Positions 1-40,149 of a stretch of 40,149 nt of DNA are shown piece after piece. The notes under the pieces are model-generated. The model saw nothing but the letters and a program-made list of their open reading frames with translations, was not told where the DNA came from and did not search any database. Location: the NCBI GenBank assembly GCA_018823905.1, contig JAHJHL010000044.1, positions 1-40,149 on the forward strand. Reading direction: 5' to 3'. The stretch comes from Alphaproteobacteria bacterium. GTDB lineage: Bacteria; Pseudomonadota; Alphaproteobacteria; Sphingomonadales; Sphingomonadaceae. Position numbers and translations under genes: made by a program. How positions within the stretch are numbered: position 1 is the first letter of the stretch; the number at the start of each line of letters is the position of its first letter.

Positions 1-18
1 CTTCGCTCGACACGAACG
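1..18. repeat. Partial copy of a sphingomonad-type dispersed repeat
   Basis: The first 18 bases are identical to positions 16339-16356, where they form the right half of a longer inverted repeat. The window cuts this copy, so its left half would lie upstream. It stands just before the first gene, as expected for an intergenic palindromic repeat. Confidence 0.55.
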
Positions 19-37
19 GTGGGTGGGGGATGCCGCA

Positions 38-769
38 ATGACGATCCGTATCGCGATGTGGTCGGGGCCGCGCAATCTGTCGACCGCGATGATGCGCAGC
101 TTCGGCAGCCGTGCCGATACGCATGTCACGGACGAGCCTTTCTATGGCGCCTATCTGAAAGCAACCGGCGATGCGCAGCCAATGGCCGAGGAGGTCATGG
201 CGGCGATGGACTGCGACTGGCACGGCGTCGCGCGCAGCATGACCGGGCCGAACCCCGCGGATACGCCGATCTGGTACCAAAAGCATATGGCGCATCATAT
301 GGTCGGCCCGATCGCGCACGACGACCTGCCGGGCTTGCGCCACGCCTTCCTGATCCGCGACCCGGCGCGCGTCGTTGCGAGCTATGCGGCCAAGCGCGTC
401 GCGGTGCGGCCCGATCATCTGGGGACCGGCAAGCAAGTCGAGTTTTTCGACCGCGAGGCCGCCCGACTAGGCCACGCGCCGCCGGTGATCGACAGCGCCG
501 ACATCCTGCGCGATCCGCCGTCGATGTTGCAGAAATTGTGCGCAGCGCTGGGGATTGAATGGGATCCGGCGATGCTGTCTTGGGAGGCCGGATTGCGCCC
601 CACCGACGGTGTGTGGGGTTCGCATTGGTACGATGCGGTGGCATCGAGCACCGGCTTCGGCGCGCCCGACAAGCCGCAGCCCGACCTCACTTCGGAGGCC
701 CAAAGCGTCGCCGACGCCTGCCGACCGGACTACGACTATCTGGCGCAGCACAAGATTCCGCTGTCCTAA
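38..769 (+). CDS. Sulfotransferase-like P-loop protein
   Basis: This 243-residue protein begins with a short beta strand and the loop WSGPRNLST (about residues 7-15). That matches the nucleotide-binding loop of the sulfotransferase-like family often annotated next to branched-chain aminotransferases. A second element, HAFLIRDPARVVASY (near residue 105), resembles the 3'-phosphate-binding strand of PAPS-dependent sulfotransferases (RDPxxxxxS). The ATG at 38 is preferred over an in-frame GTG at 23 because a purine-rich GGGGGA stretch lies upstream of it. No signal peptide is visible, so it is probably cytoplasmic. The acceptor is unknown and the activity is unproven for this subfamily. The next gene follows after about 54 bases on the same strand and may share a transcript. 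Confidence 0.7.
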   Translation: MTIRIAMWSGPRNLSTAMMRSFGSRADTHVTDEPFYGAYLKATGDAQPMAEEVMAAMDCDWHGVARSMTGPNPADTPIWYQKHMAHHMVGPIAHDDLPGLRHAFLIRDPARVVASYAAKRVAVRPDHLGTGKQVEFFDREAARLGHAPPVIDSADILRDPPSMLQKLCAALGIEWDPAMLSWEAGLRPTDGVWGSHWYDAVASSTGFGAPDKPQPDLTSEAQSVADACRPDYDYLAQHKIPLS

Positions 770-823
770 TTTTATCGGCTTTGCCATCAGGGTGATGGGT
801 ACCAACAACAGGGCGGGTCAAAC

Positions 824-2149
824 ATGCAATCGCGGGTGAAGTTCGGCAGTTTTCTGCGGGGAATCGGTTTGGGCTCGGCGGCGCTTTTCGCTGCCTCAGC
901 GGCAGCGCAGGCACCCGCGGGTCAGACTGTCATCACCGCGGCACGCTATGTTGACGTGCTGACCGGCAAGACGGTCGAATATCCCGCGATCTTCGTCGGC
1001 CCCGATGGCCGCATCACCAATATCGCCGACGCGCGGATCATCAAATGGGGCAGCGACGTCAGGCACATCAATCTAGGCGACAAGACGCTGGTCCCCGGCT
1101 TGATCGACATGCACGTCCACCTTGACGGTCCCGCCGACATCGGCGGCTATCGCGGGCTGGAATTCACCGACAGTTTCTGGGGCATGACCGCGGTCAAGAA
1201 TGCGCGCGACATGCTCGACGCCGGGTTTACGACCGTGCGTAATGTCGGCGCTGGCGAGCGCAACGACATCGGGCTGAAGCAGGCGATCGATGCGGGCTAT
1301 GCGGTCGGGCCGCGTATCGTCCCGGCGGGCTATGCGCTGGGCGCGACCGGCGGCCATTGCGACAGCACCTTCCTGCCGCCCAGCATGGAAAAGGAAAATG
1401 CGAAAGAAGAGGGGATCGGCGATACGGTTGACGAGCTGCGTTATCAGGTCCGCCGCCAGCGGAAATATGGCGCCGAGGTGATCAAGGTGTGCGCGACCGG
1501 CGGCGTCTTCTCGCGCAACACCGAACCCGGCCAGCTGCAAGTTCCCGAGAACGAACTGCGCGCGATCGCCGACGAAGCGCATCAATGGGGGCTGCGCGTC
1601 GCCGCCCACGCGCATGGCGGGGCGGGCATCCGCGCCGCGATCGCTGCCGGGATCGACACGATCGAACATGCCAGCCTGGTTGATGACGAAGGCATCCGCA
1701 TGGCGGTGGCGCGCAAGCAGCCGGTGTGGTTCGCGATGGACATCTTCAACACCGAATATACGCAAGCCGAGGGCGCGAAAAACGGCGTGCTCGAGGATAA
1801 TCTGCGCAAGGATCGCGAGATCGCCCAGATCCAGCGCGACAATTTCCGGAAAGCGCACCGCGCCGGGGTGCGGATGGTTTTCGCGTCTGATGCCGGGGTG
1901 ATGCCGCACGGTCAGGTCGGCGGCCAGTTCCGCGTCATGGTTGAATATGGGATGACCCCGCTGCAAGCCATTCAGGCCGCGACAAAGAACGCCGCCGAGG
2001 CATTGGGGCGCGAGAAGGATGTCGGGGCGATTGCGGTGGGGCGTTATGCCGATCTGGTCGCGGTCGACGGCGATCCGCTGACCGACGTGCGCCAGCTGGA
2101 AAGTGTTGATGCGGTGGTAAAGGGCGGCGTGCTGGTGAAGGGCGAGTAA
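824..2149 (+). CDS. Exported metal-dependent amidohydrolase
   Basis: This 441-residue protein has a cleavable signal peptide: a basic start, a hydrophobic stretch, then ASAAAQA near residues 23-29. It belongs to the amidohydrolase (imidazolonepropionase/Xaa-Pro dipeptidase-like) superfamily. The metal set is readable: HVH at 97 and 99, Lys221 (a probable carboxylated lysine bridge), His262 or His264 in AAHAHG, His282 in IEHAS, and Asp356 in FASDAG. The C-terminal GRYADLVAVDGDPL is the usual return strand of the small beta domain. It probably hydrolyses a peptide, amide or lactone in the periplasm, but the substrate cannot be told from sequence. Length is normal for the family. A strong GC hairpin follows at 2159-2186. 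Confidence 0.85.
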   Translation: MQSRVKFGSFLRGIGLGSAALFAASAAAQAPAGQTVITAARYVDVLTGKTVEYPAIFVGPDGRITNIADARIIKWGSDVRHINLGDKTLVPGLIDMHVHLDGPADIGGYRGLEFTDSFWGMTAVKNARDMLDAGFTTVRNVGAGERNDIGLKQAIDAGYAVGPRIVPAGYALGATGGHCDSTFLPPSMEKENAKEEGIGDTVDELRYQVRRQRKYGAEVIKVCATGGVFSRNTEPGQLQVPENELRAIADEAHQWGLRVAAHAHGGAGIRAAIAAGIDTIEHASLVDDEGIRMAVARKQPVWFAMDIFNTEYTQAEGAKNGVLEDNLRKDREIAQIQRDNFRKAHRAGVRMVFASDAGVMPHGQVGGQFRVMVEYGMTPLQAIQAATKNAAEALGREKDVGAIAVGRYADLVAVDGDPLTDVRQLESVDAVVKGGVLVKGE

Positions 2150-2158
2150 GCTATCGAT

Positions 2159-2186
2159 CGTCGCCCCCGCCTGCGCGGGGGCGACG
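2159..2186. terminator. 12-bp perfect hairpin between convergent genes
   Basis: The arms 2159-2170 and 2175-2186 are perfectly complementary (CGTCGCCCCCGC with its reverse complement) around a 4-base loop. The element sits between the stops of two convergent genes. No T-tract follows on either strand, so it is either a Rho-assisted or RNA-stabilising hairpin or one copy of a dispersed CCCCGC palindrome. Related hairpins occur at 5700-5719 and 5760-5779. Confidence 0.55.
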
Positions 2187-2192
2187 GATGGC

Positions 2193-2975
2193 TCAATAAA
2201 CCACCAGCTTGTCCACGATCGCATCGCGCATTTCGGGCGTGAAGTTCAGCACCGCCTCGGCATAGGTCGCCACATCGCCATGGTCGCGGCGCACGGTCGC
2301 CAGCGCGGCGTCGAGGAAGATCGGGTTCACCGACATCAAAGTGCGGATCGCATCATCGTGGATTTCGGAATTGTAACGGGCCCGGATATGGTCGCCGCCC
2401 TGCGCGATACGCTCCTCGATCTTGCCCGCGCTGTTGGTCAGCAAATAGTCGTGCATCAGATCGTCCTCATGCACCCCGAGCAGCCGGTGGACGACCGCGA
2501 CGGCAAAGCCGGTGCGGTCCTTTCCGGCGACGCAGTGAACCAGGCTGGGCGCGTCATATTCGGCGAGCGCGGCCAGATAGAGGCGCAGCGTGTTCACCAG
2601 CACCGGGCGATAGGGCATCCCGGCATAGACATCGATCATCCGCGAGCGCGCCGTGTCATTGTCGATCGTCCCGCCCGCGGCTTGCAAATGGGGAGCGAGA
2701 CCCGCGGTATTGCCCTCGGCATAGAGAACACGCGCCGAAAAGCCTTCGGGCCGCCGACAGGGATGCAGCGCGCGTTCGTCGTCACCGCGCAGGTCGATGA
2801 TCGTCTCGATCCCCAGCTTGTGCACCGCGGCCAGATCGTCGTCATTCGCGTCCTGATGATGCGCCGATCGCCACAACATGCCGCTGCGCAGTCGCCCGCC
2901 GCCTTCGACGGCATAGCCGCCATAATCGCGGAAATTGTGGATGCCGGAGAGGGGGAGGACACGCTCGGCAATCAT
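2193..2975 (-). CDS. Tyrosine phosphatase-like protein (Y_phosphatase3 type)
   Basis: This 260-residue protein carries the Cys-based phosphatase loop HCVAGKDRTG, with nucleophile Cys148 and Arg154. The lysine after glycine (GKDRTG) is typical of the Y_phosphatase3 family, which includes lipid or dual-specificity phosphatases such as mycobacterial PtpB. An upstream LRGDDER segment could carry the general acid. The ATG at 2975 is chosen because AGGAGA (2982-2987) is 6 bases away. The ATG at 2981 would abut the Shine-Dalgarno sequence. It follows the crotonase gene with almost no gap, so the two are probably translated from one message. A substrate linked to acyl-CoA metabolism is not shown. Confidence 0.82.
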   Translation of the reverse strand: MIAERVLPLSGIHNFRDYGGYAVEGGGRLRSGMLWRSAHHQDANDDDLAAVHKLGIETIIDLRGDDERALHPCRRPEGFSARVLYAEGNTAGLAPHLQAAGGTIDNDTARSRMIDVYAGMPYRPVLVNTLRLYLAALAEYDAPSLVHCVAGKDRTGFAVAVVHRLLGVHEDDLMHDYLLTNSAGKIEERIAQGGDHIRARYNSEIHDDAIRTLMSVNPIFLDAALATVRRDHGDVATYAEAVLNFTPEMRDAIVDKLVVY

Positions 2976-2977
2976 GG

Positions 2978-3781
2978 TCATTCTCCTGTAAACACGGGCG
3001 GGCGTTTATCGACGAAGGCGTTGATCGCCTCCCGGTTATCGGCCGTCTCGTGCACGATCGCCTGAAAGGCGGCGCTGAGCTCCAATATGTCGCTCATCCG
3101 GCTATGCTGGGCCTCGCGCAGCAGCCGCTTCGTCAGTCGCAGCGCGCGGGGTGGATTGCATACGATCCGTTCGGCGATCGCAATCGCGCGATCGAGCAGT
3201 TCCGCGTCGGGGACGACATCCGTCACCAGACCATATTCCTTTGCCTGCTGCGCGTCAAAGCGGTCGCCGGTCAGGAAAAGTTCGGCGGCGCGCGGATAGC
3301 CGAGTATCTTTTGCAGCAGCCAGGCGCCCCCGTCACCGGGGACGATCCCGACCTTGATAAAACTGCACGCGAATTTGGCACTCTCGGCGGCAATACGGAT
3401 GTCGCAGGTGCAGGCAAGGTCGGCGCCAAGGCCGATCGCATGGCCGTTGACCGCGGCGATCATCGGCACTTCGCAATCCATCAGTGCGCGGATCACCGCC
3501 TGCACGCCCTTGCGATAATTGGCACGCGTGGAGTCGGGCTGGTCGAGGACGCCGATGCCGGTGCGATCCTGCATGCCTTTCAGATTGCCACCGGCGCTGA
3601 AGGCCTTGCCGCTGCCGGTCAGGATGATCGCGCTGACGCCACGGTCGTCGCCGAGGGTGCGGAGCGTGTCGATGATGTCCTGGCAATCCTCATGCGTGCC
3701 GATCGCGTTCATGCTTTCGGGTTTGATCATCGTCAGGATCGCGATCTTGCCCCGCCGTTCGACACTCAGAAATTCACCCAT
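2978..3781 (-). CDS. Crotonase-fold enoyl-CoA hydratase/isomerase family protein
   Basis: This 267-residue crotonase has the oxyanion-hole segments AFSAGGNLK and HAIGLGADLA. The two glutamates of classic enoyl-CoA hydratase are not conserved: the first position aligns to Asp in GLGADLA, and the second, in a KFACSFIKVG segment, aligns to Phe. A PGDGG motif follows. This pattern is closer to PaaG-like isomerases than to hydratases. It would act on acyl-CoA in the cytoplasm. The ATG at 3781 is preferred over the in-frame TTG at 3787 because AAGGA lies about 9 bases upstream. The gene is divergent from the acyl-CoA dehydrogenase at 3833 across a 51-base gap, and the phosphatase gene follows it. 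Confidence 0.85.
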   Translation of the reverse strand: MGEFLSVERRGKIAILTMIKPESMNAIGTHEDCQDIIDTLRTLGDDRGVSAIILTGSGKAFSAGGNLKGMQDRTGIGVLDQPDSTRANYRKGVQAVIRALMDCEVPMIAAVNGHAIGLGADLACTCDIRIAAESAKFACSFIKVGIVPGDGGAWLLQKILGYPRAAELFLTGDRFDAQQAKEYGLVTDVVPDAELLDRAIAIAERIVCNPPRALRLTKRLLREAQHSRMSDILELSAAFQAIVHETADNREAINAFVDKRPPVFTGE

Positions 3782-3832
3782 CGCCAATAATCCTTTGCTG
3801 CTCTGGAAAAGCTATTGCATGGCTGACGGGAC

Positions 3833-4972
3833 ATGCAAGGCTTTGCGCTCTATCCCTTCAATCCACCCGGCGACGTTGCGGCACTGCGTGCCGGGTTGCG
3901 AAACTGGCTCGCGGTGAACCAGCCGCAGGGCGACATCGTTTCGCGCGCAAATTGCTGGGCGAGCTTCGATGCCGATTTCAGCCGCGCGCTCGGCGCCGCG
4001 GGCTATGTCGGGATGACCTTGCCGACGCGTTATGGCGGCGGCGATCGGCATCCGCTCGAACGCTATGTGGTGATCGAGGAATTGCTGGCGGCGGGAGCCC
4101 CGGTCGGCGCGCACTGGATTGCCGACCGCCAGACCGGGCCGCTGATCGTGCGCTATGGAAGCGAGGAGCAGCGTCAGCGCTATTTGCCGGGGATTGCCAA
4201 GGGCGAGCTCTTTGCGTGCATCGGCCTGTCCGAACATGGTGCCGGGTCCGACTTGACGGCGGTGCGCACGACCGCGCGGGAGACCGCCGAAGGCTGGCGC
4301 ATCAACGGGCAGAAGATCTGGACTACCGGCGCGCATTTTTCGCACATCATGCTGGCGCTCGTCCGCACCGAAGAAGGCAGCGAGCGCAACGCCGGATTGA
4401 GTCAGTTGCTGATCGACCTCGACACCCCCGGGGTCACGATCCGCCCGATCATCGACATGGCGGGGCATCATGATTTCAACGAAGTGTTTTTCGACGATGT
4501 GCTCGTCCCGCACGGCGCGCTGGTCGGGACGCGCGGGCAGGGGTGGCAGCAGGTCACCGCCGAGCTGGGGCTCGAACGATCGGGGCCGGAACGCTATCTG
4601 TCGAGCCATGCGCTATTCGCCGCGCTGATCGATGCGGCGGGCGCCGATCCGGACCCCGCGATTGCCGTGTTGATCGGCGAACTTACCGCCGAGATGTGGA
4701 CGCTGCGCCAACTGTCGATGTCGACGGCGGCCAAGCTGGCGGCGGGCGAAGATCCCATGGTCGAGGCGTCGGTGGTCAAGGAATTGGGCAATGCGTTCGA
4801 GCAGGACATGCCGCGGCGGGTGCAGGCAATCGTCAATTGTGGCTGGGACGACACGGACGATCTGGCGCGCCTGCTCCGCGCGCTGCTCATCGCATCGCCC
4901 AGCTTTTCGCTGCGCGGCGGGACGCGTGAGGTGATCCGCGGGATCATCGCCCGCGGACTGGGCCTCAGATGA
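3833..4972 (+). CDS. Acyl-CoA dehydrogenase, large partner of a pair
   Basis: This 379-residue flavoprotein has the full acyl-CoA dehydrogenase layout: an N-terminal helical domain, a middle beta domain with ACIGLSEHGAGSD and INGQKIWTTGA, and a C-terminal helical domain ending GGTREVIRGIIARGLG. The residue before the GT motif is Gly, not the Glu used as catalytic base in medium-chain enzymes, so the base must come from elsewhere. It should oxidise an acyl-CoA to the 2-enoyl form and pass electrons to ETF. Its stop overlaps the start of the next, shorter dehydrogenase gene by ATGA (4969-4972), which suggests coupled synthesis and a heteromeric enzyme. The Shine-Dalgarno sequence is weak. Confidence 0.88.
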   Translation: MQGFALYPFNPPGDVAALRAGLRNWLAVNQPQGDIVSRANCWASFDADFSRALGAAGYVGMTLPTRYGGGDRHPLERYVVIEELLAAGAPVGAHWIADRQTGPLIVRYGSEEQRQRYLPGIAKGELFACIGLSEHGAGSDLTAVRTTARETAEGWRINGQKIWTTGAHFSHIMLALVRTEEGSERNAGLSQLLIDLDTPGVTIRPIIDMAGHHDFNEVFFDDVLVPHGALVGTRGQGWQQVTAELGLERSGPERYLSSHALFAALIDAAGADPDPAIAVLIGELTAEMWTLRQLSMSTAAKLAAGEDPMVEASVVKELGNAFEQDMPRRVQAIVNCGWDDTDDLARLLRALLIASPSFSLRGGTREVIRGIIARGLGLR

Positions 4973-5685
4973 GCTCGGCGCGCGAGATGCTGTGCGACAC
5001 CGCGCGGGCGGTGTTTGCGGAGGCGGCGACAGCGGGGATCGCGCCCGTCGAAGAGGCCGGTTTTGCCCTGCTGCTGGTGCAGGAAGAAGCGGGCGGGTTC
5101 GGCGGCGACTGGGGTGACGTAAATGCCGTGCTACAGATCGCGGGCGTCATGGTTCCCGACCTGCCGGTGGCCGAGCTGATCGCCAGCGACGCGCTGCAAT
5201 CTGCCGCGACGGTCAGCTTGATGGCGGGGGCGATGGGTGAGGCGCTGGCGCTGTCGATCGACCATGTGAATACACGGCAGCAATTCGGGCGACCACTGGG
5301 CAAGTTTCAGGCGGTGCAGCAATCGCTGGCGGTGATGGCGTGCGAGGTGCGCGCGGTTGAGGCGGCGGCGGCGGCGTTGGCGGCGCGGCTTGATGCGGTG
5401 GATATTGATCCGGCTACGGCGGATTTTGAGATTGCTGCGGCGAAGCTGCGTGCGAACCGGGCGGTGGGCATTGTCACATCGATCGCGCATCAAGTCCATG
5501 GCGCGATCGGCTTTACGGAAGAATATGACCTTCACCGCGTCACGGTGCCGCTGATGCGGTGGCGCGGCGAGCATGGGAATGATGCGTACTGGGCGGCGAG
5601 GCTGGGGCGGCAGGTGGCCGGGTTCGGTGGACAGGGGCTGTGGGAAGCGCTGACAATCCGGTCGGATAAATCCCGAACGGAGTAA
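4969..5685 (+). CDS. Short acyl-CoA dehydrogenase-like subunit lacking the beta domain
   Basis: At 238 residues this is far shorter than the usual 360-400. About 85 residues of N-terminal helical sequence run straight into the C-terminal helical domain, which carries NTRQQFGRPLGKFQAVQ (the FAD-contacting RxxFG element) and HQVHGAIGFTEEYDLH. The central beta-barrel domain that covers FAD and the acyl chain is missing. The reading frame is clean, so this looks like a stable architecture, not a broken gene. With the 4-base ATGA overlap it is best read as the partner subunit of the 3833-4972 enzyme, by analogy with heteromeric FadE/ChsE-type dehydrogenases. The complex itself is inferred. Confidence 0.8.
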   Translation: MSSAREMLCDTARAVFAEAATAGIAPVEEAGFALLLVQEEAGGFGGDWGDVNAVLQIAGVMVPDLPVAELIASDALQSAATVSLMAGAMGEALALSIDHVNTRQQFGRPLGKFQAVQQSLAVMACEVRAVEAAAAALAARLDAVDIDPATADFEIAAAKLRANRAVGIVTSIAHQVHGAIGFTEEYDLHRVTVPLMRWRGEHGNDAYWAARLGRQVAGFGGQGLWEALTIRSDKSRTE

Positions 5686-5699
5686 TTTGGAAGCCGCGT

Positions 5700-5779
5700 G
5701 CTCCCGCGCTGGCGGGAGCCCATCACCTGTTCGTGCCAAATGGAACCAACCGGAGATGGGTCCCCGCCTTCGCGGGGAC
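5700..5779. repeat. Paired GC-hairpin intergenic element
   Basis: Two hairpins stand about 40 bases apart between convergent genes. The first has arms 5700-5707 and 5712-5719 (GCTCCCGC with GCGGGAGC), and the second has arms 5760-5767 and 5772-5779 (GTCCCCGC with GCGGGGAC). The flanks are also inverted: CCATC after the first and GATGG before the second. It therefore looks like a BIME-style composite of two facing units, of the sort scattered through sphingomonad genomes. It may also help end both transcripts, though no T-tract follows. Confidence 0.65.
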
Positions 5780-5790
5780 ACGGTTGTTCT

Positions 5791-6921
5791 TTACTTCACC
5801 GCACCACCATCGCGCAGCGCCGCAATCTTGGCCGAATCATAACCAAGCCCCGCCAGCACCGCATCGCCATCGGCGCCGACCGCCGGGGCGGGCCGAGGGG
5901 TATCGTTGACCGTTGCCGAATAGCGCGGCGCGGGCGCGGGCTGCACCGCACCGCCGACGGTCAGAAAGGTTTCGCGTTCGACATTATGCGGATGCTGCGG
6001 TGCTTCGCCCAGCGACAGGATCGGCGCGAAGCAGGCATCGGTCATTTCCATGATCGCGCACCATTCGTCGCGGGTTTTGGTTTTGAACAAGGTGGTGAGT
6101 TTGTCCTTGAGCGGCCCCCATTTCGACGGGTCCATCTGCGCATCGAAATCGGGATCGTCGGTCAGTCCGGTCTTTTCGCGCAGCAACGCGTAGAATTGCG
6201 GTTCGATCGACCCGATCGAGATGAATTTGCCGTCAGCACACACATAGCTGTCATAGAAATGCGCCGCTCCGTCGAGCAGGTTGACGCCCGCCTCGTCCTT
6301 CAGGCGGCCCATCGCCTTGAAACCCCAGGTCATGCCCGCGAGCAACGCCGAGCCGTCGGTCATCGCGCAGTCGATCACCTGCCCCTCGCCGGTACGTGCC
6401 GCATGGACGAGCGCGCTCGCCATACCGAAGGCGAGCATCATGCCGCCACCGCCGAAGTCGCCGACATAATTGACCGGCGGCACGGGCTTTTCGCCCGCGC
6501 GGCCGATGCCGTGGAGGACGCCTGACAGCGCGATATAGTTGATGTCGTGGCCCGCCGACTGCGCATAAGGCCCATACTGCCCCCAACCGGTCATGCGACC
6601 ATAGATCAGCTTGGGATTATCGGCGAGCAGCACATCCGGACCAAGACCAAGGCGCTCCATCACGCCGGGACGGTAGCCCTCGATGATCCCGTCGGCGCTT
6701 TTGCACAAATCCCGCGCAATCTGGACCGCTTCCGGATTCTTCATGTCGAGCGCGATCGAGGTCCGGTTGCGGCTGAGCGGATCGCGCGGGTCCATAAACC
6801 CACCGGGGCGGTCGATGCGGATGACCTCGGCGCCATGGTCGGCGAGCATCATCCCGCAGAAGGGACCGGGACCGATCCCGGCAAATTCGATGATTTTGAT
6901 ACCGCGCAACGGACCTGACAT
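5791..6921 (-). CDS. Family III CoA-transferase fold, alpha-methylacyl-CoA racemase-like
   Basis: This 376-residue protein begins GPLRGIKIIEFAGIGPGPF, the standard family III (CaiB/BaiF) start. It has GHDINY with His125 and a YVGDFGGGGM segment with Asp155. These match the His/Asp pair that inverts the alpha carbon in mycobacterial and mammalian alpha-methylacyl-CoA racemases, and the spacing is nearly the same. It would interconvert 2R- and 2S-methylacyl-CoA so that stereospecific dehydrogenases can act on methyl-branched or steroid side chains. An AGGGAG Shine-Dalgarno sequence precedes the ATG. It lies between acyl-CoA dehydrogenase clusters, which fits. A true CoA transferase remains possible. 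Confidence 0.85.
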   Translation of the reverse strand: MSGPLRGIKIIEFAGIGPGPFCGMMLADHGAEVIRIDRPGGFMDPRDPLSRNRTSIALDMKNPEAVQIARDLCKSADGIIEGYRPGVMERLGLGPDVLLADNPKLIYGRMTGWGQYGPYAQSAGHDINYIALSGVLHGIGRAGEKPVPPVNYVGDFGGGGMMLAFGMASALVHAARTGEGQVIDCAMTDGSALLAGMTWGFKAMGRLKDEAGVNLLDGAAHFYDSYVCADGKFISIGSIEPQFYALLREKTGLTDDPDFDAQMDPSKWGPLKDKLTTLFKTKTRDEWCAIMEMTDACFAPILSLGEAPQHPHNVERETFLTVGGAVQPAPAPRYSATVNDTPRPAPAVGADGDAVLAGLGYDSAKIAALRDGGAVK

Positions 6922-7039
6922 ATCTTGCTCCCTGTTAGCTCATGTTCGATGGTGGGCGGCGCGTGCGGCCCGATTGTCTTTGAAGTGTCCCAATGCGATT
7001 CTAGCGCGTCATTGATTCCGAACGGAGAGGTTTCCCAAG

Positions 7040-8377
7040 ATGCTCAATCGCCGCCAATTTTCCATGACCGCCTTTGCCTTTGCGGGTCTTGCCATGCAAA
7101 GCCGCGCCGTGGCGGGCGGGCTGATGGCGACCGCGCCCGGCTACGGCCCGCTGCAAAGCGACCCCGCGGGGCTGATCGACCTGCCGCCCGGATTTTCCTA
7201 TCAGATTGTCTCGCAGCTTGGCGACGCGATGAGCGATGGGTACCGCGTCCCCGATCGTGCCGACGGCATGGGCTGTTTTCGCCTCGATAGCGGCAAGCTG
7301 GCGCTGGTGCGCAATCACGAGCTGGGACCGAAACATATCGCAAGCGGGCCTTTGAATGCTGGCGCGGCGGTGCCGGAAGGCACATTCGACCGCGTTGGCG
7401 GGGCGGCCATTCCGGGCGGCACAACGACGCTGGTGCTCGATGCCAACACATTGGAGGTTGAGCAGGAATATCTCAGCCTGCTCGGAACGATCCGCAACTG
7501 CGCGGGCGGGGTGACGCCCTGGAACAGCTGGCTGTCGTGCGAGGAAAGCGTCGCTGGCCCTGCTGATGGCCTCGGCCAGTCGCATGGCTGGATTTTCGAC
7601 GTGCCTGCCGACGCGGGCAAGCTCGTCAAGGCCGAGCCGCTCAAAGCCATGGGCCGGTTCGTGCGCGAGGCCGCCGCGGTCGATCCGCGCACCGGTATCG
7701 TCTATATGACCGAGGATCGCGAAGACAGCCTGTTCTATCGTTTTCTCCCCGATGTTCCGGGTTCGCTCCACCGTGGCGGGCGATTGCAGGCGCTGGCCTT
7801 CTTCGACAAAAATGTCGCGGACAGCCGTAACTGGACGGCACCGGTGATGCAGCCGGGGAGCTGGCATTTCGCCGACTGGATCGACCTCTACGACCCCGAA
7901 AGCCCCGCCGACGATCTGCGCCAACGCGGCGCGACCAAGGGCGCGGCCCGCTTTGCGCGCGGCGAAGGCATCCATTGGGGTGATAACGAGCTCTACTTCA
8001 CTTGCACCTCGGGCGGACCCGCAAAGCAAGGCCAGATCATGCGCTATCGCCCCTCGCATTATGAGGGGACGCCGCAGGAACGATCGAATCCGGGCCGGTT
8101 GCAGCTGTTCCTCGAATCGACCGACCCCGCGCAATACAGCTTCGGCGACAACCTGACGGTCGCGCCGAACGGCCATCTGATCGTGTGTGAAGACCAATAT
8201 GAAGACACGGTCGACAATCATCTGCGCGGGGTCACTCCCTATGGCGAGGTTTATGCCTTTGGCCGGATCCGGGTGCAGACCGAACCGGCGGGCGCCTGTT
8301 TTGCGCCCGACGGCAAGACCATGTTCGTGAACCTGTATAGCCCGACCAAGACCCTCGCGATTCGCGGCCCGTTCTGA
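7040..8377 (+). CDS. PhoX-family (DUF839) exported phosphatase
   Basis: This 445-residue protein has an N-terminal NRRQFSM element followed by a hydrophobic stretch ending SRAVAG, which reads as a Tat-type signal and suggests export in folded form. Family motifs include RNHELGPKH, RNCAGGVTPWNSWLSCEES with Cys154, HGWIFDV and a C-terminal PAGACFAPDGKTMFVN. In PhoX the matching cysteine and acidic residues bind iron and calcium. The protein is shorter than classic PhoX (over 600 residues) and belongs to the compact DUF839 branch, so phosphomonoesterase activity is likely but not certain. A GGAGAGG Shine-Dalgarno sequence precedes the ATG. It converges on the thiolase gene with only 9 bases between stops. 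Confidence 0.82.
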   Translation: MLNRRQFSMTAFAFAGLAMQSRAVAGGLMATAPGYGPLQSDPAGLIDLPPGFSYQIVSQLGDAMSDGYRVPDRADGMGCFRLDSGKLALVRNHELGPKHIASGPLNAGAAVPEGTFDRVGGAAIPGGTTTLVLDANTLEVEQEYLSLLGTIRNCAGGVTPWNSWLSCEESVAGPADGLGQSHGWIFDVPADAGKLVKAEPLKAMGRFVREAAAVDPRTGIVYMTEDREDSLFYRFLPDVPGSLHRGGRLQALAFFDKNVADSRNWTAPVMQPGSWHFADWIDLYDPESPADDLRQRGATKGAARFARGEGIHWGDNELYFTCTSGGPAKQGQIMRYRPSHYEGTPQERSNPGRLQLFLESTDPAQYSFGDNLTVAPNGHLIVCEDQYEDTVDNHLRGVTPYGEVYAFGRIRVQTEPAGACFAPDGKTMFVNLYSPTKTLAIRGPF

Positions 8378-8386
8378 ACCGCTCGC

Positions 8387-9637
8387 TTAGATCCGTTCGA
8401 TGATGATCGCGGGGGCCATGCCGCCCGCGGCGCACATGGTGATGAGGCCGTAGCGACCGCCCGAGCGTTCGAGTTCGTCGAGTGCGGTACCGATCAAGAT
8501 TGAACCCGTCGCGCCGATCGGATGGCCAAGCGCCATCGCGCCGCCGTTGATGTTGACCTTTTCGCGGTCGAGATAGAGGTCACGGATGAATTTCTCGGCG
8601 ACGACGGCGAAGGCCTCGTTGATTTCCCAGACGTCGATGTCGTCCTTGGTCAGCCCGGCCTTTTCGAGCACCTTTTTCGCCGCGGGGACAGGCGCATTGA
8701 GCATCAGCGTCGGATCATCGCCGATGTTGGCGTAGGCGACGACGCGGGCTCGCGGTTTCAGGCCATGGCTGTCGGCATACTCTTTTGACGCCAGCAAGAT
8801 CGCGGCGGCACCGTCGACGACGCCCGAGCTGTTGCCCGCATGGTGGAAATGCTGGATCTCGACATCGGGGTAGCGGCGGTTGACCTGCTTGCGGAAGGTG
8901 AAGCCGCCGCCGAGGTCGAAATCGGCAAGGCCGGTGAAGGCGGGCTTTAGCGATGCCAGTCCTTCGGCGGTGGTTTCGGGGCGCGGGAATTCTTCATGGT
9001 CGAGCGCGACGCTACCGTCGGTATTCAGAACGGGGACGACCGACTTGGTGAAGCGGCCCTCCTTGATCGCCTTGTCGGCGCGTTGCTGGCTGACCAGCGC
9101 GAGCGCGTCGAGCGCCTCGCGGCTGATGCCTTCAATGGTGGCAATCGCGTCACCGCAGACGCCCTGATGTGACTGCGGGTGCATTTCGTCGAGCGCTTCG
9201 TGGCCCGACCCCATGAGCCGCGGCGGCAGCCCGGCATTGGCCTGTTCGGCGGCGAAGGCGGTGGTGTAGCTCATCATCTCGGTACCGCCCGCGATGACGC
9301 AATCTTCCATGCCGCTCATCACGCTGGCTGCGGCGAGGTTGACCGAGGTGATGCCGCCGCCGCAGAAGCGGTCGAGTGTCGTTCCCGATGCCTTGGTGTC
9401 ATAACCCGCGGAGAGCGCCGCCATGCGGCCAAGGTCACCGCCCTGCTTGCCGTTCTGGCTCGACGTCGACCAGATGATGTCGTCGACCGTCGCGGTGTCG
9501 AGGTTGTTGCGATCCTTGATCGCCTTTAGCACCGTCGCGGCCAGATGCTGGGGATGGAGGTGCGACAGCGCGCCCTTGCCAGGCTTGCCAACCCCGCGCG
9601 GGGTGCGGACGGCGTCGATGATATAGGCTTCGGCCAT
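8387..9637 (-). CDS. Acetyl-CoA C-acyltransferase (thiolase)
   Basis: This 416-residue type II thiolase has all three catalytic motifs: nucleophile Cys92 in RFCGGGITS, the GHPIGATGS histidine loop, and the C-terminal [12 protein letters not shown] cysteine. It cleaves 3-ketoacyl-CoA with CoA, the last step of a beta-oxidation round, or runs in reverse. It is the last gene of a minus-strand run: dehydrogenase, dehydrogenase, short-chain dehydrogenase, thiolase. That order gives most of a beta-oxidation spiral apart from the hydratase. An AAAGGA Shine-Dalgarno sequence stands 7 bases before the ATG. The chain-length preference cannot be read. Confidence 0.93.
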
Positions 9638-9660
9638 GGGATATTCCTTTCGGGGAGCGT

Positions 9661-10443
9661 TTAACGGGGGGCCATGCGGATCGCGCCGTCGAGGCGGACG
9701 GCCTGGCCGTTGAAATAGGTGTTGCGGATCATTTCCATCGCGAGGCTGGCATATTCCTCGGCCTTGCCGAGCCGCTTGGGGAACGGGACCGAGGCTTCGA
9801 GGCTTTCCTTCACCTTCGGGTTCATATTGTTGAGCAGCGGCGTGCCGAACACGCCCGGCATGATCGAATTGACGCGGATTCCAAGGTCCATCAGGTCGCG
9901 CGCCATTGGCAGGACAAGGCCGTTCACCCCGGCCTTGGCCGAACCATAGATGACCTGCCCGATCTGACCGTCCTGCGCCGCGACCGATGCGGTGAGCACG
10001 ATCGCGCCGCGCTCGCCATCCTCCATTTCGGGCAAGCTGGCCATTCCTTCGGCGGCGATCGATGCAATGCGATAGCTCGCGGTCAAAATTCCCTCGACGC
10101 CAAAGGCATAATCCTCGGTGGGCGTCCGGCGGTATCCGCCGGTTTCCTTGTCATAGGCGAGCGTCTTGCCACGCCGCGACGTCATGGCGCAGTGGACGCA
10201 GATGCGCTCCTGACCATGCGCGGCGCGCGCTTTTGCATAACCGTCGATCACCGATTGCTCGTCAATAATGTCGACATGAACGAACAGTCCGCCGATTGCC
10301 CCGGCAACCTCTTCACCGAGCGCGTCGTTGATGTCGAAGATCGTGACCTTGACCCCTGCCGCCGCCAGCGCTTCGGCGGTGGCGCGGCCAAGTCCCGAGG
10401 CGCCGCCGGTAACGACTGCCGCGGTGGTGGAATCGAACTTCAT
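9661..10443 (-). CDS. Short-chain dehydrogenase, 3-hydroxyacyl-CoA dehydrogenase type 2-like
   Basis: This 260-residue SDR has the TGGASGLG nucleotide loop, FDIND after strand 2 (an acid favouring NAD), catalytic Ser in LTASVAA, and Tyr/Lys in YGSAK. The overall pattern resembles HSD17B10-type 3-hydroxyacyl-CoA or hydroxysteroid dehydrogenases. One oddity is that the usual NNAG loop reads VHCAM, so the structural Asn and Gly are lost. The ATG at 10443 is supported by a strong GAGGAGG Shine-Dalgarno sequence that overlaps the stop of the upstream dehydrogenase. A longer reading to 10641 would cover the end of that gene and is rejected. It probably oxidises the hydroxyacyl-CoA ahead of the thiolase. 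Confidence 0.9.
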   Translation of the reverse strand: MKFDSTTAAVVTGGASGLGRATAEALAAAGVKVTIFDINDALGEEVAGAIGGLFVHVDIIDEQSVIDGYAKARAAHGQERICVHCAMTSRRGKTLAYDKETGGYRRTPTEDYAFGVEGILTASYRIASIAAEGMASLPEMEDGERGAIVLTASVAAQDGQIGQVIYGSAKAGVNGLVLPMARDLMDLGIRVNSIMPGVFGTPLLNNMNPKVKESLEASVPFPKRLGKAEEYASLAMEMIRNTYFNGQAVRLDGAIRMAPR

Positions 10444-10456
10444 TGGCTGTGCCTCC

Positions 10457-11662
10457 TCAGGCCGGAATCTGGTTGAAGGGAATACCCTTGTCGGGGCGAT
10501 GATCCTGCGGCAGGCCGAGCACCTTTTCTGCGATGGTGTTGAGCAGGGTCTCGTCCGAACCCCCGGCGATGCGCCCGGTCGGGGCGTTGATCCAACTCGA
10601 CGCCCAATTCTCCTTTTGCGAGGCATGTTCGTCGAAGGCAAAGCCGTCGGTGCCTTGCAGGTCGATCGCGAGTTCGGACAGCTTCTGGCGTGAGCGCACC
10701 GCGACCAGCTTGTTGAGCGATCCTTCGGCGCCGGGGATCATTCCCGCCTGCATCATCAGGCGCGCGCGGACGTTGATCGAATCGAGCCCCGACCGCATCG
10801 CATGGTTGCGCGCGATCTGGTGGCGAATGCGGCCATCCTCGATCGCGGGCTTGCCATTGAGTAGCGTATTTTTGGCCAGATCGACGAACAGGTCGAGGTG
10901 CGGACCGAAGCCCGCGCTGTCGGTGGCGACATAGCGCTCGATCATCAACGTCGTGATGGCGACGGCAAACCCGCCGCCAACGGGCGACATGCGGTGGTCG
11001 TCGCTGATCTTCACATCGTCGAAGAAGACTTCGTTGACGTGGCTGTCACCGCCCGCAAGCTTGATCGGGCGGACGGTGACCCCCGGCGCCTTCATATCGA
11101 CCCAGAAATAGGTCAGCCCTTTGTGCTTGGGGACGGTCGGATCGGTGCGGACGACGATGACGCCATAGTCGCTATAATGCGCCCAGCTGGTCCATACTTT
11201 CTGGCCGTTGATCTTCCACCCGTTGCCGTCGGGTTCGGCCTTGGTGCGCAGGCCCGCGAGGTCGGAGCCGCCTGAGGGTTCGGAGAACAGCTGGCACCAG
11301 ATTTCTTCGCCTTGCAGCGCCTTGAGCACGCGCTCCTTGACGAAGTCCCGGTCGCTGCCGAACTGCATCAGCACCGGGACCGGCATGCCGAGCGAGATGC
11401 CGAAATAGAAATTGGGGAAGCCGTGCTTCATTTCTTCGGCGTCGAAGGTGACCTTTTCGAGATGGGTCAGCCCCTGACCGCCATATTCGGTCGGCCAGTT
11501 GATCCCCGCAAAGCCCGCGTCGAATTTCGCCTTTTGGTAGCGGCGACCGAGCGCGAGATCGTCGGCCTCGGCGAGCCCCTTGCGCGCCTCCCGCCCATAA
11601 GTCGGCGCCATCGATTCAAGCCACGCCGCCGCTTTGGCGCGATAGGTTTCCAGATCGCTCAT
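10457..11662 (-). CDS. Acyl-CoA dehydrogenase (second gene of operon)
   Basis: This 401-residue flavoprotein contains WCQLFSEPSGGSDLAGL and INGQKVWTSWAHYSD from the FAD/acyl-binding middle domain, and GGSDETLLNTIAEKVLGLP at the C-terminus. The ATG at 11662 overlaps the stop of the preceding dehydrogenase by ATGA, so the two are probably co-translated and may form a heteromer. The C-terminal GGSDE motif resembles the branch acting on bulky or polycyclic acyl-CoAs in actinobacterial steroid catabolism, but this is family-level inference. It donates electrons to ETF. The following SDR gene begins 13 bases after its stop. Confidence 0.9.
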   Translation of the reverse strand: MSDLETYRAKAAAWLESMAPTYGREARKGLAEADDLALGRRYQKAKFDAGFAGINWPTEYGGQGLTHLEKVTFDAEEMKHGFPNFYFGISLGMPVPVLMQFGSDRDFVKERVLKALQGEEIWCQLFSEPSGGSDLAGLRTKAEPDGNGWKINGQKVWTSWAHYSDYGVIVVRTDPTVPKHKGLTYFWVDMKAPGVTVRPIKLAGGDSHVNEVFFDDVKISDDHRMSPVGGGFAVAITTLMIERYVATDSAGFGPHLDLFVDLAKNTLLNGKPAIEDGRIRHQIARNHAMRSGLDSINVRARLMMQAGMIPGAEGSLNKLVAVRSRQKLSELAIDLQGTDGFAFDEHASQKENWASSWINAPTGRIAGGSDETLLNTIAEKVLGLPQDHRPDKGIPFNQIPA

Positions 11663-12753
11663 GCCGCTTCTTCTGCCAGTCGGTCGACGAGGATATCTTC
11701 CCAGAACAGGCTGCTGCCCTGTTCGATCGCGAGGCTGCGCGCGCGGCGCATATGAAGGTGGAGCCCAAGATCCCAGGTCACGCCGATGCCGCCGTGGATC
11801 TGCACACAATCACGCGCCGCGGCGTCATAGGCCTCGGTCGCCGACAGCCGCGCCGCGGCGGCGGCAGTGATGAAATCGTCGGCACCCTCGCGCGAGGCTG
11901 CGTGGATGCAGTTGGCGCGCGCCAGTTCGGCCAGTCCATAAAGCTCCGCGATGCGGTGCTTCACAGACTGGAAGGCACCGATCGGCTGGCCGAAAGCGCG
12001 GCGGGTCAGTGCGTAGTCGCGCGCGATTTCCATCAGCACCTCGGCGCCGCCGGTCTGCTCATGCGCCGTGACGACCGCCTGGAGGGCCAGGATGTGGAGG
12101 GCCGCATCGCGGGCTGCGGTTCCGACCACCAATGTTTCAGCGGGCGCGCCGACAAAGCTCAGATTGGCGACGCAGCGGCTGTTGTCGAAACTCTGCAACG
12201 GGGTGCGCTCGACGTCGGTCAGGTCGACGAGCGCCAGCACCGGCATCCCGAAACCATTGGCCAGCACGATCGCGACATCGCCCGCGAGTCCGCCGGAAAC
12301 ACCGCGCGCTATACCGCTCAGTCGGTCGTCGGTGAACGTCACGTCCGGCTGTGCCGGTAGCGTGTCGGGACCAGCGGCAAAAGCAATCGCGCCGATGCTT
12401 TCGCCGGACGCCAGTGCGGGTAGCCAGCGCGCCTTTTGCGCATCGGACCCGTAAAGCTCGATCGTCTTTGCGGCGCCAAAGCCCGACGTCAGAAAGGGCG
12501 CACCGCTGAGTGACCGGCCCGCCTGATGCGCGATCAGCCCGAGTTCGATCAGGCCGAGACCCAGCCCGTCATGCGCTTCGGGAAGCGCCAGCGCGGTCCA
12601 GCCCTGTTCCTTTGCCGTGTCCCAGAAAGGGCGATGATATTCGCCGACTGATTCGAGCAGCGGCAGCAACGCCTCGGTGCTGGTACGTGCTTCAAGAACG
12701 CGCCGCGATTCGGTTGCGATCGCCTGTTGGCCTTCATCATAGAGGATGGTCAT
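11659..12753 (-). CDS. Acyl-CoA dehydrogenase (first gene of operon, partner subunit)
   Basis: This 364-residue member has an N-terminal helical domain (TILYDEGQQAIATESRRVL), a weakly conserved middle domain without the usual SE-GSD signature, and a C-terminal domain with ALTRRAFGQPIGAFQSVKH and QIHGGIGVTWDLGLHLHM. Members with a degenerate middle domain often serve as the beta partner in two-gene dehydrogenases. The 4-base overlap with the next gene supports that reading. It starts the operon and faces the flavoprotein gene at 12886 across a 132-base region holding a palindrome. The Shine-Dalgarno sequence is weak or distant. Confidence 0.88.
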   Translation of the reverse strand: MTILYDEGQQAIATESRRVLEARTSTEALLPLLESVGEYHRPFWDTAKEQGWTALALPEAHDGLGLGLIELGLIAHQAGRSLSGAPFLTSGFGAAKTIELYGSDAQKARWLPALASGESIGAIAFAAGPDTLPAQPDVTFTDDRLSGIARGVSGGLAGDVAIVLANGFGMPVLALVDLTDVERTPLQSFDNSRCVANLSFVGAPAETLVVGTAARDAALHILALQAVVTAHEQTGGAEVLMEIARDYALTRRAFGQPIGAFQSVKHRIAELYGLAELARANCIHAASREGADDFITAAAAARLSATEAYDAAARDCVQIHGGIGVTWDLGLHLHMRRARSLAIEQGSSLFWEDILVDRLAEEAA

Positions 12754-12804
12754 GATGCCATTCGTCCCGCTCCCATATATCTTGTCTTGCCAATGAACCG
12801 GACG

Positions 12805-12820
12805 TTGACGTAAACGTCAA
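12805..12820. promoter_or_regulatory. Perfect 16-bp palindrome, candidate operator
   Basis: TTGACGTAAACGTCAA has two exact 7-base arms around AA. It lies in the divergent region between the acyl-CoA dehydrogenase operon (start 12753) and the flavoprotein gene (start 12886). The form resembles the ACGT-rich sites I associate with MerR-type regulators of branched-chain and fatty acid catabolism such as LiuR. Each arm also looks like a -35 element (TTGACG) on its own strand. The regulator is not in this window. Confidence 0.5.
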
Positions 12821-12885
12821 GTCAATTCCGGCGCGCGGCGACGTAGCGTCATTTTGTTGCGACCGGCATGGGGAGGGACTGAACG

Positions 12886-13866
12886 ATGGCTTTCAAGACA
12901 CGTATCACCGAAATGCTCGGGATCGCACATCCGATCGTGCAGGGCGGGATGCAGAGCGTCGGCTACGCCGAACTCGCCAGCGCGGTTTCGAATGCCGGCG
13001 GGCTTGGCATCATCACCGCGCTGACCCAGCCGAGCCCTGAGGCGCTCAGCGCCGAGATCGAGCGTTGCCGCGCGATGACCGACAAGCCGTTCGGTGTGAA
13101 CATGACCGTTTTCCCGACGATCAACGCCCCCGACTACAAGGCCTATGCGCAGGCTATCATCGACGGCGGGGTCAAGATCGTCGAGACCGCGGGAACGCCC
13201 GCGGTGCGCGAGATATGGGAAATGCTGAAACCGCATGGCATCACGATCCTGCACAAATGCACCGCGGTACGCCACGCCTTGTCGGCCGAGCGCGCGGGCT
13301 GCGACATCATCTCGATCGACGGCTTTGAATGCGCAGGGCATCCGGGCGAGGATGATATTCCGGGGCTGATCCTGATCCCGGCGGCGGCCGACAAGGTGAA
13401 AATTCCGATGCTCGCGTCGGGCGGTTTCGGTGACGGCCGCGGGCTTGTCGCCGCGCTCGCGCTCGGTGCCGAAGGGATCAACATGGGTACGCGCTTCTGC
13501 GCGACCGTCGAGGCGCCGATCCACGACAATGTGAAGCAGGCCTATGTCGATAACGATGAACGCGGATCCTATCTGATCTTTCGCAGCCTCAAGAACACCG
13601 CGCGCGTCGGAAAGAGCGCGGTCAGCGAAGAGGTTGTGCGCCGTCTGGCGCAGCCCGACGCCACCTTTGCGGATGTCGCGGAACTGGTGAACGGCAAGGC
13701 GGGGCGCGAACTGCTCGAGACCGGCGACTTGTCGAAGGGCGTGTTCTGGGCCGGGATGGTGCAGGGATTGATCCACGATATTCCAACCTGCAAGCAGCTG
13801 ATCGATCGCATCATCGCCGAGGCGGATGCGATCGTCGATCAGCGGCTCGCGTCTTTCCGGCGATAG
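12886..13866 (+). CDS. Nitronate monooxygenase-like FMN flavoprotein
   Basis: This 326-residue TIM-barrel flavoprotein has IAHPIVQGGM near the N-terminus, NAGGLGIITALTQ, DKPFGVNMTV, ECAGHPGEDD (the position of the His used by 2-nitropropane dioxygenases) and ASGGFGDGRG plus GAEGINMGTRF for FMN phosphate binding. A GGGGAGGG Shine-Dalgarno sequence precedes the ATG. Relatives beside acyl-CoA dehydrogenases include mycobacterial IpdC, which acts in steroid ring breakdown, so a role on an unusual acyl-CoA is at least as likely as nitronate oxidation. It is divergent from the dehydrogenase operon and shares the palindromic region with it. Confidence 0.87.
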   Translation: MAFKTRITEMLGIAHPIVQGGMQSVGYAELASAVSNAGGLGIITALTQPSPEALSAEIERCRAMTDKPFGVNMTVFPTINAPDYKAYAQAIIDGGVKIVETAGTPAVREIWEMLKPHGITILHKCTAVRHALSAERAGCDIISIDGFECAGHPGEDDIPGLILIPAAADKVKIPMLASGGFGDGRGLVAALALGAEGINMGTRFCATVEAPIHDNVKQAYVDNDERGSYLIFRSLKNTARVGKSAVSEEVVRRLAQPDATFADVAELVNGKAGRELLETGDLSKGVFWAGMVQGLIHDIPTCKQLIDRIIAEADAIVDQRLASFRR

Positions 13867-13985
13867 GCTGCGTCGTGCCGACACGCTGGCGCGGCGCGTG
13901 CGCTTTCGATATGATCCGATTCTTCGCATTTTGATCAGTTCGCTGCCCACGGCGTTATCGCCCGCCGGTGCGCCAAGGGGGATGT

Positions 13986-15077
13986 TTGAGCGTCATCGAA
14001 TATAAGGGTTTTGGCGGCGTTGCGTTGCCCGCCGACGTGCTGGGCGATGACAACGACCCCGCGGTGCTGCTGATCCCCGACATCGGGCAGGCGCGCGGTG
14101 CCTGGCGCGCGGTGGCCGATGGACTGGTGCTGTCGGGGCGACGTGTGGTGAATCTCGATTTGCGTCCTGACGGTGGCGCTGACCAGCTAGCAGCGCATAT
14201 CGAGGATTTGCGCCTCGTCCTTGCCCAAATGGGGTCGCGCCCCGTCGTTGTTGCGGCGCGACGCGGCGGCTGGATCGCGACGCGCGCGCTGGCAACCGAC
14301 GGCATATTGCTCGCGGGCGGGCTGGTGCTGGTCGATATGCCCGAGGATGCCGACGCCATCGCGAACGGCATTGCGGGGCGACAGGCGCTGCCGACGCTGG
14401 TGGTGCGCGGCGGCTTTGCGCCCGCGCAATGCAGCCCTGCGAGCGATGCCTTTCACGCCGCGCTGCCGGTCGGCGAAAGTGCCGACATCGATGAGGCTGA
14501 TCTGGCGCTCGAAGCGGACCGGACCGAAGCCTTGCTCGGTCAGTTGCTCGAATTTCTCGAGCGCCGCCAGCCGCGCGAGGCGACCGAGTTTCAGGCGGGA
14601 TCGGACCCGCGAACGCTGCGCGACGCGATGGGCTGCTTTGCCACCGGGGTGACGATCGTCACGGCGCTGGATGCGGCAGGGGTGCCGGTGGGGCTGACCG
14701 CGAACAGCTTCACGTCAGTGTCGCTCGATCCGCCGCTCTTGCTCGTCTGCATCGCCAATTCGGCGGGAACCGCGCCTGCGCTGCGCGAGGCAGGGCATTT
14801 TGGGGTCAATGTGCTGCAAATCGGTCAGCAACCGGCATCGAACCGTTTCGCGACGCGCGGCGAGGACCGTTTCGCCAACCTGCCGTGGGCGCCGGGGCAG
14901 ACGGGAGTGCCGCTGCTCGGCAGCTCGCTGGTGTCGTTCGAATGCCAGCGCGAATCGCTCCATGAAGCAGGCGATCATTTCATCCTGGTCGGCCGCGTCG
15001 TCCGCGCGCAGTTCGAACCACACCGTGACCCGCTGCTCTATTTCCGCGGCAAATATCGGCGGCTGCATTTCGCTTAG
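13986..15077 (+). CDS. Fusion: degenerate alpha/beta-hydrolase domain plus flavin reductase domain
   Basis: This protein has about 363 residues. Residues 1 to about 195 look like an alpha/beta-hydrolase (DNDPAVLLIPDIGQARGAW, then a VVNLDLRPDG strand). At the nucleophile elbow VVVAARRGGW replaces VGHSMGGW, so Arg92 stands where Ser should be. No convincing terminal catalytic His is visible either. From about residue 205 a flavin reductase/HpaC-like domain begins: RDAMGCFATGVTIVTA, GLTANSFTSVSLDPPLLLVC, then HFILVGRVV and LLYFRGKYRRL. The reductase half should reduce flavin with NAD(P)H for a partner oxygenase. The first half may only bind or scaffold. A TTG start at 13986 with AAGGGGG just upstream fits best. 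A GTG at 13968 is the alternative. Confidence 0.78.
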   Translation: MSVIEYKGFGGVALPADVLGDDNDPAVLLIPDIGQARGAWRAVADGLVLSGRRVVNLDLRPDGGADQLAAHIEDLRLVLAQMGSRPVVVAARRGGWIATRALATDGILLAGGLVLVDMPEDADAIANGIAGRQALPTLVVRGGFAPAQCSPASDAFHAALPVGESADIDEADLALEADRTEALLGQLLEFLERRQPREATEFQAGSDPRTLRDAMGCFATGVTIVTALDAAGVPVGLTANSFTSVSLDPPLLLVCIANSAGTAPALREAGHFGVNVLQIGQQPASNRFATRGEDRFANLPWAPGQTGVPLLGSSLVSFECQRESLHEAGDHFILVGRVVRAQFEPHRDPLLYFRGKYRRLHFA

Positions 15078-15104
15078 GGACGTGGGGTCAGACCGGACGG
15101 TCGA

Positions 15105-15195
15105 TGGCGGAGCGGGTGGGATTCGAACCCACGATAGGCTTTTGACCTATACTCACTTTCCAGGCGAGCGCCTTCGACCACTCGGCCACCGCTCC
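15105..15195 (-). tRNA. tRNA-Ser (anticodon GGA)
   Basis: The minus strand folds as a class II tRNA. The acceptor stem GGAGCGG pairs with CCGCTCC, discriminator G and an encoded CCA follow. The D arm contains GGCCGAGTGGTCGAAGGC, the anticodon loop is CTGGAAA, and a long variable arm precedes the GGTTCGAATCC T arm. The long variable arm and GGA anticodon identify serine (UCC/UCU codons). Confidence 0.96.
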
Positions 15196-15268
15196 GCATG
15201 CTTGGAACGCGCGCCCTAATCGCTGGGCGGGGCTTTCGCAAGTCGGTTGAGCATGGCAGACAGGCGGC

Positions 15269-16267
15269 ATGAAACATCTGCTTCTGGCCGCCGCTGCCGC
15301 TTCGCTAGCCCTCCCGGTTACCGCGCAGGAGCCTGCGCCGATCCCGTCGCCCGGCGAGATCGCGGCGGCGGCGCCCGCCAGCGACTGGATTGCGATCGCG
15401 CCGTCCGACCTGCTGGTGATGGACCTGTCGCCCGACGCCACGGGCAAGGCGCGCCGCGTCGTGATCCAGCTGATGCCCGCACCGTTCAGCCAGGGGTGGA
15501 TCGGCAATATCCGCAAGCTCGCCGCCGCGCATTGGTGGGATGGGACGAGCATCAACCGGGTGCAGGACAATTATGTCGTCCAATGGGGCGATGCGACCGA
15601 GAAAAAGGCGCTGCCGCGGGGTTTGGCGGTGGTACCGGAGAGCGGCTACCAAGTTTCGGAACCCGCCCAATCAATGCCAATCATTGAAACCTTCTATCGC
15701 AACAGGGAACGGTTGAAGGCGCTCGTTAACCAGCAGCGTAGCGGAAAACCCCTCGTTATTTACGCGCCGGACATGCGGACGAAGATCGATCCATATTCTG
15801 ATTTTCAGGCGTTCGCTGGCGGATGGCCGTTTGCCGGTAGTAACGGTGTTTGGCCCGTGCACTGCTACGGTATGGTCGGCGTCGGGCGCAACCTGTCGCC
15901 CGATACCGGCAGTGGCGCGGAACTGTACACCGTCATCGGACACGCTCCGCGTCACCTCGACCAGAATATCGCCCTCGTTGGCCGCGTGATTAGCGGTATC
16001 GAGCATCTCTCGAGCCTGCCGCGCGGCACGGGGGCGCTGGGATTTTATGAAACCGAGGCGGAGCGCGTGCCGATCGCGTCGATCCGCATTGCCAGCGAAT
16101 TGCCCGTCGCCGATCAGCCGCGCTTCGAATATTTGTCGACCGAAAGCGACAGCTTCGCGCGCTACGCCGACGCACGCGCCAATCGCCGCGATCCTTTCTT
16201 CATCAAGCCTGCTGGCGGCGCCGACATCTGCAATATTCCGGTGCCGGTGCGGCCCGTCACGAAATGA
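15269..16267 (+). CDS. Exported cyclophilin-like peptidylprolyl isomerase, divergent active site
   Basis: This 332-residue protein has a clear signal peptide (MKHLLLAAAAASLALPVTAQ), so it acts in the periplasm or at the membrane. The cyclophilin core is recognisable from HWWDGTSINRV to YVVQWGD, and GRVISGIEHL is the conserved late strand. Against human CypA the catalytic Arg55 is kept (Arg97), but His54 becomes Asn96, Trp121 becomes His229 and His126 becomes Ile234. A long insert separates the two halves. Proline isomerase activity may therefore be weak, with a chaperone-like role possible. It lies just downstream of tRNA-Ser on the other strand. Confidence 0.82.
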   Translation: MKHLLLAAAAASLALPVTAQEPAPIPSPGEIAAAAPASDWIAIAPSDLLVMDLSPDATGKARRVVIQLMPAPFSQGWIGNIRKLAAAHWWDGTSINRVQDNYVVQWGDATEKKALPRGLAVVPESGYQVSEPAQSMPIIETFYRNRERLKALVNQQRSGKPLVIYAPDMRTKIDPYSDFQAFAGGWPFAGSNGVWPVHCYGMVGVGRNLSPDTGSGAELYTVIGHAPRHLDQNIALVGRVISGIEHLSSLPRGTGALGFYETEAERVPIASIRIASELPVADQPRFEYLSTESDSFARYADARANRRDPFFIKPAGGADICNIPVPVRPVTK

Positions 16268-16283
16268 CGGTTTTAAGCTGTTT

Positions 16284-16356
16284 GCATCGAGCGAAGTCGA
16301 GATGCTGGAAGGCGATGGGCTCAGGTCGGGTGTCGCGACTTCGCTCGACACGAACG
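16284..16356. repeat. REP-like inverted repeat (TCGAGCGAAGTCGA family)
   Basis: Two short hairpins face each other: 16284-16305 (GCATC...GATGC) and 16330-16351 (GTGTCG...CGACAC). Their cores, near 16287-16300 and 16335-16348, are inverted copies of TCGAGCGAAGTCGA with one mismatch. Positions 16339-16356 are identical to positions 1-18. The element fills the gap between two plus-strand genes and has no coding frame. Confidence 0.6.
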
Positions 16357-16369
16357 CGTTGAGCGCGAA

Positions 16370-16684
16370 GTGGATAGCTTCACCGTCACCACCCCGCTCT
16401 GGCGCTGGCAGTCCGCGACTGCGCCCGCCGCATGGTTTTTCGTCACGATCACGGGTGACGCCGCCGACGGGATCCGCATCGCGGCGATCAGCGGCCAGTG
16501 GCTCGACGGACGCAAGGGATTCGGATCGGCGCGGGTAGAAGTGGCGATCGGCGACACAAGCTGGCAGACTTCAGTGTTTCCGCACAAGGAAAGCGGTGGT
16601 TGGCTGCTCCCGGTCAAGGCCGCGGTCCGCAAGGCCGAGGGGTTGGTTGAGGGTGATGCGGTTACGGTGACCGTCAGTCTTTAG
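16370..16684 (+). CDS. DUF1905 domain protein
   Basis: This 104-residue single-domain protein begins at GTG (VDSFTVTTPLWRWQS). It has WFFVTI, GSARVEVAIGDTSWQTSVFPHK and LPVKAAVRKAEGLVEGDAVTVTV, the standard DUF1905 pattern of a small beta-barrel. The LPVKAAVRKAEGL segment, followed by a GD turn, is the family hallmark. The function is not established. No signal peptide is present. Its 3' end overlaps by 11 bases the end of a small convergent gene at 16674-16814. It starts just after a REP-like repeat, so it probably has its own promoter or depends on read-through from the cyclophilin gene. Confidence 0.82.
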   Translation: MDSFTVTTPLWRWQSATAPAAWFFVTITGDAADGIRIAAISGQWLDGRKGFGSARVEVAIGDTSWQTSVFPHKESGGWLLPVKAAVRKAEGLVEGDAVTVTVSL

Positions 16685-16814
16685 CCGGGGTTTCGGCCTT
16701 GGTATCGCGCGCCTGCGCCTTGCGCTTGCGCAGATTGTCGCGCAGCGCCTCCGCCAGACGGCGTTCGCGTTCGATGTCGGCGGGGGAGGGCGGTTTGCTC
16801 ACGCCCACGGCCAT
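16674..16814 (-). CDS. Small basic conserved protein, 46 residues
   Basis: The minus-strand frame begins MAVGVSKPPSPADIERER and continues as a charged helix with RLAEALRDNLRKRKAQARD before stopping at 16674. The EALRDNLRKRKAQ segment matches a short basic protein I recall as common in sphingomonad genomes. The predicted shape is a disordered start and one amphipathic, Arg/Lys-rich helix, which would suit nucleic-acid or protein binding. No function is known. The Shine-Dalgarno sequence is weak, and GTG codons at residues 3 and 5 are other possible starts. It overlaps the DUF1905 gene tail by 11 bases, end to end. Confidence 0.65.
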   Translation of the reverse strand: MAVGVSKPPSPADIERERRLAEALRDNLRKRKAQARDTKAETPAKD

Positions 16815-16920
16815 GCCCGCGAAATTGGCCCATCGTCAACCCTCGCACCTTGACAGGCGCGGGGCGCCCCGCCATAGGCCGCGCCTGCCCAGCGAACAGG
16901 CGTTTGCGGGCGTTTCGGTT

Positions 16921-16995
16921 GCTGCTGTAGCTCAGTGGTAGAGCGCGTCATTGGTAATGACGAGGTCGGGAGTTCAATCCTCCCCAGCAGCACCA
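16921..16995 (+). tRNA. tRNA-Thr (anticodon GGT)
   Basis: The acceptor GCTGCTG pairs with CAGCAGC, followed by A and an encoded CCA. The D arm has GCTCAGTGGTAGAGC. The anticodon stem CGTCA/TGACG encloses TTGGTAA with anticodon GGT, and the T arm has GGGAGTTCAATCCTCCC. It reads ACC/ACU codons. Total length is 75 bases including CCA. Confidence 0.97.
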
Positions 16996-17106
16996 TTTTC
17001 TATTGCATCGGGCATCCTGCGGTACGCGGTTGGGGAACCTTCGGGCGCGGGCGCCGTAATGTGGGTCGAGGTGAGATCTACCACCGACGGAGTCAATGAC
17101 ATCGAG

Positions 17107-17274
17107 ATGAGATTATGGGTCGCTTACGGCCTGATCGCCCTGCTGCTGGCGGCTGCGGTCGCCGGCGTTGCTTATATTCGGCACAATCGCCCCGATCGCA
17201 AATATCTTCGTCAGCGCGAGCGCGAAGATCAAAACAGCCGCGATCGCCTTGAGGCCAACAATAGGCCGGAATAG
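17107..17274 (+). CDS. Small single-pass membrane protein
   Basis: The 55-residue frame MRLWVAYGLIALLLAAAVAGVAYIRH holds one strong transmembrane helix (about residues 4-24). A highly charged tail rich in Arg, Asp and Glu follows (RKYLRQREREDQNS). This suggests an inner-membrane anchor with a cytoplasmic tail. I do not recognise a family. The frame is open further upstream, through the tRNA-Thr gene, but starts inside the tRNA are rejected. ATG 17059 is an alternative start. The ribosome site is weak, which limits confidence. It converges on the LysR regulator with 35 bases between the stops. Confidence 0.5.
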   Translation: MRLWVAYGLIALLLAAAVAGVAYIRHNRPDRKYLRQREREDQNSRDRLEANNRPE

Positions 17275-17309
17275 CTTGGTCGGACGTAGCCGTTGAACTG
17301 CCAACGGTG

Positions 17310-18209
17310 CTAAATCTTCGCCGCCAGCAGCCAGTCGTGGAACAGCTTCACTGCAGGCTGCCTCAGCGCGCGCGGGCGGCACACGAACCAATAGCTGTAT
17401 GGACTGTCGACGTCGAAATCGAACAGACGCACCAAGCGCGGGTCGTGCGCGTCGTCGAAATGGTGACCGTGCATGAAGGCGACCCCGATGCCCTGCGCGG
17501 CAGCCTCGAGCATCAGCGGTCCCGAATCGAAATAGTCGATCCCGGCAGGCTCCAGATACGGCATGCCGATCGCCTTTTTCCACTCGCTGAACGTCTCAGG
17601 CATTTCGCGGTGGAGGAGGACGGTCATGCGCTGGAGTTGCTCCGGAACCACAAATGGCCGGTCGCCGTCGGTCAGCGTCCGCGCGGCGATTGGAAACACC
17701 TTGTCCTGATCAAGTCTGGCCGCATAGAGCGCCGGGTCAATCGAACGTGCGAGTGCAATCGCGGCATCGATGCCGTCGCCCAGCCGTGCCTCGGCGTGCG
17801 ACATCGTATCGATGTCGATATGCAGTTCGGGATGCTCGCGGCGCAGTTCGGGGAGGCGCGGAAACAGGCGCTGCTGGGCGAACAGCGGCAGGACGTTGAG
17901 GTGCAGGCGCAGCGACGCGTCGGGGCTGCCGACCTGGCCGATCACCGTGCGCAGTTCGTCGAGGATCGGCGCCAGCTGGCCTTGCAACGTACGCCCCGCC
18001 TCGGTCAGGCTGAGTCCATGATGGTGGCGATTGAACAGCGGGCGGCCGACGGCGTGTTCGAGCGTTTGGATCCGCCGCGACAGCGCGGGCATCGACAGAC
18101 CGAGCTCGATCGCGGCAGCCTTCACCGTGCCATGGCGGGCGACCTCGAGAAAGGCTTCCATGCTGCTGAGGGGAGGAAGGCGGGGCATATTCGGCACCGA
18201 TGATGACAT
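17310..18209 (-). CDS. LysR-family transcriptional regulator
   Basis: This 299-residue regulator has a standard LysR winged helix-turn-helix: SSMEAFLEVARHGTVKAAA, LGLSMPALSRRIQTLEHAVG, then PLFNRHHHGLSLTEAGRTL. A type 2 periplasmic-binding-fold effector domain follows, and the protein is most like the GcvA-type subgroup. Its target is not known. It is transcribed away from the CDC48-like ATPase gene at 18343, and the 133-base divergent gap holds a dyad at 18227-18238, so autoregulation and control of the ATPase gene are plausible. A second ATG at 18188 (MPRLPPLSS) is an alternative start. Confidence 0.9.
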   Translation of the reverse strand: MSSSVPNMPRLPPLSSMEAFLEVARHGTVKAAAIELGLSMPALSRRIQTLEHAVGRPLFNRHHHGLSLTEAGRTLQGQLAPILDELRTVIGQVGSPDASLRLHLNVLPLFAQQRLFPRLPELRREHPELHIDIDTMSHAEARLGDGIDAAIALARSIDPALYAARLDQDKVFPIAARTLTDGDRPFVVPEQLQRMTVLLHREMPETFSEWKKAIGMPYLEPAGIDYFDSGPLMLEAAAQGIGVAFMHGHHFDDAHDPRLVRLFDFDVDSPYSYWFVCRPRALRQPAVKLFHDWLLAAKI

Positions 18210-18226
18210 GACCCCGCACGACTTGC

Positions 18227-18238
18227 CACAATTTTGTG
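18227..18238. promoter_or_regulatory. 12-bp dyad in the LysR/CDC48 divergent region
   Basis: CACAATTTTGTG is an exact inverted repeat (arms CACAA/TTGTG, centre TT), 18 bases from the LysR start codon. It overlaps a possible plus-strand promoter, TTGCCA (18223-18228) and GCATAG (18246-18251) with a 17-base spacer, directed at the ATPase gene. LysR proteins usually bind such T-N11-A dyads next to their own gene. This is a sequence match only. Confidence 0.35.
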
Positions 18239-18328
18239 CAGTGCGGCATAGGGCGGCGCTGGGTCAAGCGACGGGCGGGGGTCGCAAATCGGGAACGACA
18301 ACCCTATCTTCGGCATATTGAGCTTTTT

Positions 18329-18336
18329 GAGGGAGA
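18329..18336 (+). promoter_or_regulatory. Ribosome binding site selecting a TTG start
   Basis: GAGGGAGA ends 6 bases before TTG at 18343. No ATG or GTG in this frame offers comparable spacing, so the CDC48-like protein most likely begins at TTG and reads MADAAVKEKQ. Confidence 0.6.
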
Positions 18337-18342
18337 CGCGCC

Positions 18343-20670
18343 TTGGCCGATGCAGCGGTGAAAGAAAAACAGGTGAAACTGCAGGTGGCGAATTCGCGCG
18401 CCGAGGAAAGCGGCGGCGGGATTGCGCGCATTCCGCGCTCGGCGATGGCCGAACTGGGCGTTACCGAAGGCGATATCATCCAGATCAGTGGCAAGCGGCA
18501 GACGGCCTCGCGCGTGGTTCTGCCCTATGCCGAGGATGAAGGGCTCGAGGTCGTTCGTCTCGATGGATTGCAGCGCGCCAATGCGGGCGCTGGCGCCGGT
18601 GATATGGTGATGCTGAGCCGCGTAGAAACACGGCCGGCGACGCGCGTGGTTTTCGCTCCCGCGCAGGAAAATCTGCGCCTGCAGGGTTCGGCTAACGCGC
18701 TGAAACGTAGCTTCTTTGGGCGCCCTGTCGTCGCGGGCGACACCGTCGCGACCGCTGGGCAGCAGCGGCTGCCGTCGGGCGACATGCCGCCGCAGCTGCG
18801 CCAGATGCTCAACGCGCCGGCCTATGCGCTGGCAGAGGTGCGCCTGCTCGTCGTGTCGGCGGCGCCCAAGGGCGTGGTGTTTATCGACGAGAACACCGAA
18901 ATCGAGCTGTTGCCCGAATATCAGGAGCCGCACGACGCGCGGCGTACAGATGTCACCTATGACGATCTGGGCGGGCTCGGCGAGACGATCGATCAGCTGC
19001 GTGAGATGGTCGAGCTGCCGCTGCGCTATCCCGAATTGTTCCGCCGCCTCGGCGTTGATCCGCCGCGCGGGGTGCTGCTTCACGGGCCGCCGGGAACCGG
19101 CAAGACGCGGCTCGCGCGTGCGGTCGCCAACGAGAGCGAAGCGCAATTTTTCCTGATCAATGGTCCCGAGATCATGGGGTCGGCCTATGGCGAATCCGAA
19201 AAGCGGCTGCGCGACATTTTCGAACAGGCGGCTAAGGCATCGCCGTCGATCCTGTTCATCGACGAAATCGACTCAATCGCGCCCAAGCGTGGACAAGTGA
19301 CCGGCGAGGCCGAAAAGCGCCTTGTCGCCCAGCTGCTGACGCTGATGGACGGGCTGGAGCCGCGCACCAATCTCGTGATCATCGCCGCCACCAACCGCCC
19401 CGACGCCATCGACGAGGCGCTGCGCCGCCCGGGCAGGTTTGACCGTGAAATCATCATCGGCGTTCCTGACGAAGGCGGTCGCCGCGAGATATTGGGCATC
19501 CATACCCGCGGCATGCCGCTGGCTGAAGATGTCGATCTAGCTGAACTTGCTCGCACGACCTTTGGCTTTGTCGGAGCCGATATGGCGGCGCTGACGCGCG
19601 AAGCGGCGATCGAGGCGGTACGGCGGATCATGCCCAAGCTCGACTTGGCTGAAGGTACCATCCCGCCAGAGGTGCTGGAGGAACTTCGCGTCACGCGCGA
19701 CGATTTCAGCAACGCGTTGAAGCGCGTGCAGCCGTCGGCAATGCGCGAAGTGATGGTGCAGGCGCCAACGACGCGGTGGAGCGATATCGGCGGGCTCGAC
19801 GCGGCGCGCGAGAAACTGATCGAGGGGATCGAGCTGCCGCTGAAGCATCCTGAGGCATTCCGGCGCCTGGGCATTCGTCCCGCCAAGGGGTTCCTGCTGT
19901 ACGGCCCACCCGGCACCGGCAAGACGTTGCTGGCGAAAGCTGCGGCGCGTGAATCCGATGCCAATTTCATCTCAATCAAATCGTCGGACCTGCTGTCGAA
20001 ATGGTATGGCGAGAGCGAACAGCAGATTACCCGGCTGTTCGCCCGCGCGCGCGCCGTGGCACCGACGATCATCTTTATCGACGAACTCGACAGCCTGGTT
20101 CCCGCGCGCGGCAGCGGCACGTCGGGCGAGCCGCAGGTGACCGAACGCGTCGTCAATACGATCCTGGCCGAGATGGACGGGATCGAGGAAATGCAGTCGG
20201 TGGTCGTCATCGGCGCCACCAACCGCCCGAACCTGATCGACCCGGCGCTGCTGCGCCCGGGACGGCTCGACGAACTGATCTATGTGTCGGTGCCTGACAA
20301 GGAAGGCCGCCGCCGGATATTGGAGATCCAGACCGGCAAGATGCCGCTCGCGGATGATGTCGATCTGGCGGTGTTGGCGGAGAAATCGGACCGGTTCACT
20401 GGCGCCGATCTGGAAGATCTGACCCGCCGCGCCGGTTTGGCGGCGCTCAAGCGATCGATCAACAGCGACACGGTGACGATGGCCGATTTCGAAGCGGCGC
20501 TGAAAGACACTCGCGCCTCGGTCACCGAAGCGATGGAAAAGGATTATGAAAAGATCCAGGGTGAGATCAAGCAGCAGGCGATGAGCGTCAATCCGATCGG
20601 CTTTTTCGCGCCCGGCATGCTCAAGCCGGTGCGTGAGCAGAAGCACGGTGACGACACGGTGAAGGATTAA
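18343..20670 (+). CDS. CDC48/p97/VAT-type AAA+ ATPase
   Basis: This 775-residue, two-ring AAA ATPase is of the kind typical of archaea (VAT) and eukaryotes (Cdc48/p97). Residues 1 to about 190 form a VAT-like N domain with a double-psi barrel start (GGGIARIPRSAMAELGVTEG). D1 has Walker A GPPGTGKT at 248-255 and Walker B Asp307/Glu308, with an RRPGRFDRE arginine finger. D2 has Walker A 521-528, Walker B Asp580/Glu581 and LRPGRLDEL. The D2 pore loop KWYGES keeps two aromatic residues, as in VAT unfoldases; the D1 loop reads SAYGES. It likely unfolds proteins, possibly feeding a protease. It begins with TTG. The stop overlaps the convergent MFS gene stop by 4 bases. Confidence 0.93.
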   Translation: MADAAVKEKQVKLQVANSRAEESGGGIARIPRSAMAELGVTEGDIIQISGKRQTASRVVLPYAEDEGLEVVRLDGLQRANAGAGAGDMVMLSRVETRPATRVVFAPAQENLRLQGSANALKRSFFGRPVVAGDTVATAGQQRLPSGDMPPQLRQMLNAPAYALAEVRLLVVSAAPKGVVFIDENTEIELLPEYQEPHDARRTDVTYDDLGGLGETIDQLREMVELPLRYPELFRRLGVDPPRGVLLHGPPGTGKTRLARAVANESEAQFFLINGPEIMGSAYGESEKRLRDIFEQAAKASPSILFIDEIDSIAPKRGQVTGEAEKRLVAQLLTLMDGLEPRTNLVIIAATNRPDAIDEALRRPGRFDREIIIGVPDEGGRREILGIHTRGMPLAEDVDLAELARTTFGFVGADMAALTREAAIEAVRRIMPKLDLAEGTIPPEVLEELRVTRDDFSNALKRVQPSAMREVMVQAPTTRWSDIGGLDAAREKLIEGIELPLKHPEAFRRLGIRPAKGFLLYGPPGTGKTLLAKAAARESDANFISIKSSDLLSKWYGESEQQITRLFARARAVAPTIIFIDELDSLVPARGSGTSGEPQVTERVVNTILAEMDGIEEMQSVVVIGATNRPNLIDPALLRPGRLDELIYVSVPDKEGRRRILEIQTGKMPLADDVDLAVLAEKSDRFTGADLEDLTRRAGLAALKRSINSDTVTMADFEAALKDTRASVTEAMEKDYEKIQGEIKQQAMSVNPIGFFAPGMLKPVREQKHGDDTVKD

Positions 20671-21977
20671 GCGGTGGGCTGGTTTAGCCGCAGCGCGGAC
20701 CAGCCCCACAGCACCAGCCAGCCGCAAAATCCCGCCATCAGACCATAAGCGACCATCGGGTGCCAGTTGTAGAGCAGCACGCCGATCGCCGGGGACACAA
20801 TATAGGCCGACCCGTTGATCGACGCGGTCATCCCGGCGACACTGCCCTGATCACGGCGCGGTACCGATAGCGAGGCGCCCGCGGTAAAGCCGGGGCGGAA
20901 CAGCCCAAAGCCGAGTGAGGCGAGCGCAAAGCCGATCACGATCCCGTGCAGGTCCTGTGCGATCCCGGTGATGATGAGCCCACTGGCGCCGAGCGCTGCG
21001 CCGACCAGCACCGCGGTGCGCGCCGACAGCTTGAGCAACGGGATGAGCCCCCACTGCGATAGCAAGGTTGCGAAGGCGCCGGCCATCAGCACGATGCCGG
21101 TCATAGCGGCGCCTTCGTCGGGGCGAGGACGAAGCTCTAAGCGATCGAGGATCAGGAAGCCGATGACCCCGAGCATCATCGCCTGCGCCTGCCCACCGTA
21201 GAGCCCGGCGAGCATCCATGGCCGAACGCGTTTGTCGGTCCAGCGTAGCGGGGTCGCAGCGGGGGCATCGCGATCCTCAACGTCTTCGTCGCTGTCCTCG
21301 CTCGCCGACGCGGTCGATCCGGCAGCGGTCGGATAGGACGCGATCGCCCCGCGCGCGGCAAAGCGCGGGACATCGTCGGGCAACCGCCAGCGGAGCATGA
21401 TCAGCACGATCAAACCGATGAGCGCGAAAACCAGCAACGGCCCGGACAGCCCGACAAAGGGCAGGATGAACAGCGGCGCGATTGCAGGGCCGATCACTGT
21501 CCCCAGCCCGAACGATGAAGACACAAGTGACAGCGCCTGCGTGCGTTCCTCCGGGTCGGTACGCGATGCGACATAGGCCTGGACCGCCGGCGGCGCCGCT
21601 GATCCGAACCCGCCGTACAAGCTGCGGAACAGCGCGAAGATCACGAACGTCGTTCCCGCGGCCAGATAGCCCGCCAGCCCAGCCCACAGCGCCAACCCGC
21701 AAAATACCATCGACAGCATGAAGCCGATCACGCCCAGCGCCATCAAAGCCTTGCGGCCGCGCTTGTCAGACTGCCGCGCCCAATAAGGCGCGGTCATCAC
21801 CCACAGCAGTGCCGACCAGCTAAACGCCAGGCTGACCCACACGTCGGGAATATCAAGCTTGGCACCGATCGCGGGCAGGATCGACTGCATCGCGGTATTG
21901 CCCGCGGCGGCGACCAGCATAACGGCGAACAGGACGGCCATGCGATCGGCGGGGATCGAGCGCGATAAAGTCGCCAT
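20667..21977 (-). CDS. MFS transporter (drug/H+ antiporter type)
   Basis: This 436-residue protein shows about 12 hydrophobic segments in two halves joined by a charged central loop with SASEDSDEDVEDRDAP. The loop between helices 2 and 3 reads APYWARQSDKRGRKALM, a version of the MFS signature GxLaDRxGRR. The pattern resembles TetA/Bcr-like efflux permeases. It should move a small molecule across the inner membrane using the proton gradient, but the substrate is unknown. The acidic central loop is unusually rich in Asp and Glu. The start at 21977 is the first ATG of the frame. It is divergent from the methyltransferase gene at 22129. Confidence 0.87.
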   Translation of the reverse strand: MATLSRSIPADRMAVLFAVMLVAAAGNTAMQSILPAIGAKLDIPDVWVSLAFSWSALLWVMTAPYWARQSDKRGRKALMALGVIGFMLSMVFCGLALWAGLAGYLAAGTTFVIFALFRSLYGGFGSAAPPAVQAYVASRTDPEERTQALSLVSSSFGLGTVIGPAIAPLFILPFVGLSGPLLVFALIGLIVLIMLRWRLPDDVPRFAARGAIASYPTAAGSTASASEDSDEDVEDRDAPAATPLRWTDKRVRPWMLAGLYGGQAQAMMLGVIGFLILDRLELRPRPDEGAAMTGIVLMAGAFATLLSQWGLIPLLKLSARTAVLVGAALGASGLIITGIAQDLHGIVIGFALASLGFGLFRPGFTAGASLSVPRRDQGSVAGMTASINGSAYIVSPAIGVLLYNWHPMVAYGLMAGFCGWLVLWGWSALRLNQPTA

Positions 21978-22128
21978 GCTGGAAATCCCCCTCGTCGTTC
22001 AGCGTCCGCAATCGGGCCTTTCCCTACACGCGAGCGCCCCGCTGTCCAGAGTCAAGACAGACTCTTTCCTTGCGCCAACGCGCCGTTTTTGCCACGCCAG
22101 CGCGAACCGCAACAACGCGAAAGCCAAC

Positions 22129-22767
22129 ATGACCAATCCGCGGGCGCAGGCCCAAGAAAAGAAAGCTCCGCTGGGCCGCCGGGTTCGCGAGGGCATCAAG
22201 CGCTTTTTCGGACCGTGGGGCATGTTTGTCCGTGGTTTTATCAAGCATCCGGTCATGGTCGGGTCGATCGTGCCATCGTCGCCGACGCTGATCCGCCACA
22301 TGCTGAAGCCCGTCGATTGGAAGAACACCAAGCTGTTCGTCGAATATGGCCCGGGGGTTGGCACCTTTTGCCGTCCGGTGCTCGAACGCATGGCGGGCGA
22401 TGCGACGCTGATCGCGATCGACACCAACGAAGATTTCATCGATTATCTGCGCAAGGACATCCGCGACAGCCGCTTTATCGCGGTCCATGGTTCTGCCTCC
22501 GAAGTTGAGGCAATCATTGCAGCGCACGGCTTTGAAAAGGCTGACTATGTGCTGTCGGGCCTGCCATTTTCGACTTTGCCAGCTGGCGTCGGTCCCGCGA
22601 TTGCGGCGGCGACGCACCGTGTGCTGCGCCCCGGCGGCGCGTTCCTTGTCTATCAGTTTCGCGCCCGCGCGCGCGATTTCCTGGCGCCGCACTTCGCCCG
22701 CATCGACAATGCGTTCGAGTGGGTCAATGTGCCGCCCTGCTTCCTGTTCTGGGGCTGGAAGGACTAA
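22129..22767 (+). CDS. Class I SAM-dependent methyltransferase, phospholipid N-methyltransferase-like
   Basis: This 212-residue protein has a basic N-terminal segment (KRFFGPWGMFVRGFIKHP) that may bind membrane. The SAM-binding motif VEYGPGVGTFCRPVLERM follows, then IAIDTNEDFI (acidic motif II), ADYVLSGLPFSTLP and VLRPGGAFLVYQFRAR. The SGLPF and YQFRA features match the PmtA/rRNA-adenine-dimethylase-like family that methylates phosphatidylethanolamine. The frame is open to 21859, but ATG 22129 gives a normal family length and is chosen. The next, convergent gene encodes a phospholipase-D-type enzyme, so both may act on membrane lipids. The stop codons overlap. Confidence 0.82.
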   Translation: MTNPRAQAQEKKAPLGRRVREGIKRFFGPWGMFVRGFIKHPVMVGSIVPSSPTLIRHMLKPVDWKNTKLFVEYGPGVGTFCRPVLERMAGDATLIAIDTNEDFIDYLRKDIRDSRFIAVHGSASEVEAIIAAHGFEKADYVLSGLPFSTLPAGVGPAIAAATHRVLRPGGAFLVYQFRARARDFLAPHFARIDNAFEWVNVPPCFLFWGWKD

Positions 22768-23960
22768 ACTTCCAGATCGGGATCGGTCTCACCGAGACCG
22801 AAATTCAGCCTGCGCGACACCGTATAGTCAGCGGCACCGACGACAAACCACGCCAACGTCCAGCGCAGTCGCGTCAGCCATCCTGCTCGCGCCTTGTGCT
22901 TCGCCGCGGTGATGCCGTCGCAGTCCGCCTGCTGCGCCGCGATGAAACCCCGCATCTGCTCGGCAAAACCGGCATCGGCGATCCGCAGCATCACCTCGAC
23001 ATTCACAAACAGGCTACGCATGTCGAAATTGGCGGTGCCGATATAGACGACATCGTCGATGACGATCAGCTTCATGTGCAGCTTGCACGGGCGATATTCC
23101 CAGACCTGCGCGCCTTTGCGTAGCAGATAGCCGTAGAGCAGACGCGAGGCACCGATGGTCGCCGCATTGTCCGACTTCGCCGCCATGATGAAGCGCGCTC
23201 GGCCATGCCGCGCGACGCGGCCAAGGCGCCGCAGCATGCCTTGGCCCGGTGAGAAATAGGCCATCGCCATGTCGAGCTGGCGCGCGCCAACCATATCGGC
23301 GCGCACCGCCTGCGCCCATGGCGACAGTCGCTGGGTCGGGCCGCCGACCAGCCAGGTCACCGGCCCCGCTTCGACCGGCCATTCGCGGATAAGGCGGCGC
23401 AGCATCAGCAGCTTGCCGTCGTTGTGCAGCGTATAATCGTGAATCTCCTCGAACCACGCCACCATCCGTGTCACCGACGGCCCGCGCACCACGATGCCTA
23501 GGTCGAACCAGCAATTGTCCGGCTGTGTGCCAAGATAGGGAGTCGCGATGTTGAATCCGCCGGTGACCGCAACGTCGTCGTCGATCAACAGCAATTTCTG
23601 GTGGTTGCGGATCAAATAGCTCGATCGCCAGCGCCGCGAGAAAAAGGTCACGCTGCCGCCCGCTTCACGCAGCGGCGCAAAGATGCTGTCCGAGATGTCC
23701 GACGAGCCGAAACTGTCGATGACGGCGCGCACCCGCACGCCGCGTCGCGCGGCTGCGGTCATGGCATCGAGGACTCGCGTCCCCGCAGCATCATGCTCGA
23801 AGATATACATGATGATGTCGATGCTGCGGATGGCGCCAGCGAGCAGGGCTAGAATGCGTTCGAGCCGCTGATCGCCATCGACAATGACCTCCAGCCGGTG
23901 ACCGGCGACGTCAGCGGTCAGCGTTTCGGGATCGCTGGCAGGGCTGGGCGCATCAGTCAT
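22764..23960 (-). CDS. Phospholipase D-family cardiolipin synthase-like enzyme
   Basis: This 398-residue protein has two HKD motifs: NHQKLLLIDDDVAVTGG and LHMKLIVIDDVVYIGTANFD. Two such motifs form one active site in phospholipase D, cardiolipin synthase and related transphosphatidylases. No N-terminal transmembrane helix is seen, as in ClsB-type enzymes. One weak hydrophobic patch lies near the C-terminus (LRWTLAWFVVGAADYT). It may build cardiolipin from phosphatidylglycerol, or hydrolyse phospholipid. The ATG at 23960 (MTDAPSPAS) is preferred over an upstream in-frame start at 23996. It is convergent with the methyltransferase gene, overlapping by 4 bases. Confidence 0.88.
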   Translation of the reverse strand: MTDAPSPASDPETLTADVAGHRLEVIVDGDQRLERILALLAGAIRSIDIIMYIFEHDAAGTRVLDAMTAAARRGVRVRAVIDSFGSSDISDSIFAPLREAGGSVTFFSRRWRSSYLIRNHQKLLLIDDDVAVTGGFNIATPYLGTQPDNCWFDLGIVVRGPSVTRMVAWFEEIHDYTLHNDGKLLMLRRLIREWPVEAGPVTWLVGGPTQRLSPWAQAVRADMVGARQLDMAMAYFSPGQGMLRRLGRVARHGRARFIMAAKSDNAATIGASRLLYGYLLRKGAQVWEYRPCKLHMKLIVIDDVVYIGTANFDMRSLFVNVEVMLRIADAGFAEQMRGFIAAQQADCDGITAAKHKARAGWLTRLRWTLAWFVVGAADYTVSRRLNFGLGETDPDLEV

Positions 23961-24010
23961 CGCCCGCTCATAGGCGGGGCAATACAAGCGCCGCAAGGGC
24001 AGCGCTTCGA

Positions 24011-24039
24011 TTGACAGCGGTGGGCCGTCCTGCTAGCGC
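24011..24039 (+). promoter_or_regulatory. Candidate sigma-70-like promoter for rpoZ
   Basis: TTGACA at 24011-24016 is a perfect -35 box. A 17-base spacer leads to TAGCGC at 24034-24039, a poor -10. The position, about 60 bases before the rpoZ start, is sensible. The TATATT at 24081 is too close to the ribosome site (AAGGAAA) to serve as a -10 box. Confidence 0.3.
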
Positions 24040-24099
24040 GCAGCGCTTGCCGCCATGCCCCCAAAAAGGCTGGTCTCTCCTATATTCTAAGGAAACAAC

Positions 24100-24444
24100 A
24101 TGGCCCGCGTTACCGTCGAGGATTGCGTCGACAAGATTCCCAACCGTTTCGACCTGGTCTTGCTCTCGGCGCACCGCGCGCGCGAGATTTCGGGCGGTTC
24201 GGAACTGACCGTCGACCGCGACCGCGACAAGAACCCCGTCGTGGCGTTGCGTGAAATCGCCGAGCAGACCGTGCGTCCGAAGGATCTCAAGGAAACGCTG
24301 ATCACGACGCTGCAGAAGGTCGTTATCGACGATGACGATACGCCCGACGAAATCAGCTCGATCAGCCGCTCGGCCGAAGCCCTCCGTCTGACCGCCGCCG
24401 CGCCGCCGCGCAGCCCCGCGGGCGGTGGCAGCGACTTCGAATAA
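24100..24444 (+). CDS. rpoZ: DNA-directed RNA polymerase subunit omega
   Basis: This 114-residue protein begins [30 protein letters not shown], the typical omega start, with [14 protein letters not shown] as the conserved helix. [21 protein letters not shown] follows. The acidic C-terminal region ([13 protein letters not shown]) and Pro/Gly-rich tail are usual for alphaproteobacterial omega. It helps assemble beta' into core RNA polymerase and forms part of a ppGpp site in proteobacteria. AAGGAAA stands 6 bases before the ATG. A good intrinsic terminator follows, so it appears to be a single-gene transcript. Confidence 0.96.
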
Positions 24445-24464
24445 GCGCTACTACATGTGATCGA

Positions 24465-24493
24465 AGGGGCCGCGGGAAACTGCGGCCCTTTTT
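24465..24493 (+). terminator. Intrinsic terminator after rpoZ
   Basis: GGGCCGC (24467-24473) pairs with GCGGCCC (24482-24488) across an 8-base loop, and five T residues follow (24489-24493). AA before the stem can extend pairing with the first Ts. On the minus strand no T-run follows, so it is mainly a plus-strand terminator. Confidence 0.85.
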
Positions 24494-24496
24494 GAG

Positions 24497-25102
24497 TCAG
24501 CCGACGTGCGTCAATTCGGCCACGCGGATCGCTTTCGATGCCAGCAACGGTTCGATGATCCGCTGGATCCGGTGCGCGCGGGGAGAGCCGACGGCGATGT
24601 TGAACAGGCTGTTGGCGATGACGTCGGCGATCTGCACCCCATCGCTGCGATGGCTGTCGGCGAGCGAGGCGCGGCCCCATGCGCCGAGGCCAGCCTGGAT
24701 CTCTTCGCGGACCTTGCCGAGAATCGTCGGATCGTAGCGTCCGTCGTCGATCACGACATCGGTGCAGACGCCGCCCGTTTCGGGCAGCCATCGCCCGACC
24801 GCGAGGTTGAGGAGGGCGGCATAGACCGACAGGTCGCTGGGGACCGGGCCACCCGGCTTTCCGCCGATCGTGTCGCGCTTGGCTACCGCGACCCAGGCGC
24901 GGCCACTGGCGCGGTCGAACAGTTCCAGCAGATAGGCGCGTTCGACGACGCTGATCCGGCTGCCTTTGAGTTCACCGTGCAGGCCGGTGACGCTGCGAAA
25001 TCGCGCGTGAATATCGGCGGCGACCTGCGGAGTCAGCATGACCGCGGCAAAGGTCATCGCACCGGCATTGAGCCCACCCGATTCGTCGCAGTAAATCGTC
25101 AC
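24497..25102 (-). CDS. DUF3800-like protein
   Basis: This 201-residue protein starts TIYCDESGG after a GTG codon. It contains acidic strands VCTDVVIDDGRYD and the C-terminal SHRSDGVQIADVIANSLF, the DUF3800 signature DES...D...QxAD, which recalls an RNase H-like fold. DUF3800 proteins are often found near mobile elements or defence genes, but no such neighbours exist here. The GTG at 25102, 19 bases past the upstream stop, is chosen because it puts the family start at residue 1. A longer start overlapping the upstream gene cannot be excluded. No good Shine-Dalgarno sequence is seen. The biochemical role is unknown. Confidence 0.68.
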   Translation of the reverse strand: MTIYCDESGGLNAGAMTFAAVMLTPQVAADIHARFRSVTGLHGELKGSRISVVERAYLLELFDRASGRAWVAVAKRDTIGGKPGGPVPSDLSVYAALLNLAVGRWLPETGGVCTDVVIDDGRYDPTILGKVREEIQAGLGAWGRASLADSHRSDGVQIADVIANSLFNIAVGSPRAHRIQRIIEPLLASKAIRVAELTHVG

Positions 25103-25121
25103 CGGCTGTGCGGCCGTTGAT

Positions 25122-25607
25122 TCACCGGACGCGGCCGAAGAAGGCGACCGAGCGGCTTTGCCCCGCGGGGACCGCATCGGGCCATACCCAGCGGACATGC
25201 GTGACGTCGGGAGCGGCGGCAGGGCGAGGTGCAACGCCTGTGACGGCGATCGTCAGTGCGGCGAGCGCGCCGAACGTCTTGCCGCCATCGACCGAGAGGG
25301 CGAATCCTGAGGTGTCATTTGTGCCATCAAATACCAGCGCCTGGGGAATCGGATTGGTCAGATTGACCCCCGCCGCAGGAGCGGCAGCATTGTTGGTGAA
25401 GGTGAGCGTCAGGCGGATCCGGTCGCCAGGCACGACGACATCGGGCGTGGTGTAGGTTTTCTCGCCCTCGCGGCCATCAATGACCGGTCCCGATTTTTCC
25501 AGTTCGACCTTGTTCGTCAGCACGCCGGTGCCCTGCGCCGCTGCGGGCTGAGTGCCCATCGCCAAGGCGGCGGCCAGCGTCATTATCGTCCACGATTTAC
25601 CGATCAT
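25122..25607 (-). CDS. Exported DUF11-like repeat protein
   Basis: The 161-residue product has a signal peptide (MIGKSWTIMTLAAALAMG, cleaved after PAAAQ). It is then one Ig-like beta domain with VVVPGDRIRLTLTFTNNAAAPA and LTNPIPQALVF. This is the conserved-repeat/DUF11 pattern found in bacterial surface and cell-wall proteins (xxPGDxxxYTxTxxNxG...). A very good AAAGGAGA Shine-Dalgarno sequence precedes GTG 25610 and ATG 25607. Either could start translation. It probably works in the periplasm or at the outer surface. It follows a small exported protein gene by 29 bases and precedes the DUF3800 gene, suggesting a common transcript. Confidence 0.8.
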   Translation of the reverse strand: MIGKSWTIMTLAAALAMGTQPAAAQGTGVLTNKVELEKSGPVIDGREGEKTYTTPDVVVPGDRIRLTLTFTNNAAAPAAGVNLTNPIPQALVFDGTNDTSGFALSVDGGKTFGALAALTIAVTGVAPRPAAAPDVTHVRWVWPDAVPAGQSRSVAFFGRVR

Positions 25608-25636
25608 CACCGTCTCCTTTATCGTTCCATGGCGGA

Positions 25637-26023
25637 TCAGACGGGGCAGGGGTAGCGTTTCTTCATCAGGGCATCGAATGCCGTGTGGATGCTGACGCGC
25701 TTGCGGACCGGCGCGGGATAAGACCGCAGATGGGAGATCCATTGATCGGGGGTGAGCGTCCCCGACTCCGGCGGGCAGCTGGTGGTTTTTCGGCCCGCGC
25801 GGCGATCGGCGTCGATGCGCGCCTTGTAGCGTTTGCCCGCGGCGATAACCTCGCCTTTCAGCCGGTTCCCCTGCGGGGTTGCCAACGCGAGCGGGCCAAG
25901 CCGGGCGAGCGAATCGGCGCGCATCAGAAAGGCGGCGACGCTCATGTCACCCGGCGCCATCGCGCACAGCAACGGCGCAGTGAGTAAGACAGGCAAGATG
26001 CGCGCGCGTTTCCCAAAGGTCAT
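25637..26023 (-). CDS. Small exported protein of unknown function
   Basis: A 128-residue product from ATG 26023 starts MTFGKRARILPVLLTAPLLCAMAPG, a basic and hydrophobic stretch that reads as a signal peptide. The mature part is helical and basic (AGKRYKARIDADRRAGRKTT). It has two cysteines, in SCPPESG and the C-terminal YPCPV, that could form a disulfide. I do not recognise the family. A TTG at 26047 is another possible start. It lies 48 bases after the ftsH stop and just before the DUF11-like gene, so it may belong to the same envelope-related transcript. Confidence 0.65.
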   Translation of the reverse strand: MTFGKRARILPVLLTAPLLCAMAPGDMSVAAFLMRADSLARLGPLALATPQGNRLKGEVIAAGKRYKARIDADRRAGRKTTSCPPESGTLTPDQWISHLRSYPAPVRKRVSIHTAFDALMKKRYPCPV

Positions 26024-26071
26024 GCGCCGCAACTTGCCGTCAGCCAATGAATAACCCCTGAATCGAGCGTG

Positions 26072-28018
<1,947 letters not shown>

Positions 28019-28099
28019 GCGGGTTCTTTCCTCATCGGCGCGGCAACGCGCTCCTACCCCGACAAGATAGGATAATCGGGTTAAATGACAATGAGGCAA

Positions 28100-29104
28100 T
28101 CAGGCCTTTTTGGGCAGTTTCCGGCGCGGCGCAGCAGAAATGCGCCAAATCGTCCCTTCAAAGCCGCGAACGGGGTCGATCAGCAGCGCGCCGACCATCG
28201 CGCGCTTGCCCTTGTGCATCGCGGCGACGACGCCATCGAGCGACGCGCCGCGGATCGCGAGCTGCGCCGCATTGGCGCGCAGGCGTAGGGCGACGATGCG
28301 GCGGAACATCTCGGGCGGATAGGATTCGTTGCGGATCACCGCGATGTCGGAGGCGTCGGGCCAGGACGCGATCAGGCGCTCGACCGCCCAGTCGAGCGCC
28401 TCGTCGGCCTCGGCGAGCCAGCCCGCCGAGCGCGCGGCGGCGGCGGGATCGAGGATCGTCTGTGATTTCAGCGCCTGCCGCAGCCGGGCGCGGTCGAAAC
28501 GATTATTGCTGTTCGACGGATCATCGACAAAGGGCAGGTCATTTTCAAGCGCCAGGCCGACCAGTTCGCTACGCCGCCAATGCAGCAACGGCCGCATCAC
28601 GACGCCATTACGCGCGCGAATCGCCGACAAGCCGCCGACACCGCTGGCACGGTTGAGCCGCATGACGATCGTTTCCAACTGATCGTCGGCATGATGCGCG
28701 GTGAGGATATGATCGAGCGCATTGGCGACGCGCCATTGGTCGAGCAGATGGTAGCGCTCGGCGCGCGCGGCGGCTTGCAGCGATCCTTTGATCGGCGCGG
28801 TAGGGCGCAATGTCGAATGCGGGATATGCTCGCGATTGCAGAAGCTCGCCACCATGCGCGCTTCCTCGTCCGAGCCTTTTCGCAGGCCGTGGTCGACCGT
28901 CGCCGCCCAGACTTGCCCGGGCAGCAGCGTCGCCATCAGCCAGAGCAGCGCCATGCTGTCGGGGCCGCCCGACACGGCGACGCCATAGTGCAAGTGGTGC
29001 CATTCGGGTCCGGCAAGCGCGCGTAGATCCCCCGCCAGCCGGTCGGCGCTGTCGCGGTCAGCAACCTGCTTTTGTTTTTGCGGCGGCTGCATCGGTTCGG
29101 ACAT
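28100..29104 (-). CDS. tilS: tRNA(Ile)-lysidine synthase
   Basis: The 334-residue product has the ATP-PP loop SGGPDSMALL near residue 45. The TilS set follows: DHGLRKGSDEEA, HADDQLETIVMRLNRASGVGGL and PFVDDPSNSNNRFDRARLR. It attaches lysine to cytidine 34 of tRNA-Ile(CAU), which makes it read AUA. This is an essential function. The start is uncertain: ATGs at 29104 and 29092 both overlap the cpoB end by 35-47 bases, and a longer frame to 29161 is less likely. The C-terminal domains seen in E. coli TilS are reduced, as is common in alphaproteobacteria. Confidence 0.92.
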   Translation of the reverse strand: MSEPMQPPQKQKQVADRDSADRLAGDLRALAGPEWHHLHYGVAVSGGPDSMALLWLMATLLPGQVWAATVDHGLRKGSDEEARMVASFCNREHIPHSTLRPTAPIKGSLQAAARAERYHLLDQWRVANALDHILTAHHADDQLETIVMRLNRASGVGGLSAIRARNGVVMRPLLHWRRSELVGLALENDLPFVDDPSNSNNRFDRARLRQALKSQTILDPAAAARSAGWLAEADEALDWAVERLIASWPDASDIAVIRNESYPPEMFRRIVALRLRANAAQLAIRGASLDGVVAAMHKGKRAMVGALLIDPVRGFEGTIWRISAAPRRKLPKKA

Positions 29105-29993
29105 CCTGCGGAGCCTTGTCACCATAGACTTCTTCAAGTTCGCGAAATGCCTTGCAGGCATCGGCCTTGCGACCCAGTTTATCGAGCGCGACCCCCATAT
29201 ACATCAGGCTGTGTGGCGCGCGCGCGCCGCTTGGGCGATCCTTGTAATTATTGTAGAAGGCGACAGCGGCGAGGCTGGGCTTGCCTTCGTCGAGATAGGC
29301 ACGGCCGAGCAGGTTCTGGGCAAAGCTGGCGTGACTGCTGCTTGGCCATTTGGTCACGACCTGTTTCAGCTGCGCCTGCGCTTCGGGGTACAGTTTCGCT
29401 TCCCACAGGCGATAGCCATAATCATAGGCATCCTTGGTCTCGTTGCCCGTCGAGGGAATCTCGACCTTCTTGACCAGCGCAAGCCGCGCCGCGCTGGTGG
29501 TCGTGGCCGCAGGTTTTGCCGCGGGCGGCTTCGTCGGCGTAGCGCTGGCTGTTGACGTGGTTGTTGGGGGTCGGACGGTCGGCGTGGTGACCGCGCTGGC
29601 GGGCGTTACAATGGCGGCAGGGTCAGACAGCCGCCTATCCATTTCGGCCTTGTAAGCGGTGAACTGCTTTTCGAGCTCGCGCAGCTGGAAGGCGTTCTGC
29701 TCGGTCTGGCCGGTCAGCGTCTGGAGCTGGCTTTCGAGAGCATCGACGCGCGCGGTCAGGTCGATCACCGGCGCATTGGTGCGCGCGCGTTCGCCGGGGG
29801 TGTTGTCGGGCGCAATCTCACCTTCGAAGAAAGTCGGGCTGCCGCCGGGGAAAACCGAACGCTGGACCGCTCGCATTTCCTTCTCCAGCCGTTCGACGCG
29901 TTTGCCGATCGCCGCGTCCTGCGCCGCGGCGGGCATCGTCGCCGCAAGCGTCCCGATTGCCGCACCAAGAAGAATAATCTGACGCATTTTCAT
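29058..29993 (-). CDS. cpoB: Tol-Pal system protein CpoB/YbgF
   Basis: This 311-residue exported protein has a signal peptide MKMRQIILLGAAIGTLAATMPAAAQ. A coiled-coil segment follows (VERLEKEMRAVQRSV, and later VDALESQLQTLTGQTEQN), then a Thr/Pro/Ala-rich linker. The C-terminal TPR domain has KDAYDYGYRLWEAKLYPEA, FAQNLLGRAYLDEGK and AFYNNYKDRPSGARAPHSL. CpoB links peptidoglycan synthesis by PBP1b with Tol-Pal during division in E. coli. The TolQRAB-Pal genes are not in the window. ATG 29993 was chosen because it gives a normal signal peptide. tilS overlaps its 3' end. Confidence 0.92.
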   Translation of the reverse strand: MKMRQIILLGAAIGTLAATMPAAAQDAAIGKRVERLEKEMRAVQRSVFPGGSPTFFEGEIAPDNTPGERARTNAPVIDLTARVDALESQLQTLTGQTEQNAFQLRELEKQFTAYKAEMDRRLSDPAAIVTPASAVTTPTVRPPTTTSTASATPTKPPAAKPAATTTSAARLALVKKVEIPSTGNETKDAYDYGYRLWEAKLYPEAQAQLKQVVTKWPSSSHASFAQNLLGRAYLDEGKPSLAAVAFYNNYKDRPSGARAPHSLMYMGVALDKLGRKADACKAFRELEEVYGDKAPQDVRTDAAAAKTKAGC

Positions 29994-30107
29994 TTGCCGT
30001 TCGGCCCCCACCAATTAACCATTTTGCTGTTCATAACGCGGCAAAGCGCGCCAGCGCAAACCCATTTCGGTCTGCCGCCGCTCCCGCCGCCTTGAAAGTC
30101 AGACGCT

Positions 30108-30974
30108 TCAGCCCTTTGGCTGTGCCTTTGTCACCGCTGCCGCGGGATTTTGTGCAACATTGCCTTCGGCACGCGCCACCAGATCGGCAGGCTTGAGCGA
30201 AACGCCCTTGACCAACGTGTCGGCGGGGCCAATCGCCCCGACGTCGCGGCCGCCAACGGTCACCTTCAGCGCCTGCGGAATGCTGGTACGCAGCGTGAAC
30301 TGTTCGATATATTCGGGCGGCACCTGATAGGTTTCGCCGGGATCGAGCGTGCGCCAGTTTTCGGTTTTGCCCGCCGCGTCATCGAACCCGATCCAGACTT
30401 CCGAGATGCCCGTCAACACTACCGGCGCATTGGCGGCGATCGCCGACGCAGTGGCACCGGTTGTGGTCGTCGGAGCGACGGCGGCGTTGCTTTGGGGTGC
30501 CTCCGACTCGTCGGCGGCGCGGTTCTGCGCGGCGATCAGCGCTTCGCCGGGCTCGACCGACAGAAAACGCCACACGCCATAGGCCGACGCCAGAAGCAGC
30601 GCGATGATTACCAGTGTCCATGTCATCCGGGCGGTGGGTAGGCGAGCCGGGTCTGTGGGTTCATAAGCTTCGTACAGCGGCCGCGCGCCATAGGCGTCTT
30701 CTTCGAGTTCGCGGCGCACTGCGGCGCCGACCTCGGCCTCGGGCAAGTCAACGGCGCGGGCGTAGGCGCGCGCAAAACCGGTGACATAGGTTCGCCCCGG
30801 AAGTTCAGAAAAATCGGACTTCTCGATTGCAGACAGGTGACGCTGGGTGATCCGCGTGCGCGTCGCCACATCGGCAAGCGACAATCCCGCGGCCTCCCGG
30901 GCCAGCCGAAGCCGATCGCCGGTACGCGTGATCGCCAGCTCGCCCTGCTCCGGGGCGACGTCCTCGTCTGTCAT
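30108..30974 (-). CDS. RodZ-like helix-turn-helix membrane protein
   Basis: This 288-residue protein has an N-terminal XRE-like helix-turn-helix (RLRLAREAAGLSLADVATRT, ending in the LPGRTYVTGFARAYA segment typical of RodZ). It has a single transmembrane helix (MTWTLVIIALLLASAYGVWRF, about residues 120-140) and a periplasmic DUF4115 beta domain (VLTGISEVWIGFDDAAGK). RodZ ties MreB filaments to the membrane and shapes the cell. The GGAGACAG Shine-Dalgarno sequence supports ATG 30974 over an upstream in-frame start. It lies upstream of cpoB in the same direction. mreB is not nearby, so the role is taken from the domain layout. Confidence 0.88.
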   Translation of the reverse strand: MTDEDVAPEQGELAITRTGDRLRLAREAAGLSLADVATRTRITQRHLSAIEKSDFSELPGRTYVTGFARAYARAVDLPEAEVGAAVRRELEEDAYGARPLYEAYEPTDPARLPTARMTWTLVIIALLLASAYGVWRFLSVEPGEALIAAQNRAADESEAPQSNAAVAPTTTTGATASAIAANAPVVLTGISEVWIGFDDAAGKTENWRTLDPGETYQVPPEYIEQFTLRTSIPQALKVTVGGRDVGAIGPADTLVKGVSLKPADLVARAEGNVAQNPAAAVTKAQPKG

Positions 30975-31069
30975 TACTGTCTCCGCGCCGGTCGGTTGCA
31001 ACCCGTGTCGACCGTGTCGCACTGTTCATCGCACTGACGAACCGAAAAAGTCAAATGAAGTTCGGCGAA

Positions 31070-31105
31070 CGAACGGCTGAAAAGAAGCCTTATTACGCCC
31101 GTTCG
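31070..31105. terminator. Weak inverted repeat downstream of hslU
   Basis: CGAACGG (31070-31076) pairs with CCGTTCG (31099-31105) with a 22-base loop that holds a smaller GGCT/AGCC stem. It lies between the hslU stop and the rodZ-like start. On the minus strand a pyrimidine-rich stretch follows some 20 bases later. Terminator function is possible but weakly supported. Confidence 0.3.
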
Positions 31106-31117
31106 AACCGGTGCGGG

Positions 31118-32419
31118 TCAAAGGACATATTTGCTGAGGTCGGTATCGCCGACAATCTCCGACAGCTGGCGTTCGACATAGGCCGCGTCGATGGCGAGGG
31201 TGGTACCCGACATATCTTCGGCGCCAAAGCTGACCTCTTCAACGAGCTTTTCCATGATCGTCTGGAGCCGCCGCGCGCCGATATTTTCGACGCGTTCGTT
31301 AACCTCGGCTGCGAGCTTTGCGACGCGCGCAATGGCGTCGTCGGTGAACGACAGTGTGACATCCTCAGTGCCGAGCAGCGCTGAATATTGTTCGGGCAGC
31401 CCCGCCTTGGTCTCGCTGAGGATACGGACGAAATCGCTTTCGGTGAGCGCGCTCAACTCGACGCGGATCGGCAAGCGGCCCTGGAGCTCGGGGAGCAGGT
31501 CGCTGGGTTTGGCTACATGAAAGGCGCCCGAGGCGATGAATAATATATGGTCGGTCTTCATCGGACCATATTTGGTTGCAACGGTGGTGCCTTCGATCAG
31601 CGGCAGCAGGTCGCGCTGGACGCCTTCGCGGCTCACCGACCCGCCGCGCTCGTCACTGACCGCGATCTTGTCGATTTCATCGAGGAAGACGATCCCATTG
31701 GCTTCGGCGTCGGCAAGCGCGATGCGCGCGACATCGTCCTGATCGAGGCGCTTGTCCTGCTCCTCTTCGATCAGCCGCGTCGCAGCCTCGATCACCTTGA
31801 GCTTGCGGCGCTTCTTGGGCGCGCCGCCCATGGCCTTGCCGAGCATGTCGGACAGGTTGATCATGCTCATCTGCCCGGGCTGACCCGGCAGTTCGAACGG
31901 CATGTTCGGCGCGTCGGCGACTTCGATCTCGACCTCGCTATCGTCGAGATGGCCTTCGCGGATGCGCTGGCGGAAACTCTGGCGCGTCGCCTCGCTCGCG
32001 CCCTTGCCAGTGAGTGCATCGAGCAGTCGTTCCATCGCGGCCTCTTCGGCGGAGGCGCGCACCGCTTCGCGGCGACGGTCCTTTTCGAGGCGCACGGCTT
32101 CCTCGACCAGGTCACGCGCGATCTGTTCGACGTCGCGGCCGACATAGCCGACTTCGGTGAATTTGGTCGCCTCGACCTTGATAAACGGTGCGTCGGCGAG
32201 CTTGGCCAGACGCCGCGAAATCTCGGTCTTGCCGCAGCCGGTGGGGCCGATCATCAGGATATTCTTCGGCGTCACTTCGTCGCGCAGGTCGGCGGACAGC
32301 TGCTGGCGGCGCCAGCGATTGCGCAGCGCCACGGCGACCGCGCGCTTGGCGGCATCCTGGCCGATGATATGCGTGTCGAGCGCAGCGACGATCGCCTTGG
32401 GAGTCAGGTCTTTGTTCAT
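31118..32419 (-). CDS. hslU: ATP-dependent protease ATPase subunit HslU
   Basis: This 433-residue AAA+ ATPase has the HslU start [20 protein letters not shown], Walker A GPTGCGKT (58-65), pore loop GYVGRDVE and Walker [12 protein letters not shown]. The I-domain lies in between, and the C-terminal [19 protein letters not shown] and LSKYVL fit the HslV-docking tail (E. coli DLSRFIL). It unfolds substrates and feeds them into HslV. It follows hslV by 5 bases, so the two are co-transcribed. Confidence 0.97.
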
Positions 32420-32424
32420 CTGTT

Positions 32425-32991
32425 TTACGCCTGAGTTTCGATGGTTTCTTGGGTGAACTGATCGTTGGTATAGACGCAGATGTCGGCAGCGACCTGCATC
32501 GCTTTACGCACCAGCACCTCGGCGTCCGTTTCATATTCGGCGAGCGCGGTGGCCGCGGCGAGCGCGTAGTTGCCCCCCGAACCGATCGCGGCGATGCCGC
32601 CCTTGGGCTCGAGCACGTCGCCGTTGCCGGTGATGACCAAAGTCACCTCCTTGTCGGCGACGATCATCATCGCCTCGAGGTTGCGGAGATACTTGTCGGT
32701 GCGCCAGTCCTTGGCGAGTTCGACGGCGGCGCGCAGCAGCTGGCCGTTATGGCGTTCAAGCTTCGCTTCGAGCCGTTCAAAGAGCGTGAAGGCGTCGGCG
32801 GTGGCGCCCGCGAAGCCGCCAATGACGCTGCCGTCGTGGAGGCGCCGCACCTTGCGCGCATTGGGCTTCATCACTGTCTGGCCCATCGACACTTGGCCGT
32901 CGCCGATGACGACGACCCTGTCAGCTGTGCGGGCGGAAAGGATGGTGGTTCCGTGCCAGGGCGCGGCACTTTGCGCGTGAGGATTGGTCAT
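32425..32991 (-). CDS. hslV: ATP-dependent protease subunit HslV
   Basis: The 188-residue precursor has a propeptide of 14 residues before Thr15 in [11 protein letters not shown]. Thr15 becomes the N-terminal nucleophile after cleavage. Conserved features are [37 protein letters not shown] and [22 protein letters not shown]. It forms the peptidase chamber of the HslVU complex, a two-ring hexameric relative of the proteasome beta subunit. ATG 32991 is the family start. A longer frame to 33027 is rejected. The manA-like gene ends 55 bases upstream in the same direction. Confidence 0.97.
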
Positions 32992-33046
32992 GCGGCGCGA
33001 TATGGGAGATCGCGGGCGGGGCCGCAAGGGGAGGGCGATGCGCCGG

Positions 33047-33883
33047 TCAGGCGGCCCAGCACAGCAGGGCGCGGCCGCGGGGCGCGATTTGGATGCGTGA
33101 GGCGTCGTCGAGCAGAACGGCTTCGCCGAGTCGCACCATTTCGTCGGCGGCTCGGCATCCCGCAGACAGCGGGACGAAGGTCAGTTCGCCCTTGGCATCC
33201 TCGACTGCGGCGGGATCGATCGGCCCGGTCAGGTGAAGTACATGGAAATAGGGACCGCTGACCAGTTTGGTGGTGGCATCAACATGACAGTCGCGGGGAT
33301 CGGCTGCGGCGGAGACGCGCGCAACGGCCAGCCCCGCGTCGAGGTGAAGTTCGCGCGGGCGCCCATAGTCGTACAGGCGGTAGGTGCGGTCGATATTCTG
33401 CTGGACTTCGACAATTGTCAGCCCCGCGCCAATCGCGTGAATAGTGCCCGCCGGGTTATAAACGAAATCGTTCGTTTCGGCGGCGCGCCAGTCGATCATA
33501 TCGACAATTGACCCGTCGAGCGCCGCCGCGCGCAGGGTGATGCGGTCCGTATCGACCGCCAATCCCGCGCCAAGTTCGGCGTCAGCGTCGGCCGCCAGCA
33601 CGAGCCAGCATTCATCCTTGCCGCGGGGAAGCCCCGCAGATTTTGCGGCGGCTTCGTCGGGATGCACCTGAATCGACAGCCGTTCCGACGTGAACAAAAA
33701 TTTGACCATCAGCGGCGCGGCGTCGCCATCGGGATGGGCAAACCAGATTTCGCCGATCCGGCGGCCGTCGAAATCGCCGAAATCGGCTGGAACATCGTCG
33801 CGGCCCCACGGCTTTTCGACCACGAGCCGTTGCAGCCGCCGAAGGGGTCCGGCGGTGCGATGAAGTCGGGGACGGCGAGCCAT
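33047..33883 (-). CDS. manA: Type I mannose-6-phosphate isomerase (ManA-like)
   Basis: The 278-residue cupin metalloenzyme has a zinc set in [12 protein letters not shown] (Gln/His), GKDECWLVL (Glu) and [10 protein letters not shown] (His). This is the short class typical of alphaproteobacteria, without the helical insert of E. coli ManA. It interconverts fructose-6-phosphate and mannose-6-phosphate, the entry to GDP-mannose and other surface sugars. ATG 33883 is 13 bases past the wecC stop. No Shine-Dalgarno sequence is visible, so translation may depend on coupling to wecC. Its position after wecB and wecC supports a role in polysaccharide synthesis. Confidence 0.85.
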
Positions 33884-33896
33884 GTACAAGGAGGGG

Positions 33897-35192
33897 TCAG
33901 GCCGCGCGATGAAGCTGGCTGACGCCCGCCGCATTCGGTTGGTCGAGCCACAGGCCGCGGGTGTCATAGACGATCTTGTCGCTCCGTTCTTCGGGCGGGA
34001 TCGATTTGAACAGCTCGTGATCGACCAGCACGATCAGGATTTCACAGGCGGCTAGCGCGCTGTCGAGATCGATCAGCTCGGCGCCGGTCCCGGCAAACTC
34101 CATCGGCAGGTCGCGTGCATAGGGCTCGACGATCTGGATCTGCTTGCCGAACCGGCGTGCCAGCGCCGCTGCGACCTCGACTGCGGGGCTTTCCCGGAAA
34201 TCGTCGATATTGGGTTTGAAGGCGAGGCCTAAGCAGGCGATGCGGGCTTGGGGATGCTGGGACACCAGCATTTCGGCGGCGCCGATGACATGCGCGGTCT
34301 TGGCGAGGTTGACCTCGCGCGCGGTACGGATCAGGCGGCTATGCTCGGGCGCACCATGGACAAGGAACCAGGGATCGACCGCGATGCAATGGCCGCCAAC
34401 GCCGGGGCCGGGCTGCAGGATATTGACGCGCGGGTGGCGGTTGGCGAGGCGGATGACCTCCCACACATCGACCCCCATCTGCTCGGCCATCATCGACAGC
34501 TCGTTGGCAAATGCGATGTTGACGTCGCGGTAGCTGTTCTCGACCAGCTTGACCATTTCGGCGGCGCGCGCCGAGGTGGTGACGCACGCGCCGCGCACGA
34601 ACTGGCGGTAAAAGGTCATCGCGCGGCGGGCGCAGCGCGGGGTTATGCCACCGATGCAGCGGTCGTTATCGACCAGCTCGACGAGGATACGACCCGGCAA
34701 CACACGCTCGGGGCAATAGGCGACGAAGATGTCGGCGGCGCCCGTGCAGGCGCCGGGAACTTTGAGGTCGGGACGCAGCTCGGCGAGCAGCGCGGCGACC
34801 TTTTCGGTCGTACCGACGGGTGAGGTCGATTCGAGGATGACCAGATTGCCCGCCTCGAGTTTTGGCGCAATTGCACGCGCGGCGGAGAGCACGTAGCCGA
34901 TGTCGGGGCGATATTCGTCATCGTGCGGGGTCGGGACCGCAATGACAAAGGTGCCGGCGGGCGCGACGTCGGTCGACGCGACCAGCGCGCCGCGCGCAAC
35001 GACGCCCTGGACCAGGCCGTCGAGATCGACTTCCTCGATATGCACCTTGCCGTTGTTGACGGTGTCGACGACGTGCTGGCTGACATCGACGCCCGTCACC
35101 TTGCAGCCCGAGCGCGCGATCAACGCTGCGGTGGGCAGGCCGATATAGCCCAGCCCGAGGACCGTAACCGTTTGTTCGCTATCGATGGGCAC
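33897..35192 (-). CDS. wecC: UDP-N-acetyl-D-mannosamine dehydrogenase
   Basis: The 431-residue UDP-sugar 6-dehydrogenase begins VPIDSEQTVTVLGLGYIGLPTAALIA with the GLGYIG dinucleotide loop. It has LESTSPVGTTEKVAA, YCPERVLPGR, VKLVENSYRDVNIAFANEL and the catalytic Cys in GPGVGGHCIAVDPWFL. It oxidises UDP-ManNAc to UDP-ManNAcA with NAD. GTG 35192 with GGAG about 10 bases upstream is the best start and overlaps the wecB end by 14 bases. A longer frame to 35435 is antisense-like sequence inside wecB and is rejected. Together with wecB it makes an acidic amino sugar for surface glycan. Confidence 0.93.
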   Translation of the reverse strand: MPIDSEQTVTVLGLGYIGLPTAALIARSGCKVTGVDVSQHVVDTVNNGKVHIEEVDLDGLVQGVVARGALVASTDVAPAGTFVIAVPTPHDDEYRPDIGYVLSAARAIAPKLEAGNLVILESTSPVGTTEKVAALLAELRPDLKVPGACTGAADIFVAYCPERVLPGRILVELVDNDRCIGGITPRCARRAMTFYRQFVRGACVTTSARAAEMVKLVENSYRDVNIAFANELSMMAEQMGVDVWEVIRLANRHPRVNILQPGPGVGGHCIAVDPWFLVHGAPEHSRLIRTAREVNLAKTAHVIGAAEMLVSQHPQARIACLGLAFKPNIDDFRESPAVEVAAALARRFGKQIQIVEPYARDLPMEFAGTGAELIDLDSALAACEILIVLVDHELFKSIPPEERSDKIVYDTRGLWLDQPNAAGVSQLHRAA

Positions 35193-36297
35193 GCGCAACA
35201 ATCTCCGCAATCTGTTTGGCCGCGGTGCCGTCCCCGAAAGGATTATGGGCGCGGGCCATGGCCGAATAGGCGTCCTTATCGTCGAGAAGCCTGAAAATTT
35301 CGGAAACAATACGCGCTTTGTCGGTTCCGACAAGCCGTGCGGTGCCCGCCTCAACACCTTCGGGCCGCTCGGTCGTCTCGCGCATGACGAGGACGGGCTT
35401 TCCGAGCGAAGGCGCTTCTTCCTGCACCCCGCCACTGTCGGTCAACACGAGGTCGGAGGTGGCGAGCAGACGGACGAAATGCGGATAGTCGAGCGGATCG
35501 ATCAGCGCGACATTGTCGAGAGCACCGAGGATCGGCTCCATCGCGCTGCGGACATGAGGGTTCGGATGTACCGGAAAGACGACCGCGACATCGTTCCGCG
35601 CAGCGATCGCGGCGATTGCCTCGGCGATGGAATTCATCCCGTCACCGAAATTCTCGCGGCGGTGCGACGTAACGGCAATAATCCTTTTGCCACCGAAGCG
35701 GCTGACGAGCGGATCGAGCCCGGCGGCTAGCGAAGGTTCTTCGTCGATCCGCGCTTTGGTCGCCAACAGCGCATCGATCACGGTATTGCCGGTCACGTGA
35801 ATGCGGTTGGGTGGAACATTTTCGGCGCGCAGTGCGGCCGCGGCGGTCTCCGTCGGAGCGAAATGAAGGTCGGCGACCGCGCCAGTGACCTTGCGGTTCA
35901 CTTCCTCGGGCCAAGGGTGATAGATATTGCCGCTACGCAGCCCCGCCTCGACATGGCCAACGGGGATTTTACGGAAATAGGCGGCGAGGGTGGCCGCCAT
36001 CGTGGTCAGCGTGTCGCCGTGAACGAGGATGCGGTCGGGCTTTTCCCTGTCGAGCGTCTGGCCGAGGCCCGTGACGAGCCGAGCCAGCAGAGCGTCGAGC
36101 GTCTGATCCGGCTGCATGACGTTGAGATCTATGTCTGGCGTGATGCGCGCGATGTCGAGCACTTGGTCGAGCATCTCGCGGTGCTGCGCGGTAACGCAGA
36201 CGCGGATGTCCCACCCGGCCGTTGCACGCAAGGCATGGACAACAGGAAACATCTTGATCGCTTCGGGGCGGGTTCCGAACGCCGTCATTACCTTCAC
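35179..36297 (-). CDS. wecB: UDP-N-acetylglucosamine 2-epimerase, non-hydrolysing
   Basis: This 372-residue enzyme has KVMTAFGTRPEAIKMFPV, TAQHREMLDQVL, VHGDTLTTMAATLAAYF, GHVEAGLRSGNIYHPWPEE and VTSHRRENFGDG, the WecB hallmark set, plus TDSGGVQEEAPSLGKPVLVMR. It converts UDP-GlcNAc to UDP-ManNAc in the cytoplasm. The ORF extends to a GTG at 36315, but AGGAGG (36306-36311) is 8 bases before the GTG at 36297, which gives the usual family start. It is first in the minus-strand run wecB-wecC-manA-hslV-hslU. Confidence 0.94.
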   Translation of the reverse strand: MKVMTAFGTRPEAIKMFPVVHALRATAGWDIRVCVTAQHREMLDQVLDIARITPDIDLNVMQPDQTLDALLARLVTGLGQTLDREKPDRILVHGDTLTTMAATLAAYFRKIPVGHVEAGLRSGNIYHPWPEEVNRKVTGAVADLHFAPTETAAAALRAENVPPNRIHVTGNTVIDALLATKARIDEEPSLAAGLDPLVSRFGGKRIIAVTSHRRENFGDGMNSIAEAIAAIAARNDVAVVFPVHPNPHVRSAMEPILGALDNVALIDPLDYPHFVRLLATSDLVLTDSGGVQEEAPSLGKPVLVMRETTERPEGVEAGTARLVGTDKARIVSEIFRLLDDKDAYSAMARAHNPFGDGTAAKQIAEIVARAHR

Positions 36298-36305
36298 TAT
36301 CCGCG

Positions 36306-36311
36306 CCTCCT
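36306..36311 (-). promoter_or_regulatory. Ribosome binding site selecting the GTG start of wecB
   Basis: A perfect AGGAGG on the minus strand lies 8 bases before GTG at 36297. The longer reading from GTG 36315 would place this site inside the coding region, so the shorter protein is preferred. Confidence 0.75.
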
Positions 36312-36558
36312 GCACCGGTTACTCGGCCTGCAACACGCCCATGTGCTGATGAATAATAAACGATTAAGCGCGAAATCTTGCTACACCATTAAATCCGTGT
36401 CGTACTACCGCCAGAAAAGACTGCGCGCTGGCGCGTAACATTCGCCTGCCTCGTGCGTATATTGCCACTGTCCGACAGGGCCGCTAGGGACGAAATATCG
36501 ATCGGTTGCCCGGTCTTGGCCGAAACCGGCCCTTTGAAGTTGGAACGATTCACTCACC

Positions 36559-37323
36559 ATGTTCTGGAAGCGTAAGGACAAGCCGGTTGCCCCTGCCCGG
36601 GTTGATTTTGCCATACCGCCCGGTCGCCGCATTTATGCGGTCGGCGACGTCCACGGCCGCGACGATCTGTTCGCCACGCTGATCGAGATGATCCGCGCGG
36701 ACAATCGTGCGCGCGGCGATGCCGCCGTCACCCTCGTTCTGCTCGGCGATCTGGTCGATCGGGGTCCGGATTCGGCGGCGGTCGTCGAACGCGCGCGCTG
36801 TCTGCGCGATGAATTCGACGACACGCGATTGCTAATCGGCAACCATGAGGAGTGTTTTCTCGGGGCGTTGACCGGCGATGTGCGTAAGCTGCGCTATTTC
36901 ATGCGGATCGGCGGCGATGCCACGATTCGAAGCTACTGGAATACCGACAGGAATTTCCCCGAGGCGAGTTTTGAGGAGGTTGCGGCGCTACTTCCGCAAC
37001 TGGTGCCAGAGGAGCATGTCGCCTTCCTTGGCCGCGGCGAGGATGTCGTCGAGATCGGCGACTATATCTTCGTGCATGCAGGCATCCGTCCGGGCGTGCC
37101 TATCGGCAATCAGAAATTGTCGGATTTGCGCTGGATTCGCGACGATTTTCTTGACGACGAGCGCGATCATGGCGCGATGATCGTCCACGGTCACACGATC
37201 ACCGACGACATCGATGAATGGCCGAACCGGATCGGAATCGATACCGGCGCGTATAAAAGCGGAAAGCTGACCGCTATCGGCATCGAGGGATCGGCGCGTT
37301 GGTTTTTGACGACGAATGGATGA
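36559..37323 (+). CDS. PPP-type metallophosphoesterase (serine/threonine phosphatase-like)
   Basis: The 254-residue protein has the PPP core: YAVGDVHGRDDL (GDxHG), LLGDLVDRGPDS (GDxxDRG), LLIGNHEE (GNHE), YIFVHAGIRPG and MIVHGHTI. It is like the lambda phosphatase/PrpA group that dephosphorylates proteins or small molecules using two metals. No signal peptide is present; the start MFWKRKDKPV is basic. It lies between wecB and the dehydratase gene, so it may regulate polysaccharide production, but that is inference. The 261-base gap upstream holds an AT-rich stretch and should contain promoters for both directions. I could not identify them confidently. Confidence 0.87.
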   Translation: MFWKRKDKPVAPARVDFAIPPGRRIYAVGDVHGRDDLFATLIEMIRADNRARGDAAVTLVLLGDLVDRGPDSAAVVERARCLRDEFDDTRLLIGNHEECFLGALTGDVRKLRYFMRIGGDATIRSYWNTDRNFPEASFEEVAALLPQLVPEEHVAFLGRGEDVVEIGDYIFVHAGIRPGVPIGNQKLSDLRWIRDDFLDDERDHGAMIVHGHTITDDIDEWPNRIGIDTGAYKSGKLTAIGIEGSARWFLTTNG

Positions 37324-37391
37324 TTGCGTGGCGCTTCGGCCTTGTCAGCGGCAGTCGGCGCGGGCATTTTTTTCTGCTTCGGGCAGGAATG

Positions 37392-37421
37392 TTGCGATAA
37401 AGCCTGAATATTGAGCTATTT
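37392..37421 (+). promoter_or_regulatory. Candidate promoter of the CapD-like gene
   Basis: TTGCGA (37392-37397) and CTATTT (37416-37421) stand 18 bases apart in a locally AT-rich patch, 26 bases before the ATG at 37448. The match to sigma-70 boxes is moderate. Confidence 0.3.
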
Positions 37422-37447
37422 TGGCAGCGTGGAATTAGGGGTCAGGA

Positions 37448-39415
37448 ATGACGGGCTGGAAGGGCGAGCAGCTTTTGTTTCGCGAACGCGTTATGGCCTT
37501 TGCCGTATACTGGCTTGGCCGACTTGCAGATATGCCGCGCCAGATCCGGCAGTATGTCGCGGCGGGCATGGACGCGATGCTGTGCGTCGTCGCGGTGTGG
37601 ATCGCCCTGTCACTGCGTGTCGGCGAATGGGAGCTTTTTACCCCTCCTGTCCTGTTTCTCGCGCTCGCGGGGCTGATCTTCTGGTTCCCGATCGCATGGC
37701 GGTGCGGCATCTATCTCTCGATCATCCGCTTTTCGGGCGGCAGGACGATGATGGGGCTGGCGGTCGCTGTCGCGATCCTCGTGATCCCAATGACGGCGCT
37801 GTTCATGATCGTTGTAATCCCCGGCGTTCCGCGCACGATGGGCCTGCTGCATCCGATCATCTTTCTGGCGCTGCTGTGCGTCAGCCGGCTGCTGATCCGG
37901 TTCGCGCTGGTCGACATCTTGCACCGCGCGCACGGTGTTCGCGACCTGCGGCGAGTACTGATCTACGGCGCCGGGCGAGCAGGGCGGCAGCTTTCGCTGT
38001 CGCTGCGCCACGAACCGCATATGCAGGTGCTCGGTTATATCGATGACGACGAGCGGCTCAACGGTCAGCGGATCGACGGTATTCAGGTCTACTCGCCCAA
38101 CCGGCTAGACTGGGTGATCCAGACGCTGGCGATCGACGAGGTGCTTGTCGGTCTGCCTCGAATTTCGCGGGCACGGCGCCGTGAAATTATCGCCGCGCTC
38201 CAGAATTTTCACGTTCAGGTCCGCGTGTTGCCGAACGTCGGCAAGATCCTCGACGGCGAGGTGTCGGTCAACGACTTGCGCGCCGTCCAGATCGAGGATT
38301 TGCTCGGCCGCGATTCGGTCGCGCCGAATGCGCTGCTGCTCAGCCGCAACGTTGCCGAGAAGACGGTTCTGGTGTCGGGCGCGGGCGGATCGATCGGCAG
38401 CGAGCTGTGCCGCCAGATTCTGGCGCTGCGGCCGCGCAAGCTCGTGCTCCTCGAGCAGTCCGAATTCGCGCTCTACATCATCAACGAAGAATTGCTCGAG
38501 CTCGCGCGCGAGCTCGATATGGACGCGGATGCGATCGTCCCCGAACTGGGAAATGTCGCGGATAAGCAATCGGCGATGCGGATGTATATGCGCTGGAAGC
38601 CCGAAACCGTGTTCCATGCCGCCGCCTACAAGCACGTGCCGCTCGTCGAGGCCAACCCGGTGGCGGGATTGCGCAACAATGTCTTCGGTACCTTGCATAG
38701 CTGTCAGGCGGCGGAAGCCGCAGGCGTGGGAACCTTCATCCTCATTAGCACCGACAAGGCGGTGCGGCCGACCAACATCATGGGCGCATCGAAGCGCGTT
38801 TGCGAACTGATCCTGCAGGCGCGCGCGGCGCAGACGTCTTCGACTGTGTTCGCAATGGTGCGCTTCGGCAATGTGCTGGGGTCGAGCGGGTCGGTGGTTC
38901 CGCGCTTTCTCGCGCAGATCAAGGCGGGCGGTCCGGTCACTCTGACCGACCGCGAGATCACCCGCTATTTCATGACGATCCCGGAAGCGGCGCAACTGGT
39001 CATCCAGGCGGGGGCGATGGCGCACGGGGGCGAGGTTTTCGTTCTAGATATGGGCGAACCGGTGCGGATCGCCGACCTGGCGGCCTCGATGGTCCGATTG
39101 TCGGGTCTCACTGTCCGCGACGCGTCGAACCTCGACGGGGATATCGAGATTCGCGAAGTCGGCATGCGCCCCGGCGAAAAGCTCTATGAAGAGCTCCTGA
39201 TCGGTGAGCAGCCGCAGGCGACGACGCACCAGCGCATCATCCGAGCCAATGAGACGATGATCCCGTGGCCCCAATTGTTGGCTGAATGCGACATGCTGCA
39301 CCTGCAACTCGACGCTGGGGATGCCGCCGAGGCGATCGCGACGTTGCGTCGCCTCGTCCCCGAATATGCCCCCCCGGTTCCGCGCGCGGAAGTGCCGCGG
39401 GCAGCCGCCGGGTAG
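37448..39415 (+). CDS. Membrane nucleotide-sugar 4,6-dehydratase (CapD/FlaA1/WbpM class)
   Basis: This 655-residue protein starts with about four hydrophobic segments (residues 40-140) and a CoA-binding-like region (LIYGAGRAGRQLSLSLR). The SDR dehydratase domain has VSGAGGSIGSELCRQI, FHAAAYKHVPLVEANP, LISTDKAVRPTNIMGASKR and GEKLYEELLIGEQ. The catalytic Tyr of ordinary SDRs is replaced by Met445 (MGASK, Lys449), which is typical of the long membrane-bound WbpM-type dehydratases. It should convert UDP-GlcNAc or a related sugar to a 4-keto-6-deoxy product for surface glycans. The Shine-Dalgarno sequence AGGGG lies 6-10 bases before the ATG. Confidence 0.93.
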   Translation: MTGWKGEQLLFRERVMAFAVYWLGRLADMPRQIRQYVAAGMDAMLCVVAVWIALSLRVGEWELFTPPVLFLALAGLIFWFPIAWRCGIYLSIIRFSGGRTMMGLAVAVAILVIPMTALFMIVVIPGVPRTMGLLHPIIFLALLCVSRLLIRFALVDILHRAHGVRDLRRVLIYGAGRAGRQLSLSLRHEPHMQVLGYIDDDERLNGQRIDGIQVYSPNRLDWVIQTLAIDEVLVGLPRISRARRREIIAALQNFHVQVRVLPNVGKILDGEVSVNDLRAVQIEDLLGRDSVAPNALLLSRNVAEKTVLVSGAGGSIGSELCRQILALRPRKLVLLEQSEFALYIINEELLELARELDMDADAIVPELGNVADKQSAMRMYMRWKPETVFHAAAYKHVPLVEANPVAGLRNNVFGTLHSCQAAEAAGVGTFILISTDKAVRPTNIMGASKRVCELILQARAAQTSSTVFAMVRFGNVLGSSGSVVPRFLAQIKAGGPVTLTDREITRYFMTIPEAAQLVIQAGAMAHGGEVFVLDMGEPVRIADLAASMVRLSGLTVRDASNLDGDIEIREVGMRPGEKLYEELLIGEQPQATTHQRIIRANETMIPWPQLLAECDMLHLQLDAGDAAEAIATLRRLVPEYAPPVPRAEVPRAAAG

Positions 39416-39446
39416 CAGGGCGACAAAAGGTTCTACACCGCGGTTG

Positions 39447-39464
39447 AGCGGAGAATATTCCGCT
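39447..39464. repeat. Short inverted repeat after the CapD-like gene
   Basis: AGCGGA and TCCGCT are paired across GAATAT, 31 bases after the stop codon. No T-tract follows. It may be a weak terminator or a processing site. Confidence is low. Confidence 0.3.
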
Positions 39465-39557
39465 GGTATGCGCCGGAAACATCCCCTAAGGCGCCCCCTT
39501 CAAATTGTGCTGGTGGGACCGTCCGGTCGCAGCAACTGCGTGATTGACGAGATTAGT

Positions 39558-40149
39558 ATGCTGCGTACGAAAGCTGTTCGATTGAATGATCGCAGCAACA
39601 TGAATGAAGTTGGCTGGCCATTGCCGGTGGCAATTGTCGTCGCAATGCTGTTCGGCGGGGCGTCGCGTGCCGATGTTTTGCCACTTTTGTTTCTCCGTCC
39701 GCTTGCGGCGTTGCTTTTCGTTTACGCGATCTTCTTTCATGGCCGCGCTGCCTTCCAGCGCTCGCCGATGCTGATGGTGTTCGCGTTTTGCACGCTGGCG
39801 CTCGTAGCGCTCCACGTCGTTCCTCTACCACCTGGCGTCTGGTCCGGCCTTCCGGGCCGCCAGATCGCGGTCGACGTCTATCGCGTCGCGGGCCTGCCGC
39901 TGCCCTGGCTGCCCTTGTCGATGTCGCCGGCGGGTGCGTGGAATGCGCTGTTCAGCCTTTTCCTGCCGCTTGGCGTGCTAGTCCTCGCGCTGGCGGCGAC
40001 TGGCGGCGAGCAGGTTCGCGCGATGCGCCTGTTCCTGATCCTCGGCCTGATCAGCGGTTTTATCGGGCTTTTGCAGATATTGGGGTCGCAGCAGGGCGCG
40101 CTATATTTCTACGACATCACCAACCGCGGATCGGCGGTCGGGCTTTTTG
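39558..40149 (+). CDS. O-antigen ligase-like membrane protein (3' end cut by window)
   Basis: The frame runs to the window end without a stop, giving 197 residues of a larger polytopic protein. It shows hydrophobic segments near residues 19-34, 40-57, 65-80, 125-145 and 155-175. LPPGVWSGLPGR and the terminal DITNRGSAVGLF fit the O-antigen ligase/polymerase (Wzy_C, PF04932) family, where a sequence such as GLFANRN usually follows. It would join glycan repeat units in the inner membrane, acting with the sugars made by the neighbouring genes. ATG 39558 is chosen; in-frame GTGs upstream and an ATG at 39600 are alternatives. The rest of the polysaccharide locus probably lies to the right. Confidence 0.72.
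   Translation, partial: MLRTKAVRLNDRSNMNEVGWPLPVAIVVAMLFGGASRADVLPLLFLRPLAALLFVYAIFFHGRAAFQRSPMLMVFAFCTLALVALHVVPLPPGVWSGLPGRQIAVDVYRVAGLPLPWLPLSMSPAGAWNALFSLFLPLGVLVLALAATGGEQVRAMRLFLILGLISGFIGLLQILGSQQGALYFYDITNRGSAVGLF

Follow-up and report, generated by a model that had tools for sequence, protein, structure and literature searches.

Flavin reductases with an appended non-redox domain are already known as a kind, and a version with an alpha/beta-hydrolase domain is a variant of it. In HPAH C1, the reductase of Acinetobacter p-hydroxyphenylacetate 3-hydroxylase, the MarR domain is autoinhibitory, and 4-HPA relieves the inhibition in such a way that flavin reduction becomes at least 30-fold better, according to a review (PMC10816480). 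Another review (PMC6165268) reports the view that fused proteins of the StyA2B/IndA2B type work chiefly as reductases. No description of an alpha/beta-hydrolase–flavin reductase fusion was found in the open-access literature searched. The pairing of such reductases with their monooxygenases is a live question nearby: Caenibius tardaugens, also a sphingomonad, has a luciferase-like progesterone monooxygenase whose reductase partner is unassigned and a genome with one flavin reductase (PMC12239570).

Here we describe a fusion of this kind from a 40,149-nucleotide stretch of sphingomonad DNA, referred to as the window. It is expected to supply the flavin-dependent monooxygenases of many sphingopyxids. 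Its living relatives span many states from an intact catalytic triad to none, with a shift of conservation from pocket to body, so that the origin of a pseudo-enzyme domain could be traced at the bench.

Results

The fusion gene and its reductase half

The fusion gene is a single uninterrupted frame on the forward strand (13986–15077) that encodes 363 amino acids from a TTG start. The motif AAGGGGG (13975–13981, forward strand) is its likely ribosome-binding site, as judged from the sequence, and no promoter- or terminator-like site was detected within 13700–15300, where shuffled sequences give 0.2 and 1.4. A tRNA-Ser(GGA) gene lies immediately downstream on the reverse strand (15105–15195), and a tRNA-Thr(GGT) gene is found further on in the window (16921–16995, forward strand). 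The protein consists of an N-terminal alpha/beta-hydrolase-fold domain (13986–14597, residues 1–204, with a modelled fold over residues 1–197) and a PF01613 flavin reductase domain (14628–15065, residues 215–360), both on the forward strand; its C-terminus is the end of the reductase domain, with no MarR-like domain after it.

The reductase half scored 155.4 bits against PF01613 in a profile search (curated cut-off 27), and residues T238, N240, S241, F242, S244, S246, G329, D330 and H331 are invariant in 53 sequences, so the second half is a normal flavin reductase domain, as the sequence-only reading had claimed. These positions cover the flavin-site and GDH motifs of PF01613. The best NCBIfam matches were HsaB (4.3e-47), HPAH reductase (8.2e-44) and FerA (4.4e-43), all matches falling below their curated cut-offs (160.3 versus 230 bits for HsaB, NF045630). 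The protein is probably an NADH-dependent flavin reductase, belongs to the HpaC/HsaB/FerA class, and has an N-terminal pseudo-hydrolase domain. The idea of a Rut protein (RutD-RutF) was rejected, RutF scoring 98.8 versus 254.75 bits. In the source genome, whose assembly is 95.6% complete, the fusion is the one PF01613 match in all.

Distribution of the fusion

Of 80 genomes from the genus, the source genome among them, 75 have the N-domain and PF01613 together in one stop-free frame. Short forms only are present in 45 of these, one long form in 24, and two or three copies in six (G018, G019, G031, G056, G067 and G068); five of these six have both short and long forms. In 46 of the 80 genomes, the source genome included, every PF01613 match is a copy of the fusion. 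The nearest named loci are from Sphingopyxis, and related fusions are found in Novosphingobium, Sphingorhabdus, Hyphomonas, Kordiimonadaceae and Paraglaciecola, and on plasmids of Agrobacterium vitis and Cupriavidus necator. The fusion proposed from the sequence is therefore real, and the possibility of an assembly error is refuted by this recurrence across the genus and in other genera; that annotation or assembly merged two genes, as an artefact would imply, has a negligible probability when relatives in Agrobacterium, Cupriavidus, Paraglaciecola and Kordiimonas have it too.

Across the family, 89 genomes from 88 genera were sampled, and the N-domain adjoins PF01613 in only five of these genera, its own included, at a threshold (N-domain model E ≤ 1e-20) that more distant fusions could escape. 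Such reductases can therefore generally do without the domain.

A PcaD/RutD-like hydrolase–flavin reductase fusion of 599 amino acids, with an extra C-terminal stretch, was found in Mesorhizobium (L090:8221–10020), adjoining genes for a luciferase-like monooxygenase and an aldehyde dehydrogenase. In Falsirhodobacter the same neighbourhood (L089:8255–9507) carries a stand-alone hydrolase gene, with a reductase match after it.

Loss of the active site and of the cap

The structure model and a Foldseek search (best 1000 chains) support an alpha/beta-hydrolase fold for the N-domain. In the model, Arg92 (codon 14259–14261, forward strand) sits between strand 87–91 and helix 94–101, at the place of the nucleophile, the old His position after beta8 is Leu173, and the acid position after beta7 is Pro, although Asp117 after beta6 is present. 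The first description of this domain, as a hydrolase fold that lacks both its nucleophile and its catalytic His, is thus borne out, and the acid is missing too. The cap is reduced to one five-residue helix in the short-form model, while the long-form model has three cap helices.

The triad positions were tabulated in an alignment of 299 distinct relatives, unfused hydrolases and fused proteins. The fused rows, a non-random set of the matches listed plus the loci, comprised 130 short (N-part of up to 225 residues) and 137 long forms, one protein without PF01613 (P0212) having been dropped from 138 long rows, or 268 fused, to leave 267. All the short rows are of the Sphingopyxis type except L046 (58% identity). 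Among the unfused relatives, Ser is present in 31 of 31, His in 30 and an Asp or Glu acid in 18. By contrast, none of the 130 short forms among the matches listed has Ser, Cys or Asp at the elbow, none has the catalytic His, and none has Asp or Glu at the acid position (a gap in two). Their elbow is occupied by Arg in 68, Gly in 54, Ala in five and other residues in three, so a role for Arg92 does not hold: Arg is one of several fillers, and its variability rules it out as a functional residue. The long forms listed (n = 137) show Thr (82), Ser (38), Asn (6) or other residues (11) at the elbow; His is kept in 67 and Ser together with His in 23, a count by which catalysis may survive in some of the fused relatives. 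An intact Ser-Asp-His triad was found in a single one of the 267 fused proteins among the matches listed, the long form P0161, and P0156 has Ser-Glu-His.

Probable decay of the hydrolase domain

A tree of 83 N-domains was built with the triad columns masked; it is a quick tree, in which 34 of the 80 inner branches are drawn open. The fewest changes on it were 10 for Ser/other, 7 for His/other and 19 for acid/other. All 12 unfused rows of the tree have Ser-Asp/Glu-His, which makes a loss that followed fusion the simple account, and most likely, judging by these residue patterns, the ancestor was active and the site decayed after fusion, although the change counts alone give no direction. The fused rows do not lie on one side of a branch (two label changes), and L088, P0185, P0186 and P0191 may represent a second fusion event.

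A uniform order of loss, from the acid to the nucleophile to the His, was rejected, as the states mix among relatives: among the long forms listed, Ser is kept but His lost in 15, His is accompanied by Thr or Asn in 42, and 46 have Thr or Asn and no His. Unfused relatives are 262–325 amino acids long, and the N-parts of the matches listed measure 228–302 residues (median 248) in long fused forms and 179–224 (median 204) in short ones. In the history that we propose, a Ser-Asp-His hydrolase would have been fused ahead of a flavin reductase, and the nucleophile, the acid and the His would then have been lost in different lines; almost the whole cap would have disappeared as well in Sphingopyxis, with the body of the fold staying under purifying selection.

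Selection and shift of conservation

Pairwise dN/dS values were calculated with a Nei-Gojobori-type count (own script, dS up to 1.2). In the short clade, with 497 pairs for each half, the median was 0.171 for the N-domain (range 0.05–0.31) and 0.054 for the reductase. The corresponding values were 0.303 and 0.127 in the Novosphingobium type, and 0.064 and 0.026 in the Sphingorhabdus type. The N-domain is under purifying selection, about three times looser than that on the reductase half.

Conservation was then compared between the catalytic face, defined by our own choice as the 38 loop positions that follow the C-terminal strand ends in the model, and the rest of the domain, with p values from shuffling of positions; the locus alignment excludes L069 (stops) and L077 (truncated at a contig end). 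In the unfused relatives, presumably active enzymes, conservation is concentrated on the face, with a mean entropy of 0.70 bits against 1.54 for the rest (14 rows, p < 0.0002). The difference is small in fused proteins with the His (1.22 and 1.37 bits, 59 rows, p 0.42), absent in those without it (1.25 and 1.26 bits, 51 rows, p 0.96), and reversed in the short form (1.30 against 0.76 bits, 67 rows, p 0.0006).

The short-form positions kept in at least 97% of the matches listed lie within K7–F9, S50–V54, E73–P86 and D178–A204, apart from Asp117 and Asp172, both on the face and also kept in at least 97% of the short forms listed. Asp172 adjoins the old His position, and its conservation counts against a wholly decayed face. 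Taken overall, conservation in the body and the C-terminal helix points to an interface and not to a ligand in the old pocket.

Gene neighbourhood

Upstream of the fusion and on the same strand lies a nitronate monooxygenase (NMO)/FabK-like gene (12886–13866, forward strand), whose product scores 223.6 bits to FabK (cut-off 453.1). It is present in 31 of the 34 short-type loci scored (L002–L033, L059 and L073), and two of the three loci without it have less than 300 bases of upstream sequence. Beyond it, on the opposite strand, two acyl-CoA dehydrogenases, an SDR and a thiolase are encoded in most Sphingopyxis loci that are long enough; in the window, the small (11659–12753) and large (10457–11659) acyl-CoA dehydrogenase partners, both on the reverse strand, are taken as neighbourhood only. 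In four Sphingopyxis loci (L012, L014, L016 and L020) the acyl-CoA dehydrogenase gene is separated from the NMO gene by an extra acyl-CoA dehydrogenase-like gene, of 393–398 amino acids, which is missing from the window. The acyl-CoA catabolism genes noted at first sight are thus a neighbourhood conserved in the genus and a link by position only; they run on the opposite strand, and only the NMO-like gene runs the same way as the fusion.

Other types of the fusion have other neighbours, all named here by reading their sequences: thiolase-like, DUF35-like and CaiB-like genes in the Novosphingobium type, amidohydrolase-like genes in the Kordiimonas type, and, in many loci of the Sphingorhabdus type (L051–L068), a thioesterase-like gene before the fusion and HPPD-like and VOC-like genes after it, suggesting by their likeness a connection with the degradation of tyrosine or homogentisate.

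Search for a partner monooxygenase

No HsaA-like or luciferase-like gene was detected by tblastn (E ≤ 1e-4, four query proteins) in 80 related loci, with flanks of up to 8 kb and 50 of the loci spanning at least 17 kb, so that the partner is not fixed by the neighbourhood. This recheck by tblastn was used because open-frame calling had overlooked the fusion in several loci, owing to antisense frames; in six control loci, the partner queries recover such genes at 21–32% identity. On an Agrobacterium vitis plasmid, a distant fusion is clustered with an HsaA-like oxygenase (NF045629, 1e-72, 245 versus 450 bits) and with FAH-family and VOC genes. For oxygenases of the two classes searched, the proposed check for a co-occurring gene thus finds none in the 80 loci and one in the A. 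vitis cluster.

At the genome level, no HsaA-type oxygenase was found in the source genome at E ≤ 1e-30 in its 95.6% complete assembly, nor any tryptophan halogenase, and the best two of its 15 PF08028 matches look, by reading, like ordinary acyl-CoA dehydrogenases. HsaA-like genes are present in 34 of the 80 genus genomes: six of the 46 with the fusion only, 23 of the 29 with the fusion and other reductases, and all five without the fusion. In one genome (G026), roughly 1 kb separates an HsaA-like gene from a reductase that is not fused. An MsnO8-type luciferase-like gene occurs as a single copy, away from the fusion, in 76 of the 80 genomes. Three genomes lack both this gene and the fusion (G058, 99% complete at 2.3 Mb, and the incomplete G045 and G075), and the co-absence gave a Fisher p of 0.0005 (74/1/2/3), uncorrected for kinship. 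The MsnO8 gene is a lead only as a partner.

Discussion

Role of the N-terminal domain

The N-domain is probably a pseudo-hydrolase that decayed after fusion and was kept as a scaffold, docking or allosteric part of the reductase. The shift of conservation from the face to the body favours, in the sequences compared, such a role over that of binding a ligand in the old pocket. In the mechanism that we envisage, the C-terminal half would reduce FMN or FAD with NADH, the reduced flavin would reach a monooxygenase by diffusion or docking, and the N-terminal body would stabilise, dock or regulate the reductase, as the appended MarR domain of HPAH C1 does. The fusion would serve whichever flavin-dependent monooxygenase needs a PF01613 reductase in the source genome, because it is the only one found there. 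A bolder version, in which the hydrolase domain became a docking or allosteric subunit and the fusion a genus-wide hub of reduced flavin, for MsnO8 for example, is put forward tentatively.

The main competitor, less likely than the reading just given, is that the domain is a mere relic for folding, solubility or dimer stabilisation on which the reductase leans, with neither regulation nor docking. The concentration of conservation in the fold body, the C-terminal helix and the linker, with a less conserved catalytic face, would be expected of such an appendage, and it fits as well with the lack of a nearby partner gene of the two classes tested and of the domain in most sampled genera of the family; a role in folding or stability would also agree with an N-domain whose rate of evolution is about threefold that of the reductase. 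On the other hand, a dN/dS of 0.17 and the retention at 97% or more of R52, R53, E73, D74, R76, R85, D178 and R179 suggest a specific interface, although a contact internal to the protein would give the same pattern of charged residues.

Two further readings fare worse. It is unlikely that the pseudo-hydrolase binds a ligand and so keeps an acyl-CoA, or the substrate of a partner oxygenase, close to the reduced flavin. The adjoining acyl-CoA dehydrogenase, thiolase, CaiB and crotonase genes, several of them also in Sphingopyxis relatives, speak for it, and HPAH C1 is a precedent for the sensing of a substrate by an appended domain, but in the short form the rest of the domain is better conserved than the face loops, little of the cap is left, Arg92 varies, and elsewhere the neighbours differ (HPPD-, amidohydrolase-, thiolase-like/DUF35 and ring-cleavage-like genes). 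Hence, of the binding or docking module proposed in the sequence-only reading, the non-catalytic module survives as the best reading, in view of the fusion, the missing triad and the selection, and the holding of acyl-CoA is left unsupported by the loops and the cap. Catalysis by another mechanism that relies on residues other than the classical triad is more improbable still. Alpha/beta-hydrolase folds with other chemistry exist, and the retained Asp117 and Asp172 could be read in this way, but the face loops of the short form vary, and no other Ser, Cys, Thr, His or acidic residue in them reaches 97% conservation. A non-catalytic scaffold, docking or allosteric domain is thus our preferred reading.

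Comparison with known systems

HsaB, FerA and HPAH reductase are the closest NCBIfam families to the reductase half, below their cut-offs, and HsaB, FerA, HpaC and RutF are single-domain proteins as judged from profile lengths of 154–186, whereas the HPAH reductase profile has 309 positions. On the hydrolase side, the nearest unfused relatives found for the N-domain (among P0189–P0205, with source names that include pimeloyl-ACP methyl ester carboxylesterase and non-heme chloroperoxidase) show 29–38% identity to the query L072, keep Ser-Asp/Glu-His in the 12 tabled, and have 264–306 amino acids against the 204 residues of the fusion domain. The 599-amino-acid protein of Mesorhizobium pWSM1497 has the same domain order as the fusion described here and adjoins a luciferase-like monooxygenase, but its N-terminal half is PcaD/RutD-like, with Ser and His, and it has the extra C-terminal stretch; it probably arose from a separate fusion event.

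The PF01613 core is shared with HPAH C1 (5zc2, 5zyr) and with SMa0793 (3rh7), at 48–50% identity over about 140 residues, and the 321-residue chain of SMa0793 extends beyond the PF01613 match. HPAH C1 has, like the fusion, a second domain attached. In HPAH C1 this domain stands at the C-terminus, is MarR-like and autoinhibitory, and binds 4-HPA (PMC10816480), whereas that of the fusion is N-terminal with an alpha/beta-hydrolase fold. By analogy, the autoinhibitory MarR-like domain of HPAH C1 would be the best comparison for the N-domain described here.
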